From NCBI RefSeq assembly GCF_021134715.1, contig NC_060026.1, positions 682,001-746,000 of the forward strand: a DNA stretch of 64,000 bases, written 5' to 3'. The notes under the pieces were generated by a model that saw nothing but the letters and a program-made list of their open reading frames with translations, was not told the DNA's origin and searched no databases. This document shows, piece by piece, positions 1-64,000 of the stretch. The stretch comes from Daphnia pulex (lineage: Eukaryota > Arthropoda > Branchiopoda > Diplostraca > Daphniidae). The position numbers and the translations under genes were made by a program. How positions within the stretch are numbered: the stretch's first letter is position 1; each line of letters opens with the position of its first letter.

Positions 1-430
1 ATCCCAATCGCATTGCTCCTGCAGGTGTCTCGTTGAATAACTCTGGTGAGAAGCTACCCATACAAGAATAGATGCAAAACGTGTGCCGACCAATCTAATT
101 CCCTGGACACCTTAATCGAACATTGATCATAGGGTCCTTGGCGGAATTAAGCAAAGCCATCAGGAAGGACTGGCCGTTCTTGGATAATTAAATTATTCAA
201 ATAAACTTAAAAGGCTCATCAAATGGCATGACATAGTCAAAATGATCGATGACTGATGGATCGTACGATTTATTTATTTTATTTTGCATTAAGATGGAAA
301 ACCAGCTTGTGACAGCAAGAGAGCGAGGTCCTCATCGATCATCCAGATGAAGAGTAGAAAAGACCAGCTTGATTTGCATTGCGAATAGGATTAATTTCAT
401 TTCATCTTTTTGACTTATTGCATTTCAAAG
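1..430. other. Gene-free upstream flank of the orphan promoter
   Basis: No supported gene. The stretch around 300-385 resembles the sequence upstream of the protease-homolog genes at about 2478-2580, 6230-6350 and 19060-19160 (shared words such as agcaagagagcga and cttgatttgcatt), so it is the far-upstream part of one tandem unit. Confidence 0.5.
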
Positions 431-600
431 GACATTATGGGGCCCAATTTATCGCAGTTTTATTCAGATGCTGTGCAGGGCGGATCTTCGTGAGCGTCAT
501 CAAATCCGCAATAAAAAAGGAGGCCCTGATGCAGAAAGTGAATCAGAAATCATGTTGAAGTTGAAACAACACAACCTTCCAAGAACCAAGGTTATTCATA
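430..600 (+). promoter_or_regulatory. Orphan core promoter of a lost protease-homolog copy
   Basis: Contains the promoter block found in front of the intact protease-homolog genes: the GGGCGGATCTTC...GAGCGTC element from about 478, a TATA-like ATAAAAAA at 511-518, and a TCAG initiator at 543-546, followed by the 5'UTR words GTTGAAGTTGAAACAACACA. It ends in a possible splice donor near 590. No ATGATGGGCGAC signal-peptide exon follows. By about 700 the sequence has jumped to the family's intergenic block. It is best read as the 5' end of a tandem unit whose coding part was deleted. Confidence 0.7.
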
Positions 601-699
601 TTATTAAATATCACTTTATTGATTTAGCGTGTTTAAATGTAAATTCACTTGTTCGAATTGAATGTTTCCTAATAATGCATTAGTTGAAACTCGACAGTT

Positions 700-1340
700 G
701 ACACCTGTGGTCATATCGCAGTGGACGTGATTGGGCTCGTCCACAATTTCATGAAGCTGAATGCCACGATTGATCCAGTGCATTTTCAGGGATGGGTCTC
801 TGCTAGTCGGGACTCTCTGGCTGTTTCTTTCTTCAGGGCAAGTTCCAATCGCTTAATTTTTTCTCAAAAGGGAGGTCTATCTGAAAATCTTTCATTTCAA
901 GTTGAACCACAATGTTACTCAGAACTTTTATAGGACTTCAAACTCAGGACTGTCTGGACGAGTGGATTCTATTTTTTGAGACAAGAAAGGGAATAGACAC
1001 AGCAACTTCCACTGGGTAATATTTAAGGAAACAATTTCAGAATCCTCCACATTTTTATCATGGATGCCAGTGTAAAGATTTGACTCATCTGGAAGGTGTG
1101 ATTTTTATGTTCCAACAAAACAAACCCATATCAGACACTATATCTGATTTAATTTCATAAATATCTGATAATCATCTGTTTGCATTTTCTTTTCTATTTT
1201 TACTGCAGGATCACATCTAGTCTACACCATGATGCATTTCATCTGAGCTGCAACTGCCAAGCAATGATGAGAACGTACGTATGTAAGTAGACCTATCCTA
1301 GGCTTTATTACTCGTCGTGTTTCAGTTCATTTTTCCAGAT
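700..1340. repeat. Intergenic block R1, copy 1 of 3
   Basis: Diverged copy of a roughly 550-600 bp block that recurs at about 4799-5330 and 9066-9660. Shared landmarks are gacacctgtg..catatcgcag, ccagtgcatttt, gtatcagacactatatctgat, and cacatctag..cacac followed by ctgccaagcaatgatga. The short reading frames inside are not conserved between copies, so it is treated as non-coding duplicated spacer. Confidence 0.7.
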
Positions 1341-1904
1341 AATAACTGTTAACCTTAGTTATGGCTGAATGTGAAAAGGGTTTTCCTGCTGATTAGGGAT
1401 TCATTGCGTGTTATAGGAAATCGCTCGTTTCTCCGAAATCAGAAATTTCGTAGCGCATAATCAATTTCCTAACGTGAAAACAGTTCCCATACAAGTAATT
1501 TTTCGTTTGGGCGATTTCAAGCTGGAACAGTGCCAACTCTGATATTCAAAAAGAGCGACAACATTGACTTATTGCTATTTAAATATGCAGACAACCAACA
1601 CTGCTACCGAGTTTGTGCATGTGCCAATTTGGGGTTGTTATTTTGATTCTTTGGTGTATGCAAAGAGCAGTGCTGAATGAACCCACAAGGAAACGGTAAA
1701 CTTTGCGAAGACTTTCTAGTTTCTCGAGCAGAGTGGCTGTCTGGTTTACACACGTCTTTGGCCAATGAACTAGTTTTCAATTGACACTTTTTATTGTTCT
1801 TTTTGTTTTATGTTCGGTGCTGGTCGATTAGTAAACACTATAATCAGCCGAAAACTATAGAATTTCATAATGAATATGCGAGTCGAGTGAACTAGATTTT
1901 CAGG
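1341..1904. other. Gene-free spacer
   Basis: AT-rich, with no supported gene. It continues the tandem-unit spacer: phrases such as ggaaatcgctcgtttc and atttcctaacgtgaaaac recur near 5390-5550 and 9720-10070. Confidence 0.4.
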
Positions 1905-2170
1905 TTGAATCATTTTCTTACTGCACATGTGAATGCATCCGTATAGAACTCATTCAGACACTGCACGTGGCCAGCCGGTGGCACGCTAGCCGGTGTAGTT
2001 TTGGAAGTAACTAGTACACCACATATGGGCAAGTCCGATGAAATGATAGTGATTGTATTTGCTGTGAAGACAAATTTTTTTTTCCTCATTCTCCTTGTCA
2101 TCTGGACATTTGTTGGGCTCGACACACCCACCGTTTCAACCCAAGACACAATCCTTATCAAATGCATGTA
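1905..2170 (-). pseudogene. Inverted fragment of a serine protease homolog
   Basis: Read on the minus strand this matches exons 4, 5 and 6 of the neighbouring protease homologs. SPTNVQMTRR corresponds to the family's GPxNIQMTRR, VFTANT to LHSKYN, TPASVPPA to APACLPPA, and DAFTCA to DVFTCA. The DAFTCA end runs straight into GTAAGAAAATGATTC, the start of the family's intron 6, so it derives from genomic DNA and not from a spliced mRNA. The exon 4/5 junction with its intron and most of exons 5-6 are gone, leaving a deletion-scarred relic of about 265 bp. It lies opposite to the whole array, so at least one inversion occurred. The relics are closest to genes 4 and 5. Confidence 0.75.
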
Positions 2171-2690
2171 AAATTCTGTAGTAGTAAGCTATACGTACTT
2201 TTTTTTATAGGAGAAAAGCTCCCAAAGAATTTTCCGCAATCACTTTCTCATTAAATCTTACGACATCCGATAACGCTTAAAATTACTACTTTCAAATTTT
2301 GCTATGGCGGAGTATACCTTCCATTTCATACAACTCTGAATCAACATTGGCAAGAGCGAAGTGGAGATGACAGCCGACTCGTTCGCTGATTTAATTTCAC
2401 AATTTATTCTCTTGGCAATGCGATGATTGATGACTTGTTCGCCATTCCCTAGATGCACTAATAAGACCATAAACAGCAAGATAGCGAAATCTTAATCCAC
2501 CCTCATATTTGGTGTGTGGAAGGCCAACTACTTGATTTACATTTCACTCACGCTGATGGTCGAGAGTGAAAATCGCAATGGAAAATCACAACAAAAGTAT
2601 CGGTGTTTGACCCTCGATAACGGTGCTCTAGGAAAACTGTCTAGAGAACACAGCACAGTCTCAATTCAACGTAGTTAATGCAAATATTTA
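2171..2690. other. Gene-free spacer upstream of gene 1
   Basis: No convincing gene. The stretch 2478-2580 is the unit-specific upstream sequence also seen at about 300, 6230 and 19060. Confidence 0.4.
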
Positions 2691-2693
2691 TTA

Positions 2694-2820
2694 AGAGGGC
2701 GGTACTTCTTCAGCGTCCATAATTCCATAATAAAAAGAAGAGCCCTGCTGCAAAGTCAATCAGACATCTCGTTGTGGCTGAAACAACACAGTTTACCTTG
2801 TGCAGGAATTGGTAAATGAC
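2694..2820 (+). promoter_or_regulatory. Core promoter and 5'UTR exon of protease homolog 1
   Basis: GGGCGG element at about 2697, TATA-like ATAAAAA at 2730-2736 and TCAGA initiator at 2760-2764, a TATA-to-start spacing near 30. The 5'UTR exon appears to end in a GTAAATG donor near 2812, and the acceptor is CTTAG just before GAGAATGATGG at 2972. Confidence 0.65.
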
Positions 2821-2971
2821 ACTTGAAGTCTGTTTAGTTATTTATAACATGTAAATCGAATTTTAAATCATCCAGGTATACTTGGATTTCATTTATTTTC
2901 CTGTTTTATTCCAATTCAAATGCTCAAATTGAATGTTTCCTATCCTAATAACACAATCTGAGCTTAGGAGA

Positions 2972-4628
2972 ATGATGGGCGACCGAAAAGATTTTCCAAT
3001 CATCTTCACCTTTGCGGTGGCGACTCTGCTGAGCTGCTGCCAGGCCTCTAGTTCCTTTCTACCCCGCGTCACTCGGACAAGTGATGCCGTCATCATCGAC
3101 TGTATTATACAGATATTGTCCTATTATAATTTGAGTACTGGCTGATTTGATGAATTTGTTTGAATTTAGTTCCTGACGCCCAAATGGCTTATTATCCTGG
3201 ACCCGTTCCGATGCCCACATTCAATCCTTATGCAACGATGCACCGGCAACTACCCATGTTTTACAACGGATGGCCCACTTTTAACGGACTTCCTGATCCC
3301 AATATGAAGCAGGGAGTACCACCAACTACCACAACAACAACAACAATGCCAGCACCAGCGACAGCACCAGGGATCCAGTGCGGCCGTGGACCGACCAGAT
3401 TCCCCGTACATCACCACCACCGGTCGTTGATTAGCGAAAGAAAGCGTCACGAAACCAACGAAGCCAAAAAGAATTCCTGGCCGTTCATGGCAAGTTGATT
3501 CATTATTTTGTTTTGTTTTATTTTGTTTGTTTTTTTAAACTGTAATCACGATTAGTAATGGTCCTTAATGACTGCATTTCTTTTCACAGGTACACCTGTC
3601 ACCTATTATGTTGATTGGCGAACCATGTAGCGGAGTTTTAATTAGTGACACCAAAGTTTTGCTGGCGGCCCAGTGCCTGGAACGGTAAAAAGAAAACAAA
3701 TATTTATTATTTCTTACAAATATCTACGTATAGTAATTCTCTTTTCGCTCAAAGCATGCCTTCGATATTCCCGATGATCTTGACTGTTTTGACTGGGGTG
3801 CATTCGATTTATCCATCGGACGCCCAAATGACGAGAAGAGTCGCTCGAGCTGTTCTCCACGGCAAATACAATGCTGGCAACTACGTAAGTGGCTGCTGTC
3901 ACAACAGAACGGGAATATTTGTTTGTTTTTTTGTTTCCGCTTGACTCCCGTTTGATTTTGATCAGGCCAATGATATCGCTATCGTAACACTGGACGCGCC
4001 CGTGATATTTTCCAAGACTGTTGGACCGGTTTGTTTGCCACCGGCCAGTACCGACCCCGACCAATACTCCGACCTGGATGCTGTTGCTTTGGGATGGGGG
4101 ACAGCTGGTAACGAAAGATCACCGTCAACTCCTTTTTAAATGGTACACATTGTTTTTTTTGTTTTTTAATTCAATTCCAGAACTAGGTTACCCAAGCGCC
4201 ACCCTTCAACAAGCCACGGTTGGCATGCTGCCCAAATATTTGTGCAGAGAGGAGGATTACTTTGGAAAATATATTTCAGAGCTGAATATCTGCGTTAATA
4301 AATCCAATGATGAAGAAAACCCTCAATGTGTAGTAAGAAAATGATTGTCAACCAAACAAAGTTCACTTTTAAAGATGCTAAAATACGAAAATAAAAATGG
4401 GACTTCATTATAGTGTGACCTCGGCGGCCCAGTAGTCGTCCAAACGTCGCCAGGGATTTGGACCGTAATTGGAATCAACAGCTTCGCCAAGGGTAATTGT
4501 TTCAAGGCAAGGCATTCGGTTGGAATGAAATAACTAGTGGTTTTGTATTTGCTTACATAGATTGCGGCGTTGGTGGCCTCAAAACCAGAGTGTCGGCGTT
4601 CAGGACATGGATTGACCAAAACATTTGA
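2972..4628 (+). CDS. Serine protease homolog 1 (inactive chymotrypsin fold, 371 aa)
   Basis: Coding exons 2972-3101, 3170-3489, 3590-3684, 3755-3884, 3966-4107, 4181-4332, 4414-4492, 4561-4628. The protein starts with a signal peptide (MMGDRKDFPIIFTFAVATLL). A Pro/Tyr/Asn-rich stretch follows, then a poly-Thr/Pro-Ala linker, then CGRGP, which corresponds to the Cys that ties a propeptide to a chymotrypsin domain. The triad is broken: LLAAQC puts Gln178 at the catalytic His, AND228I keeps the Asp, and CDLGGP has Leu326 for the Ser and Cys for oxyanion Gly193. There is no IVGG activation end. Family members of this kind act outside the cell as protease cofactors, in clotting or melanization for example; the role here is inferred. 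Intron 2 uses a GC donor (ATG|GCAAGT). Confidence 0.88.
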
Positions 4629-4798
4629 ATTAAAAAATGAACCACAAGGATATGACAACGATACGATTACGAAATTCTAACTCTAACTTGTGTTTTTATG
4701 TATTTTTATTCAGTTTCGGCTGACCAATATTAATTTACTTCATGCCATGTTATTTAATGCACGAGTGTACGCCATTGATTAACTTTTTAACAAGCAAC
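4629..4798. other. 3' flank of protease homolog 1
   Basis: Trailer with the family phrase ccaatattaatttacttcatgcc. No clear AATAAA was seen, unlike the other copies. Confidence 0.35.
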
Positions 4799-5330
4799 CA
4801 GTGCATTTCCGGGATGGGTCTGCTAGACGGGCCTCCCTGTACGTTCTGCGGGGCAAATTTTCTCGAGCGCGTCCAATTGGACATCTTTTAGGTCAAGTTG
4901 AACCAGGAAATTACCCAGCCAGAACTTGCTTGGTTGCTTCAAACTCAAGACTATTAGGACGAGTGAATTCTATATTGAGACAAGAGAGGGAATAGTAACA
5001 GCAATTTGCACCAGGTAAGGAAACAATTGATTCCACCACATTTTTATCATGTATACTACCAGTGTAAAGATATCTCATATGACTCATCTGAAAGTTGTGA
5101 TTTTTGTGTTTCAACACAGAAAGCCGTATCAGACACTATATCTGATTTAATTTCATAAATATGTGGTAATAATATCCTGTTTGCATCTTTTCTGTTTTTA
5201 AGTGCAGGGTCACATCTAGCCCACACCGTGCGATTCAGCTGAGCTGCAACTGCCAAGCAATGATGATGAGAACGCACAATGTAAGTACACGTCGTGTTTC
5301 AGTTCATTTTTCCAGATTTTTAACCTAAAG
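4799..5330. repeat. Intergenic block R1, copy 2 of 3
   Basis: Same landmarks in the same order as at 700-1340 and 9066-9660: ccagtgcattt, ggttg/caagttgaacca, gtatcagacactatatctgat, cacatctagcccacacc and aactgccaagcaatgatga. This marks the tandem duplication unit. No gene is supported. Confidence 0.7.
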
Positions 5331-6515
5331 TCACGGCTGAGAATCAATAGGTTTTTCCTGGTTAGGGATCGTATCGCTTTAAAGGAAATCGCTCGTTTTG
5401 AAACGTTTATTATTCAAGAGAGATATGACGCATTTTTGTACAGTATTTTTGCTTCTGCCACAACCGCACGTGGAACAAACAGAAATTTGTTTATATATTA
5501 AATTGGAAATTTCTTAGGTTTAGGATCGATTTCCCAACGTGAAAACGGGAATACTGTGAATTGTTTGTTTACGGTTTGATTGAAATTGTTTAACAATTTT
5601 GGGTGGTACTATTCTTTGGCGACATCACATACAAAAAAAAAAAAATGTCCTGGAAGGTCGATGGGTTGTTCTAACAAGTCAAGAGAATTGCAATAGGGAA
5701 GTTAGATCAACCTGCAAGGAAGCTGGAACCTTTCCAAAGTTTTTCTAGTTTGTCTGGCTGTCCTGCGCACTTCGTCTGGCTTCTGCCACGTGCCAATTAA
5801 CTGGTTTTCATTTGACACTTTTTTTGTGTGTTTTATCTTGAATCAATTCGACTGCAAGCGTGTATGTTATAGTTAGAGCGATGGTCGTTTATCTTTCCTT
5901 TAAAATTGCATGTCAAATTTTAAGAAGGTAAAGCATCATCACCAATAAGCTAATCAAGTTGCTGCTCAGAATTAGTAAATCGATTGCGACCCTAATCAAG
6001 ACTAATCAAGTGAACCTTGAACTTGAGCGAAAATAATTGATTATTCTAATTCATCCAGTGCAAGATTCTACACGTGTCATAACGGAAAACCGATCACCTG
6101 AATACGAACAAAAGTTTCAACAGGTCCAGCACACAGTTAGAGAAAATTAAAATGAGTTGATTTATATTGCGTGTTCACTTAATTCCAGTCATCCAGGTAA
6201 AAATGGTCTTCTTGCCAATCAAGCTTGATGTGCAGCAAGAGAGCTAGTAATCAAATGAATCTCCTAAAATACTTGATTATATAGAAGGCCATCAGCTTGA
6301 TTTGCATTCCGCTCACGGTGAAGGTCGATAGCAGAGAACCGATGACTTGTTGACGATCCTATAGAAGGACCGACTAGAAAACTCATCGCCTTAAATGTTC
6401 GCAAGAAATGAGAAAATTTCCAAATATACTTTATTTCACCCTCTTCACTTTAATAAAAAAAAAGGGCGTTGGCACAGTAAATTCATCGCAGTTTATGCAG
6501 ATGTGGATAAGCAGG
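5331..6515. other. Gene-free tandem-unit spacer
   Basis: AT-rich spacer with a poly-A run near 5632-5644. The part from about 6230 to 6350 is the far-upstream sequence shared with other units. No RNA gene or reading frame is supported. Confidence 0.4.
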
Positions 6516-6640
6516 GCGGATCTTCATTAGCGTCCTCGAATCCGCAATAAAAAGGAAGCCTTGCTGGAGAGGTAATCAGACGTCTCGTCGAAGCTGAAAC
6601 AACACAACCAGCATCTGCAAGAATCGAGGTATTATTAAAA
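6515..6640 (+). promoter_or_regulatory. Core promoter and 5'UTR exon of protease homolog 2
   Basis: GGGCGGATCTTC at about 6517, ATAAAAA at 6547-6553 and TCAGACGT initiator at 6576-6583. The 5'UTR exon ends at a GAG|GTATTA donor near 6628, and the acceptor ATTAG precedes GAGAATGATGG. Confidence 0.65.
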
Positions 6641-6776
6641 CTTGATATCACTTTATTTATTTAACGTATATAAATTGAATTCTAGTCATCCGAAATACTT
6701 GGATTTGTTCTGCTGTTATATTCAAATTCATATGCTCGAATTGAATGTTTATTAATAACACAATCTGATTAGGAGA

Positions 6777-8490
6777 ATGATGGGCGACCGAAAAGATTTT
6801 CCAATCATCTTCACCTTTGCGGTGGCGACTCTGCTGAGCTGCTGCCAGGCCTCTAGTTCCTCCCTACCCCGTGTCACTCGGACAAGTGATGCCGTCATTA
6901 TCGACTGTATTACAGAATATTGCCCTATTATAATTTGAAAACTGGCTGATTTGATAAATTTGTTTAAATTCAGTTCCTGACGTCCAAATGGTTTATCCTG
7001 GACCCGTTCCGCTGCCCACATTCAATCCTTATTCGACGATTTACCAGCAACAACCAATGTTTTACAACGGATGGCCCACTTTAAACGGACTCCCTAGTCT
7101 TACTGCTGGTTACAGTATGCGTCAGGGAGTACAACCAACTACCACGACAACAACAACAACGCCAGCACCAGCACCAGCACCAGCACCAGCGATCAAATGC
7201 GGTCGTGGACCGACCAGATTTCCCGAACATCATCCGCACCGGTCATTGATTAACGAAAGGAATCGTGACGAAACCAACGCCAAAAAGAATTCCTGGCCTT
7301 TCATGGCAAGTTGATTTTGGTTTGACTTAAATCGCAATTAGTAAACCTAGTTTATCATCCATAATGACTACAAATTGTAATAAATCAATTACAGGTGTTC
7401 GTGTTACCTCTCATTTTTGGCGTGCCATGTAGCGGAGTTTTGATTAGTGACACCAAAGTTTTGCTGGCGGCTCAGTGTCTGGAACGGTAAGAAAACAAAA
7501 TAATACGTATATCCATGTTACATTGATTTAAAACAGTATATTCTTCTTTCCCACCCGTGTACAGAATGCCTCTTATTTACTGGTCTACCATAGTTGTTTT
7601 AACTGGAGTCCATTCGGTTTCTCCAACCGACGCCCAAATGTCGAGAAGAGTCACTCGAGCTGTAATTCACGCCAGATACAATGCTGGCAACTATGTAAGT
7701 TCGCCATATAACAAAATAGAAATCTTATATTTTTTTTTTTTTTTTTTTTGCTATTGATTGACTTTTTACTCGATTTTGATTAGGCCAATGATATCGCAAT
7801 CCTGACACTGGACATGCCCGTGATTTTTTCCAAGACTGTTGTGCCGGTTTGTTTGCCGCCGGCCAGTACCGACCCTGACCAATACGCCGACCAACATGCT
7901 GTTACTTTGGGATGGGGAACAACTGGTAACGAAAGATCACCGTCAACTCCTTTTTAAATAGTACACATTGTTTTTTTGTTTTTTAATTCAATTCCAGAAC
8001 TAGGTTACCCAAGCGCCACCCTTGGGGGAATGATCCGAGAAGGAAGTAGCGTGACCGCCCTTCAACAAGCCACGGTTCACATGCTGTCCAACTCATTGTG
8101 CAGGGAAGAAGATTACTTTGGAAAATACATTTCGGACTTGAATATCTGCGTCAAATCTGAAGAACAACAACCATGCGTAGTAAGAAAACGATTTCTCTCA
8201 AGTCTCAACCATCATCGAGTTTTTCACTTTTCAAGATGCTCATTAAAATTGTGACTTTAATAGAGTGACGTCGGCAGTCCATTAGTCGTCCAATCGTCGC
8301 CAGGGACTTGGACCGTAATTGGAATCCACAGCTACGGGCAGGGTAAGCGACTAAATATTTAAGACATTTAGTTAAAGTGATATAATTAGTGGTTTTTTTA
8401 AATTGTAACATCTTTATAGGTTGCGGCGTTAGTGGCCTCAAAACCAGAGTGTCGGCGTTCAGAACATGGATTGACCAATACATCAATTAA
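6777..8490 (+). CDS. Serine protease homolog 2 (inactive chymotrypsin fold, 385 aa)
   Basis: Exons 6777-6906, 6974-7305, 7395-7486, 7565-7694, 7784-7925, 7998-8179, 8264-8342, 8420-8490. This is the closest paralog of homolog 1, with the same signal peptide, the FNPY...FYNGWP region and a Thr-run plus PAPAPAP linker before CGRGP. Gln181 replaces the catalytic His (LLAAQC), Asp231 is kept (ANDIAI), and SDVGSP has Val339 for Ser. It carries 13 extra codons in exon 6 (LGGMIREGSS region) that none of its four paralogs has. The GC donor of intron 2 is shared with homolog 1. The poly-A signal is AATAAATATT near 8668. Likely secreted and non-proteolytic. Confidence 0.88.
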
Positions 8491-9065
8491 AAAATGAACC
8501 ACAAGGATATCACGACGACGACCAACATGAAACGTCACGATTATGAAATTCGAACTCTTGAATTTTAGTTCTTATGTTTTTTTTATTCAGGGTCAACTGA
8601 CAAATATTAGTTACTTCAAGCCATGCGTTATTTAATGTACCAATGCGTACCGCTTGAAAAAAATTTTGAATAAATATTAGCCCAAGCAAGCAAATAGCAA
8701 CTGGCTCATCTCAATTAAATTTCTGAATTCTCTTGGGAAATGCCTCAAGTGCCTTAGTCAAGGCCACGTAGTTTGGCCCATTTTCGTAAAGGCCATCATC
8801 TACAAAACAATCAAAATGAAATTATTTTTTTAAATGAAACGTCTCTTGTCTTCTTGTGTCCAAACATGGGCAATATTGAATACATTTCTTAATTTGACAA
8901 CGTTTTGAATCAGCCGCTCTTTAGAGCAGGAGGTAGAGTAAGGAAATGAAATCCATGATGGCCGACACTTTGAATCCCTACATTCTTTTGTTTTAGAGGC
9001 TTTGTTTGTTTTTGCTTCAGTTTTCTCGTGACGCCAATCATTTGTATTAGTGTGTAGCTTAATTA
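8491..9065. repeat. 3' flank with block R2, copy 1
   Basis: After the poly-A site, about 8895-9040 carries block R2: gaatcagccg, ctctttagagcaggaggtagagtaaggaaa, then ccatgatggccg. Related copies lie at about 12785-12930, 17365-17510 and 21960-22060, each downstream of a protease-family gene. No gene is supported. Confidence 0.6.
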
Positions 9066-9660
9066 TTGACACCTGTGACCATATCGCAGTAGACATAATT
9101 CGGCTCGTTCACAATTATTCCCTGCAGCTGAATGTCACGATATCCAGTGCATTTTCTGGTCTCTGCTTGTCGGGACTCTCTGTTTCGTTTCCAATCGCGT
9201 AATGTTTTCTCGAGTAGGATGTCCATCTGGAAATCTTTCATTTCAAGTTGAACCATTATATTACTCATAACTTTTATGCTTCAAACTCAGGACTGTCAGG
9301 AGTTGAGACTGTAAGGATGTCATCACAGAGACGAGAGAGGGAATAGAAACATCAACTTCCATCAGGTAAGGAAATTGTTGAATCCACCACATTTTTATCA
9401 TGTATACCAGCGTAAAGAAATCTAATTCAAATCAACTTGGGCTTGTGATTTTTATGTTCCAACAAAACAAACGGTATCAGACACTATATCTGATTTAGTT
9501 TCATAAATATCTGGTAATCATTATCTTTTCTATTTTAGTGCAGGATCACATCTAGTCTACGCCGTGCATTTCAGCTGAGTTACAACTGCCAAGCAATGAT
9601 GAGAACGTACGTACGCAACGTGTTTCAGTTCATTTTCCAGATATAATTTTTAATCTTACT
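9066..9660. repeat. Intergenic block R1, copy 3 of 3
   Basis: Matches 700-1340 closely at its start (gacacctgtgaccatatcgcag versus gacacctgtggtcatatcgcag). The landmarks gtatcagacactatatctgattta and tgccaagcaatgatgagaacgtacgt follow. Confidence 0.7.
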
Positions 9661-10764
9661 TATAAAAAAGAATGAGAATGGTTTTCCTGGTTAGGTATTC
9701 ATTTTACGTGTTAATATAGGATATCACTCGTTTCTGCACGTTTGTTGATGTGGGATAACGCAGTAACGTATTGATAGTTCAATATTTAGGCTTCTGCCCT
9801 GAACCACACGAAGAACAAACACAAACTTATTTTATTTGTCACCAATCTTTATTCTAGCAGTTAACTATAGGATTTCTTTCATTAAATAATTTCCTAATCT
9901 TTTTTTTAGCATTAGCTATTGCATAAGTATTATCGGGGAAGTATTTGAAATAGCTCGTTAACAGTTGGTGACAACCGTATAAAATTGTTGTGTTAAATGT
10001 TGTTGCATTAGATTGGAAATTTCTTAGCTCTCATGATCGATTTCCTAAACGTGAAAACAGTTTTCTCCATGCGAAAACTGTGAACTTTTCAGACATTTCC
10101 GTCTTGGTAGGAAACTTGTTTCTCTCTTATTTTCAAGGATCGTTCAATCATATACTGCTGACCACCAAATGGAATGGTGATGGAGCGCTAAACCGAAATG
10201 CCGTACCCTCAACCTAGAAGTGTTTGAAAACGAATGCATTAGCATCCTAACTGTGCAAAGCGAGGATGTTGGATGCGGTTGGATGAAGAGTCATCAACTG
10301 GCAGCCAGCCAACAAGCAGTCCGTATTGTATTCAAATCTCACACCATAACTAAACAGACTTGGAGTTCAATGGACTCTTTTTATTTTCTCCAATTCTTTT
10401 TAGCAACGTCTGATCATGTCAACATTCTCACGTACATACAATCTAACCTATCCAATTGTTGTGTACTGAGCAAGTACGTTTTTCTCATTCTCCTTTAGGT
10501 AACAAAAACAACGTGATGAATTGTTGTCCTATTTCAGACTGAAAAACCAAATTTATTTGCATCTGTTTTTTGTTTCCATCAAAGGCCAAGGTCTACTTGG
10601 TATATCACGGACATAGGACACTGACTTTCGTGCCGAGTGTTAGGCATAATATCAAGGAAAACCTGGCGAGATGCATCCAATCGCTCACGCTCAATTGCAA
10701 AGGAAATGTTTTTTTCATCATCTGCGAGGTTCGTCACATCGGTCACTGTCGTCGTCGACCGCTT
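9661..10764. other. Gene-free spacer upstream of the active protease
   Basis: Long spacer with no supported gene. The first part continues the tandem-unit similarity (aatcgctcgttt/cttctgcc..ccac..gaacaaac phrases shared with about 5390-5480). Confidence 0.4.
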
Positions 10765-10866
10765 CATCCAACAGATAAAAGAAGCGCCAGACTCTAGGAA
10801 ACTAACTCAGACGTTTGGTTTGAGTTGCACTGTTAGGACGGTACAGCTCAAGACGATTCTAAATTG
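10765..10866 (+). promoter_or_regulatory. Core promoter and 5'UTR exon of the active trypsin-like gene
   Basis: TATA-like ATAAAAGAAGC at 10775-10785 and TCAGACGTTTGG initiator at 10807-10818, the same layout as the homologs (ATAAAAAGGAAGC and TCAGACGTCTCG) but without an obvious GGGCGG element. The 5'UTR exon ends at TTG|GTAACT (10866), with the acceptor GACAG at 10950. Confidence 0.55.
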
Positions 10867-10957
10867 GTAACTTCAATTTATTTAAACTTAAAAAATGGTT
10901 TCGCGAAAAATTTTGACTCGAGTTACTAATTTCCTTTTTTGATTTGACAGGTGCGAG

Positions 10958-12526
10958 ATGATGGCGAACTCTTTGACAATCTTTTCTTTCGTTAGTGTCA
11001 TCAGTCTGCTCTTGTTGTCCTGTTCCAGTCAGGCCACTAACCTAAACAACACCAGTGACTCTACAACGATCCAAGGTGAGTAGAAACGAGATATGTAATT
11101 GTTTTTTTATGTTATAATTAACGTTGCGTGTTTTGTTATGTCTTACAGGTGATGACGTGTCTGGCTCCCGCAGCGCCAGACAGTACATGATGCCTGGCCT
11201 GTTGATGAATTACCGACAGCATGCGCCATCGAACATTTTTGATCGATGGATTTATGCCCCATCCAACTTTGAACTGCCGACGGTCGCCGAATCTCCCAAC
11301 GTTGAATACGACGGCAGGAATCTGTTGGGTAAAGCCAAGTTTCAGATTGCCTGCGGCGGCGGACCTGCCGCACTCCCCCAACGGCAGATTGTCGGAATCG
11401 TAGGCGGAAGTCAAGCCGCCAAGAATTCGTGGCCTTTTGTCGTAAGTTGTTTTTTCTCATCTGGATTTCCTAAAACCTAATTTCATTGGTAAATGATCGC
11501 TGACAGGTGGCATTGATGGCTAATGGACAAGTGCTGTGCGGAGGATCATTGATTAGTCCGACCAAAATCCTCACGGCGGCGCATTGCGTCGAAAGGTGAG
11601 AAATAAAATCGAATAAGTTTAATTCATAGTTTGATGTGCGACTTGTTGTTTTGCTTGTTGTGCAGGATGTCTTTGTTTGAGATTTCTCTGTTGACTGTCC
11701 GTCTTGGAATGCACACGGTCGGGAACCAAGCGCTCAACACACGAAACGACGCCCAAGTGACAAGAAGGGTCTCTCGCGTGGTCTTTCACAACGATTACAA
11801 CGATGCAACTAGTGTAAATAATGAGTCACACCACAGCCTTTTTTCGTTTCACTTTAAATGTTCTTGAACCGATCCGTTTCATCGTTACTTTTCCAATTAG
11901 GCCAACGATATCGCCATTCTAACGATGGATAAGGCGGTGACTTATTCTTCGGTCATTTCTCCCGTTTGTTTGGGGTCGCCCAGTTCGAATGCCGACCAAT
12001 TCGCCGATAAGCAAGCGGCCGTCATGGGCTGGGGAAATTTGCAAGAGGGTAAAACAAAAATGAAAACATCGCAATTAATTGCTTCTGATGACGCTTTGTT
12101 AATGTTTAGGCGGAAATCCAGCGGATGTCCTTCAGCAAGTGACACTTCAAATCATTACCAACGCCAAATGCAAGGCTTCATTTCCAGATCTTTTGACGAC
12201 TATGCTCTGCGCTATTGCTCCAGGCAAAGACTCTTGCCAAGTACGTTTGATTCTTATTTCATCGAGTGGCAAGAAAAGACAAATATAATTATGTTTTATC
12301 AATTAGGGTGACAGTGGTGGCCCGTTAGTTGTTCAATCGGCCTCGGGAATTTGGACACAAGTTGGAATCGTCAGCTTTGGACGAGGTGATGATTTGAAAT
12401 CGTGTTAGTCAAGATTATTAATTAACACTTGGATCATTGATGAATGCAGGATGCGCTCAGCCAGATTTCCCCGGCGTTTACACCAGGGTTTCGGCGTTCA
12501 GGAGTTGGATTGATAAATTTGCTTAA
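10958..12526 (+). CDS. Trypsin-like serine protease, intact triad (360 aa)
   Basis: Exons 10958-11075, 11149-11441, 11507-11595, 11666-11813, 11901-12048, 12110-12240, 12307-12385, 12450-12526, the same architecture as the inactive neighbours. It has a signal peptide (MMANSLTIFSFVSVISLLLL) and a propeptide without the mucin-like linker. The triad is complete: His163 in LTAAHC, Asp219 in ANDIAI and Ser312 in GDSGGP. Asp306, six residues before the Ser, predicts cleavage after Arg/Lys, and the glycines expected of the specificity pocket are present (SFGRGC, PGVY). The activation region is odd: QRQIVG is followed at once by IVGGSQ, so the usual Arg does not touch IVGG. Likely an extracellular protease and the ancestral-type member of the cluster. 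Confidence 0.9.
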
Positions 12527-14480
12527 AGGATGGACCGTCTATATGGAGTCATGGACGACACAAATTCAATCCAAAATTTTTAATTTGCCGTTTTCAATAA
12601 CAACTAACAAGGAAGTGCCAAGTTATTTATTGTCGAAATCATATTTAAAAAATGCTCCGTGCCTGGTAGTTTCTGACGTAAGAAAAAACAATAAATTAAT
12701 TCAATATTAATTAATTAAGAATTATTTTTCGAGGTACTCCAATCAATGGCTAATCAACCGGGTCGTGTTTTGTCTTGACAGTATTTAATTTGAATCAGCC
12801 GGGGTTTTTTTTTAGACTAGGAGGCAAGGTAAGGAAACGAATCCATGATCCTCCTAAATGTTAAATGGTTTAGTTTTGGGACTTTGCTTGTCATTGCAGC
12901 CTCATTCGTCAGTGTGATTTGAGATGATGAGACAGTGCGAACGTCTTTCATTATTAGTGTTTTTTGAGTGAAATTTCACACTTGCACAGTTACATTTGGA
13001 CTGAAATTTCGAGGAATAACCGCCAAGTGGAAATAACCAAAAGACAAAGTCGAGTCACGATTTTTGTAGCATTGGAGCTGGTTTTTCTTTTTTACTGTCC
13101 TTTTTCATCGAAGTGAACTGTCGTATGGCAGCCATCTCATATTACTTTACATATATGTGGTCTGCAATTACCTTGTAGAATGGAATCCAGTTTGACGTGG
13201 CCCAAGACGAGTGACTACCACTCACCTGTAAAAGATTTCTATTCGAGAAGGTCGGTTCATTGCAGGTTGATTGAACCGCCCTTACAGTTTCACACGCGCG
13301 TACACAATAACAAGTCAAAACCCATTGTCCTTTTTATTCTCACCATTTGCATATTCCAGTCAATGTTAATGTTGTCGCTCTTTTAATCAGACTTGGCAGT
13401 GTTCCAGTGATATCGCCCAAACCCTACGAAAATACTCGTTACAGTGCACTTGCTCACCTTCAAATGTTGTTGCACTCGTACGACGTTGTCTCCTGCTGCT
13501 TTGCATAACTGACAATTTTCTACGTGACATGTAGAGCATTTCGCTTCTTTTTATTTTTATTTCTGAAGTGGACAATAGGGAGGTAATTCTTTTTTGGCAA
13601 TCATTATTCGATTGCAAACTTGTTTGTTATAGTTGGCGATGGCTAGTTTTCCAATTTTCTTGTCCATTCAGTGCCAACAAGTTCATGCCATATTTCATGT
13701 CGAAGAACAATCGAGAATCGACTACAGGATGCCGCGAAGCATTGCAAAGAGAATAACAAGAGTTGTATGCTGAAAGATACAATCAACTCTTTTACACACG
13801 AGCCAATTTAGACTTGCAAATTTTTTTCTAATTTATTCCGTCAGTAACTCGATTTTTTAACCATTCTTTTTTTTTAAATGAACTAAAAAAAAATTTTAAT
13901 GCTGGAAGGTCATCAACTTAATGCGTTATATAAAGCTAAATAATCAAAATGATTTGTTCTATCAACATCCATCCAGTCGTTTCAACCAGGTCTTAAATAT
14001 TAATTAAATTTAAGACTTGAAATATTCGCTGATTTCTTAGTCTATTTAAATTAAATTAAATGAGTAGTAATTAAATTAGTTCTACTAGTTCCTCTCTTGA
14101 CTTCAATGTGTGTTGTACATCAAAGGTAAAATATTTCACGATTTTCATCGTGACGGTTTTATTTAAAAAATGTTAATACTTGTTAAATTAAAATATGTAA
14201 AACTAATAAGGAAATGCACTTGGACCGGGAACAAGTTTGTACCGCGAGACCTCAATCAACCTCCGAATAAGCGTATTGAAGGCCAACAGCTTTATTGACA
14301 ATTCGCTCACGATGAAGGTCAAAAGCACAACAAGTCGCAATCCAACATCAAAAAGAGTACCGAGGGTTGAATAACCGATGCTATATGTAAAGGCAAACCT
14401 GATCGCGCCACCTCTCTTGTTGTATTTCACATGAGCGACTTTTCAGTTGTCCTTTTATTTCATTTTATCAATTTCTTATA
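12527..14480. other. Gene-free spacer with block R2, copy 2
   Basis: Block R2 at about 12785-12930 (gaatcagccgg, agactaggaggcaaggtaaggaaacgaatccatgat). The next kilobase up to about 13800 resembles 17800-18560 downstream of gene 4 (for example gtttgacgtgg versus gtttgatgtga, then caaatgttgttgcactcg versus caaatgttattgcactcg). No gene is supported. Confidence 0.5.
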
Positions 14481-14529
14481 TTTAACAGGGCGGTGGCTCA
14501 GTTCAACGCAGTTTCTGCAGATGTGAATA

Positions 14530-14650
14530 AACAGGGCGGATCTTCATGAGCGTCCGTAATCCCGTAATAAAAAGGAAGCCCTGCTTGAAAGTGACTCAGA
14601 CATCTTGTCGAAGTTGAAACAACACAACCTTCTGCAAGAATCTAGGTAGT
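14530..14650 (+). promoter_or_regulatory. Core promoter and 5'UTR exon of protease homolog 4
   Basis: GGGCGGATCTTCATGAGCGTC at about 14534, ATAAAAA at 14567-14573 and TCAGACAT initiator at 14596-14603. The 5'UTR exon ends at CTAG|GTAGTA near 14646, and the acceptor ATAG precedes GAGAATGATG. Confidence 0.65.
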
Positions 14651-14823
14651 AATACAATTTTATATCAGTTAAAATTTAGTTATTAAGCGTGGAAATTAGA
14701 TTTCAGTCTTTTATAGACACTTGAATTTTATTTGCTCTGCTGTTTTATTTCATCAAGAAGTCTGACTATTTTATGTACAAAACTAGCTGATTTTTTCCTA
14801 ATGTAATTATATGTTATAGGAGA

Positions 14824-16610
14824 ATGATGTACGACCAAAGAGATTTTTCAACTATCACCTTGTTTGTGGTGGTGACTCTACTGGGCTGCTGCAATCCTGG
14901 CGCTAGTTCCTTCCTTCCCAAAGTCACCCGTACAGACGACGCCGTCATCATCGATTGTATTGCAAATTAATTACCTTTTTACAATTTAATTATTTGCTGT
15001 AAATCTAATACATTTCTAAACAAATTCAGTTGAGGGCTCGGAATATGCTGCTCCCATTCAAAGCAAGAACGTCTATGCCAATCCAGCCTTCGCTCCTCCT
15101 CAGCCATTTTTCAATCCTTACGCCATGATGTTCCAGCACCCACAGCAGATGATGTACAATGGATGGTCTTTCTTTTACGGACATCCTGGACGTAGTAACC
15201 CAGCAGGTGTCCCATCTACCAGGCAGTATGAGGAAGAAGAGGTCAAAGGAAAGCAAACAGTAGGACAGCAAATACAAATTTCAGGAGCGACGACAACAAC
15301 AGCCAAACCAACGACAACAACAACAAAAGCACCAGCACCCGCACCAGCACCAGCGATTCAGTGCGGCCGTGGACCGAACAGATTCCCCTACCATGATCAC
15401 GACCATGATCGGACAGCGATTAGCGAAAGGATTTCGCTTTCAAACGACGGGGACGAAACGGCAGTGGTCAAAGCCAAAAAGAATGCCTGGCCGTTCATGG
15501 TAAGTTGATTTATTTCTTACTTAAATCGCTGTTTACTATCGATACTCGTTTATGACGTTATTACACTACAATTATTTGATTACAGGTCACCCTGAAAAAT
15601 AGTAAAGGTGTCTTTTTTTGTGCTGCAACTTTGATTAGTGACACAAGAGTATTGCTGGCGGCTACGTGCTTGGAACAGTAATTTAAGATTTCATTCATGC
15701 ACTCGCATTTAATTGCACTAAAATCTATGTTTTCTTTTCTGGCATGCATAGGCTGTCTTTGGTTGACATGTCGGGTGTGACTCTGTTGTTTGGAGTGACG
15801 GGGCCAAACAAAATCCAAATGACGAGGCGAATCAGCAAACTTTATCTTCACAGCAAATACAATGCTGCCAACTACGTAAGTTAACAACTTAATCAGAACG
15901 CAACTTTATTTTTTATTTTTTTAAATATTTGATTCACTCCCATCTGCTTTTTATTAGGCCAATGATATCGCCATCATTATTTTGGACTCGCCAGTGGTTA
16001 TTTCCAGGAGTGTTGCACCTGCTTGTTTGCCACCGGCAAGTTCCGACCCCGACCAATACGCCGACAAAAAAGCCATTATTTTGGGATGGGGAACGGCAGG
16101 TAATAAAGGATCCCCAAAAATTATTATTGGTTAAGATGTAACATGCTTTTTCTTCATGTTCTATTCTAGACATCAATACCCCCAGCGAAAATTTGCTACA
16201 GGCCAAAGTTGACTTGGTGGCCAACTCCGAATGCAGGTCGGATTCTGACTTTGGAAGATATGTTTCCGACACGAGTCTCTGTGTTAGTTCTACGGACGTA
16301 TTCACATGCGCAGTAAGAAAATGATTCCCTCTTCATCGTACAGTTTTCACTTTTCAAGATAATTATTAAAATTAAAATCAATTTTAGGCTGACATTGGCG
16401 GCCCAGTGGTCAACCTCCCGGCACCAGGGACTTGGACCGTAATTGGAATCAACAGCTACACTCAGAGTAATTGTTTTAATCTAAGATATTTAGTTACAAT
16501 CAAATGACGGTTTTTTTTAAAATTGTCTCTCAACAGGTGACTGCAGTGCCACTGGCCTGAAAACCAGAGTGTCGGCGTATAGGGACTGGATCGACCAGTA
16601 CATGAAGTAA
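14824..16610 (+). CDS. Serine protease homolog 4 (inactive chymotrypsin fold, 418 aa)
   Basis: Exons 14824-14956, 15030-15499, 15586-15677, 15752-15875, 15958-16099, 16170-16312, 16388-16466, 16537-16610. It has a signal peptide and then a longer Pro/Tyr/Asn-rich N-terminal region (SEYAAPIQSKN...). Acidic residues, a Thr-rich run and PAPAPAP precede CGRGP. Thr228 stands at the catalytic His (LLAATC), Asp276 is kept, and ADIGGP has Ile371 for Ser. Intron 2 has a normal GT donor, unlike homologs 1 and 2. The segment from intron 2 to the stop is almost the same as in homolog 5, introns included. AATAAATATT lies near 16759. Confidence 0.88.
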
Positions 16611-19370
16611 AAATGACCCACAAGGACAACGACGACGATTATCTTGATATGACATGATTATGGAAACTAGATTTTCTTTTTAGTTTTAATCACCAATATT
16701 AATTATTTCAAGCCATGCTATTTAAAGCACCAGTTATACCATTTTTAAAAATAAAATTCTGAATAAATATTAGCCCAGCAAGCAAAGCAAAAACCAGATG
16801 ACTCGATTATTTACTGATTTATTTTTTTATAAAGTTTTTACTAGATAATTAATCGGACTGTACCATTTGAGAGCTACCTCGTAGGGTCCTTGTTCGGCAA
16901 GGCCAACATGACACTAAATAATTAAAATTAATTTTTTGTTTACTGAAATCTATCATGATTTACTCACGAGCTGTGACAAACAAATTTTTTGAACCAGCCG
17001 GGTTTTTTCATGAATTACAATGTTAATATTTAATTTAATAGAATAGGACTACTACGTAACGAAATATAATCATGACAATATCCGCCTTACCATCGTGGAA
17101 TAGAACAACCGAAAATTAGAAATTTACAAACAATCGAAATAGAAACCAAATCTTAGCTTGTTTTTTCTTCAGTATGCTGGAAACTAAAACTAGACTGTTC
17201 AGATTTGGTCTTTATATTTTGAGGGGATGCAACTGTTTAATCTTCCTTCTGTTTATTATTATTATTTTTTTATTTCTTACACAATCGTAAACTTAATAAT
17301 TTAATAAGTTACTTGATCATCAGACTCTATCGAGAAAAAGTGCTGATGTAGTCTGATTTTGAATATTTGAATCAGCCGGGTCTTTTTTAGACTAGGAGGT
17401 AGGGTAAGGAAACGAATCCAAGATGGCCGCCGCTTTTCTTTCGTCCAAAATGGCGTCGTTTTGGGGGAGGGCGTCTTCTATTCCTCAGTGTGATTCGAGA
17501 TGCATGGTTGGACAGTACGGAGTGCCGACATGTTTCCTTTTTAGTGATTTCTCAGTGAATTTGCACAATTAAACATATACTTTTGACGTTTACTTTTATA
17601 AACAGTCTTAAAGGAATTAATAATAGGATTGAAATTGAAAACCCCACCAGGAATTGAATGATTTGACGAACGGTAAAGGACACGAGAAGTCAAAGTCCTT
17701 AAGTTTCACTTGAAGAAAAGTTGTGCCAACTATTATCCTTTTCTATCCAACTAAAACTGACAAGAAAAAACGAAAATGTGTTACGGTTTATATTAACGAC
17801 TGCAACTAACTTGTCTAGTGGAAACCAGTTTGATGTGACCAGATAAGTGTGTGTGTTCCAGACTGAAACTGATCAAGAAAAACATTGAAGGGCTTCAGAA
17901 AATTCCGGTTTTACTGCAAGATGATTCAGCCATTTTCAGCTCTCCATGCCTCTGGTATAACAAGTACAAACCCAATTCCTTTCTTCGATTTTTCCCAATT
18001 ATTATCCCACCCGACAACAGTATACGTGATGCCAAAAAGGAATCCTTAGTTGGCGTAAAACCCATAGATATTTGCATAACGAAATCAAGTATAAAATGTC
18101 GCTTTTTTAAATCACTCTTGGCATTGTTGTTATGACGTTGCTCAAATCTTGATAAATGACTATTAGTTACTAGTTAGTAGCTATGCATTTCTTGTGCTAC
18201 TCACTCACCTTCAAATGTTATTGCACTCGGGACACCGTCTCGTGCGTTCAAAAGTTAATGCAAATTCGTGAAAACTCCGTACAGCATTTGTCGTTTTTTT
18301 TTGCATTTCAGAATTGAGCGACTGTTAATTTATTCGTTTTGACAATGATTCCGATTGCAAACTTGTTTTTGTTATAGTTAGTAAAAGGTCTGACTTTCCT
18401 TCCTTTCAATGTCAACGTCCATTCCATATTTGACGTTCAAAAACTATCCGACAATGAGCAAACCGAGTGCTGCTGCACAAGACAAGATCCAAAGTGTTTT
18501 ATTTGAAGTCATGGCGATTCGATGCGATCTAAAAAAAAGACCAGTTTTTCAGAGTTTTTCTCGTACACGAGCGAGTTAGAGTTGTAAATTTGTCCTTATT
18601 TATCCAGTCTCGATCCAGTCAACAATTTGGCTAGTAACCATTCATTTTGAATAATTAAGCTGATAAATTTTTAAAAAGGTTGGAAACTTACATTTTAAGA
18701 AAATACGTTGTTCATAACGGTAATCCATAGCTTGACAATTATGACTGTTAAGTTTCCGAATTCAATCAGGTCTTGTGATGTTTAAAAAATTTCCTAAATT
18801 TCCGTCTTATCATATTGGTGCTGACTTCTTCATTTGACTGAATTGAGTTTAAATCAAATGAACTATTAAGCTTATTTGTTTATTTTTTTGCAATTTTAAA
18901 TCAAAAGAAATTAAACTAAAACATTTCAGATTACTATAAATGTTCATTTAATATAACCTCGAGTGTGGTATAATATTTAAAAGAATGACGATGCAGAGGT
19001 AGTACGATCGTTACGTGCAAGTAAATAAAATGCATCAGACCAAAACCAAGCTTGTTAGTTAACAATAAGATAGCGAGAAATTATTCTACTCCCGAATGAA
19101 GAGTATAGAAGGCCAGTAACTTGATTTGCATTTCGATCACGATGAAGGTCGAGAGACAAGAATATAAGAGTGCAATTAAACAACTTCCATATTGAGGGTG
19201 GAATAGCCCATGTTAGACGGACCCGACTGGAGAAACCCACCGTACGTGTCGTCTGGCACCGTAAATAAGCTACTTTCCTATTGTACCTTGTTTTATTTCA
19301 TCCCATTTTAATTCATTTCAAAGGGCGGTGGCTCCATTCAATATTGAAGTTTATGCAAATTTTGTGAATC
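16611..19370. other. Gene-free spacer with block R2, copy 3
   Basis: Short gaaccagccgggttttttc at about 16990 and full block R2 at about 17365-17510. A diverged copy of the 13160-13800 spacer follows at 17800-18560. The 19060-19160 stretch is the far-upstream unit sequence. The reading frame near 17851-18135 has no recognizable protein similarity. Confidence 0.5.
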
Positions 19371-19374
19371 TGAA

Positions 19375-19495
19375 TCAGGGCGGTTCTTCTTGAGCGTCTC
19401 CAATTCTGCAATATAAAGGAAACCCTACTCGGAAGTTAATCAGTCGTCTCGTTGAAGTTCAAACAACACAACCTTCAGCAACAATCGAGGTATTA
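19375..19495 (+). promoter_or_regulatory. Core promoter and 5'UTR exon of protease homolog 5
   Basis: GGGCGGTTCTTCTTGAGCGTC at about 19378, TATA ATATAAA at 19411-19417 and TCAGTCGT initiator at 19440-19447. The donor is GAG|GTATTA near 19489. This is the best TATA match of the set. Confidence 0.7.
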
Positions 19496-19710
19496 TCACA
19501 ATTTTAAACTTATTATTATTATTTTTTTTTTTTTAATTTAGCACAGTAATTGAATAGAATTTAATTCAAATGTAATTTAATTTTACTTGTACTGCACTCC
19601 TCTTCTGAAATGTTTTGGCTAAACACACCAACAGTCTGTTTGAAATTCTGTAACTCCATGTGCTTACTAATTAAATTATTCTTAACGTCATCTCATACGT
19701 ATTTAGGAGA

Positions 19711-21535
19711 ATGATGGGCGACCAAAGAGATTTAGCAAAAATCATCACCTTGTTTGCGGTGGTGACTCTACTGGGCTGCTGCAATCCTGTCGCCAGTTTC
19801 TTCCTTCCCAAAGTCACTCGCACCAATGACGCCGTCATCATCGATTGTAAGTCAAATGAATTCCTTAGTTTTTACAACGATTCAAATATTTGTAACTGTA
19901 ATCAATTTTTAAGTTTCAGTTAAGGGATCGGAATATGCTGCTCCCATTCAAAGCAAGAACGTCTTTGCTAATCCAGCCTTCGCTCCTCCTCAGCCATTTT
20001 TCAATCCTTACGCAATGATGTATAATGGATGGTCTTATTCTTTTGGATATCCTGGTCCCAGCGACCGTGCAGATACCCGTGAAGGTGTTCCATCTACCAG
20101 GCAGTTTGATGACGAAGAAGAAGAAGGCTTGAACGAGAAGCCGGTCATAAAACAAATACAAACAACAGCAAAGCCAACAACGACAGCGAAACCAACAGCA
20201 ACAACAGCAACACTAACGACAACAACAACAAAACCAACGACAACAACAACAAAACCAACGACAACAACAATAAAAACAACATCTACAGCCATTCAGTGCG
20301 GCCGTGGACCGACCAGATTCCCCCACAATGATAACGACCGTCGTCGGACATTAATTAGCGAAAGGATTTCGCTTTCATCAGGGGGAGACTCAACTGTAGT
20401 GGTCCAAGCCAAAAAGAACGCCTGGCCGTTCATGGTAAGTTGATTTATTTCTTACTTAAATCGCTGTTTACTATCAATACTCGTTTATGACGTTATTACA
20501 CTACAATCATTTGATTACAGGTCACCCTGAAAAATAGTAAAGGTGTCTTATTTTGTGCCGCAACTTTAATTAGCGACACGAGAGTATTGCTGGCGGCTCA
20601 GTGCATGGAACAGTAATTTAAAATTTCATTCATACACTCACATTTCATTGCACTAAAAATGTCTGACTTCTTTTCTGGCATGTATAGGCTGTCTTTGGTT
20701 GACATGTCGGGTGTAACTGTGTTGATTGGAGTGACGGGGCCAGCAAACATCCAAATGACGAGGAGAATCAGCAAACTTTATCTTCACAGCCAATACAATG
20801 CTGCTAACTACGTAAGTTTACAACTTAAACAGAACGCAACTCCTTTCTTATATTTAATTCACTCCCACCTGCTTTTGATTAGGCCAATGATATCGCCATC
20901 ATTATTTTGGACACGCCGGTGGTTATTTCCAGGAGTGTTGCACCTGCTTGTTTGCCACCGGCAAGTTCCGACCCCGACCAATACGCCGACAAAAAAGCCA
21001 TTATTTTGGGATGGGGAACGGAAGGTAATAATGGATCTCAAAAGTTATTTATTGGTTAAGATGCAACATGCCTTTTCTTTGTTCAATTCTAGACATCAAT
21101 ACCCCCAGCGAAAATCTGCTACAGGCCAAAGTTGACTTGGTGGCCAACTCCGAATGCAGGTCGGATTCTGACTTTGGAAGATATGTTTCCGACACGAGTC
21201 TCTGTGTTAGTTCTACGGACGTATTCACATGCGCAGTAAGAAAATGATTCCCTCTTCATCGTACAGTTTTCACTTTTCAAGATAATTATTAAAATTAAAA
21301 TCAATTTTAGGGTGACATTGGCGGCCCAGTGGTCAACCTCCCGGCACCAGGGACTTGGACCGTAATTGGAATCAACAGCTACACTCAGAGTGATTGTTTT
21401 AATCTAAGATATTTGGTTACAATCAAATGACGGGTGGGGTTTTTAAATTTTCTCTCAACAGGTGACTGCAGTGCCACTGGCCTGAAAACCAGAGTGTCGG
21501 CCTATAGGGACTGGATCGACCAGTACATGAAGTAA
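19711..21535 (+). CDS. Serine protease homolog 5 (inactive chymotrypsin fold, 434 aa)
   Basis: Exons 19711-19846, 19920-20434, 20521-20612, 20688-20811, 20883-21024, 21093-21235, 21311-21389, 21462-21535. The signal peptide is followed by a Pro/Asn-rich region and by the longest linker of the family, about 40 residues of mostly Thr with Lys, Pro and Ala. CGRGP and the chymotrypsin fold come next. Gln244 replaces His (LLAAQC), Asp292 is kept, and GDIGGP differs from an active site only by Ile387 for Ser. The Thr-rich linker is a likely O-glycosylation region (inference). Downstream of exon 2 it is nearly identical to homolog 4. The poly-A signal AATAAA is near 21690. Confidence 0.88.
20165..20290 (+). 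repeat. (ACA/CCA)-type coding microsatellite, Thr linker
   Basis: Runs of aca, acg, acc and caa triplets encode the poly-Thr linker of homolog 5. Shorter equivalents are at about 3330-3370, 7140-7190 and 15290-15355, where (CCAGCA)n codes for Pro-Ala. The linker length differs in every copy, which is expected if replication slippage sets it. Confidence 0.75.
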
Positions 21536-24034
21536 AAATGACCCACAAGGACAACGACGACGAACATCTTGATATGACATGATTATGGAAACTAGATTTT
21601 CTTTTTAATTTTAATTCGGCTCACCAATATTAATTATTTCAAGCCATGCTATTTAAAGCACTAGTGCATACCATTTAAACAAAATTCTGAATAAATATTA
21701 GCCCAGTAATCAAGCAAAATCCAGCCAACTCGATTATTGAGTTTATTTCTTAATTTTCGTTGAGTAGTGTCGTCACAAAAACACAAATTAAGTCATAGTC
21801 ACAAGGTTTGACTCTTGTTCGAAAAAGCTGATATTTATCAGTCAAAAATGAAAACGACCAACTACCAAGTAGCCTACGTATATCAGAACCAGGGGTGTGG
21901 AGAGAACGTATCCATTATCCAAGCAAACGTCACTGACGTATAACTACTAATTGACAACAGCGCGCCGGCGCCAGTCTATTTTTAAAGGAGGTAAGGTAAA
22001 GAAATGAAACCGTAATGGCTGATGGCTGCTTTCGATCTCTCATCGAATGTTTTAACTCACAATTCAACTGTGTTCTGTGCAATATTGTGTTTTATTATCT
22101 TACAATCACGGCGATAGGGATCTGTGAGAATCGACATTTCCTTCCAAGTTGCAGCAGAGAAAGATTGTCGTAGGCGGGAGGGACTGTGAAGACGAGTAAA
22201 CCGGATCAGTCAACGAGAAAGAACAGACAGCGATTTTCACTGGATATACGAAAAGGATGAACTAATTACTTATTATATGTTACATCGTTTACGAATGTAA
22301 AAAATATCTGCTTTGACTGATCTTGGTTACAAGTGTCACAGACTTCGTAGTCTGTTGTTGTGGTTTGCAAAACAGCAGACGAGACAGCCTCACAGGTATC
22401 ATGTATCTGATTGTTTTGTTCATCTTCATAATCTTTCCGATATCCTTCCTCACTCTTGTTTACATAAATCTTTTCCTTCCCCACTGACAACATTGCAGCA
22501 GCTTAAACTAATGGAATCATGACTAAACTAAAATTTCCCATTAGGATACCAATGTGAATTGCACGGAATGCCTGGGCAAATGCTGACTTTAAGGATACTG
22601 CCACATGGTTTTAACCCCCCCCCCCATGCAGATTCAGGTATTTACCTAATTAATCCATACATTTTTTAAAATTTATTTTAAAATTTATGGTGTATTATTG
22701 ATTATTGTTACAGTGGCCGAAATGAAGTTCAACTCAAGGAGGTCTCGATCAACCATATATTTTACCTTAATCGTTGCATGAGCAGATTCGTCGTGTTAAA
22801 CGAATGGACTGCGCACCGTCTTCCAGCAGGCTTCCAGCAGTGAAGTTGATGGCGTCTTGCCTATCGCCAAAGAGGCATCATTTTCTTTTGTATTCATTTG
22901 GTAATGTATTACTTCTCATTTCTGTACTGTCAGCTATTCAAAAATATTAATCTTTATTTTTTTTATGTAAGTTATATTAGGTTGACTGCGGTTATGATTT
23001 GGTTTCGACTACATTGACACTAAAGCCGGAACCTTCACCTTGTGCAATTGTCAGCGAGTATCGCTGCAGAGAGAGAGAGGGACTGGAATTAATAATTAGG
23101 TTAGAAAACTCATCCTTTACTTACCTTTCCAAGTGTATTTCGCTCTACTATCTTGGCCAAAGCTCAAAATTTATGATCCATGCCGCTTAATCCGCAGTAC
23201 TGGCAAACGGAATGTATCCATCGAAATGGTTACTTTGTTTTATAATGCTGAAATCTAAAAATCATCTATTTTTTCTTGACTCGTGACATTTTGAACCAGT
23301 CAGAACTGAAATTGATCGATTGACGTAAACAAAACGAGCCACACAGTGGTATTTCGCACAACTGAATGAGATTGGCTGTTTTGTCAAGTCGATCGAAATC
23401 TAATTCGTCTTTGTCCGTGTGTTTATGCGACTTCTATTAGCGCCCACATTTCATGTTCGGGATGAGATCGCAACAAACAGTTTTCATTAGCTGGTGGTTT
23501 CTAACTGGAAAGAGGGTTAGGTATTTGACACTCGCAATTGAATCGATGAAATTTCAATGTCGTGTGGCTTCACAATGACGAAAATGTTCTCAATTTCTTA
23601 AATTTCGAAATAGCAGGAATTATAACATGTTAGAGTCTCTCAATTCATTGAAAATCAATTTACTCTTGCATAAGCTTGTTTTCTTGTTGCTGTTTCAATC
23701 CGCTGCCGATGCAGCTAACTAGAATCCCGATGTCGCCCATTTCCCCCCATCGCTCGCGCCCTGGTATTTTTCTAATGAAACTTCAAAGTCGTTTGCTTTT
23801 AGCAAATGAAAACGAGTCTAGTTGTATCTAAGAAATTTAAGCATATTTTCGTAAAAGCGTATCGTATTATTTCCTTTTACGTTTAGTGTCCATTTTGATC
23901 TGACTCAAGAATGAAATGCATATTAGTTTCCGATTTAGGAATTGGTATATTACGAGAAAGAAAATTACATCACAGATAATTTTATTCTGAAGTGATTTTA
24001 AAAAAAGTTATTATTATTTGATTGATTTTTTTTT
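21536..24034. other. Gene-free spacer; end of the protease cluster
   Basis: Diverged block R2 at about 21960-22060 (agtctatttttaaaggaggtaaggtaaagaaatgaaa) marks the last tandem unit. A poly-C run lies at about 22615-22625. I see no gene between 22.1 and 24.0 kb. Confidence 0.5.
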
Positions 24035-25231
24035 TCAGTTGTGATATATTTGCGGTTGGAAAATATCTTCTTGTAGTAGCCAGCCGTTGAAGTGAGTGAA
24101 CAACCCTCCGTATAGATACACTCCTGTTTCCATGGAGGAAATCTGTATCCAGACTTGATCGCCTTTGATCAAATTAAGCGTCGACTGGAGAGAAAACGTT
24201 TCGTATTGGTAATCGGCGCTCATTTCGTCTGCGTAACCGTAAGCGATTGAATTGTCGTTCAGGAAGAGACCGATAGTGAAAACCAGTCGAGTTGTCGTCG
24301 CCGGAATGTACGCCGTGCCCGAGAGCGAGAAAAAGTAGTTGCCCGTGACTGGGGCCGTGAATTTGCCCGATGTCAAATTCATGGCTTTTCCAACGTTGAG
24401 TCTTTCAATTTGAAATGGAACGGGAACGTTGATCTGAGTGAAAGACGAGCTCCTCTGCACGTAGAAGATAGCGGGCGATGATTTCATTTCAGTCGAGCCA
24501 ATGAATTGTTGGAAACCTGCGGGGTATGAATTTACAGTAACAAAGTTCATTTTAAAAGTGCTTAAATCAACTTTGTGGGTATTACCAGGATCGCTGGATT
24601 GCTTGGTAAAGTCGCAGTAGACACTTTCCACCATAGAAGCGCCTCTTACGGAATAGAACCCACTCAAACTGTGACCCATGGCATATAGATCTGCGCACGA
24701 AGTTGGCATTCCATTGCTAATTCTCGAATCATTTTTGACGTCAGATCTGTAATCAGAGACTGCTGCCGATTGCTTGTTTTGAAGGGCAGTCAAAAGCCGT
24801 TGTTGTTGTTGCACTTTGGACTCTAGCTCGGACACTTTGACTGACAAACCTTCTCTGATTTCATACTGATAGGAATATAGTAAGTAACTATGTCAGTTAC
24901 GTCATCACAGTTAATGAGGAAAAAAATTACGTAATAAAATTCAGATTTACTTGCTGTTGCATTTTTAGTTCGAGTGCCTCCAACCTCGCGTCTTTCATTT
25001 CCAGTTGGACAATTTTGTCTTGCAGAATTGATTTGATCTCGACCTTTTTTTTTACATCAACAAAGAAATCAATTTAAGTGAAATGGTAAATAAAAAGAAA
25101 GTATAGTTTGTTACATAATTATCAGTTAATTGTTGCAGTCGATCCTCCAAGGAAAGTCCATCGACCGAGTAAATGTTCCAAGCGCAAATGAGAAAAGTGA
25201 AAAAGGAACAAGTGAAAAAGTTGCTAGCCAT
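24035..25231 (-). CDS. C1q-domain secreted protein (346 aa)
   Basis: Minus-strand exons 25115-25231, 24951-25043 and 24035-24865. It starts with a hydrophobic signal (MASNFFTCSFFTFLICAW). Exons 1-3 then encode a leucine/glutamine-rich coiled coil (LEDRLQQL, KIVQLEMKDARLEALELK, SKVQQQQRLLTALQ). A short fibrinogen-like motif with two cysteines follows (SCADLYAMGHSLSGFYSV...YCDF). The C-terminal ~130 residues are a C1q jelly roll with the typical FTAPVTGNYFFSLSG, a run of alternating hydrophobic strands and an end FNGWLL. Such proteins form trimers through the coiled coil and bind ligands outside the cell, often in innate immunity. The specific ligand cannot be told. Confidence 0.9.
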
Positions 25232-25241
25232 TGTAGCGAAG

Positions 25242-25290
25242 AGTCTGAACTAACTTCGAGCTGATGTAGCAATACTGATTTATTATAAAA
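25242..25290 (-). promoter_or_regulatory. Probable core promoter of the C1q gene
   Basis: On the minus strand TATAATAAA (25281-25289) lies about 35-38 nt ahead of a TCAGAC initiator (TCAG at 25245-25248), which lies just ahead of the start codon at 25231. Confidence 0.45.
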
Positions 25291-27330
25291 CAAAATTGGT
25301 TATCCACTAACTGCCGGTATTAATCACTTGTGTGTAGATAAGAAATGTGGGTCCCTTTTCGTTGGGTGTGTTTGTTTGAATTTCAGTTGTTCATTTTGTT
25401 ATGAATCGCCAGATAGCCTAAGAAAGTGACAGGGAACAAAAGTCATCACTCATCACGACGTTGTACAATTCAGATAACAGTTAACGAGTCACGTAGTCCC
25501 GCATTATATTTTCCAGTCAAAGTGACCGTCACGTAAACGGGACTAGTTTAAGTAAAATTTATTTAGTTGGCTAATACAGCTTAACACGTTCGCTTGCTTG
25601 AAACATATGGGGGATTGATCGTCGACAGCTGCGTTTAATTTTAAATTCTAAATTCTTTTCTTGCTAACCTTATCTATTTCGTAAATGTTTTCTTTACATT
25701 TGATACTTCAATTCATTTGTTATTCGTTAAGCCAAATCACTGTAGTTAAATAGGACTAGATTCCTTTTGTAATTGCACTTTGGTCGTTTGTTTCTTGTCT
25801 TTTCCGTTTAAGCTTAATATTGGTACGCGACTTGCGTTGCCAAGTTCCTGACGTTTCAAGATAGAGCATCAATGAAGGTGTGGTAAAGTAATCAGACATT
25901 CTGTAGACTTGTCAGGTCGATCTCGGATCTGCTAAGGCATTTACTTTATTCAAAATTCTAACACAATTTTGTTCTAATAATTTTTTAAATTAATTGTTAA
26001 GCTGAACATTTTGTATTCTCAGTTTCAAAATCGGACTTTTGGCGCGTTTTGGCTGTTGCAATTGGCCAATTGCAGAGATGCGGACGTTTTTAATTGGAAG
26101 ACCGAGAATGGCAATGTTGCGCCTTGCCCGTTCCTTCCAACTTCAAGATGGCTGCTGGCATTCGAGAATCGAGATACGACAGCAAGTGACAGTTCCCCAG
26201 AGTGATGGATCATCTTGGTCTGTACTTCGTAAAGTGTATTTGCCGATTCATGTTTTTACTACCTAAACCAGTTAAAATGTAAAAGCTGAACCTAGTTATT
26301 GAGAGGCTAGCTTAGAAAATTTTGGATAGATGTTTCCAGGGTTAGGTGGTACAAAATAATTTTTCAAAGGAATTGTGCTTGTGGCGTCCTGTGGTGGGTA
26401 GGCTAATTATACTCAATAGTTGTAAGTAATTAGTGGGTAATACCGTGCATGTATAGTCAACATGCATTTAACTTAAATTAAATTGATCTTGCCTTCGTTT
26501 GGTTGTCATAAATATTAGCTGTATCGTAAAGATTGCATAGCCCACACTCATTCTGATATTTTTTATTATGCAGCTTCATGTTTCCTAATTCTTTATTTTC
26601 TAACATTCAACTTTATGTACTCTAGACTCCCGAGTCCTGATTCAAGATTTTCGTGGTGTTGTGGAAAGGAGAGCTACAGATGGAAATGCTAGATGAGCAT
26701 ATTCAGCCTGCATTTGCGTTTTCAAAAGAGTTCTTGCAATTGTTCGATGGTGGTAAAAGTTTCTTTTCTAGAGAATTACCTAGTCCATCTTCATTCTTTT
26801 CTTAATTTTGTCCTTGCAAATTTATCAAATTTAAAAAATGTTTGAATACTCTACACTTACATTTGGTTAATTGCTTTCTTCAGGTTCTGTACTCCAGGTT
26901 TTGTGGTGTTGCGGAGATTAAGAATGGACATGCTGTTTTAACTTTCTTTGAACTATTTACAAAGCTGAAAAGGTTGAAGAAAATTAAATTGTGAATAAAA
27001 TGTTGGGTCTTAAATAGTGGTAAATGTGTTAAATATCAGTTTGCAAAGGGAGAATGTGTGAAAGTTTGAAATTTGTTTCAGTTGAATAATTTTCCGGTTT
27101 TCGATCTGATGTCTAAATATGATGCATATAAAATGTATTTTTTCATCAATAGTACAAGTTATCTTCAGAGTACAAGCTGACATCAGAGGAATTTAAATTC
27201 ATATCTATGTGATTGTGTTTGATTAGCTAATGATTGAATAAATGGAATGCAAATTAGATTGATATGGAATTGTATTATATTGTCCCACCTCCACCCACAA
27301 TTCCACCACATTATACAATCACACACATTA
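25291..27330. other. Gene-free region
   Basis: No supported gene. It contains an 18-bp perfect palindrome TGCAATTGGCCAATTGCA at 26057-26074 within a short GC-richer patch (26040-26220). Confidence 0.4.
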
Positions 27331-27331
27331 T

Positions 27332-27350
27332 ACATACATACATACATACA
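27332..27350 (+). repeat. (TACA)n microsatellite
   Basis: About five tandem tetramers directly next to the left end of the piggyBac-type MITE. Confidence 0.85.
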
Positions 27351-27356
27351 CTTAAG

Positions 27357-27695
27357 TTAACCCGTTGGCTGCCACGCCATACAACCCGTAGGTTGTTTTC
27401 TACTTTCTACGTGCCACGTCTGAAGGATCCATGACCAAGGTGGGACTTGCCATTGCTGACAAGTCCGGGCTGACACGGTGACAGGAGAAGATGGAATGCA
27501 CAACCTCTAGAATCCATCACCGTATCGACAAGGGGGGAAGTCCCTATGGTGCATTGCCTAACAGGGCCTTTCGGCGAATCTTGGGCAGGTGCAGCTGTTC
27601 GATCCCAAGGCACATAAGACCAAGAGACCAAACAGTGCGGCCCGTGCTAAGGAGCTAACATGGGGGAAACAAAGGCGTGGCAGCCAACGGATTAA
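27357..27695. mobile_element. piggyBac-type MITE with TTAA target duplication
   Basis: The element body is 27361-27691 (331 bp), flanked on both sides by TTAA (27357-27360 and 27692-27695). The left end CCCGTTGGCTGCCACGCC and the reverse complement of the right end TCCGTTGGCTGCCACGCC match at 17 of 18 bases. TTAA insertion and ends beginning with CCC-type bases are the mark of the piggyBac superfamily. There is no room for a transposase, so it is non-autonomous. The reading frame inside is incidental. Confidence 0.88.
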
Positions 27696-28100
27696 CTAAC
27701 AAAACATATTACCAACAGTAACAAAAGATGATTCGCGTAGAACTTGTAGGATGTCACTGCACGTTTCCGTCGTGGCTCGTAGAGATGCTGAAGTCTAACC
27801 CCATCTGATGTTCACAGTCTGTAGGCTGCATCCTCTCGGTTATTATCAAAATGGCTAAATCAAGGAGAAAACAAAATTAATAACAACATTTACATTTACT
27901 AACATGACAAATGAAGTTACCTTGATAACACCAATCAGGTTTCCTAAGCTACCCAGAAGACAAAATGAGTCAAGTGGGGATGAAGACTAAATTACTCCAA
28001 TAGCTTTGCCTATGACAGAAAATTCAAATTATTTAGTTAGTTATTTTAGAATTTTGTTAACTTTTCAACATAAAATCTAAAATATTGAAAGAAACTAAAG
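27696..28100. other. Gene-free region
   Basis: Nothing supported. Confidence 0.3.
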
Positions 28101-28103
28101 CGG

Positions 28104-28358
28104 TTATGAAAAAAATATATCACTTACAATTGTCTGAAGAAAGAGAGCGATATTCCTGCCTGTGACTGTAGACAGTTGCAGCAGTGTTGAACATTTTGGT
28201 AAGTGCCCTGCCCTGCATCTTTTCACGTGACTTCTAAGATTACTCATGTCATGTCCTACATAATGTTTTCCATAGCTTTCCCTGTGACAATGAATACAAT
28301 TTATGACATCAACTAAAAGTTTAAAATTTCTGAAAGATGAACAATACTTGTCTGTCAA
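28104..28358 (-). CDS. Possible BED-type zinc-finger exon or fragment
   Basis: The minus-strand frame contains NCIHCH, then MSNLRSHVKRC about 20 residues on: C-x2-C, then L-x2-H-x3-C, the spacing of a BED finger as found in hAT transposases and host proteins derived from them. No other domain is joined to it here, and I cannot show splice sites with confidence. It may be an exon of an unrecognized gene or a transposon fragment. Confidence 0.35.
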   Translation of the reverse strand: MTDKYCSSFRNFKLLVDVINCIHCHRESYGKHYVGHDMSNLRSHVKRCRAGHLPKCSTLLQLSTVTGRNIALFLQTIVSDIFFS

Positions 28359-28918
28359 TGCAACATTTGTAGTAAAACATGTTCGGAAAAAAACAATACA
28401 TGTCCACGCTGGGATTAGTGACCTACCAAGATCAATAGAAACTCCAGATAATTATGATGAATAATTGAATATTAACGAAATATGAGAACAGGTATTATAA
28501 AAATGCTATCATTGGTTTTTACCTGTATTAACTGGATGATGCATTCAGCAGGACGTCAATTATGAAAGGGTTGCTGGGTTGATCGAAGGCTGATGCTTCC
28601 TTTCGCGTTACATCCTACAGGTTATAATGAGAAATATTAAATGTGATCCAATACTCATACGGAATGATAAATCAAACCAGTTGCACAGAAATAAACTTGA
28701 ATTTACTTAAGAATTAATCGGTAATTTCGTGGAAAAATAGGAACTTTTGACAACAACACAACAATCCGCCATTACATGAAAAACGAGGACCCTCGCCATC
28801 TATTGGCCACCTCTGAAACTCGGAAAACTCCCAAGAACGTAATTAGTTTTGTGACACAACTTGAGCTAGAACAGCGCACTTTTATTTGATTAAATCTAGC
28901 TTGAAATCATGAGAGCAT
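28359..28918. other. Gene-free region
   Basis: Nothing supported. Confidence 0.3.
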
Positions 28919-29321
28919 TACAGGGAACAAAGCTCACTTGCTAGTTTTATGCAAATTTTCCGGAAGTGTATCGGAAGTAAGCGATTGCGCCTTAACCATT
29001 GAGCTACCGTCGAAATAAACCAAATATTCGTGATCTCCATGAAATTTGGGGTCGATTAAGTGTAATTTAAACGAAATCCAATTTTTGGCCAAAATTGAGA
29101 ATTTTCCTGAACTATAGTTCAGGATAATTCTCAAAACCGGAAGTACTCGTACGTACAAATAAAAACATGAACTTTACCACAAATTCGACGAGGATCACGA
29201 ATATGAGGTTATTTTGTGCGTAAAATGAATATTTACTAAACTACTGACTGAAATGAGAAAACCGGAAGTAGAAAAAAAAACCACATTATTAAAAATCTAA
29301 CAAGTGAGCTTTGTTGCTGTA
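28919..29321. mobile_element. Non-autonomous DNA transposon (MITE) with TA ends
   Basis: Imperfect terminal inverted repeats: left CAGGGAACAAAGCTCACTTG at 28921 and right end, reverse complement, CAGCAACAAAGCTCACTTG ending at 29319, with the inner words CTAGTTTT and TTAGATTT continuing the match. Both sides are flanked by TA (28919-28920, 29320-29321), as in Tc1/mariner-type insertions. The 399-bp body has several copies of the word aaccggaagt. No transposase is present. A tRNA A-box-like stretch lies inside on the minus strand (about 28985-29013). Confidence 0.7.
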
Positions 29322-30478
29322 ACAGAAACGGACAGCCATCACCAAAAATTTTCTTACAGTAGCAGCGAGAAATTTCTTGGGAGATGTACAAAGTTGTGCA
29401 AAGTAAATGTAAATAAACTGAGTGGAAAATTATCAAAGGCTATACCGTCTAGCGTCAGAAAAAAAGATAAAACAGTTTAGGATTTCACATTTCTGAAAAA
29501 TGAGCTGTGCTCCCAACTAATAATCGTCAATTGGAACGTGAAACTTACTTTAAAATCCTTATTAGAAGGTTTTCCGACGAATTTTTCTGGTAAACTGGAT
29601 GTGCTATGTTATGGCAACATTTTTACAAGACACACTGAGCGTTATCTGTCGAAGACACTTCCTACGAAAACAACTTTTCATATCCCTGACAATTTCAGGG
29701 TTTCCAGACGAATAAATGAAAGAGACGAATACACTGGAACAACTTCACTGTCACAGTCTTCACTAGGACCCCAAATGTTTATGTTATTCCTTTTAAAAAA
29801 AGATTTCGTCTGCTACTGCAAACCCATGCAAATTAATTAACCACAGCACTGTCGGATCACTCTTTTATGGAAAAATCTTTAACAGTTCCATGACATCTTG
29901 GAGGTTGTTTTCTGCCTTTAGCTGGACATCAAATAACACCGATACTCTACGACTTGGGGGAGCAAAAAGTCCTGCAGGTGTGATGTGTAGTTAAATTTTG
30001 CATGCGCCCAGATGATATATCTATTCTTCTTTTAACAAATAACGACACATTATCTTCTCTTGTAGCATTGAAATTTCTTGGCCTTTCCAAATCGTTGAAC
30101 AGCATCTTGCAATGTCAGTTGCATATTCAACTACTACAGAGAATAGTTCCTTTAATAGTTTGCATGATATTGTACACAATAAATAGCATAGTGAATCCCG
30201 CAAAATTTATTATATTGCGCATAAAAATGACGAAAAGAAAAAAGAATCAATAAATCACTTCAAATTGCTTGATTTGGGGAAAGACGCATTTAAAACTGTT
30301 CCTAGTTAATAGGGGAAGGGAACAGAACTCTCGGAACATTTCAGTTTTGCAATAAAAACAAAAAAATCCCCGTCAATCGTTAATACTTCCAACGTAATGT
30401 CCCTAATTGCAATTTCCAACTAGATTTAAAAAGTAATTTCTTGGTAAGAAAAGAGGAAAAATAAAATAAGGAATGTTG
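29322..30478. other. Gene-free region
   Basis: Several open frames, none with recognizable protein features or a consistent splice pattern. Confidence 0.3.
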
Positions 30479-32045
30479 TTATTTCAAAAATTCCACCACT
30501 TGGAACTTGGCAATTTCGTGGCCAAAATTTGCTACATGAATAAGATTGCCTGTTTCAATTTCGATTGATTCCATGCTTGAGTTCAGCAACATAGAATGTG
30601 ATACAGCAAGGTCCTTGATAATATTGATCCTTCCTTTAATCAAAACAATCTAGAAAGGAAAGGAAGAAAAAAAAATAAATTACTGAAATTAAAGGAGATA
30701 TGTTGTTCACTTACTGTCGTAGGGTCATGAATTTTAAAGGGGAGATAACACTTGGGATGGAGATGGATCCACGAGATACGAACGTCTTTTTCTGACACGA
30801 GTTGCTGAGCGCTTACAGGATCATCTGGCCTAGCTTTATAAGCGTTATACCTCATCGGCTGTTCATGATCTTCGGGAAGAATAATAGATTTCATAGCCGT
30901 AATTGTTTGGAATGTGGCGACTCCACTCCCCACATTTCCTATTTGAATGTTTCGACCAGCATCGATTTCAAGCGGTTTCGTCTTTGATTCCAGAACGGTG
31001 CAATTCGAGATAAATGAATCGTTCTTTATCTCGATGCACCCTTCCATCACAATGATCTACATAAATATAAAAGAATGAAATAAGAAATACAGACTACTGT
31101 TCAATTTTCTTTCTTTCTTTACCGTAGTAGGTTCGTGAATTTTCAAAGACATCAAACATTTAGGAAGGAGATGAAGCAACGTAACATCCCAGTCTTTTGC
31201 TGACCATTGCCGCGCTCGAACAGGATCATCGGGCAACGCCAAATAAGCGTTAAACCGAGTCGGTTGTCCCGCAAGCTTTTGACAGGTGCTAGATTCCGAT
31301 TGCATTGAAGTTCTGTGTTGTGTTCCTAAAACTCAAAAAGAAAATCAGGAAATTGGCTGAAATCTTAAACGTCGTTCACGGCACACACCAAAGGAATCGA
31401 AACTCGATTTATTTCCAGAAGATTTATATTCGATGAGTGCGGATTCAGAATTGATAACTTCCGATTTCCGTTTCTTCAAGAAATTCCTTGTCCCCATGGG
31501 GTGATCGAACGTAGAACTACTATTATCTACAATTAAAGAAAGGAATATGTAAAATAAAATAGACAATAAAGAGCAAGCAAATCATCTATAGCATTGCCTA
31601 ATTTTTGACTGCCAGATGCAACACTAGAGTCTGTAACAGAAAACTTGTCATCAACTGCCACAATTTCCGGACCCGATGTAATAGTAATAGCTCTCGGCTG
31701 AGATTTCCTTGGTCGACCCGGTCGACCTCTGGTTGCTTTTGGACGCACACTTATGTCAGAAACTTGATGTCAGAATGTAAATGTAGAATAGATAATGATC
31801 AATAGCCGCAAAATTTGTTCAATGCACTAACCTGACTTCTCATTTCTCACTGTCGTTTCCATCGAAGTAGCTCTAACATCACCGTCGATGGTTAAATCCA
31901 TATCCATAGCAGACACTGAGCACCTATAAGCTGGTTGGGGACCTTGGGGTGAATGATTATCTTTGTCTCTTCCCTCAACCTTAATTTTTGAAAGCCTTAA
32001 GATAGGAGTCTCCATTCCTATTTGGTAGCCTGTGATGTTGGGCAT
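30479..32045 (-). CDS. AT-hook protein with two tandem cupin-like repeats (421 aa)
   Basis: Minus-strand exons 31832-32045, 31565-31762, 31389-31526, 31123-31325, 30715-31056, 30479-30649. Residues ~75-95 hold a canonical AT-hook (TRGRPGRPRKSQPR), which binds the minor groove of AT-rich DNA. The C-terminal half is an internal duplication of ~105 residues: R(F/Y)NAY.A.PDDPV..., then KIH(E/D)PTTV(I), then a G-I-I strand, and (L/I)EI(D/E)(A/T)G..I...N.G.E/VA.FQ. The G...I...N layout suits a cupin barrel. AT-hooks plus a cupin recall the centromere protein CENP-C, but the CENP-C motif was not found, so the name is not given. The donor after the AT-hook exon (GTCTAT) is weak. Probably nuclear. Confidence 0.65.
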
Positions 32046-33306
32046 CTCTGATGTTGCTCTCCTGAACGTCTTTATTGAAACACCTTATCTGTCATGAATT
32101 TAGATTTATTTATACAAGTCCATCAGCTTGCATTGTAATATAGATTTTTAGTGCAATTGGTATTACCTTCTAGAGAAACAGAAAACCTTGGATATCTCAG
32201 GGGAACTCGTGATTGATGTATAAGTACAACCATCAAGAAACCTTTAATCCACACAAAAATGTAATAAAAATTTACATTAAATGTTTTTGAGACAGCAAAA
32301 GTTACATACTGTTAAGCCTAGACTAATCATTAACTTGACAACGCTTCTCAGACAGTAAACTGATTAGGGATTACTGAACTCTTAGACATGGACTTGAATA
32401 TCAGAATTAATAATGAAGTTGAAAAAACATTCATATCAATCAATGTGGTAAACTTTAACACGAATAGCCTCGGACAAATTATTCCCACTCAAAACTTGTT
32501 ACTGATATTCACTTCTAAAATTAAAAATAATGGGTTTACATACTCTATAATTAAGGAAACTGAATGCCATTACTGCGATAACACTAATTAACACAAGTGC
32601 ACCAAACCAGAATGCACATCCCAAGTTAAACGGCATTTCTAGATATCAAATCCAGAATACATATTACATACACAAAACTAGTTATACCTGTCAGATGAGA
32701 AAGATGATTCAATATCAAAATTTATGATTCTGAACAGAAGAAAGAAAACGTGACGTCCATCAAATCGCAGTAAACATAAAGACAATCAGCTGATTAAGGA
32801 AAACGGTAGAGAGGCTCAGTTGCCATTTCGCACACGTTGCTAACGTGAAACATGAATACAGTTTGTTTTTTTTTAGTTTTTTAAATTAGCTAAAAGTAAA
32901 AACCCATAAACTAAAATTAAAAATATTAAGTTGTTAACTCGAGACGCACTTGACGCGAAGCTTCGTGCTTTTATGGACTTGCATTTTGTTGCCATTGCCG
33001 CCAGTTGCCATGCACATTTATTAGAAAACTTGACTTAAGACTTAAGTCTGAAACGCCAGGACGAATATAATTCGCATATTATTGGTAATGTTGCCTAAAT
33101 AATCTGACTGCACTTCGGCACTTCCTATTTTAATACTCAGTTTCTAGTGGTAGTTATCTCAATCGACTCAATGCAAAACGAAGTTTATTCCATTGCTAGG
33201 TGAAACGCTCCAAAAATCGGGGTTACCCAATTAAAACAAAACAAGAAATGTGTCAGCATGCTCGCAATAATGAACCAACAAAAAAATACTCAAATCACAT
33301 TTTAAC
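32046..33306. other. Intergenic region between two minus-strand genes
   Basis: No supported gene. The 3' end of the upstream gene lies at 33307. Confidence 0.35.
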
Positions 33307-34659
33307 TCACAAATAAAAATTTTCCATATCTCTATTGATGGCAGAAATTTCATCCTTTTTAGTGTTCATTCGATCTTCTGAACGTGGTTGAGCACCACGC
33401 CCACGAAAAGGTCGTGAACTAGCAAATTCGGCGCTTTCTTGAAACGAAGAACGATACTTGCTTGAACCACGACTGTAACACAGAACACCGAAATTAAACG
33501 ATAGGTAAAGTAAGGAAAAGTGAAATGCATTTGAATGAATTTATAGAAACACTGAATACCTGTTGACTTGACGTCTGTCACCGCCGTAAAAGTCACTAAA
33601 CTCTTGATCACTTTTAGGTGTTTGTTGAGTTGCATCGTACAAGTCATGGCTCCAACGATCAACAGTTTCACACTTACTTATCGGTCTATAACAAAATTAA
33701 GATAAGTTCCCTAAAGATTATTTTTAAGAAGATTAAAATACCTGGGGAATAATTTTTTTGAGTATCCAGGGAATTCATCTCCATTTGCCTTGACTAGGGA
33801 TGCATCGTAAAGATCATGACCCCATCGGTTGACGGCTTCACAAGGACTCTTATTCTGGATCGATTTCATGTCACCTTCAAATGTTTTACTAAAAGTAAAA
33901 GTAACAAATTAAATATTTTATCAGAACTATAAATGACAATTGATAATTACGCTTCCTCGACCTCTTCACGATCTCGATCATCGTGTTCAAACCAATATTT
34001 AGGGGTAAAGGGTTTACGCTCATAAAACTTTGCTGCCTGAAACGGGACTCCCTCAGCATCAATCTAGTAAAATACTTGTTCTGATTTTTCACCAAAGAAA
34101 TCTATAACATTTATTACCTGTAAAAGAGATTCAAGACTTTCTCTTTGTTTCTGTTGATTGCATTCTACAAAATTTGGGGTTTTAGATGCTAAAGCTTTTT
34201 CAAAGATGTTATCAACTGATTTGTTTCTTGATATTTCCCTTTCATCAAACTGACGTGTATGTTCAGCTACAACTTGAAAATTGTCTGGAAAAGCACTTTG
34301 TTTGGCTTCAATCAATTCTTCTTTTGACATTATTTCTCTAGCTTTGGTAGCTTCCTGTTTCCTGAGATCATCTCTAGCCTTCGCCAGGAGTTTTAAGATT
34401 TCTTCGGATGGTTCAACTGCTGACAGAAGCTTCTTGGTAGAACCCATTTTAGACAGATTACTACAACTAGAATTTATCGGCTTGTTTTTAGATGAATCTT
34501 TAGTGATAACTTCATCAATCTCAGCAGGATAAAGGGCCTTCAATAAAACCATTAATTAAAACCTTGGTTATTAAATAGGTGCGACCTATACAGATTATTC
34601 ACCTTTGAACTATCATGGCTTTCACATTCCCAATTCTGTGATGAATTTATGTACTCCAT
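33307..34659 (-). CDS. Protein with Barentsz/CASC3-like segment (342 aa)
   Basis: Minus-strand exons 34603-34659, 34118-34537, 33951-34063, 33742-33888, 33560-33685, 33307-33472; all phases fit. The N-terminal half is charged and helical (EEILKLLAKARDDLRKQEATK). The middle has FTPKYWFEHDDRDREE and then two copies of a motif: CEAVNRWGHDLYDAS and CETVDRWSHDLYDAT. The C-terminus has RPFRGRGAQPRSEDR, an RGG-like, RNA-binding-type patch. FxHDDR followed by RWxHD resembles the SELOR region of Barentsz/CASC3, the exon-junction-complex factor that clamps eIF4AIII. The match is short, so this is a tentative call. A nuclear RNA-related role is inferred. Confidence 0.55.
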
Positions 34660-36208
34660 CTGGAATGTAAAAAAAATGCCACAAGTGTGCACAACAAACA
34701 AAAATTATGCAAAATTATTAACATTGTTAATCAGCTTTTTCCTTCATGAATGGGTTTGCTTGAATAAAAAAATCGAATCTTTCGTTTCGCAAAAGTCTTT
34801 TATAATACTTTCACAAATTTTACCTGGCCAAGGAAAAAGATGAATCACTCAGAGCCTGATTTTGATTTATTTACTTGTCCTTGAATTACTCGACAGCCAT
34901 TTCGCCTCATTGCCAAATAGCCGAAGTAACTTTTTTTCCAAGATTAAAAAAAAAGTCTTTGTATTTTTAGAGATGCATTTTCATTACATTTTTCCCTTGC
35001 TAAAAGAGACTTAAAATTAAATATGACTGAACTATGAAACTATCTATGAATTATGAAATAGTTGCGTCTTCGATTTTATCTGGCACATGGCAGACAAGAC
35101 GGGAGTCGTTCAAATGGCGCGGAAAGACAAATAAACTTCGTAAAGCAATTTGCGCTAAATGAATCAAAATCAACTGAGTTATCTTGTGTCATTTAAAAAC
35201 CCTTGGTTCATAACTGTAAAATAAAATATTTGAATTTAAAACTATGGAGTTATTGGAATAAACCAGTGAAAGAACTTCACCGAGCCACTTCAGAAACAAC
35301 AGAACTGACACCAACGCGGAGCCAGAGACAGCAACACGGAAGGGCCGTCAATTGATTTCCTAATGATGCCCGGTCGCTAATAAAAGGAAACGGTGGTTTC
35401 TCTTCTGAAAGCACGAGGACTTGCTGAAGACGACGCTGAAGAGCAGTATTGTGTTAATGTCGTGAAAATCAACTTTATTCCAAAAATTGCTCAGTACCAC
35501 TGTCCGAATCTGTGCTACACAACTCTCGGTTTAAATTACAACGAATAACATCCCGGGTTGAGTAGCAGTTGCTTTCAGGAGAAATTGGAGCAATAGGTAC
35601 AGTACTGAAATATCTGGATGAAACTTCATTGAACGTAGATAACGAAAGTAGATGGAATCTTTGTTTAAAACGTCTACAACATGAAGCTAATCTTCACTAT
35701 TCCGTAATCTTTAAGGTTGAATCATTGTAAACTGTTAACTCTGGACTGAAAATTATGGGTGTATTAATAAAGCAAACAATCTTACAGAAAACACCAAACA
35801 ATTAAGCATAGATGAAATTCGAATGGAGTACAATAGAACAATTTTCGATGCTTAACATGTGCTGTGGAAAACACCTTGCAGTGCTAAAGCGTTGCACTCT
35901 ACTTCACAAATTCCGACAAAGTCGTTCAGATACAAGACTTACCGCTAAGATCACCACTAGATCCCGAGCAAATACATTTAGAAATGTAAGAAGGGAGTGG
36001 ATAATCAGACTTAAATGTATGCAACCAGGTCCAATATTTATAAAAATAATTCTGAATTAAAAAACTAATCCGAAAGGGGAGTAAGTAAGGGATGAAATTC
36101 TCAGAAACAACAGGAATATTTGAATATTAACGAAGGGAACTTGAGTAAATTTGATCACCTCATGCTCGAGTTTTCGATGGCTTAAAAACGACAAAGAAGG
36201 TTTTGATT
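34660..36208. other. Gene-free region
   Basis: No supported gene. A 44-codon frame near 35410-35550 and another at 35812-36060 were looked at and have no recognizable features. Confidence 0.3.
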
Positions 36209-39200
36209 TTAGGAGACCAAACATTTCAGACGACGACGACGATCGCTTTTTGCTAATTGTTGTTGAGGACCTTGGGTTGGATCGCCTACCCGCGTTGGAC
36301 TGCCCTGTGTACGACCAGTTTGTTCACAACTTCCCAGCGAAACTGTAGAATCAAAAGAATTTTTTAGACCAGTCACTTATCATTGAAGTTAACACGCATA
36401 CGCTAAAATATCAGATAATTTTTAACTCTAATAGAGAAAACTGAATTGACTTTCAAATTCTTACCATGTGAGGACGTAACAACCGGTGAAACTGCGAATG
36501 GTGTGGGAACTTGTGCGGCGACTGAAATAGCAGCTTCTGGTGTAGACATTGGTGTAGACATTGGTGTAGACATTGGTGTAGACATTGGTGTAGTGACCGG
36601 TTTAGCAGAAACTGGTGTAGCGAATGAAACAGCGGTGCCCGTGACTGCGTTAGCTGAGGTTGGGGTAGTAGCAGCTGATTTAGGAGCTGGTATTTTGACT
36701 GGTGTATCAGAAAGTGTTTCAGCAACTGGTGTGGCAGCAACTGGTGTGGCGACTGGAGTTTCAGAAACTGATTTGACTACCACTACAGGGGTTGCAGCAA
36801 CTGGTCTAGCGAATGGGACTGGGTTAGCTGAGGTTGGGGTAGTAGCAGCTGATTTAGGAGCTCGTATTTTGACTGGTGTATCAGAAAGTGTTTCAGCAAC
36901 TGGGGTGGCAGCAACTGGCGTAGCGGCAACTGTGGTGACAGCAACTGGTTTGGCGACTGAGGTTTCAAAAACTGATTTGGCTACCGCTACAGGGGTTGCA
37001 GCAACTGGTCTAGCGAATGGGACGGTGGTGCCCGTGACTGGATTAGCTGAGGTTGGGGTAGTAGCAGCTGATTTAGGAGCTGGTATTTTGACTGGTATAT
37101 CAGAAAGGGTTTCAGCAACTCGGGTAGCGGTAACTGAAGTGGCAGCAACTGGTTTGGCGACTGAGGTTTCAGAAACTGACTTGGCTACCGCTACAGGGGT
37201 TGCAGCAACTTGCTTAGCGACTGGGGTAGCAGCAACTGCTCTGGCAACTAAGGGGGCGACAACAGGTGTAGCGAATGGGACGGTGGTGCCCGTGACTGGG
37301 TCAGCTGAGGCTGGGGTAGCAGCAGCCTTATCAGCTGATTTAGGAGCTGGAATTTTGACTGGTGTTCCAGAAAGTGTTTCAGCAACTGGGGTGGCAGCAA
37401 CTGGCGTAGTGGTTACTGAAGTGGCAGCCAGCTGAAGTGGTTTGGCTACTAGGGTTTCAGAAACTGATTTGGCTACCGCTACAGGGGTTGCAGCAACTTG
37501 TTTAGCGACTGGGGTAGCAGCAACTGGTCTGGCAACTGAGGTGGCGGCAACTGGTGCAGTGACTGGTGTAGACGCTATCGGTTTGGCAGTGGATGCGATA
37601 ACTGATGTAGTAGCTACTGATTTGGCAGTGTGTGTAGTAACTGGTGTAGCAGCGACTGACTTAATAGCTGGTGTAGCAATTAATAGTTCACCATCGGGCG
37701 AAGTAACTTGTAGCAGTGATTTGTGTGTATCAGCCAGTTTGGATGCTGGTATTGGCTCTGCTGGCATTGTTGTGGCGACAGGAAATGAAACTGAAGCTGC
37801 ATTAGAAACCACACGATTTTCCACCTAAAAAAAATACCATAAATTAACGCAATGCTCGGTTGTTGAGGGGAATAATATTTACAACCTTGACTGGGGATGT
37901 AGAAGAAGTGGCTGTCTCTGCTGCTGAGTGTAATTCAGGAGGCTCAGGAGCAGTTCCGGGCACCAACAATGATGAAGTTTCAGCAACGTGGGACGGCTGT
38001 TGAGTTGTATGATCTTGGAACTGCTGTTGTGGTTGGATATAAGCAATTTGGGCTCCAGGAGGGAATACTAAAAATAGCAATTAGTTTTCGTTACTTTAGT
38101 TTATACCTTTTTTTTTTTTTTAAATCTTACCCATTGTTCTCTGCTGAAAACATCTCGGATAGAAGGGAGTGTTATCTGATCGTGGGTAGTAGTACTTCTG
38201 AGTCCCCGGGTGCAGTAAATATTGAGACTGCATCAAGAAAATTTACAAAAAAAAGTTTAAACGAGTAAACAAACTAAATACTTAACACACATGTATAGAA
38301 AAACGTTAATCAATAAATGCGAATAAATGGAAAGAAGAATCAAGACAATTTCAGTTAAATAGAGCACTTACTTGGTTGTTGAATGATGATGATGAATGAC
38401 TCGTGCAGGGCGTGAAGGGAACGGGCGTGAATGGAACGGGCGTGAAGGGAACGGGCGTGAAAGGATCGGGCGTGAAAGGAACGGGCGTGAAGGGAACGGG
38501 CGTGAAGGGAACGGGCGTGAAGGGAACGGGCGTGAAAGGAACGGGTGTGAAGAGAACGGGCCTGAAGTGATGTGGTATGAACGTCGCATACCGGAATTGA
38601 GGTACAATTGCGCGTCCAGGCTGGTGTATTCATAAAAAGAACAACAAGTTAACCAACCACATATTATTTGAAGGTTAGAATACAAATACTTACATTGAAG
38701 TTGGGGTAATTAAACGCCTGATGAACATTAGCTGGATGACAGGGAAAAGGTAATAAAAATGGAGATCTTGTCATGTGCTGATTTTCCGGATGCATGAAAC
38801 GATTGGAGAACTGCAAAAATGATAATAAAGAATATTTTGCCTTTTATTATATGTGATTGCTAGTATTAAAATAACCTGATTATTTCTCACTGTTGGTTCA
38901 GCTTGCATTTGACCACAGTGTCCTGGATTGGCCATGTTGACTTTCTGCTTTACTCCCAAGGTGGCTGTAACGTAAAAAAAAGTCCAAAAGTTCAACACGC
39001 GAAAAAAGCGAATAAACATAGGGAACATACGAATTTCAGCAGGAGTAGAGTCTGGTGTTTGCAGTGTCTCTTGAACATTTACTGTTTGTAACGCTTTTTC
39101 TTCGACCTCCACTTCATCAAATTTTGTTTCTGCGTTGGTTGGTGTTATAGCGCCGTGAAGGGATGGAATAATATGAATTTCTTGTGTTTCAGAAGGAGAA

Positions 39201-40437
39201 GTTTTTGATTTTGAAGCATTATCGGCGGCGGTCACAGAGTCTGCAATGGTTGATGGACCCAAAAAAACTTGACGGGGCGATTCGCAAAAACCAACGGGAA
39301 AAAAATAAGAAACCAGAAGCACATTTTGATAAGGTCATTCAATAAATGTTCGACAGCTATAGTTTTTAGTACCTGGCATTTCCTGCAGCAAATTAGTCGG
39401 ACTTGTGTTTAAGTCCTTGGACTGCAAATACAATATCTGAGCTGTTCGAGGTTGCTGGAAGTGCAATCAAATTAATAATTTTTAAGTAAAACGAATCAAA
39501 CAAGAGCTACTAATACAAGTACTACGTTTTTCGGCAGTTCTTTGATGGAAAGTTGCGGGTATAAGTCATCAACAGCTTGACGCTTCACAAGCGATCCCTG
39601 TTCAGGAAATTCGTTAACCAAAACGACGAAAGTAAGATAAAATTATACTATAGTACCTCAGCAAAATGAGCCTTTAAGTCTTCAGTTTCAGTACTTGGTT
39701 GTTCTTGCTTTTGCAAAGAAGCCTGGTTTTCTTTCATCAGCGAAGCTCTGTATTCCTGCATGTCCATTACTTTTGATGTTATGCACCTGTGGTGATTAAA
39801 AAATACTAGTTTTAAACTAGTTTTAAATGTTTAATCTTGAATCACTCAATACTTCTTCTTCTCAGCAGTCGTGGCCTTGAGTTCTCCAAACAACAAACAC
39901 ACGTCCAGTAGTAGTTTGGCAGAATAGAATGATTTGAAGGTGATCCTGAAATATTTGATTTCTTACATTGTGTTTGAAAAATTAAAGCTAGATCTTATAC
40001 TCATTATATTTCTCCAATGATGGTGCAGTCTCACCCCATTCAATAAATTTCAGAGCCAAATCTTCAATCTCATTCATGGTTTTATCCGACAAAGAGGCAC
40101 TCTGCAAGTAAATAGATAGAAAATAATGTTGTTGAAAATGGCATCAATTTGTCGAACAAAATGAAGCTTACTGTATGGGATAAGAGGCTCATAAGTTCAA
40201 GCAAAACTGGAAGGTCATCTTCAGCCTTGTACAAAGTAAACCCTTTTTGCAGTGCATAAAACCGACCTGTAATTCATGGTAATAGAGACTCATTTTCCAA
40301 TTATTAAGAAATTAAGATTTCATCTTACACAGATAGCTAACAGAAGGATACAAGTTTTCAAAATCAGTTGCAATATCCAGATATGGTTCGATACTTTTCA
40401 AGTCGTTTGATAAACAAGTCAATGGGGAACTGGCCAT
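36209..40437 (-). CDS. Vta1/LIP5-type N-terminal domain protein with repeat tail (1049 aa)
   Basis: Fifteen minus-strand exons: 40329-40437, 40172-40266, 40001-40101, 39853-39945, 39657-39786, 39526-39597, 39373-39454, 39031-39267, 38876-38964, 38694-38810, 38372-38620, 38131-38227, 37883-38067, 36465-37824, 36209-36342. Residues 1-~150 match the tandem-MIT-like Vta1 domain: LKSIEPYLDIATDFE, VSYLCRFYALQKG, FKSFYSAKLLLDVCLLFGEL. Vta1 binds ESCRT-III subunits and activates the Vps4 ATPase in multivesicular-body sorting. The rest is unlike Vta1: a linker, about ten TPVPF pentapeptides, then ~450 residues rich in Thr/Pro/Ala/Val with four copies of an AETLSDTPVKIPAPKSA unit. The Vta1 C-terminal Vps4-binding helices are not seen. 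Confidence 0.7.
36540..37660 (-). repeat. Coding tandem repeats in the Vta1-like gene
   Basis: Nested repeats within one exon. A unit of about 60-90 residues beginning AETLSxTPVKIPAPKSA occurs four times. Within and between these are short blocks such as PVAATPVA and KSVSETSVAKP. A (STPM)4 run of 12-bp units sits at about 36540-36590. Confidence 0.85.
38405..38575 (-). repeat. 15-bp coding minisatellite (TPVPF)n
   Basis: About ten near-identical copies of gggaacgggcgtgaa on the + strand. In the spliced minus-strand frame they encode TPVPF. The other two minus-strand frames are also open but do not fit the flanking exon phases. Confidence 0.9.
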
Positions 40438-41056
40438 TTTAGGGTGGAAAGCTTTTTTCTACGTCGACTTATTCAATTTTCAATCCGAGTTTCAGATAAC
40501 AACAGAACAAACTGCTCTAAGCTCAAAATGTTTTTAACTCATTCCACTGTTTCTGTCCGACTGATTCTCAGTTTCTCACTCACTATACTCACAACGACGC
40601 TTACAAGCTCACAGCTGATTTAATCCCAGCTTTCCTATTGGACGAGGCGCATCACGTCTCCACGTGACGAGAAAATAAATTGATTCGTTGATTATTTCGG
40701 TATTTCCCCTTTCAGTCACGTTATAATATTTCTTGGTCTCTTTACTATCTTTTGAATGTAAAAAAGCACTTTTCACATTTTGAAACACAATTTTGTTTTT
40801 TGAAAAAAAAACCGTAACGATGCGTAAATCAAAAAAAGAAAAAAAGGTTTAAGCCGTGAACGCTAGGTGGCTTCAAGTTTGATGACAGAAAATGAAACGA
40901 CAACATAGAATTTTGGAGGGAAATTTCAATTTCCATCGTTTATATCCCGGATGAGAAGCAAAAATTGTAAGAACCGACGAAACAAAATGTGAAGGGGGGC
41001 ATAGCATTTGAAAAGCGGACGCGGACTGAAAGCTTTTTTTCGGTCTGAGATAGCAC
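40438..41056. other. Upstream region of the Vta1-like gene
   Basis: No other gene. Probable promoter region for the minus-strand gene; no clear TATA was seen. Confidence 0.35.
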
Positions 41057-42090
41057 TAGTGGTGGCATTACTCGGTAGTAATACCTAGTATTACCTAGTT
41101 ACCTAGTAATACCTAGTTTTTTTTCAGCTACTTTTACCTAGTTTTCGGGAAAAAATCTATTACTAGGTATACCTAGTAATAGTAATACCTAGTTTTTGAA
41201 AAATGATTACCTAGGTAATTACCTAGGTATTTTCCATTTTTTTGCAGCATTGTCAAATAAATGGCAACTCTGCTTTTATTTCATTTTACTAGGCTTCTTT
41301 GGTTTCTGCATAGCTATAGATGCCTGGTCGGTTTACGGCTGTGTTGGCTTCCCAATCCCGGTTTCAGGGTAAACGTGGTCCGATTTGGAAACTGGAATGA
41401 GCGCTCTAGTGAGTGTGTCAGCTACTACGCTCAGCTACTTTTGAGAGCCTAGATGGCTCTGTTTCCAGTTTCAACTTCACAATTCTGACAGGCCCCGCCC
41501 TAAAATGTCTGAAAATCGGGGATTACGTGCAGTATCTCGCCATGCCAGCTACTTCTGCCTCTGCAGAGCGTCTTTTTTCGTGTAGTGGTCTTTCTTGCAA
41601 AGGCAAGAAAATAAATGTCTCCCCTGTCTTGGTAGAATCGCAAACACTTTGCCGATTCAACAAAAACTTTGACTTCTGAATCTGAATTCTCAGTCTCTAA
41701 TTTTCAATTTCCGTTCTTATCGCTTAGTCGTTAGTCCTTTCTATCCTATCATTGATCTTAGCGGGACAGAAATTGCAAAAAAAAGAAAAAAATTCAGATG
41801 CAAATTTTTTATTTGTGTTGTTTATGTAATTTCGAAGTATAAACAGAGAAATATCCAAACTAGGTAACTAGGTAACTAGGTATTTTTACCTAGTTAGTTA
41901 CTTTACCTAGTTACCTAGTTTATACCTAGTAATAGTAAAAACCTAGTTTTTTTTTCCGATACCTAGTTTAATTTATTTTGTTACTAGGTATTACTACCTA
42001 GTAATACCTACTTTTTCTCAAATACTAGGTATTTAGTAATAGTAATACCTAGTTTTCAAAAAAAACTAGGTTGCCATCACTAGATAGCAC
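41049..42090. mobile_element. hAT DNA transposon, internally deleted (1,026 bp)
   Basis: The body is 41057-42082, flanked by a perfect 8-bp target duplication GATAGCAC (41049-41056 and 42083-42090), the size used by hAT elements. The terminal inverted repeats are TAGTGGTGGCA and, reverse complemented, TAGTGATGGCA. Both subterminal regions (about 41070-41235 and 41860-42065) are packed with ACCTAGTAATACCTAG-type palindromic words, a likely transposase-binding array. The middle keeps a piece of transposase (see the next entry). The exact target copies suggest a fairly recent insertion. Confidence 0.92.
41413..41679 (+). pseudogene. hAT transposase C-terminal dimerization fragment
   Basis: The frame holds YLAMPATSASAERLFSCSGL, then GKKINVSPVLVESQTLCRFN. 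This is the hAT C-terminal dimerization signature (LAxPATSASxERxFS...), with the usual NxLSPxxVexLxFLN-type continuation. The N-terminal BED finger and catalytic core are absent, so this copy cannot encode a working enzyme. Confidence 0.88.
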
Positions 42091-43320
42091 ATACACAATT
42101 GTCAAGTACTGAATGACTGTAATGTTCGTAATGCAAAAAAAAAAAAAAAACGTTGTGCCAACTCTTGAGGCAGAGTTCTATTACTCTGCTTAAGGTAAAC
42201 AAAAAGTAGCGTACGATGAAAAGGGTGGTCGGTATGATAGCGATTCTCCCGTCCGGTAAAGTAATTGGAAGTCCGAATTGCGGAAAAGCTAACCTCGTCC
42301 AGGTTAAACCTTCAACTTTCCCTCATAATCTGCTTTCATTCATCAACTTATTACGAATGCGAGGTCCTCATCTGGTTTCCATCGAAGGTCATCATTTGCC
42401 GTTTGCTTGGAATTTACCCTGTGAACACACACAAAAATGAACGCACACACACAAAAATCACCTTGGGTGAAATGGGATATAATGAAACATAATCTGAACA
42501 AAATATGAATCCTTCACGATATATTTGATAGCATGTCAATCATCGTTCCTAATAAATGCCCCACGGCAGACAAATAAAAAATAAACAACTTAGACTTTTT
42601 TATAGATTCTTATTCAACTAAACCTTAAAATATAAACAAGTCCAAAGAGAAAGTTTAAACATGATTTCTCATTCCGTTTGGAATGGTTAACCAAATACGT
42701 GAAATATCTCCACATTAAAACCACAATTTGAAGTAATTCGTGTTAATTGTAATTTGTGTAAAACCATCACGAAGTAGATTCGTCTTCAATCTTCATAACA
42801 ATTTTATTTGTAAATCGGTTGAGCCATTATACCGAAAACCTTATTTTTAAATAGCAAGGAGAGAGAGCATCCGCCGCTGTGTGTGTGTGTACTAATTGTT
42901 AATACAACATATGTTATAGTTATAATATCACAATTTTAACAATGTCGGGTGGATACACTGGTGATGCCAATAGCCAGCTCAGTACCCAGGATATACGGAT
43001 CTGAATCTAGCACAAATATCCCACACTCACACAATCGCACTTCTCAAGGGGTTGCCCATGTGATGCACCCGGCGGTATATCACGACAAGGACAACATTGT
43101 TGGATTCAGGCGGAAACCATGCGTTCGTGATCACTGAGATCAATTATTTGACTAGCCCGTATAGAGCGCAGCACCCAACTTATGCCACACACTTTCATTC
43201 AACACGACGGAACAAGGCAATTAACCCAATGACTGCGCAAATAAGGGCACCTTGCTCTGTCAGATATACAGCGCCAGTTTCCCATTATTCCACATTTCAT
43301 TCGCCTTTTGCGCTGAGGAA
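42091..43320. other. Gene-free region
   Basis: Poly-A near 42136-42150, CA-rich repeats at about 42425-42455 and (TG)n at about 42880-42890. No gene is supported. Confidence 0.35.
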
Positions 43321-43535
43321 TATTGGACCGATCCCAATATCGACGTAAACGTCCCTCAGCCACCCTCCCGAGTTCCCTCTCCAGCACGGGGGTCAGATGA
43401 CGCCACAGTGGCGCCAGAACGGGTGTATAACCAACCAACAATGCTCATCTGGGGGTTCGAACCCCAATCCCCTGGTGCATCACTACACCTCTTTATCAAT
43501 GACGCCTTAACCAATACACCCAATCGCCCATTAAT
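43320..43535 (-). mobile_element. tRNA-derived SINE-like element
   Basis: On the minus strand an A-box-like TTGGTTAAGGCGTC (43501-43518) is followed, at tRNA spacing, by a perfect B box GGGGTTCGAACCCC (43452-43465). The ends do not pair as an acceptor stem, and unrelated sequence follows the B box, so this is a tRNA-headed SINE and not a tRNA gene. The 3' limit is uncertain. Confidence 0.6.
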
Positions 43536-43559
43536 AATCTTTGAATAGGAAATGTTTTT

Positions 43560-43740
43560 AAATTTTTTTTTTTTTTTTTTCTTTTTTTTTTTTTGGGGGG
43601 GAGTTGTTGAACTGGCGGGTGGCCGGTCAGACAGAAGTAGAAAACAAATTCACTGTGGGTTGTTTCATTCAGTAGCAATTGAACCTGTTTGCATGTTTTA
43701 AATGGGCACTTCGAATAGGCAAACCCCCCCCCCCCCCGCA
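43560..43740 (+). repeat. Homopolymer runs
   Basis: Long poly-T (about 43563-43594), then poly-G, and a poly-C run ending near 43738. The poly-T may be the A-tail of a minus-strand retroposed element. Confidence 0.7.
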
Positions 43741-45252
43741 CACCAAATAACGCGGATGTTCTAAATGTTTGATCACACTAATTTACTAATTCAAATAATG
43801 CAGATTAGAACGCCTGTCAGATGTTAGACGCAATTCATCCAGAGCAGCCGACGGAATTGAGAGTCATCCATCATATCCATGCCCATCATGGTAATGGATC
43901 AAATCAATGAATCAAGTTCCTCTTAATTGAATGCACGCAGAATACAGAATATGTCACAAACCAAACCGTAACGGTGATAACATTTTGATGGGACACTTTA
44001 AAGAATAAGTTTCGATAATTGTTACGGCTAGATGTAGACATGCAGAAAATCAAATGAAACGGTTCAAATGCTTTTCGAAACAATAGTACACTGGCAATAA
44101 AAAAATGAGAGACGAGGGAGTTGTGGAGATCCGGCTAAAGTGTGATAGCTCAATGGGCCTTGAGGAGGGATGAAACGGACATAGTGGGAAATAGTTTAAA
44201 TGAAAACTGCGTCCTACCTTTAAGGCTAAGAAATACCGCCGGACTCGTCCTCCTGTTGAGGAGCTTCCATTTCACCATTTCAGGTTGTTCTCTATTCAAA
44301 TATTCCAGCGTTGACTGGGCAATCAACGACACTAGTCGAATAGTACAACTGGGAGCTGTTTCACGGGTCACCGACCCACATGGCTCCATACGTTCCTTTA
44401 AAGTGAGTTTGTGCTCTTATGGGCATCATACGGTGATGTTCAGCAGATTGTTGTTGCCTGCCGAAGCCATTCTCTAGTCGTGTTGACCGACACGATGAAT
44501 CGGATTTCCATACTTTCACGGTTTGTCGTGGAGAAGCCTAAAGATGAAAAATCGAGTCAATGGTGGAAATTTAGAAACCACTTGGGTCTATAGACAATGA
44601 CATGTGTCTAAATATTAGAAAAGAATTTTGCTTACCTGAAACGAAGAATTGGGACTATCCTTTATCAGTCCTTGTTGTTAAAAAAATCCTCGTTTCGTCA
44701 GGTTTTTTTTCTCAAAGCTACTTTCAGAATTTCAAGACATTTGCTGCTGCTGACTGATCAAAGATTTGCTCAACATCGAAAGGACCTCACCGATAAAGCC
44801 AAAATGAATTTCATTTCTGCAATGAACGATTATTTTCGCAAACGCTATCAATCGAGATCGAGACCAATTATACAAGTTATTCTGGATATTTTATTGAAAA
44901 CGAATTCGTGAGATCAAAAGTATTAAGAAAATTGTTAATTTCCTAAAACGCAAGACGAGACGGGAGACATTTTTCACGAACGTTTCCAATCGTTGATGTT
45001 GGTTTTGTTACCGGACGATAATTGGACCCCACAACTGCTGATCAAAGAAGTTTTTCTTGTTTTTCACAAAAAGGAATTAGTTTTCACCGAAGATGGAAAG
45101 AAACAGAAATGCTGAAAAAGCACTCGGACTTTAACCTTAATACAAATACAAAAGATTAATCTCGATTTCAAATATAGTCTTCCCATCAGCAGTCGTATTA
45201 AATAAATCCACTTACTTTTTTGCATTATTACGTATAACAGTAACAACAGTTT
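43741..45252. other. Region without a firm gene
   Basis: Several open frames at 44140-44910. A + strand chain (DWAINDTSRIVQLGAVSRV..., a 50-nt intron-like gap, then VVACRSHSLVVLTDTMNRI) looks protein-like but I cannot name it. It may be a gene fragment. Confidence 0.3.
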
Positions 45253-47859
45253 TCAGCAACTGTCACCCACCTCGGCCACCTCCGCTGCAACTTCCCAAAC
45301 AACGATCTAAGTGTCAGACAGAGAACGGGATGTTAAATGTTTGAAATAAACGTTTCACTAATAATGATTCAGTTCATTAATTACCTTATCGTTTCGCGAG
45401 GAAAAAGTCAATTTATAAGTGGAATTCTCGGAGGACTCTGCGGACGACCCGTTAATGCACATCCACGACAAAGAAATTTTACAATCATGATGAGGTGAAG
45501 CAATTAATTTCGGTGTGGTGGAGAATACGGGTTTCCAAGTCTAATTTGTTGGGAAAGAATCATGAAGAAACGGTATTATCGGAATAAAAATGTTTTAAAA
45601 TCCAAATTACGTACTTCACTCAACCAGATGGTAATATTATATCGACTTGCTGAGGCGAGGTACCTCCCATCGGGTGAAAATGAGAGACAGGTTACTGAAC
45701 GCGAAGGCCCACGGAGAATTTTCGTTTTGTCCCTTTCCAAAGGATTCCAAATCCAGATCGATCCATCTGTACATCCACTGTAAAAATAAATAATGGGGTG
45801 ACAAAATCGAACGTCACATGTATATGTTTTCAAAAATAAAAACTCGCAATACGGTCTTATTGAACGGTTCAAGCACTGTGTCTGCTTGGACAGGACGGAA
45901 ATGTTAATAGATATTAGATAAAGATATACCAAGCAATAGCGAAGTTCTCTGGCATTTCCCTTGCCGAGTTGATTCCGCCATTGACCGTATTCCTAGCCGG
46001 AAGCCAAGCCAAACTAGAAAAACCGTGTTCAAATTTCTGGAAATAATCAGGTATTTTTGACGTGTTGCTTTTGCTGCTGCTCAATGACCAAATCTGTGCT
46101 TAAAACAACATCAAGTTTAAGAAGAAAAACAAAATTATTAAAGGAACGATAGTCTTAATTTAACCTAGGTTAAATTAAGAAGGAATAATTACCGTAATCC
46201 ATCCTTCTTTCCCACTTGAGGAAGACGCTAAATACTTTGTAACATTACTCCATTCGAGTCCTTTTATTGCACCCTTCAACAAGGAAAAATAACCACATTA
46301 AAAAAACCAATTAATTTCACCTAGGTAGAATTGTTACAACTCACCGTAATCCGTTTAATTATCTGCAACACTTGGAACTTGGATTCATTTTCGTCGATTT
46401 CCCAAATTTCTAAGAGGCCATTCATGAACCCGATAGCAATTTGATTTTTAGATGTCCACTCCACTTGTGAGATCCTCTTCTCATGTTCGATCGTGTAAAA
46501 CACGTTCGATTTTCCGTCGTGAGTGGTTGAGTTCCAAAACAAGACTTTTTTCGAACCCTGAATGAGAATTAAAGAGATTAAAATTGAAGACACGAAAACA
46601 CAAGTCATTACAGAAACTTTAAATTACTTTATCGAGAGTAGCAAAAATATTTGGCTTAACGGGGTTCCAGGCGATACGATAGACCCATTTGAAGTCGCAA
46701 TTCGTGTTTAGGAGAACGTCACCGGTTGGAAAACTGCTCCATACGATGACCGTATTATCTTTACAGCCAGCGGCCAATTGACTTCCGTCGAACTAGAAAA
46801 TAAATTAAGGTTAAAATTTAATATAAAATTTGTGTATAATAAGTGCTATCAAAATCGATATCTTTGACTCTCTTCTTTAGTGGCAAGTATAAATGAAACT
46901 CACATTCCACTCTAAAGTTGTTATTATTTTCAGTCCCTGCCCATCAAACGAAATTTCTTTCTCTGTCCATTCGGAAAACGGGACAGACACGTCTTCAGCA
47001 TTTAGTAGGAAAACTCGATTAAATCCGCACACAAGAACCGGTAGCGTCGGGTGGAATCGACTGACGCAATAATCAACTTCACTCATCAAGGCGATTGATC
47101 TTTGAACTTCCACAAATTGAACTAGGATTTGGAGAAGAAATTTTCGATTTAACTGTGAAGGGATAAACTGTGGACACAAAATTACAAACTTTTAAATCTG
47201 TATATACCTTTTTCTTGCTCATGTTCAGTAGAAGAAGGTACATCTTCACTCATTGTCAGCTCTTCATGGATATCATGTTGATCTTCACTACCTGAAAAAA
47301 TGTTTCACAATTTTGACTTTAATCTCTTACAGCAAAAGGGTCTTGAATTACAACATTATAACGATTAATGAATTACATTGTATAACTAAAAAGGTTGTCA
47401 TATTTTGAAGAATGAACTGTCAACTACCATAATAATTTTGAATGTGTGTTCAAGAATAAATATACAAGCTTAATAAGAGATACCTGGTAGTTTGTGCTCA
47501 TTGGTGAATGACTTATTTATCGATTCTGGATTGTTATTAGTTGCATTTCTTAATCGTGAACAAGTTCCTATCTCTGGAACTATCACTAGCACTGTAAATT
47601 TTTCAAGAAATAGCAGATATTCATTGCTAGTGATTTCGGTGCCATCTTCCTCAAAGACTGTTATAGGAACTTCAGAGCCAAAGCTGAAAAGTTGTCTAGC
47701 TAAAAACTCAGAAAAATGTTTGTCATTTACAACTGATTTTGCTAAATGTTGAACAAAACAATTACCTCTACCAGTCAGTTCATCGAGACTACCTGCTGTT
47801 ATCCCTTTTTTAGTTCGTCCATCTTGGCTGACGAGCTTATAGGGTTTTTGTTTTGTCAT
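45253..47859 (-). CDS. CIDE-N domain fused to WD40-like repeats (535 aa)
   Basis: Eleven minus-strand exons: 47766-47859, 47484-47699, 47208-47291, 46904-47121, 46628-46792, 46345-46557, 46193-46273, 45930-46093, 45615-45777, 45385-45540, 45253-45306; every phase fits. Residues 3-~75 are a CIDE-N domain: KPYKLVSQDGRTKKGITAGSLDEL, then VPITVFEEDGTEITSNEYLLFL, with the acidic EEDGTE patch that pairs with basic patches in DFF/CIDE complexes. Next come an acidic linker and then WD40-like blades (LAAGCKDNTVIVW, NQIAIGFMNGLLEIWEI, GCTDGSIWIWN, LASASRYNITIWL, IVVWEV). CIDE-N domains are known from the apoptotic nuclease CAD/DFF40, its inhibitor ICAD and the CIDE/DREP proteins. I do not know of one on a WD40 scaffold. 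Role unknown. Confidence 0.8.
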
Positions 47860-49937
47860 ATCAAGTTGGAAACTGGTCAAGAGAGAGTAATGTGTATAAA
47901 TGCTGGTTTTAATCTGGAAACTAAAATAGCCGTTGCATGAGATTTATTTATTTTTCTTTTAACTTTAGTGCTTGCAGACCAGACACGAGGCACCGTTCGT
48001 AGTGAAAAACTTCAAATCATTTGTTAACAACCAGAAACAGCTGATTTTAACAATCGATATTTATGGATCGATCATAAACCATCAAAACGCAATCGGCGGG
48101 AAATTTGGATGTTATTATATACTTCTCTACTTCAAAATTGAGAACTACAGCTACAGAACTCGTTACCTGATTTTCACTGGAGAATAGAACCAATTTATAA
48201 TGTTATATCGAAGTTAAATTTATCGAGGATTCCGAAAACAACAGTTGAAATATAAAGCTCCAAACTTACTGTCCTCCCAAATTAGCTGTAAGAATGCGGA
48301 TCCAAGTCTATAAATTAAGTTAATCCAAATAAGATAGAAAAATGAAATCTATCATCAAAACGGGTCCAAATTAAAATGCATCCATTGTAGCTGCAGAGGG
48401 TGGTAGGGAGGAAAATTTTGGGTGGGCAAAATAAATACTGGCTTGTTAAGTTCCTATCTCTCCCTTTCATTCCCTCCTTTTCACCCGCTTTCTTCCGTCC
48501 AGGACATTGCCTAATTTTACTCCCTTCAAGAGAATTCCAACTGTGACTCTTACTGAGGGTGAGATAAAAAAAATGACCCAAGGTAAATCAAACGGGACGG
48601 TCAAACTTTCCAGACAAAATCCCCTGTTCTTACACATCCGCCGTCGCCTGTCAGACCGAATCGTTATATAGGAAACGCGAGTGGGAAATGAAGAGGCAAT
48701 AAAGATCTGACGCAGAGATTGTACAGAGCGCGTCGTTACCTTTGAAATGTCTTCTCCATTCCGACAGTCAAAACGCACGAACGACGATTCACGATGTTTT
48801 CATTCAAGGATCGCTCCTAGATAAAGCGGATTAATAACTAATAGTCCCCACGTCTATACTGACCAATTAGCAATACCGTCGTTTGACAGATGAATGCGAC
48901 AAACATAACTCTTTTCAAAGCGCGGCCCTACTTTGTTGGCGTCCATTCTTACAGTGGTTTTCATCTTCATGTTTTCAACAAGTTGGAAACGGTGGTAAGA
49001 TCGAAAAGTTAAGAAAACATAAAAAAGAATAATACGCACGATTGACGAGATTAGGCGTGGGGAGATGACGCCAAAGTAAAGAAAATTGTTGATTACGTGT
49101 CAAAAATCACATGTCAAACAAAAACAGCTTATTCGTTCATACAAGATCTCCGGCCAGATAAATATGCTTCAAGTCTGAACGTGTAGAAAGAGTTCGTTGG
49201 TTTTGGTCAGGTGTGCGTCTATACTACCATAAAAAAGGGGGTTCAAATTCCAATTCGAAGAGAAAGAAATCTAATATTTTTACGCCATTAATGGCGTCTT
49301 AATCAAAATCTGCGATAAAGATTTCCCCAGTCAAAAAGGAACTGTTGTCTCCAGCATTCCAGTCATTTCAGTAAACATAGCGCTAATTCGTGAAACCAAT
49401 TTAAAGGCCGACAACAAAGATAACGAATCCACATCCGTTTCCGTCGGTTGTTTTCCACATGCAAGTGAAATCACATCAGTTATCTCTGACTCACTTTCAC
49501 GCGTCTATTATTGCGTCGTTGCTTGACGTTGTGAAACGTGATTATAGATAAAACGGGGTCAGCATACGCTTCACACGACATTTGTTGACTGGACACGTCG
49601 ACAGACACAGTTGTAAGTCGCACGCTCAATCGTGAAAAGTTGATCAAATGAGAATCTAATAGTGATAGCGATAATAGTGACTGTGATTTGTGTTCCCTTA
49701 CATTTGCCAACGTGAAAAAGTTGACGTGATTTTACGTTAAATCGTTCATATTGGCCTTGTCTCCACTATCACTCCATATCGAATAGTTTAAAAACAGTTG
49801 GGACCCATCACGCCAGAAAGTTGAAGTGGAGAGACTTTGAGAATAAGCGAAATCACTTTCAAGCATTGCCGAGCGAGAGTGAAGCGGAATAAAACGCGAA
49901 TATTTTCTCTTTCTAGTCGCATTAATACGTTAATGAA
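47860..49937. other. Region without a supported gene
   Basis: Upstream regions of two divergent genes, the CIDE-N/WD40 gene (minus) and the endonuclease-domain gene (plus). A TATA-like TATAGATAAAAC lies at about 49541-49552. No other gene is supported. Confidence 0.35.
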
Positions 49938-52166
49938 ATGAGTCCAATTAAAATTAAGGGCATCGGCAAAAGAACCTTGAAAAAAACGGAAGTAAGTTTG
50001 CAGAAGAAAACTTCTTCGTCCATCTTTTATTTTTAAAATAATTAGATTTTTTTAGTATAAACTCGTATCTCAACCCGTAAAAAAGTAGCTTATGAATTTC
50101 ATGTCGAAAAACAGGAAAAAAATGAATATGGCATTCTCCAACGCTTCAAAGAGATTGAAAAAGGCATCTGGGAAGGTGATCCACCCGACAAAGAGGACCC
50201 GACGAGGGTTTTTATAGACGGACTCATCAACATTATAAGCGAAATTCGCTATCCACCGAAGGGAAAGGGAAAAGAAGATGCCCAAAAAGAAGTAGAAAAT
50301 GCAAATGAATTGGTTGAGAAGGTTGAAGAATTGACTAGAGGAAAAATGATCGCAAAAGACAGCCGAAAGACGACCGCCGACATCGTGAAGGGATTGAAAA
50401 TCAAATCAGGCGATCCAGCTAAATTCGAAACGTTTTTCTGCTGTCTCCTGATGGCCGATTCTTTAGAACCGAAGAAGGGTGACGTTTTTTCCGGAGTTTT
50501 CAAGGTAAAACTACGCTTCAGAATATGAATTTGATTGACGACTGTAATAGTTTTACCAATTTCTGGATCGCAGAGTTGGGATCGGTTACAGAAGCTGGAC
50601 CAAGTTGGCGACACTGAATTGAAAAATTTCTTCAAGACAGAAACTGCTAAGATAGATCGAAAAGAACGGACGCAAAATGTAAAAAAAGGATTCCAAGGCA
50701 TGATTTCATTGATTTCTGAGGCCGGAAACGAAAATAAAGCCCTTGAAATGGGAACATTGCATAAATTTTGTGTAAATGAGGAAGCCATTCGAGATAAGTT
50801 TTATAAACTGTTCACAAACTGTCAGATCAAAAGACCAGACTTTACTCACTGTTACGTGAGCGTAAAAATAATCCTGTCGGAGTTCGTCAAAATCCTAGAA
50901 CATCACCTGCAATGGGAAGTTGAGGACGTCGAGAAGATGCTAAGAGTTTTCGGCCTTTCACCGCCATCATTTGAAACCGAAAATCAAAATGGGACCAATC
51001 GTCTTCAAAAACAACTTGCCAATTCATGGAACCAAGTCAAAAATAAACTCAACGATCCTGAAAAAGAATGGAAACAATTCACCGAGAGCCCCAAAGTGAC
51101 GACACCTGATGATGCGACAGACAGTAGCAGCAACCACGACCAAATTAAATGCCTTCAAATTAACCTGAATAGGAGCGAAAAAGCATGGGAAAATCTAATT
51201 CTTCAATGGTTAGCAAAAGAAAAAGTTGACGTTGTTTTCATTCAAGAACCGTATCTCAACAAAATCGGCAACGAACAAACTAACGACTGCTGCTACTACT
51301 TCCCCGGCCTACCCAAAAATTACCGGGCAGTTCATAACAATTACTTGATGGGCAAAGACAAAAAATCGAAATATGGTTACAGTGCGACCATACTTGTTCA
51401 CGTCGGCGTCAAATTCGAGCGCATCCTTCCGATGGCTGCACCAAGCGACAACTATCCGACAACATCGACAACTATCAGACAACATCCGCAAGAGCTGATG
51501 GTCGGCATCCGATTGACTGGAAATGGATGGGATGGTGTTACCTTGTTCTCCATCTACTGCCGGCCAAGTAGAAGTCTTCGATCGCTCTTGAAGCCATTGC
51601 GTTCGTTGGGCAATCACGACATGACGGTCCTCTGTATGGACGCCAACGCCACACATCCGAAGTGGAGTCCAAATTGGGAGGACAATGGTTTCTACTCGGG
51701 ACGGGGCGAAGACCTAGAAGATTTCCGAGCGTTTTGCGATCTCCAAGTGGCGAATAGAAATCTGGAGGACAGAAAGAAACCAATTAAAAAACAAGCCACA
51801 TCTAAAGAGAATGAAGGGGACACAAGCGATGAAGATAAACCAGAAACAAAAAACGATCTCGAGAAAAATTCTAAACACATTGACGTGACTCTTTACGGAA
51901 CTAAATTAAGCATCGATGATTGGGAGAGACTTAAAGACGAATCTTTATCTGACCATCGTTACATCACTTTTTCTATTAGAGTATGTTAAATCTTGATTTC
52001 CTTTATAATGTTAATCTCATTATAGACATTTCTTGCCATGTAGAATTACCCTGGCGAAAATTCAAAGAAATCGTCGACTCTTCTGAGCGCATTGGGTGGC
52101 GGAAGTATGTCCTGTTTTGGGAAAAAACCCAAAAGGCCATCAGTTGGACACCTCGCTGACCAATGA
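49938..52166 (+). CDS. Host-like gene with a LINE-type (R1-like) endonuclease domain (657 aa)
   Basis: Exons 49938-49991, 50115-50504, 50574-51980, 52044-52166; all introns are short GT-AG. The first ~390 residues are charged, helical and unrecognized. Residues ~395-615 form an exonuclease-endonuclease-phosphatase fold of the kind found in non-LTR retrotransposons: CLQINLNRSEKA (Asn), VDVVFIQEPYL (catalytic Glu), LFSIYCRPS, MDANATHPKW (Asp-x-Asn), HIDVTL and SDHRYITF (final Asp-His). A short basic tail follows (CFGKKPKRPS). No reverse transcriptase follows, and the frame is intact across four exons, so it looks like a captured (domesticated) endonuclease and not a dead LINE. The first acceptor (AAACAG) is weak. 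Confidence 0.75.
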
Positions 52167-54281
52167 AGAATAGTTACTTTAAATTGTCAATTGTTTTATT
52201 TTGGTACGAGACGTTTTGTACCCCGTAGCATTTAATTTCCTGTGAGTACGAGAATGAGCTTATTGTTATACCAGTGACGTCATTTTACAAAATTATTAAA
52301 CGTTGAACAAAAATGAATGAAATTACAAGCGTTGCAGCAGAATCTGTAGTAGATGAATTGGCTCAGGCTGTGGTGGATTAATTCAGGTGGATTAATTCAG
52401 TCAAGCTGCCCAAAGGCCAAAAATTGGATGTTGCGACAGCGCTGAAACGTCAGACGATGTCGCAGATGGGAAACTAGAATTGAATTGCACGATATTTTTA
52501 ATTGACTGGAGAACTCACTTTAATACTTTCGACGTTATAGACGAAACCAACTAGGATTCAAGTGGTTTTCAACGAGCTAGCTTAAAAGAATAAATTTTGC
52601 TTTGGAAATTGGCTTAACATGAGACGTTGAGAAATAAAGACGAGGTCGAAAATGCAATGGAAAGTCTACATTATCGAGAGCTAACGGTGTAACGAATTGT
52701 ATATCGGTGTTGGAAAGCAAACTTACTTACTTACAACATCCATACTCAGCTGCATCAACTCAATTACTTTATGGAATTCATTTTAAGTAGGAATGTGAAA
52801 TGTTCACTCACAACTTATGATGAGCGATGACAGTTGGGCACCGGGTTAAATTTTGCCTTATCTCATCAAATGATTATGGCCAGACCACAAAGAAATGAAT
52901 TACCTTCACAAGCTAGTTTTGAAAATGACTAAATTAGTATTTGGTTATTTCACATGTCAATAGAATCTTTGACTACACAAAACTGTCAACGTCCCTATGA
53001 GACGAACTGTCATGTTAAAAGCCAATTGTTGTCATCAAGTCATACTCACTTGCAGTGTAGGGGTTTCAAAATTGGATCAGCTGGTGAAACTGAGTAAAAA
53101 AAAGAATCCATGTCGTTCTGGGAGTATTAATCACCTTGGGAAGAATGTATATGACAGTAGTAGACAAACCAGATTCCTGTTAGGCAAAATAAAATTCAAA
53201 AGCAAGAAGTTCGGAGAGCGTTTTATATGACTGGCGCCTGCGGCAGGATGTAGCAGATAAGAAAAAGAGCCAGTATTCAATGTGGCGCTTACACAAGGCG
53301 TTGCGTGAAACTGAAACCACCAGTGTTTCCTCAACAACCGTCCAGAAAAGAAGTTGCTGCTCTTTGCTCAAGCAAAATTGGAGTCAAAGTTTCAAAGTGC
53401 GTCTGTTTTGCAATCGAATCAGCAACAAACTCGGTAACAAACAAACAAACAAACAATTCGGTAAATAGTTCATTTTCTTTCCCAGTATGAAGGTGAAGTT
53501 ATTACGCATGCTTTGTTTCGCTATACTCTGTAGTAAAATCATTTCCTGCTTCTTGCGGTAACATTCAAACATTTACTTTAATGTTACTAAAAGGTTAAGT
53601 TTAAATAGAGATTCAGGCTTATACTAAATAAGTTTTGTCTATTTCTTATTGGCCACTCCCAAGGCCACTAGCCGACTAGTCTATCCGAGTTGAACGGCGC
53701 CAACTTGACTTGTTACTTTATTTCTCTCGTCTGGAATTTTCAAGCGTTGAAACCTTTTCAACGAATAAAGATAATAACCAGCTGCTGGAGTCCGATAACA
53801 TCGTCTCGTTTCGATCGCTTGCGCAACTCTTTTTCTTTTAAATTATTATTGTAAATAAAGCCATAAAAAGAAGGAAAGGAAAAAGAAATCCTTATCTATA
53901 GTCAGCAAAGTCCTGTCACTGTTACTCTCCAACTCGAATCAATTGTGGGAATCGGTTGATGGCAACATTAACAGCCAAATTTTTTATTTTTAAAATTACT
54001 TTGCTTTATCCATTTCAAAATGACCTCATTAAAAGTAGATAAAAGAATCCAACTAGCGTCGCATTGGGAGTTGGTACTGCCATCAAACACTTTTGCACTT
54101 TCACGATTTTAAAGAATGTATAGCTCTAGTTAGTGATGCATTTCGCTAATTAAAATGCTATTGAAATAAGAAGAATGATAAGCAATAAGATATCTAATTT
54201 TGGTTTTCATATTCTCAGTCTGACAGTCTCACTGACCTAGTGACCTTTACCAGTTGGTGGTATTTTATCAGATAAACCACA
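52167..54281. other. Spacer with duplicated tail block, copy 1
   Basis: About 52620-53120 resembles 56800-57370 downstream of the next gene: tctacattatcgagag..., then gttggaaa.c.aactt, gaccac.aagaaatg.a.taccttcacaagc and gatcagctgg. No gene is supported. An (AAAC)n run lies near 53440-53455. Confidence 0.55.
54216..54281 (+). promoter_or_regulatory. Probable start region of the hairpin gene
   Basis: A TCAGTC initiator-like word at about 54217 and a palindromic GATA pair TTATCAGATAA at about 54266-54276, just ahead of CACAATGG at 54282. Confidence 0.3.
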
Positions 54282-54584
54282 ATGGCTGCAGCAGATGCAA
54301 GTGCTGACGTGATGACGTCACGACCGTACACTGAACAACATGCCGCGGATAAAATCAAGGAATGGGTGGCTATAGAAACAAATGGAGATATCAAAACAAA
54401 ATTTTACAAGGAAGCCATCAGTTACATTGAGTCAATTGTAGGACGTCAAATCTCTTGTTTGGAAACGACTTGGGTCGAAAGGCAATACGTCAAAATTGTC
54501 TTGGAAAAGTGGCTGCGCGAGAGTTTCGAAAAGGCTTTGGCTGATCTGGAAAAATCGTCGAATGAAAAAGAAGATGATTGTTGA
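54282..54584 (+). CDS. N-terminal reading frame of the hairpin protein (100 aa)
   Basis: The start CACAATGG is a good eukaryotic context. The frame encodes a helical, acidic, unrecognized segment (HAADKIKEWVAIE, WVERQYVKIVLEKWLRESFEKAL) and ends ...KEDDC-stop. The next long frame overlaps it by a few bases in another phase, and codon style and composition run on without change. I could not find a splice pair that joins the two frames with good signals. Either two genes abut, or one gene carries a frame break or sequencing error near 54560-54600. Confidence 0.5.
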   Translation: MAAADASADVMTSRPYTEQHAADKIKEWVAIETNGDIKTKFYKEAISYIESIVGRQISCLETTWVERQYVKIVLEKWLRESFEKALADLEKSSNEKEDDC

Positions 54585-54657
54585 ATGAAAAGGAGATTGA
54601 GAAGGAAATAAAAACAAAAATAAAGATCTCTTGTACCAGGAAATCTTTTTGGAAGAA

Positions 54658-56479
54658 TATGGTAGAAGAGGAAGTTTTGAAAGATGCAATCGATTTTGTC
54701 ATCATGGACGAATCAGAGTGCGACATTGAACCTAAGCTCAATCGAGACGAGAAGTTGACAATCGACTTTGCATCCAAAGATTACGTTTTTTTCAGCCCAA
54801 TGCCTTACACAGCGAAAGAAATGAAAAAGAAAATTGTGTTTCCGAATCAGTACGTCAAAGATATTATCAAGAAGAGAAACCACTTTGAATATTATCGGAG
54901 GAAGAAAACATTCGAGCTCAACAAAAGGGGGCGCCTGAACCTGATCGAACTGGAAAAGGTCAATAAAAACTACATGTATCAAGCTAAAGTGGACGAAGAC
55001 GACTTGAGAGGCATCCATATCGACCCAGATGAACGCAAAAATATTTTGGCTGAATTGGAAAATCAGAAAATAATCAATGCCAAAGGATATCTCGCCCCAG
55101 AGTACAGTGGCCAAGAGTTCCGCTACCCACAATGTCCCACTTATGAAGACGCCGTCATGGGTCTGTTGGGGAGGAAATTTGAAAAGGAAATCGTCATACG
55201 GCATTGGCTTAAGTCGGAAGGAGATCCTGTACTACTCAAAGCTATCGAACTGTTACCACTGAATCCCCACCGAAACCTGTTGGCCGATTTGATGGCGGCT
55301 CACGTCATCGCCGGTGCTCGAGTGAAAGACGACATGAAATTCAGCGATTCAAAACAATTGATCAAGAATATTACCGATGACAAGGCGGAACGTGAATGTC
55401 TTCTGAACTATCTGAGAAGTCGACAAGCCCTCTACATTGCTCCTAATTCCAACGAAGATTTCTTCTCTCTCGACTTCATCGAACGAGAGATCTGCACAAA
55501 GAAAGGCATGGACAACGTTTCGACTGAACTCTTCTTATTCGGTCTGGTAGGGTTCGACCAACACATCATCTACGAAAAAAAATGGTCGAAAAAGGCTATC
55601 AGCCAGGCGTTGATCAGCACTGTAGTCGGAGGTGGCCTAATGGTTAGTGGATATTACTTTGACACTTACTTAACTATTATACCGAGTCTGTTTGGCGTCA
55701 ACTTTCTTGTTACGGGAGGTACAGCCTTTTTGCTTAATGGCATCGAGAATCTCTTGTTACGCAACAAATCGACGTGGGCCGACTACGGTCGTCAAAGTCT
55801 CATGAATCTCATAGAGAAACCAGATCCTTTTGTAAAAATAAACACTATTTGGAAATTATTAAAATACTGGGAATCCATGAATCAAACGCCTTCTCCCCCC
55901 AGCAGCTTCAACGTACAAGAACCAATTCTGACAGAAAATCAGAATGTCAAAATCGTCGCAACAACTAGCTTCATACTCCACGATCCTTCCAGACTCTTTG
56001 TTAGTCATCTCGTCGAGAAAATCAACAAAATTGTCGACAGCAACATGGCAAAAATGAAAGAAACTTTCAGTAAGGTTTGGCAATCTCACAATCATGAAGA
56101 TATCAAAAGATTGGTCAAAGAGAAAATGGAAAAATTCAAAACAGATTGGTTTTCAAAAGGCGAAAATTGGGTTGCCGAAGTGAAAGAAGCCTCGCGAGAT
56201 CCAACACTCAAACTTGATGAGCAGATGGCCATAATAATTAAACATTTGGAAGACTTTGCATTAAAAATACGGATGGTTCACGTGACAGTGGAGTGCTTAA
56301 AGAGATTTCGATCGGAGTTGGATGGCGAAATTGCAAATCTGCCGCAGTTGTCATCAACATTGACCACAGATCATTTCGACGTCGAAATGGGGGAGCGTTT
56401 TTACAAGAAAGTTGTCGAAAACATGAAATCTGAACTGGCCAGAAAAGCCGAGCAGATTATGGAATTATTTCCAACATAA
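54658..56479 (+). CDS. Large unrecognized protein with a membrane hairpin (606 aa from first ATG)
   Basis: Open from a stop at about 54575 to 56479; the first ATG is at 54658 (MVEEEVLKDAIDF). I do not recognize the family. Visible features are long charged helices at both ends and a hydrophobic two-span segment near residues ~335-385: ISQALISTVVGGGLMVSGYYF, a short turn, then LFGVNFLVTGGTAFLLNGIENLL. The Gly-rich helices look like a membrane hairpin. The C-terminal ~200 residues are predicted coiled coil (KEKMEKFKTDWFSKGENW...). There is one exon, unlike most neighbours. Its 3' flank is shared with the endonuclease-domain gene. Probably a lineage-specific protein. Confidence 0.65.
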
Positions 56480-58188
56480 TTCGTTTCTTCAATAACGGAG
56501 AAAGACGACGCAGAAGAAAATTAACAAACACGCTTTACTTTCGACACCAGCTTCGAAATTTGATTTTTTTAAATACTTCACATTGATTTATTCACATTTG
56601 TTCGTCTGAATAAATCAATGGAAACTGTACTCTATTGATTTTTTCAATTCTTCCATTTAAATTGGAAAATATGGAATACGTAATCGAATATTAGATGAAA
56701 AGATGAACTGAACAGGGTGCGATTTGGACTATTTTAACTGACTAGTAAACGAATAAACTCCGGGCTAGTAGACAAACTTAAGTGACGTTTTGTTGTTGAG
56801 ACGTTGAAAAATATACAGGTAAGAGAGGGGTTTAATAAGATTAAAAATAAGGCGAAATGTTACGACCACGAAGCTACATTATCGAGAGTTTGTGCTCAGT
56901 GAATATTATCGATGTTGGAAAACGAACTTGTATACTCAACACCTTGAATCCCCTGCTACGATGACTCGTCTACAGCATGGGATTCAAATTAAAGTAGGGA
57001 TATTGAAATGTACACTCACTACTTGTTGATGAAGAATGATAGAAGCGTCAGGTAGATTTTGCATCATCCATGCAAACGATTATAGGCAGACCACGAAGAA
57101 ATGGAGTACCTTCACAAGCCAATTTTGAAAATTAGTTGGTAATACTTGGTAATTTTATATGCCATCAGAATATTTTTATTTCATTCTTGTTGGATTGCTG
57201 TTTTTGACGACACAAAACTTGTTTTCTTGCATTTAGTTATAATTAGTTTCATAAGCAAATACTCACTTGGTCTTGGTGTAGGGTTTAAAAATAGTTACAC
57301 AAAGGTATCTGAATATGAAGAGGAATAAAGATTTGATCAGCTGGGGCAACTAAAGTCAAATCCATGTTCAAATCAAGAATCGATCTCATATCCTCCTGTG
57401 CTCCTGTCAACAGGTGTAAAGCAATCAACTTAATAGGAATGTGCAATAATAGTCGAACTCGACCCCAGATACCTGAAGGTAAATGACGAAAGTTACTTAT
57501 CTCCGATCGAGTAAAATATAGTTGAGCAACGTCAACTTCAACGTGTGGCCACTTGTACTTGAATAATTTGAATAATGAGTTGAGTAGTTGACAAAGAAAA
57601 GCAGACACTTTTATTAATGGATCGATTATTTACTATCTATTGATTCTCCAACTGAAATCGGAGCCATAATTCAAATAATTTCTCATTCAAATTTTGCCAT
57701 GATATTTTTCTTTTAACAACATTGAAATTATTAACACACTACATGATGTTAAAAATAAAATTGAATCTGAGATAAATTTGGCAAGAAAATACATTATTGT
57801 TGTAACAGGTCTGTAATGTGAAATCTCTAGAATTTCAATTTCCCATTTAATTTATTTATCATCATGCGAGGGAAAGGTAGTCAAACTATGAAGTCACGTA
57901 CCTTAAAAGAAAAATGACTCTTTAAACAAAAATTGATAAACTAGACAAGCAATTTCAAACAGCAGACGGAATTTATAAATCGTTCCTTATATAATCGATT
58001 ATTTGACAATTAATGAAAGCGTAATAAATTTCTCTAAGAGATCTGTAAGTGAATCTGTTGTCGAATTCGATTGGAATTATTTATTGGCCTTGGACATTCG
58101 TTTTATAAGAAACACTCGTGTACAAAACAACAAAAGGGGGGGGGGCTTATTATCCCACGTTATCGTTGAAATATTTTAAAAAACATTT
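56480..58188. other. Spacer with duplicated tail block, copy 2
   Basis: About 56800-57370 is the diverged copy of 52620-53120. A 107-codon minus-strand frame at 57285-57608 has no recognizable features. A poly-G run lies at about 58136-58145. Confidence 0.5.
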
Positions 58189-58883
58189 TTAATTGCAAGT
58201 TCTGTATTCGCAAACGATGACGTACTCGTCGCTGCAGGGGTAGTCGACCCACTGGTAGCGTCCAAGATCGGCCTGGTATTCGATGGCCAAGCACAAGTTG
58301 GTAGCCGAGTTGCTGGGAGATCCTTCTTTGAATTCAACAGCTTCCGGGATCAACTCAAATCCGGTCGACCGAACAACCCATAGACCAGGGTGTCCTTCGG
58401 CAGCAACTCCGGTCCAGTAGGTGTCGTAGTAACCTGATTTGTCAATATAAAGATATGAATAACAAAACAGTGATGATAAAATGTAAATAAGGATGTGACC
58501 TACCGAGTCCAACCAGGAAAGTGTTGAGATCCTCCCATTGGGTAATGTTTTGGACGTGGAAAAGATCGCCTTTGGCGACGCTGCACAATTCGTTGGAGCT
58601 CCAATAGTTAAATCGTTGGGGCAAGCCAGGCACCTGTTTGAAAATATAAAAAATTTGAATTCAGAATTTCCCGCTGAAAAATAAAAATGTACCGTTTCAT
58701 ACCGTGTAGCATTTGTCTCCGATTTGAGAGTAGCCCTGGTTACAAGCAGCAAAAGTGCCACCCAAAACAGCTGACGGTCGATAGAAATCACAATTAAAAC
58801 AAGTATAAACAAAAATAATAATAAAAAAACAATAAAAATAACTTACCGAAAAGAGCGATGAGAATGCCGGAAGCTTTGTTCAT
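58189..58883 (-). CDS. Secreted C-type lectin domain protein (159 aa)
   Basis: Minus-strand exons 58847-58883, 58703-58770, 58504-58633, 58189-58433. It has a signal peptide (MNKASGILIALFAVLGGTFA), then a single C-type lectin domain with the usual cysteines: QGYSQIGDKCYT, SSNELCSVAKGDL, YWTGVAAEG, LCLAIEY, WVDYPCSDEYVIVCEY. The sugar/Ca2+ site is non-canonical: the EPN or QPD loop reads GSPSNS and WND reads WVD, so Ca2+-dependent sugar binding may be reduced or lost. Possible role in pathogen recognition or as an anti-freeze-like ligand binder; not decidable from sequence. Confidence 0.9.
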
Positions 58884-58909
58884 TTTTTAAATGTCGGTCT
58901 GTGTGAGAA

Positions 58910-58951
58910 GACTGAATGAGGCGGGTCTGGACAAAATGGACGGTTTTATAC
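58910..58951 (-). promoter_or_regulatory. Core promoter of the C-type lectin gene
   Basis: On the minus strand GGTATAAAACCG (58942-58953) lies about 33 nt ahead of ATTCAGTC (TCAGT at 58911-58915), a textbook TATA/initiator pair about 30 nt before the start codon. Confidence 0.75.
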
Positions 58952-58953
58952 CT

Positions 58954-59361
58954 GAAATAATCGGCCACAATGTAACACGGGCCCCATTTTAAAAGATTGG
59001 ACTTTGTTCGTTAGCATCTGCCTACGTGGTTCGTTCAAAGACATGGTCCGATATGGATCAACACAGTCGTTATATGATCAACTCTCTTGCCATGCCCTAC
59101 GTGACGCTGTTATGTAAAAACGACTCACCTTATCGATCGACTTACTTTAGTTGCCTGGCAACGACAGTTACTTTTTAATCAAAAAACCAAAAGTATAGAT
59201 TATCAATCACATTTCCCTCCACGTGACTAGCGACAGCCCTGTGTGCTGTTGATTACGTAAATCAACAAGTGTCTTTCATTCCACCCGTGCCAGTCCACGT
59301 GATCCAAATCAAATACTGAAATAAAAATTTCGATTCAAAATTGTTAACAGAATTATTTAGT
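58954..59361. other. Intergenic region
   Basis: No gene is supported. Confidence 0.35.
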
Positions 59362-59365
59362 AAAA
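59362..59365 (-). terminator. RNA polymerase III T4 terminator
   Basis: A run of four T on the minus strand, five bases beyond the tRNA 3' end. Confidence 0.7.
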
Positions 59366-59370
59366 TTAAT

Positions 59371-59501
59371 TGCTCCAGGCGAGGCTCGAACTCGCGACCT
59401 CGGCATCTCTCGAATTTATTTCTTCAGGTAATTTTGACATTGTTTTAACCATGTATACTGTCGTATAAGTACCATGCGCTAACCAACTGCGCCACTGGAG
59501 C
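59371..59501 (-). tRNA. tRNA-Ile(UAU) with a 57-nt intron
   Basis: The acceptor stem GCTCCAG pairs with CTGGAGC, with discriminator A. The A box is TGGCGCAGTTGGTTAGC and the B box is GAGTTCGAGCCTC. The anticodon loop is CTTATA + A with anticodon TAT. The intron lies between positions 37 and 38, the canonical eukaryotic place, and the flanking stem halves TGGTA and TGCCG pair. The mature tRNA is 74 nt. tRNA-Ile(UAU) is intron-bearing in many animals, which supports the call. It reads the rare AUA codon. Confidence 0.95.
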
Positions 59502-59564
59502 TGCTGCCGACTCAACAAACAAAAGGAGATAACTAATTTCTCTTCCTGTTGTCTAAAAATGATG

Positions 59565-60084
59565 TTATTCCAAACTTGTGAAACAATTTAAATTGTCCAG
59601 AGAAACTGAAGGTGAGAAATTGCAGAGAAACCGATGGCGGAAAATGGCTGGCAAAGCGGCAAAGGAGCGGAAAAAGCGGATGAGAAAATTGATGTGAGTC
59701 GGATTGATTTCGTGGGCGGATGCCGGAACACCCGGCGCCCGTTCGTCAGTTAATTCACTGTCCGGATGCTGGTAGTGATAATAAATGTTGATCGGCACGT
59801 CGTAGTTGTTGTTGTTCTTGTCGTTTCCGGAATTTTGTTCATCCGGAGTGCCGATGTGGACCAACGCTGGATTGTTTAGCGTTCCGCTTTCGCTGTCGTA
59901 ATATCCGACGACGCTATTACCCGTGTTGCCATCTTCTTCTATTTATATAATTAAATTAGAAACAAATGAATTCAATCAAAATTTAAAAATTAAAAATTTT
60001 AGCTTTACCTTCCGCATCCGGAGTGGAATAATAAGCGAAAACGGTGGCCAAAGTCAGCGAGAAGGTGATTAAGGTTCTCTTCAT
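59565..60084 (-). CDS. Small secreted protein of unknown function (149 aa)
   Basis: Minus-strand exons 60009-60084 and 59565-59938. The N-terminus MKRTLITFSLTLATVFAYY is a signal peptide. The mature part is Asn/Asp/Ser-rich (SGNDKNNNNYDVP, YYHYQHPDSELTDERAPG), followed by a basic/aromatic stretch (NFLIRFFRSFAALPAIFRHRFLCNF) that could form an amphipathic helix. I do not recognize the family. The cationic helix after an acidic region would fit a propeptide plus membrane-active peptide layout, but that is only an inference. Confidence 0.65.
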
Positions 60085-60898
60085 GTTGCCGGTTGGATCA
60101 TCACTGCTGATGCCCTACCCGGAAACGCACATTTCCAAATGATTCCATGGCCCATCTCATTTGGAGCATGCGGCTAGCCTTAATTTATTACCGCGTCCGG
60201 CCAGCACACCGTTATGATTATGCGGTTGGGAGAAGAACAGTATTAGCTGCTGCTGGATGGACAGTATAATATGGTAGCATATACTGTATACCGTCTTTTG
60301 CCCGATTATCATGGAGGAATGTTCTAACCTTGAAGGGCGCATTAACATGCTGTTGTTTTTTCTCAGCACGGTTCTTGGGCAAGTCACAGAGTCTGACGCA
60401 ATCTGTCATGGAAAATCAGCTGATTATGACCGAGCCTGTACGAGAGAAACCTTGTGATATTATTTCTCCAATGGTTTATATTTTTAACAGGACAATTATT
60501 TCCGAATGGCTTTGGCGTTTGGGTTGTCTTTAACTGCGGTCAATTAATAAAAGGGAAAAATTCTTAAAAACAAAATTTAGTGAAACCAAAATTTCTGAAC
60601 TATGAAACCTTACAAATCTCGACGTCTGAGATTGGTGTTAGACTGTTAGGGTTATTTGGATAAAATTAGACATTTCTAAATAATAATTTAAAAAACAAAA
60701 TAAAACAAAACAAATAATAAAAAATGCTGATGGCAAAACGGCGCTATATTCGTTTTGTACAAAAACAAAAATATGAATCAACGACAACAATGAAGTGAAA
60801 TTGAATCCCATTATAGTTTGTCATTTCCGGTTTAAATGTATTGTAAATGCATAGTCGGGATTTGTTGTCCGCCACTGTGCGCCCTGTTCGCATTCAGT
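60085..60898. other. Intergenic region
   Basis: AT-rich, no gene supported. Confidence 0.35.
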
Positions 60899-61996
60899 TT
60901 AGAAAATTTTCCTGATTTTATCGAGGGAATCTTTGACCGCACACTGGTTATCACTTGCACTCGGTGTGGATGGACTTGATTTATAGTCCAGAGCCGAGGT
61001 GATGGCTGATTTCAACGTCTTCCTATTTCTAAGATTTTCGATGCAGCAAAGAATTCTTTTAACCACGATTCTTAGACAGTCGCACCGCCCAGTTCCGCTG
61101 GATTTAGCAGCGCTCTTTTGGCTATTGACGCCGTCCAAGTATTCCGCCAGGGCAATCAGGACTTTCTTGTCCGACTCGAAACATTTCACCGAGTAACTCT
61201 GATGGGAAATCTCGATGCGCATAACGTACATTTGGCTGAAGCGTTCGGGTCCAGGGAAACCCTTTTTCAAATTATCTGGCAGAGAGATTTGGGGGGTTTT
61301 AAAACCTGTAAAGGGGTACAAGACTTTGCTGAGATCTAAAGAAACGACGTCATTCTCATTCTGCTGTGGATTCGGATTCAGAATCTTCACGTGCAATTGC
61401 CACAGAGGCCCGTAGAGGATCTGGTGAGCGTGAAAGATCTTGCGAGTTTTCAACGAATATTCTTCAGTGTACCATTCACGGGGCGATTTCCGGCCTGTTG
61501 AAGAAAACGTTGCATAATTTATATGCAATTAGCAAGTTATTATTATTAGCAATCAATCGTTTGAATTCCCGATTGTGTTAGGTCTATAGCCTACCAGCAG
61601 GTTCTCCGGGGGATTGGCGTTTCTGTCTAAACAGCTCATTTTCTTGAACAATTCCCAGCGTTAGATTAGTTTTGTCTGTGATTCAACGTGAAATTTAATC
61701 TAATTTCCAACTACTTATTAATATTAAGGGGTTGATTGACTTGTATATTACCGCCACGGTTGTTTAACAGGGTCGCTGCGTGAGTACGGCAAGGCCACAC
61801 ATCTGTCCCCGCCAGCAGAAAGACAACGACAAACGCACCAGCCGTTAACGTTAATAACTGTGCAATTCAAAAATAGGAAAATTATTCACCAAATTTCAAA
61901 TAGCTATTAATCAAAATCCATCAATCTATAGATAATCCAGAAGATTGTCCAAATTTGACTAGAAAAACAAATGATGTGCAAACTTACGTTTTTCAT
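60899..61996 (-). CDS. Secreted protein, paralog A of a tandem pair (263 aa)
   Basis: Minus-strand exons 61988-61996 (only Met-Lys-Asn), 61752-61857, 61595-61675, 60899-61494. Signal peptide LLTLTAGAFVVVFLLAGT. A FRQKRQS site (R-x-K-R, furin type) lies about 60 residues in, so it may be a proprotein. The core (FHAHQILYGPLWQLH, then FSQMYVMRIEISHQSYSVKCFESDKKVLIALAEYLD) is shared with the paralog at 62594-63536. The C-terminal part has a Cys cluster (GRCDCLRIVVKRILCCIENL). The core looks all-helical. I do not recognize the family. Confidence 0.7.
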
Positions 61997-62039
61997 CGTT
62001 CTGGACGAAAAGTAACTACTAAGTAAAATCGGAAAGACC

Positions 62040-62400
62040 GAGTCAATATTTCTATGACGATGCTGTTCCGGACTATTTACTGCGAACCGTCTCAAACGAC
62101 CACCGAAATTGAACTGAAATCCGCCTCAGTTATTGCATGTGACCCAATCACTCTGAATGTGAAAGGCGAAACGAATGCAAAAGAAAAAGAAACGACCCAA
62201 CAGCGGTGGGTGAAATGGCAAAGGTCATACATAGTAGTCAAGACAAACTGAACAGAGATAAGATAAATTGACAGGTCGCAATAAAACAACAAGAGCATCA
62301 GTCTGATCGATTTCTAAGGGGAAATACGTACGACGTAAGACCGAGCTGGACATTAACATCACCATTTTCAAATTTGCTTGGCTGTTGGTTTCCAATTTTC
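62040..62400. repeat. Upstream flank of the secreted pair, copy 1
   Basis: Matches 63640-63950: ctgaaatccgcctcagtt.ttgcatgt, gacgaaacgaatn, cggtgggtg, gtcaagacaaact, agataagataaatt and aagagcatc..gatttct..ggggaaatacg. This shows a tandem duplication of gene plus promoter region. Confidence 0.8.
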
Positions 62401-62593
62401 GTCGCCCACCATTTTTCTTACCAAAGCAAATAATCATTTTCTAAATAGTTCAAGAAATGCAAATTTATTGGGGAATTTTAAGCAAACATCATCCAGCCGA
62501 CATAGCAAAACAACAAAGTAACACAACAGCGTCCCCAAAAAAAATAGACACTCAACTTAAACACAGCGAAATGAATCGGTTCGGTCGGCGTTG

Positions 62594-63536
62594 TCAACCA
62601 ATCATTGGACGACCACTGTTTGAAGGAGAAGAATCAATAGCACATTCAGCGATTTTAGACGAGCGACCGGAGCATTTGTCATCGATTCGACCGAATGACC
62701 TGCTGTCTCGTTTGCCAAGAGCCACCAAGATTTTATTCTCAATAGTAGGACTATTAGAAAGACTGTCTTGACTTCTCAAAAGAGGTTCAGATTCAGTGCT
62801 AGTAGTTCGGCTTCTTGATCTGCCAATTGGACTTGGACTTCTACCGCGAGATCCACCGTCCGCTCTGGTTCGTTCGCCAATACCTCTTCTTGTTGTGGAA
62901 GATTCTACGCTCGTTTCAGTCCCGGTAATCCGACCGCTCTTTCCGCCAATCAAGTTGTCCAGGTATTTCGCCACGTCAATTAGGGCCTTGGCGTCCGACT
63001 CGAAACATCCCACCGAGTAACTCTGATGGGAAACTTCGGTGCGCATGTGGTACATTTGAATAAAAGCTTTGGATAGATCTTTCATTTTCTTGAAATTCTC
63101 CGGCAAATTCCTATTTGTATAACTCTGTTCCGCCTTGAAGAAATTCAAGGCGCCGCAAAGATCGAGAAATTTTTCGTTGGGATTTCTAGCGTTTTGGGTA
63201 TTTCTTGCGTTTTTCTTTGACGCTTCCGAAAATTGCCAGCGCAATTCCCATAGAGGCACGTAGAGTATCTCGATGGCGTGGAAGATCATTGGCGATTTTT
63301 TCAAATAGTCGTCTGTGAACGGCACGGAAGGCAATTCGATCCTGCTCGATCTTCCTGCAAAGTGGATCTGTGCGTTACCTGTCCCCGACAGCAGAAAGAC
63401 GACGACAAACGCACCAGCCGTTAACGGTAATAACTGCACAATTCAAAAGTAGGACAAATCCTAATCAATTGAAATAACCAAATTTTGGAAAGAAAAAGAT
63501 TCGGGAGATTTATAGGTGCAGACTTACGTTCGTCAT
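62594..63536 (-). CDS. Secreted protein, paralog B with Ser/Arg-rich tail (282 aa)
   Basis: Minus-strand exons 63528-63536 (Met-Thr-Asn) and 62594-63433. Signal peptide LLPLTAGAFVVVFLLSGTGNAQ, almost the same as in paralog A. The helical core FHAIEILYVPLWELRW and FIQMYHMRTEVSHQSYSVGCFESDAKALIDVAKYLD is conserved. The A-type Cys-rich end is replaced by a Ser/Arg-rich, low-complexity tail (GGSRGRSPSPIGRSRSR...SRSFGRIDD). Paralog A's furin-like site and its extra exons are absent. The first coding exon of only nine bases is shared by both genes. Function unknown. Confidence 0.7.
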
Positions 63537-64000
63537 CGTTTAGCAGAAAAATGTTGAACAAACCAAGTGGAATTGAAATTGTCTAGTGAATAAAATTCAA
63601 ATGATGATGTTGAATGGAGAGAAGAATACTTATTGCGATCCTTCTGCAACGACTACTGAAACCCATCAACAGACAGCTTATCATTTTGAACCGAATTCCA
63701 CTGAAATCCGCCTCAGTTGCATGTAAACAAATAACTTTGAACGAAAAAGACGAAACGAATAACGAAATCAACGACACTGGCACATGCGGTGGGTGGAATG
63801 TCAACGGTCATAAAAAGTCAAGACAAACTCGACAGATAAGATAAATTAACTAGTCGACACGTAGTAAGAATGCAAGAGCATCGATTTCTCGGGGAAATAC
63901 GTCGTGACTGCCACCACGCTGGACATTTTTAACAACCATTTTCAAATTTGCTTTACTCAATTTCGTCGTCGCGCCAATTATCTTCCGAACGAGTGACGCT
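63537..64000. repeat. Upstream flank of the secreted pair, copy 2
   Basis: Diverged copy of 62040-62400 to the window end. No further gene is seen. Confidence 0.6.

Follow-up and report, generated by a model that had tools for sequence, protein, structure and literature searches.

A CIDE-N domain joined to WD40 repeats in a Daphnia pulex gene whose relatives carry CIDE-N or kinase heads

A gene on the minus strand of Daphnia pulex contig NC_060026.1 encodes, in this order, a CIDE-N domain (the head), an acidic linker and a series of WD40 repeats (here called the chassis), and it is very probably a real single gene of unusual architecture. It lies in the 64,000-nucleotide stretch analysed here (positions 682,001 to 746,000 of the contig; hereafter the window, with positions counted from its first base). 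The reading we prefer, with a probability of about 0.55, is that of a single gene in which a CIDE-N head was captured onto a multiplied WD40 chassis and would dock by one side into the CAD/ICAD network.

The gene model runs from 47859 to 45253 (-) and consists of eleven exons that are consistent in phase and have GT-AG borders; together they form a spliced open frame of 1,608 nt (535 amino acids). A sequence-only reading had claimed eleven phase-consistent exons over 45253-47859, and the same coordinates, borders and open frame were recovered here. Exon 1 (47766..47859) carries the start codon and the first half of the CIDE-N domain, and exon 2 (47484..47699) carries the second half (residues 4-72 in all) and the start of the linker. 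A donor for exon 1 at 47772 (533 amino acids) was tried and rejected, giving only 52.3 bits for CIDE-N and a first helix two residues shorter. The donor 6 nt downstream (47766/47765, GAG/gtaatt; phase 1) was chosen because of its higher CIDE-N score (59.7 bits) and because the length of helix 1 then matched that in an ICAD-like gene (L046) and in a tandem relative of the window gene (C10B). Intron 1 (47700..47765; 66 nt) is in frame and without a stop, so its retention could yield an isoform whose CIDE-N domain is longer by 22 residues. This intron occupies one position and phase in the window gene, L046, C10B and the neighbouring relative C10A, and it contains stops in the CIDE-N frame in all of these except the window gene. 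Exon 3 (47208..47291; 84 nt) encodes the acidic linker and is a possible cassette exon since it is in phase 1 on both sides; it is absent from the models of C10A and C10B. The WD40 chassis starts in exon 4 (46904..47121), with the heads of paralogs differing at the phase-1 boundary 5' of this exon, and continues through exons 5 (46628..46792), 6 (46345..46557), 7 (46193..46273), 8 (45930..46093), 9 (45615..45777) and 10 (45385..45540), the top-scoring repeat being in exon 9 (residues 428-461 of the 533-residue model). Exon 11 (45253..45306; 54 nt), the least certain of these minus-strand exons, encodes the last strand and the stop codon. The G+C content was 42% in exons compared to 28% in introns.

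Both parts of the encoded protein passed their Pfam cut-offs. The CIDE-N domain (PF02017) was matched over profile positions 1-69 of 76 with 59.7 bits (E 3e-16; curated cut-off 23.5 bits), and the WD40 repeats (PF00400) reached 70.3 bits (cut-off 27 bits), with two stretches passing alone, over approximately residues 130-525 (about 400 residues). The repeats would be expected to close as a propeller. Among whole-propeller profiles, THOC3 and CDC20 scored best, yet far below their own cut-offs; the IFT140, WDR19 and ANAPC4 profiles passed their own, lower cut-offs. No nuclease, including the DFF40 nuclease domain (PF09230), was among the best 25 of 33 families in the Pfam scan of the window protein, which agrees with the earlier claim of a CIDE-N domain joined to WD40 repeats and no nuclease; the same library detected PF09230 in a CAD-like gene (L048) at 169.9 bits. 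CARD and the NB-ARC ATPase were likewise not among these best 25 of 33 families, CIDE-C was not among the families listed in the scan, and Pfam detected no LisH in the head. The C-terminal part is WD40 and not the ICAD C-terminal domain, a weak test because Pfam scored only CIDE-N in the ICAD-like L046 too.

The genome (133.2 Mb in 13 contigs) was searched for CIDE-N loci with the ICAD-like CIDE-N as query (E up to 1). Seven loci were found, and in three of the seven a phase-1 intron joins the CIDE-N domain to a WD40 chassis. The two besides the window gene, C10B and C10A, are tandem relatives at C10:504-510 kb, found with the window protein as genome query. In both, a CIDE-N domain with its intron at the window position (76.5 bits in C10B, 61.2 bits in C10A) is followed by WD40, the order and the phase of the joint being those of the window gene. 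The joint intron is 104 nt in C10B and 142 nt in C10A, and the corresponding gap between head and chassis in the window gene is 362 nt and contains exon 3. The frames are open up to the stop in the window copy and over the 461 aligned codons modelled (last exon left out) in C10A and C10B. The other four CIDE-N loci comprise L046, which we take to be ICAD-like from its CIDE-N domain and a presumed likeness of its C-terminal part; L048, which is CAD-like with CIDE-N and DFF40 domains; L047, which groups with DREP2 in the CIDE-N tree (support 87/88); and L049, which has no placement in that tree.

The chassis itself recurs at about 33 genomic places, of which contig C11 holds 25 (clustered from genome searches with the best candidates scored); a few of the 33 (C6, C7, C11:3.23 Mb) could be WD40 genes of another kind. 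Besides the window gene, 20 chassis models were built from these places (18 fetched loci and two of L026). Two of the 20 have a CIDE-N head (C10A, C10B), ten a kinase (L027, L030, L031, L033, L034, L037, L038, L039, L041, L042) and two an unclear head (L036, and L032, whose degenerate kinase lies far upstream); a head was not identified in the chassis models of L028, L029, L035, L040, L043 and L044. The chassis has six introns (phases 0,0,0,0,2,0). Eleven of the 20 other models have all six introns of the window gene, in phase and displaced by at most 4 codons; one of the six is altered in three further models, and one or more are missing in six. A scan of viral contigs returned two loci with WD40 at 24-25% identity, which were not used.

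The kinase and WD40 parts of L027, L031, L033, L034, L039 and L041 are joined by a phase-1 intron of 48-82 nt, at the same point of the chassis as the CIDE-N heads. The joint in L037 is a phase-1 intron of 180 nt, and in L030 one exon holds both the end of the kinase and the start of the WD40 part. This suggests that a TBL1-like WD40 chassis carries interchangeable heads, because paralogs bear CIDE-N or kinase at the phase-1 joint or within one exon. The head of L033 (PF00069; 142.9 bits) is of a type that we take to be IRE1-like from the wording of its sequence. Degenerate-looking heads were observed in L037 and L038, the latter with a long joint, and L041 and L042 are decayed copies. In L038 (minus strand, oriented about 1850-2700) a long coiled-coil-like open frame lies between the degenerate kinase and the chassis, and this is possibly a third head type. 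Genome-wide, the kinase head gave 166 exon-level matches, many of them clustered on C3 (0.15-1.6 Mb), C11, C10 and C12; as the matches are exon-level they represent fewer genes, and those with the lowest scores may belong to other kinases. One of the kinase matches (C10:669860) lies 12 kb to the left of the window, and two tandem kinase matches were observed in some chassis genes. KEN RNase matches were limited to C1:1957 kb and C4:1983 kb.

CIDE-N was also sought by spliced alignment in the 18 other chassis loci, with 20 shuffles of one locus as the control. Best scores ranged from 31 to 45 compared to a shuffle maximum of 42. L032 (43), L036 (44), L043 (44.8) and L035 (45) were slightly above that maximum, with matches that do not form a CIDE-N domain; a CIDE-N head on L032 was ruled out, since only the first strand fits. 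C10B, the sole true head able to surface in this run, scored 108 to 379 depending on the query.

The CIDE-N domain of the window gene is nearest by path to that of L046 (60% identity over 68 columns, with the uncorrected first model). The CIDE-headed rows required two label changes in the CIDE-N tree, which is weak (75 columns), and the three such rows required one in the WD40 tree, where support was low as well (57/71; 62% of bootstraps). In the latter, from which L041 and L042 were left out, four of the 16 inner branches were starred and nine were open. The heads may stem from a single capture or from two.

The window gene is under selective constraint. The dN/dS of its WD40 part was 0.37 compared to L033 and 0.31 compared to L037, both with high dS, and dS was saturated compared to L028. 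For the CIDE-N domain, dN/dS was 0.51 between the window gene and C10B and 0.20 (dN 0.27, dS 1.34) between C10B and the ICAD-like gene, with dS saturated between the window gene and L046. C10A compared to C10B gave a bootstrap median of 0.69 (0.49-0.96). Head and WD40 parts were then compared across seven kinase or possibly kinase-headed loci together with C10A/C10B. L032 was excluded from the resulting 15 kinase pairs (L027, L030, L031, L033, L034, L039; models without stops), and dN/dS was higher in the WD40 part than in the kinase in 14 of these, the exception being L031/L039 (0.72 for WD40 and 0.73 for kinase). Among the four youngest (L031, L033, L034, L039), WD40 values were 0.68-0.98 and kinase values 0.49-0.73. 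The higher WD40 dN/dS in kinase-WD40 genes fits either diversification or relaxed constraint.

These data bear on two alternatives to docking into the CAD/ICAD network, both of which we hold to be possible yet rather unlikely. The CIDE-N and kinase heads on this chassis may make up lineage-specific intracellular sensors of infection or stress, in which the propeller would recognize a target and the head would oligomerize and signal. The number of chassis places and their concentration on C11, the many clustered kinase matches, the faster change of the WD40 part and the decayed copies L041 and L042 are all consistent with such sensors; however, fast change in young duplicates may reflect relaxed constraint, and the top WD40 dN/dS was 0.98, with none above 1. 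With the same low degree of credence, the window gene could be an ordinary TBL1-like WD40 duplicate that acquired a pair of CIDE-N exons and is drifting without a dedicated role. Daphnia genomes hold many duplicates, and the C10A/C10B ratio is high, but the frames are open in all three CIDE-N + WD40 copies with dN/dS below 1, and the low ratio between the CIDE-N domains of C10B and the ICAD-like gene argues against drift.

The surface residues of the head give an indication of how it may bind. Contact residues of CIDE-N domains include K9, K18, K32 and R36 of DFF40 and D66, D71, D72 and D74 of DFF45, and the D62R change in DREP1 (the D72 position) abolishes homodimerization (excerpt of PMC5730196). 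The same two faces are described in the DREP3 filament (excerpt of PMC8647176), and the basic face of DREP4 is bound by DREP1 (excerpt of PMC8891305). By alignment reading, the window head has K, K and R at the positions of DFF40 K9, K18 and K32, and L at R36, as in L046; at DFF45 D66, D71, D72, D73 and D74 it has D, T, S, N and E. The sequence-only reading had held that the acidic face is kept, which stands for the EEDGTE motif, D66 and the Glu at D74 but not for D71, D72 and D73, where Thr, Ser and Asn are found. Its proposal that the head could polymerize with or dock to CAD/DREP proteins is accordingly divided: docking to CAD/DREP-type partners is plausible, whereas homopolymerization is less likely with T, S and N at D71-D73. 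In our view the head more probably docks to CIDE partners by one side than builds a homofilament, because the equivalents of D72 and D73 are Ser and Asn while the basic face appears intact. C10A has lost the basic residues (I, Q/H, L) and kept the acids at D72 and D73, and the faces of C10B are intermediate, with the acids at both of these positions kept.

The same residues make it improbable that the protein is a decoy or inhibitor of a CAD-like nuclease which replaces ICAD by capping CAD filaments. The window head is closest to the ICAD-like CIDE-N, and C10A and C10B retain the acids of the face used by ICAD, but the window copy has Ser/Asn there and continues with WD40 in place of any ICAD C-terminal part. 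Far less probable still is a pair of neighbouring genes, one for CIDE-N and one for WD40, that are not spliced together: the exon 2 frame does soon meet a stop if intron 2 is retained, but order, strand and in-phase joint are repeated at C10A and C10B, the fetched flanks of L046, L047, L048 and L049 gave no chassis match above 22 bits, and we regard two genes as ruled out by the order, strand and phase common to the three loci.

Under the preferred reading, a captured head that docks by one side, the CIDE-N exons of an ICAD-like gene would have been joined via a phase-1 intron to a WD40 chassis, which multiplied in the same genome, often bearing IRE1-like kinase heads. The predicted propeller would bind a partner or ligand, and the basic face of the head may dock onto the acidic face of CIDE-N domains of the ICAD-like or C10A type, its putative partners. 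Docking would link whatever the WD40 part binds to the apoptotic-DNase network of CAD/ICAD, or would alter how that network works.

The window protein resembles several known systems in part. It shares with ICAD/DFF45 (DREP1) the CIDE-N sequence and the position and phase of the CIDE-N intron, and differs in its WD40 continuation. With CAD/DFF40 (DREP4) it has in common a CIDE-N domain with basic-face residues but not, among its best-scoring families, the nuclease domain; with CIDEA/B/C it shares an N-terminal CIDE-N domain but has WD40 and no listed CIDE-C. When the PDB was searched with the chassis profile, TBL1XR1 gave the best match among long single stretches (E 8.5e-35, profile positions 61-328); the total scores of some repeat-rich WD40 chains were higher, and many other WD40 proteins were matched as well. 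The N-terminal domain of TBL1 is LisH, whereas the chassis heads here are CIDE-N or kinase. Apaf-1, also a PDB match to the chassis by WD40, is a cell-death protein with WD40 propellers; it differs in its CARD and NB-ARC ATPase. The IRE1-like kinase + WD40 genes of this genome share the chassis, intron positions and phase-1 joint and differ in having a protein kinase as the head.

A 2008 survey, available as an excerpt, assigned CIDE-N to Cide and Dff/Drep proteins (PMC2426694). No CIDE-N + WD40 protein was described in the literature searched, which lay mostly outside subscription journals and was represented in part by excerpts (PMC3091752 among the matches listed). No paper on a kinase-WD40 expansion in Daphnia was found in the literature searched; the HEPN family is expanded in Daphnia, and such expansions have been linked to defence (excerpt of PMC3710099, which names none of the proteins described here).

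Several other features were observed in the window and the assembly. The window contains a C1q domain (24038-24892 (-); 54.7 bits), an endonuclease-reverse-transcriptase domain (50535-51986 (+); 53.4 bits) that is probably part of a LINE-type element, a trypsin-like open frame (11901-12308 (+); 25.9 bits) and a similar pair of open frames at 15020-15505 and 19913-20440 (+) (GSEYAAPIQSKNV..ANPAFAPPQPFFNPYAMM), a local duplication of which 15020-15505 (+) had no Pfam match. COX1 fragments on nuclear contigs (C4:8522513, C4:8537517, C11:6254056, C3:12924026) are probably nuclear copies of mitochondrial DNA. The mitochondrial contig (15,333 bases, with COX1) reads as the usual arthropod gene order over its first 9,000 bases, in which ARAGORN with the bacterial code reported no tRNA.

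A CIDE-N domain on a WD40 propeller, in a family with kinases at that site, would give access to the CAD/ICAD switch by a new route, and the exchange of CIDE-N and kinase on one chassis would clearly exemplify exon shuffling among signalling heads. The large kinase-WD40 expansion in this model crustacean also becomes open to direct test. More speculatively, and in our view doubtfully, these genes may form a receptor-like family of Daphnia with a fast-evolving propeller, alternative heads joined at a phase-1 boundary (IRE1-like kinases or ICAD-derived CIDE-N domains) and complementary CIDE-N faces (basic in the window gene, acidic in C10A), wired into the apoptotic-DNase switch. If so, the family would be an arthropod analogue of NLR/Apaf-1 receptors in logic, not in descent.
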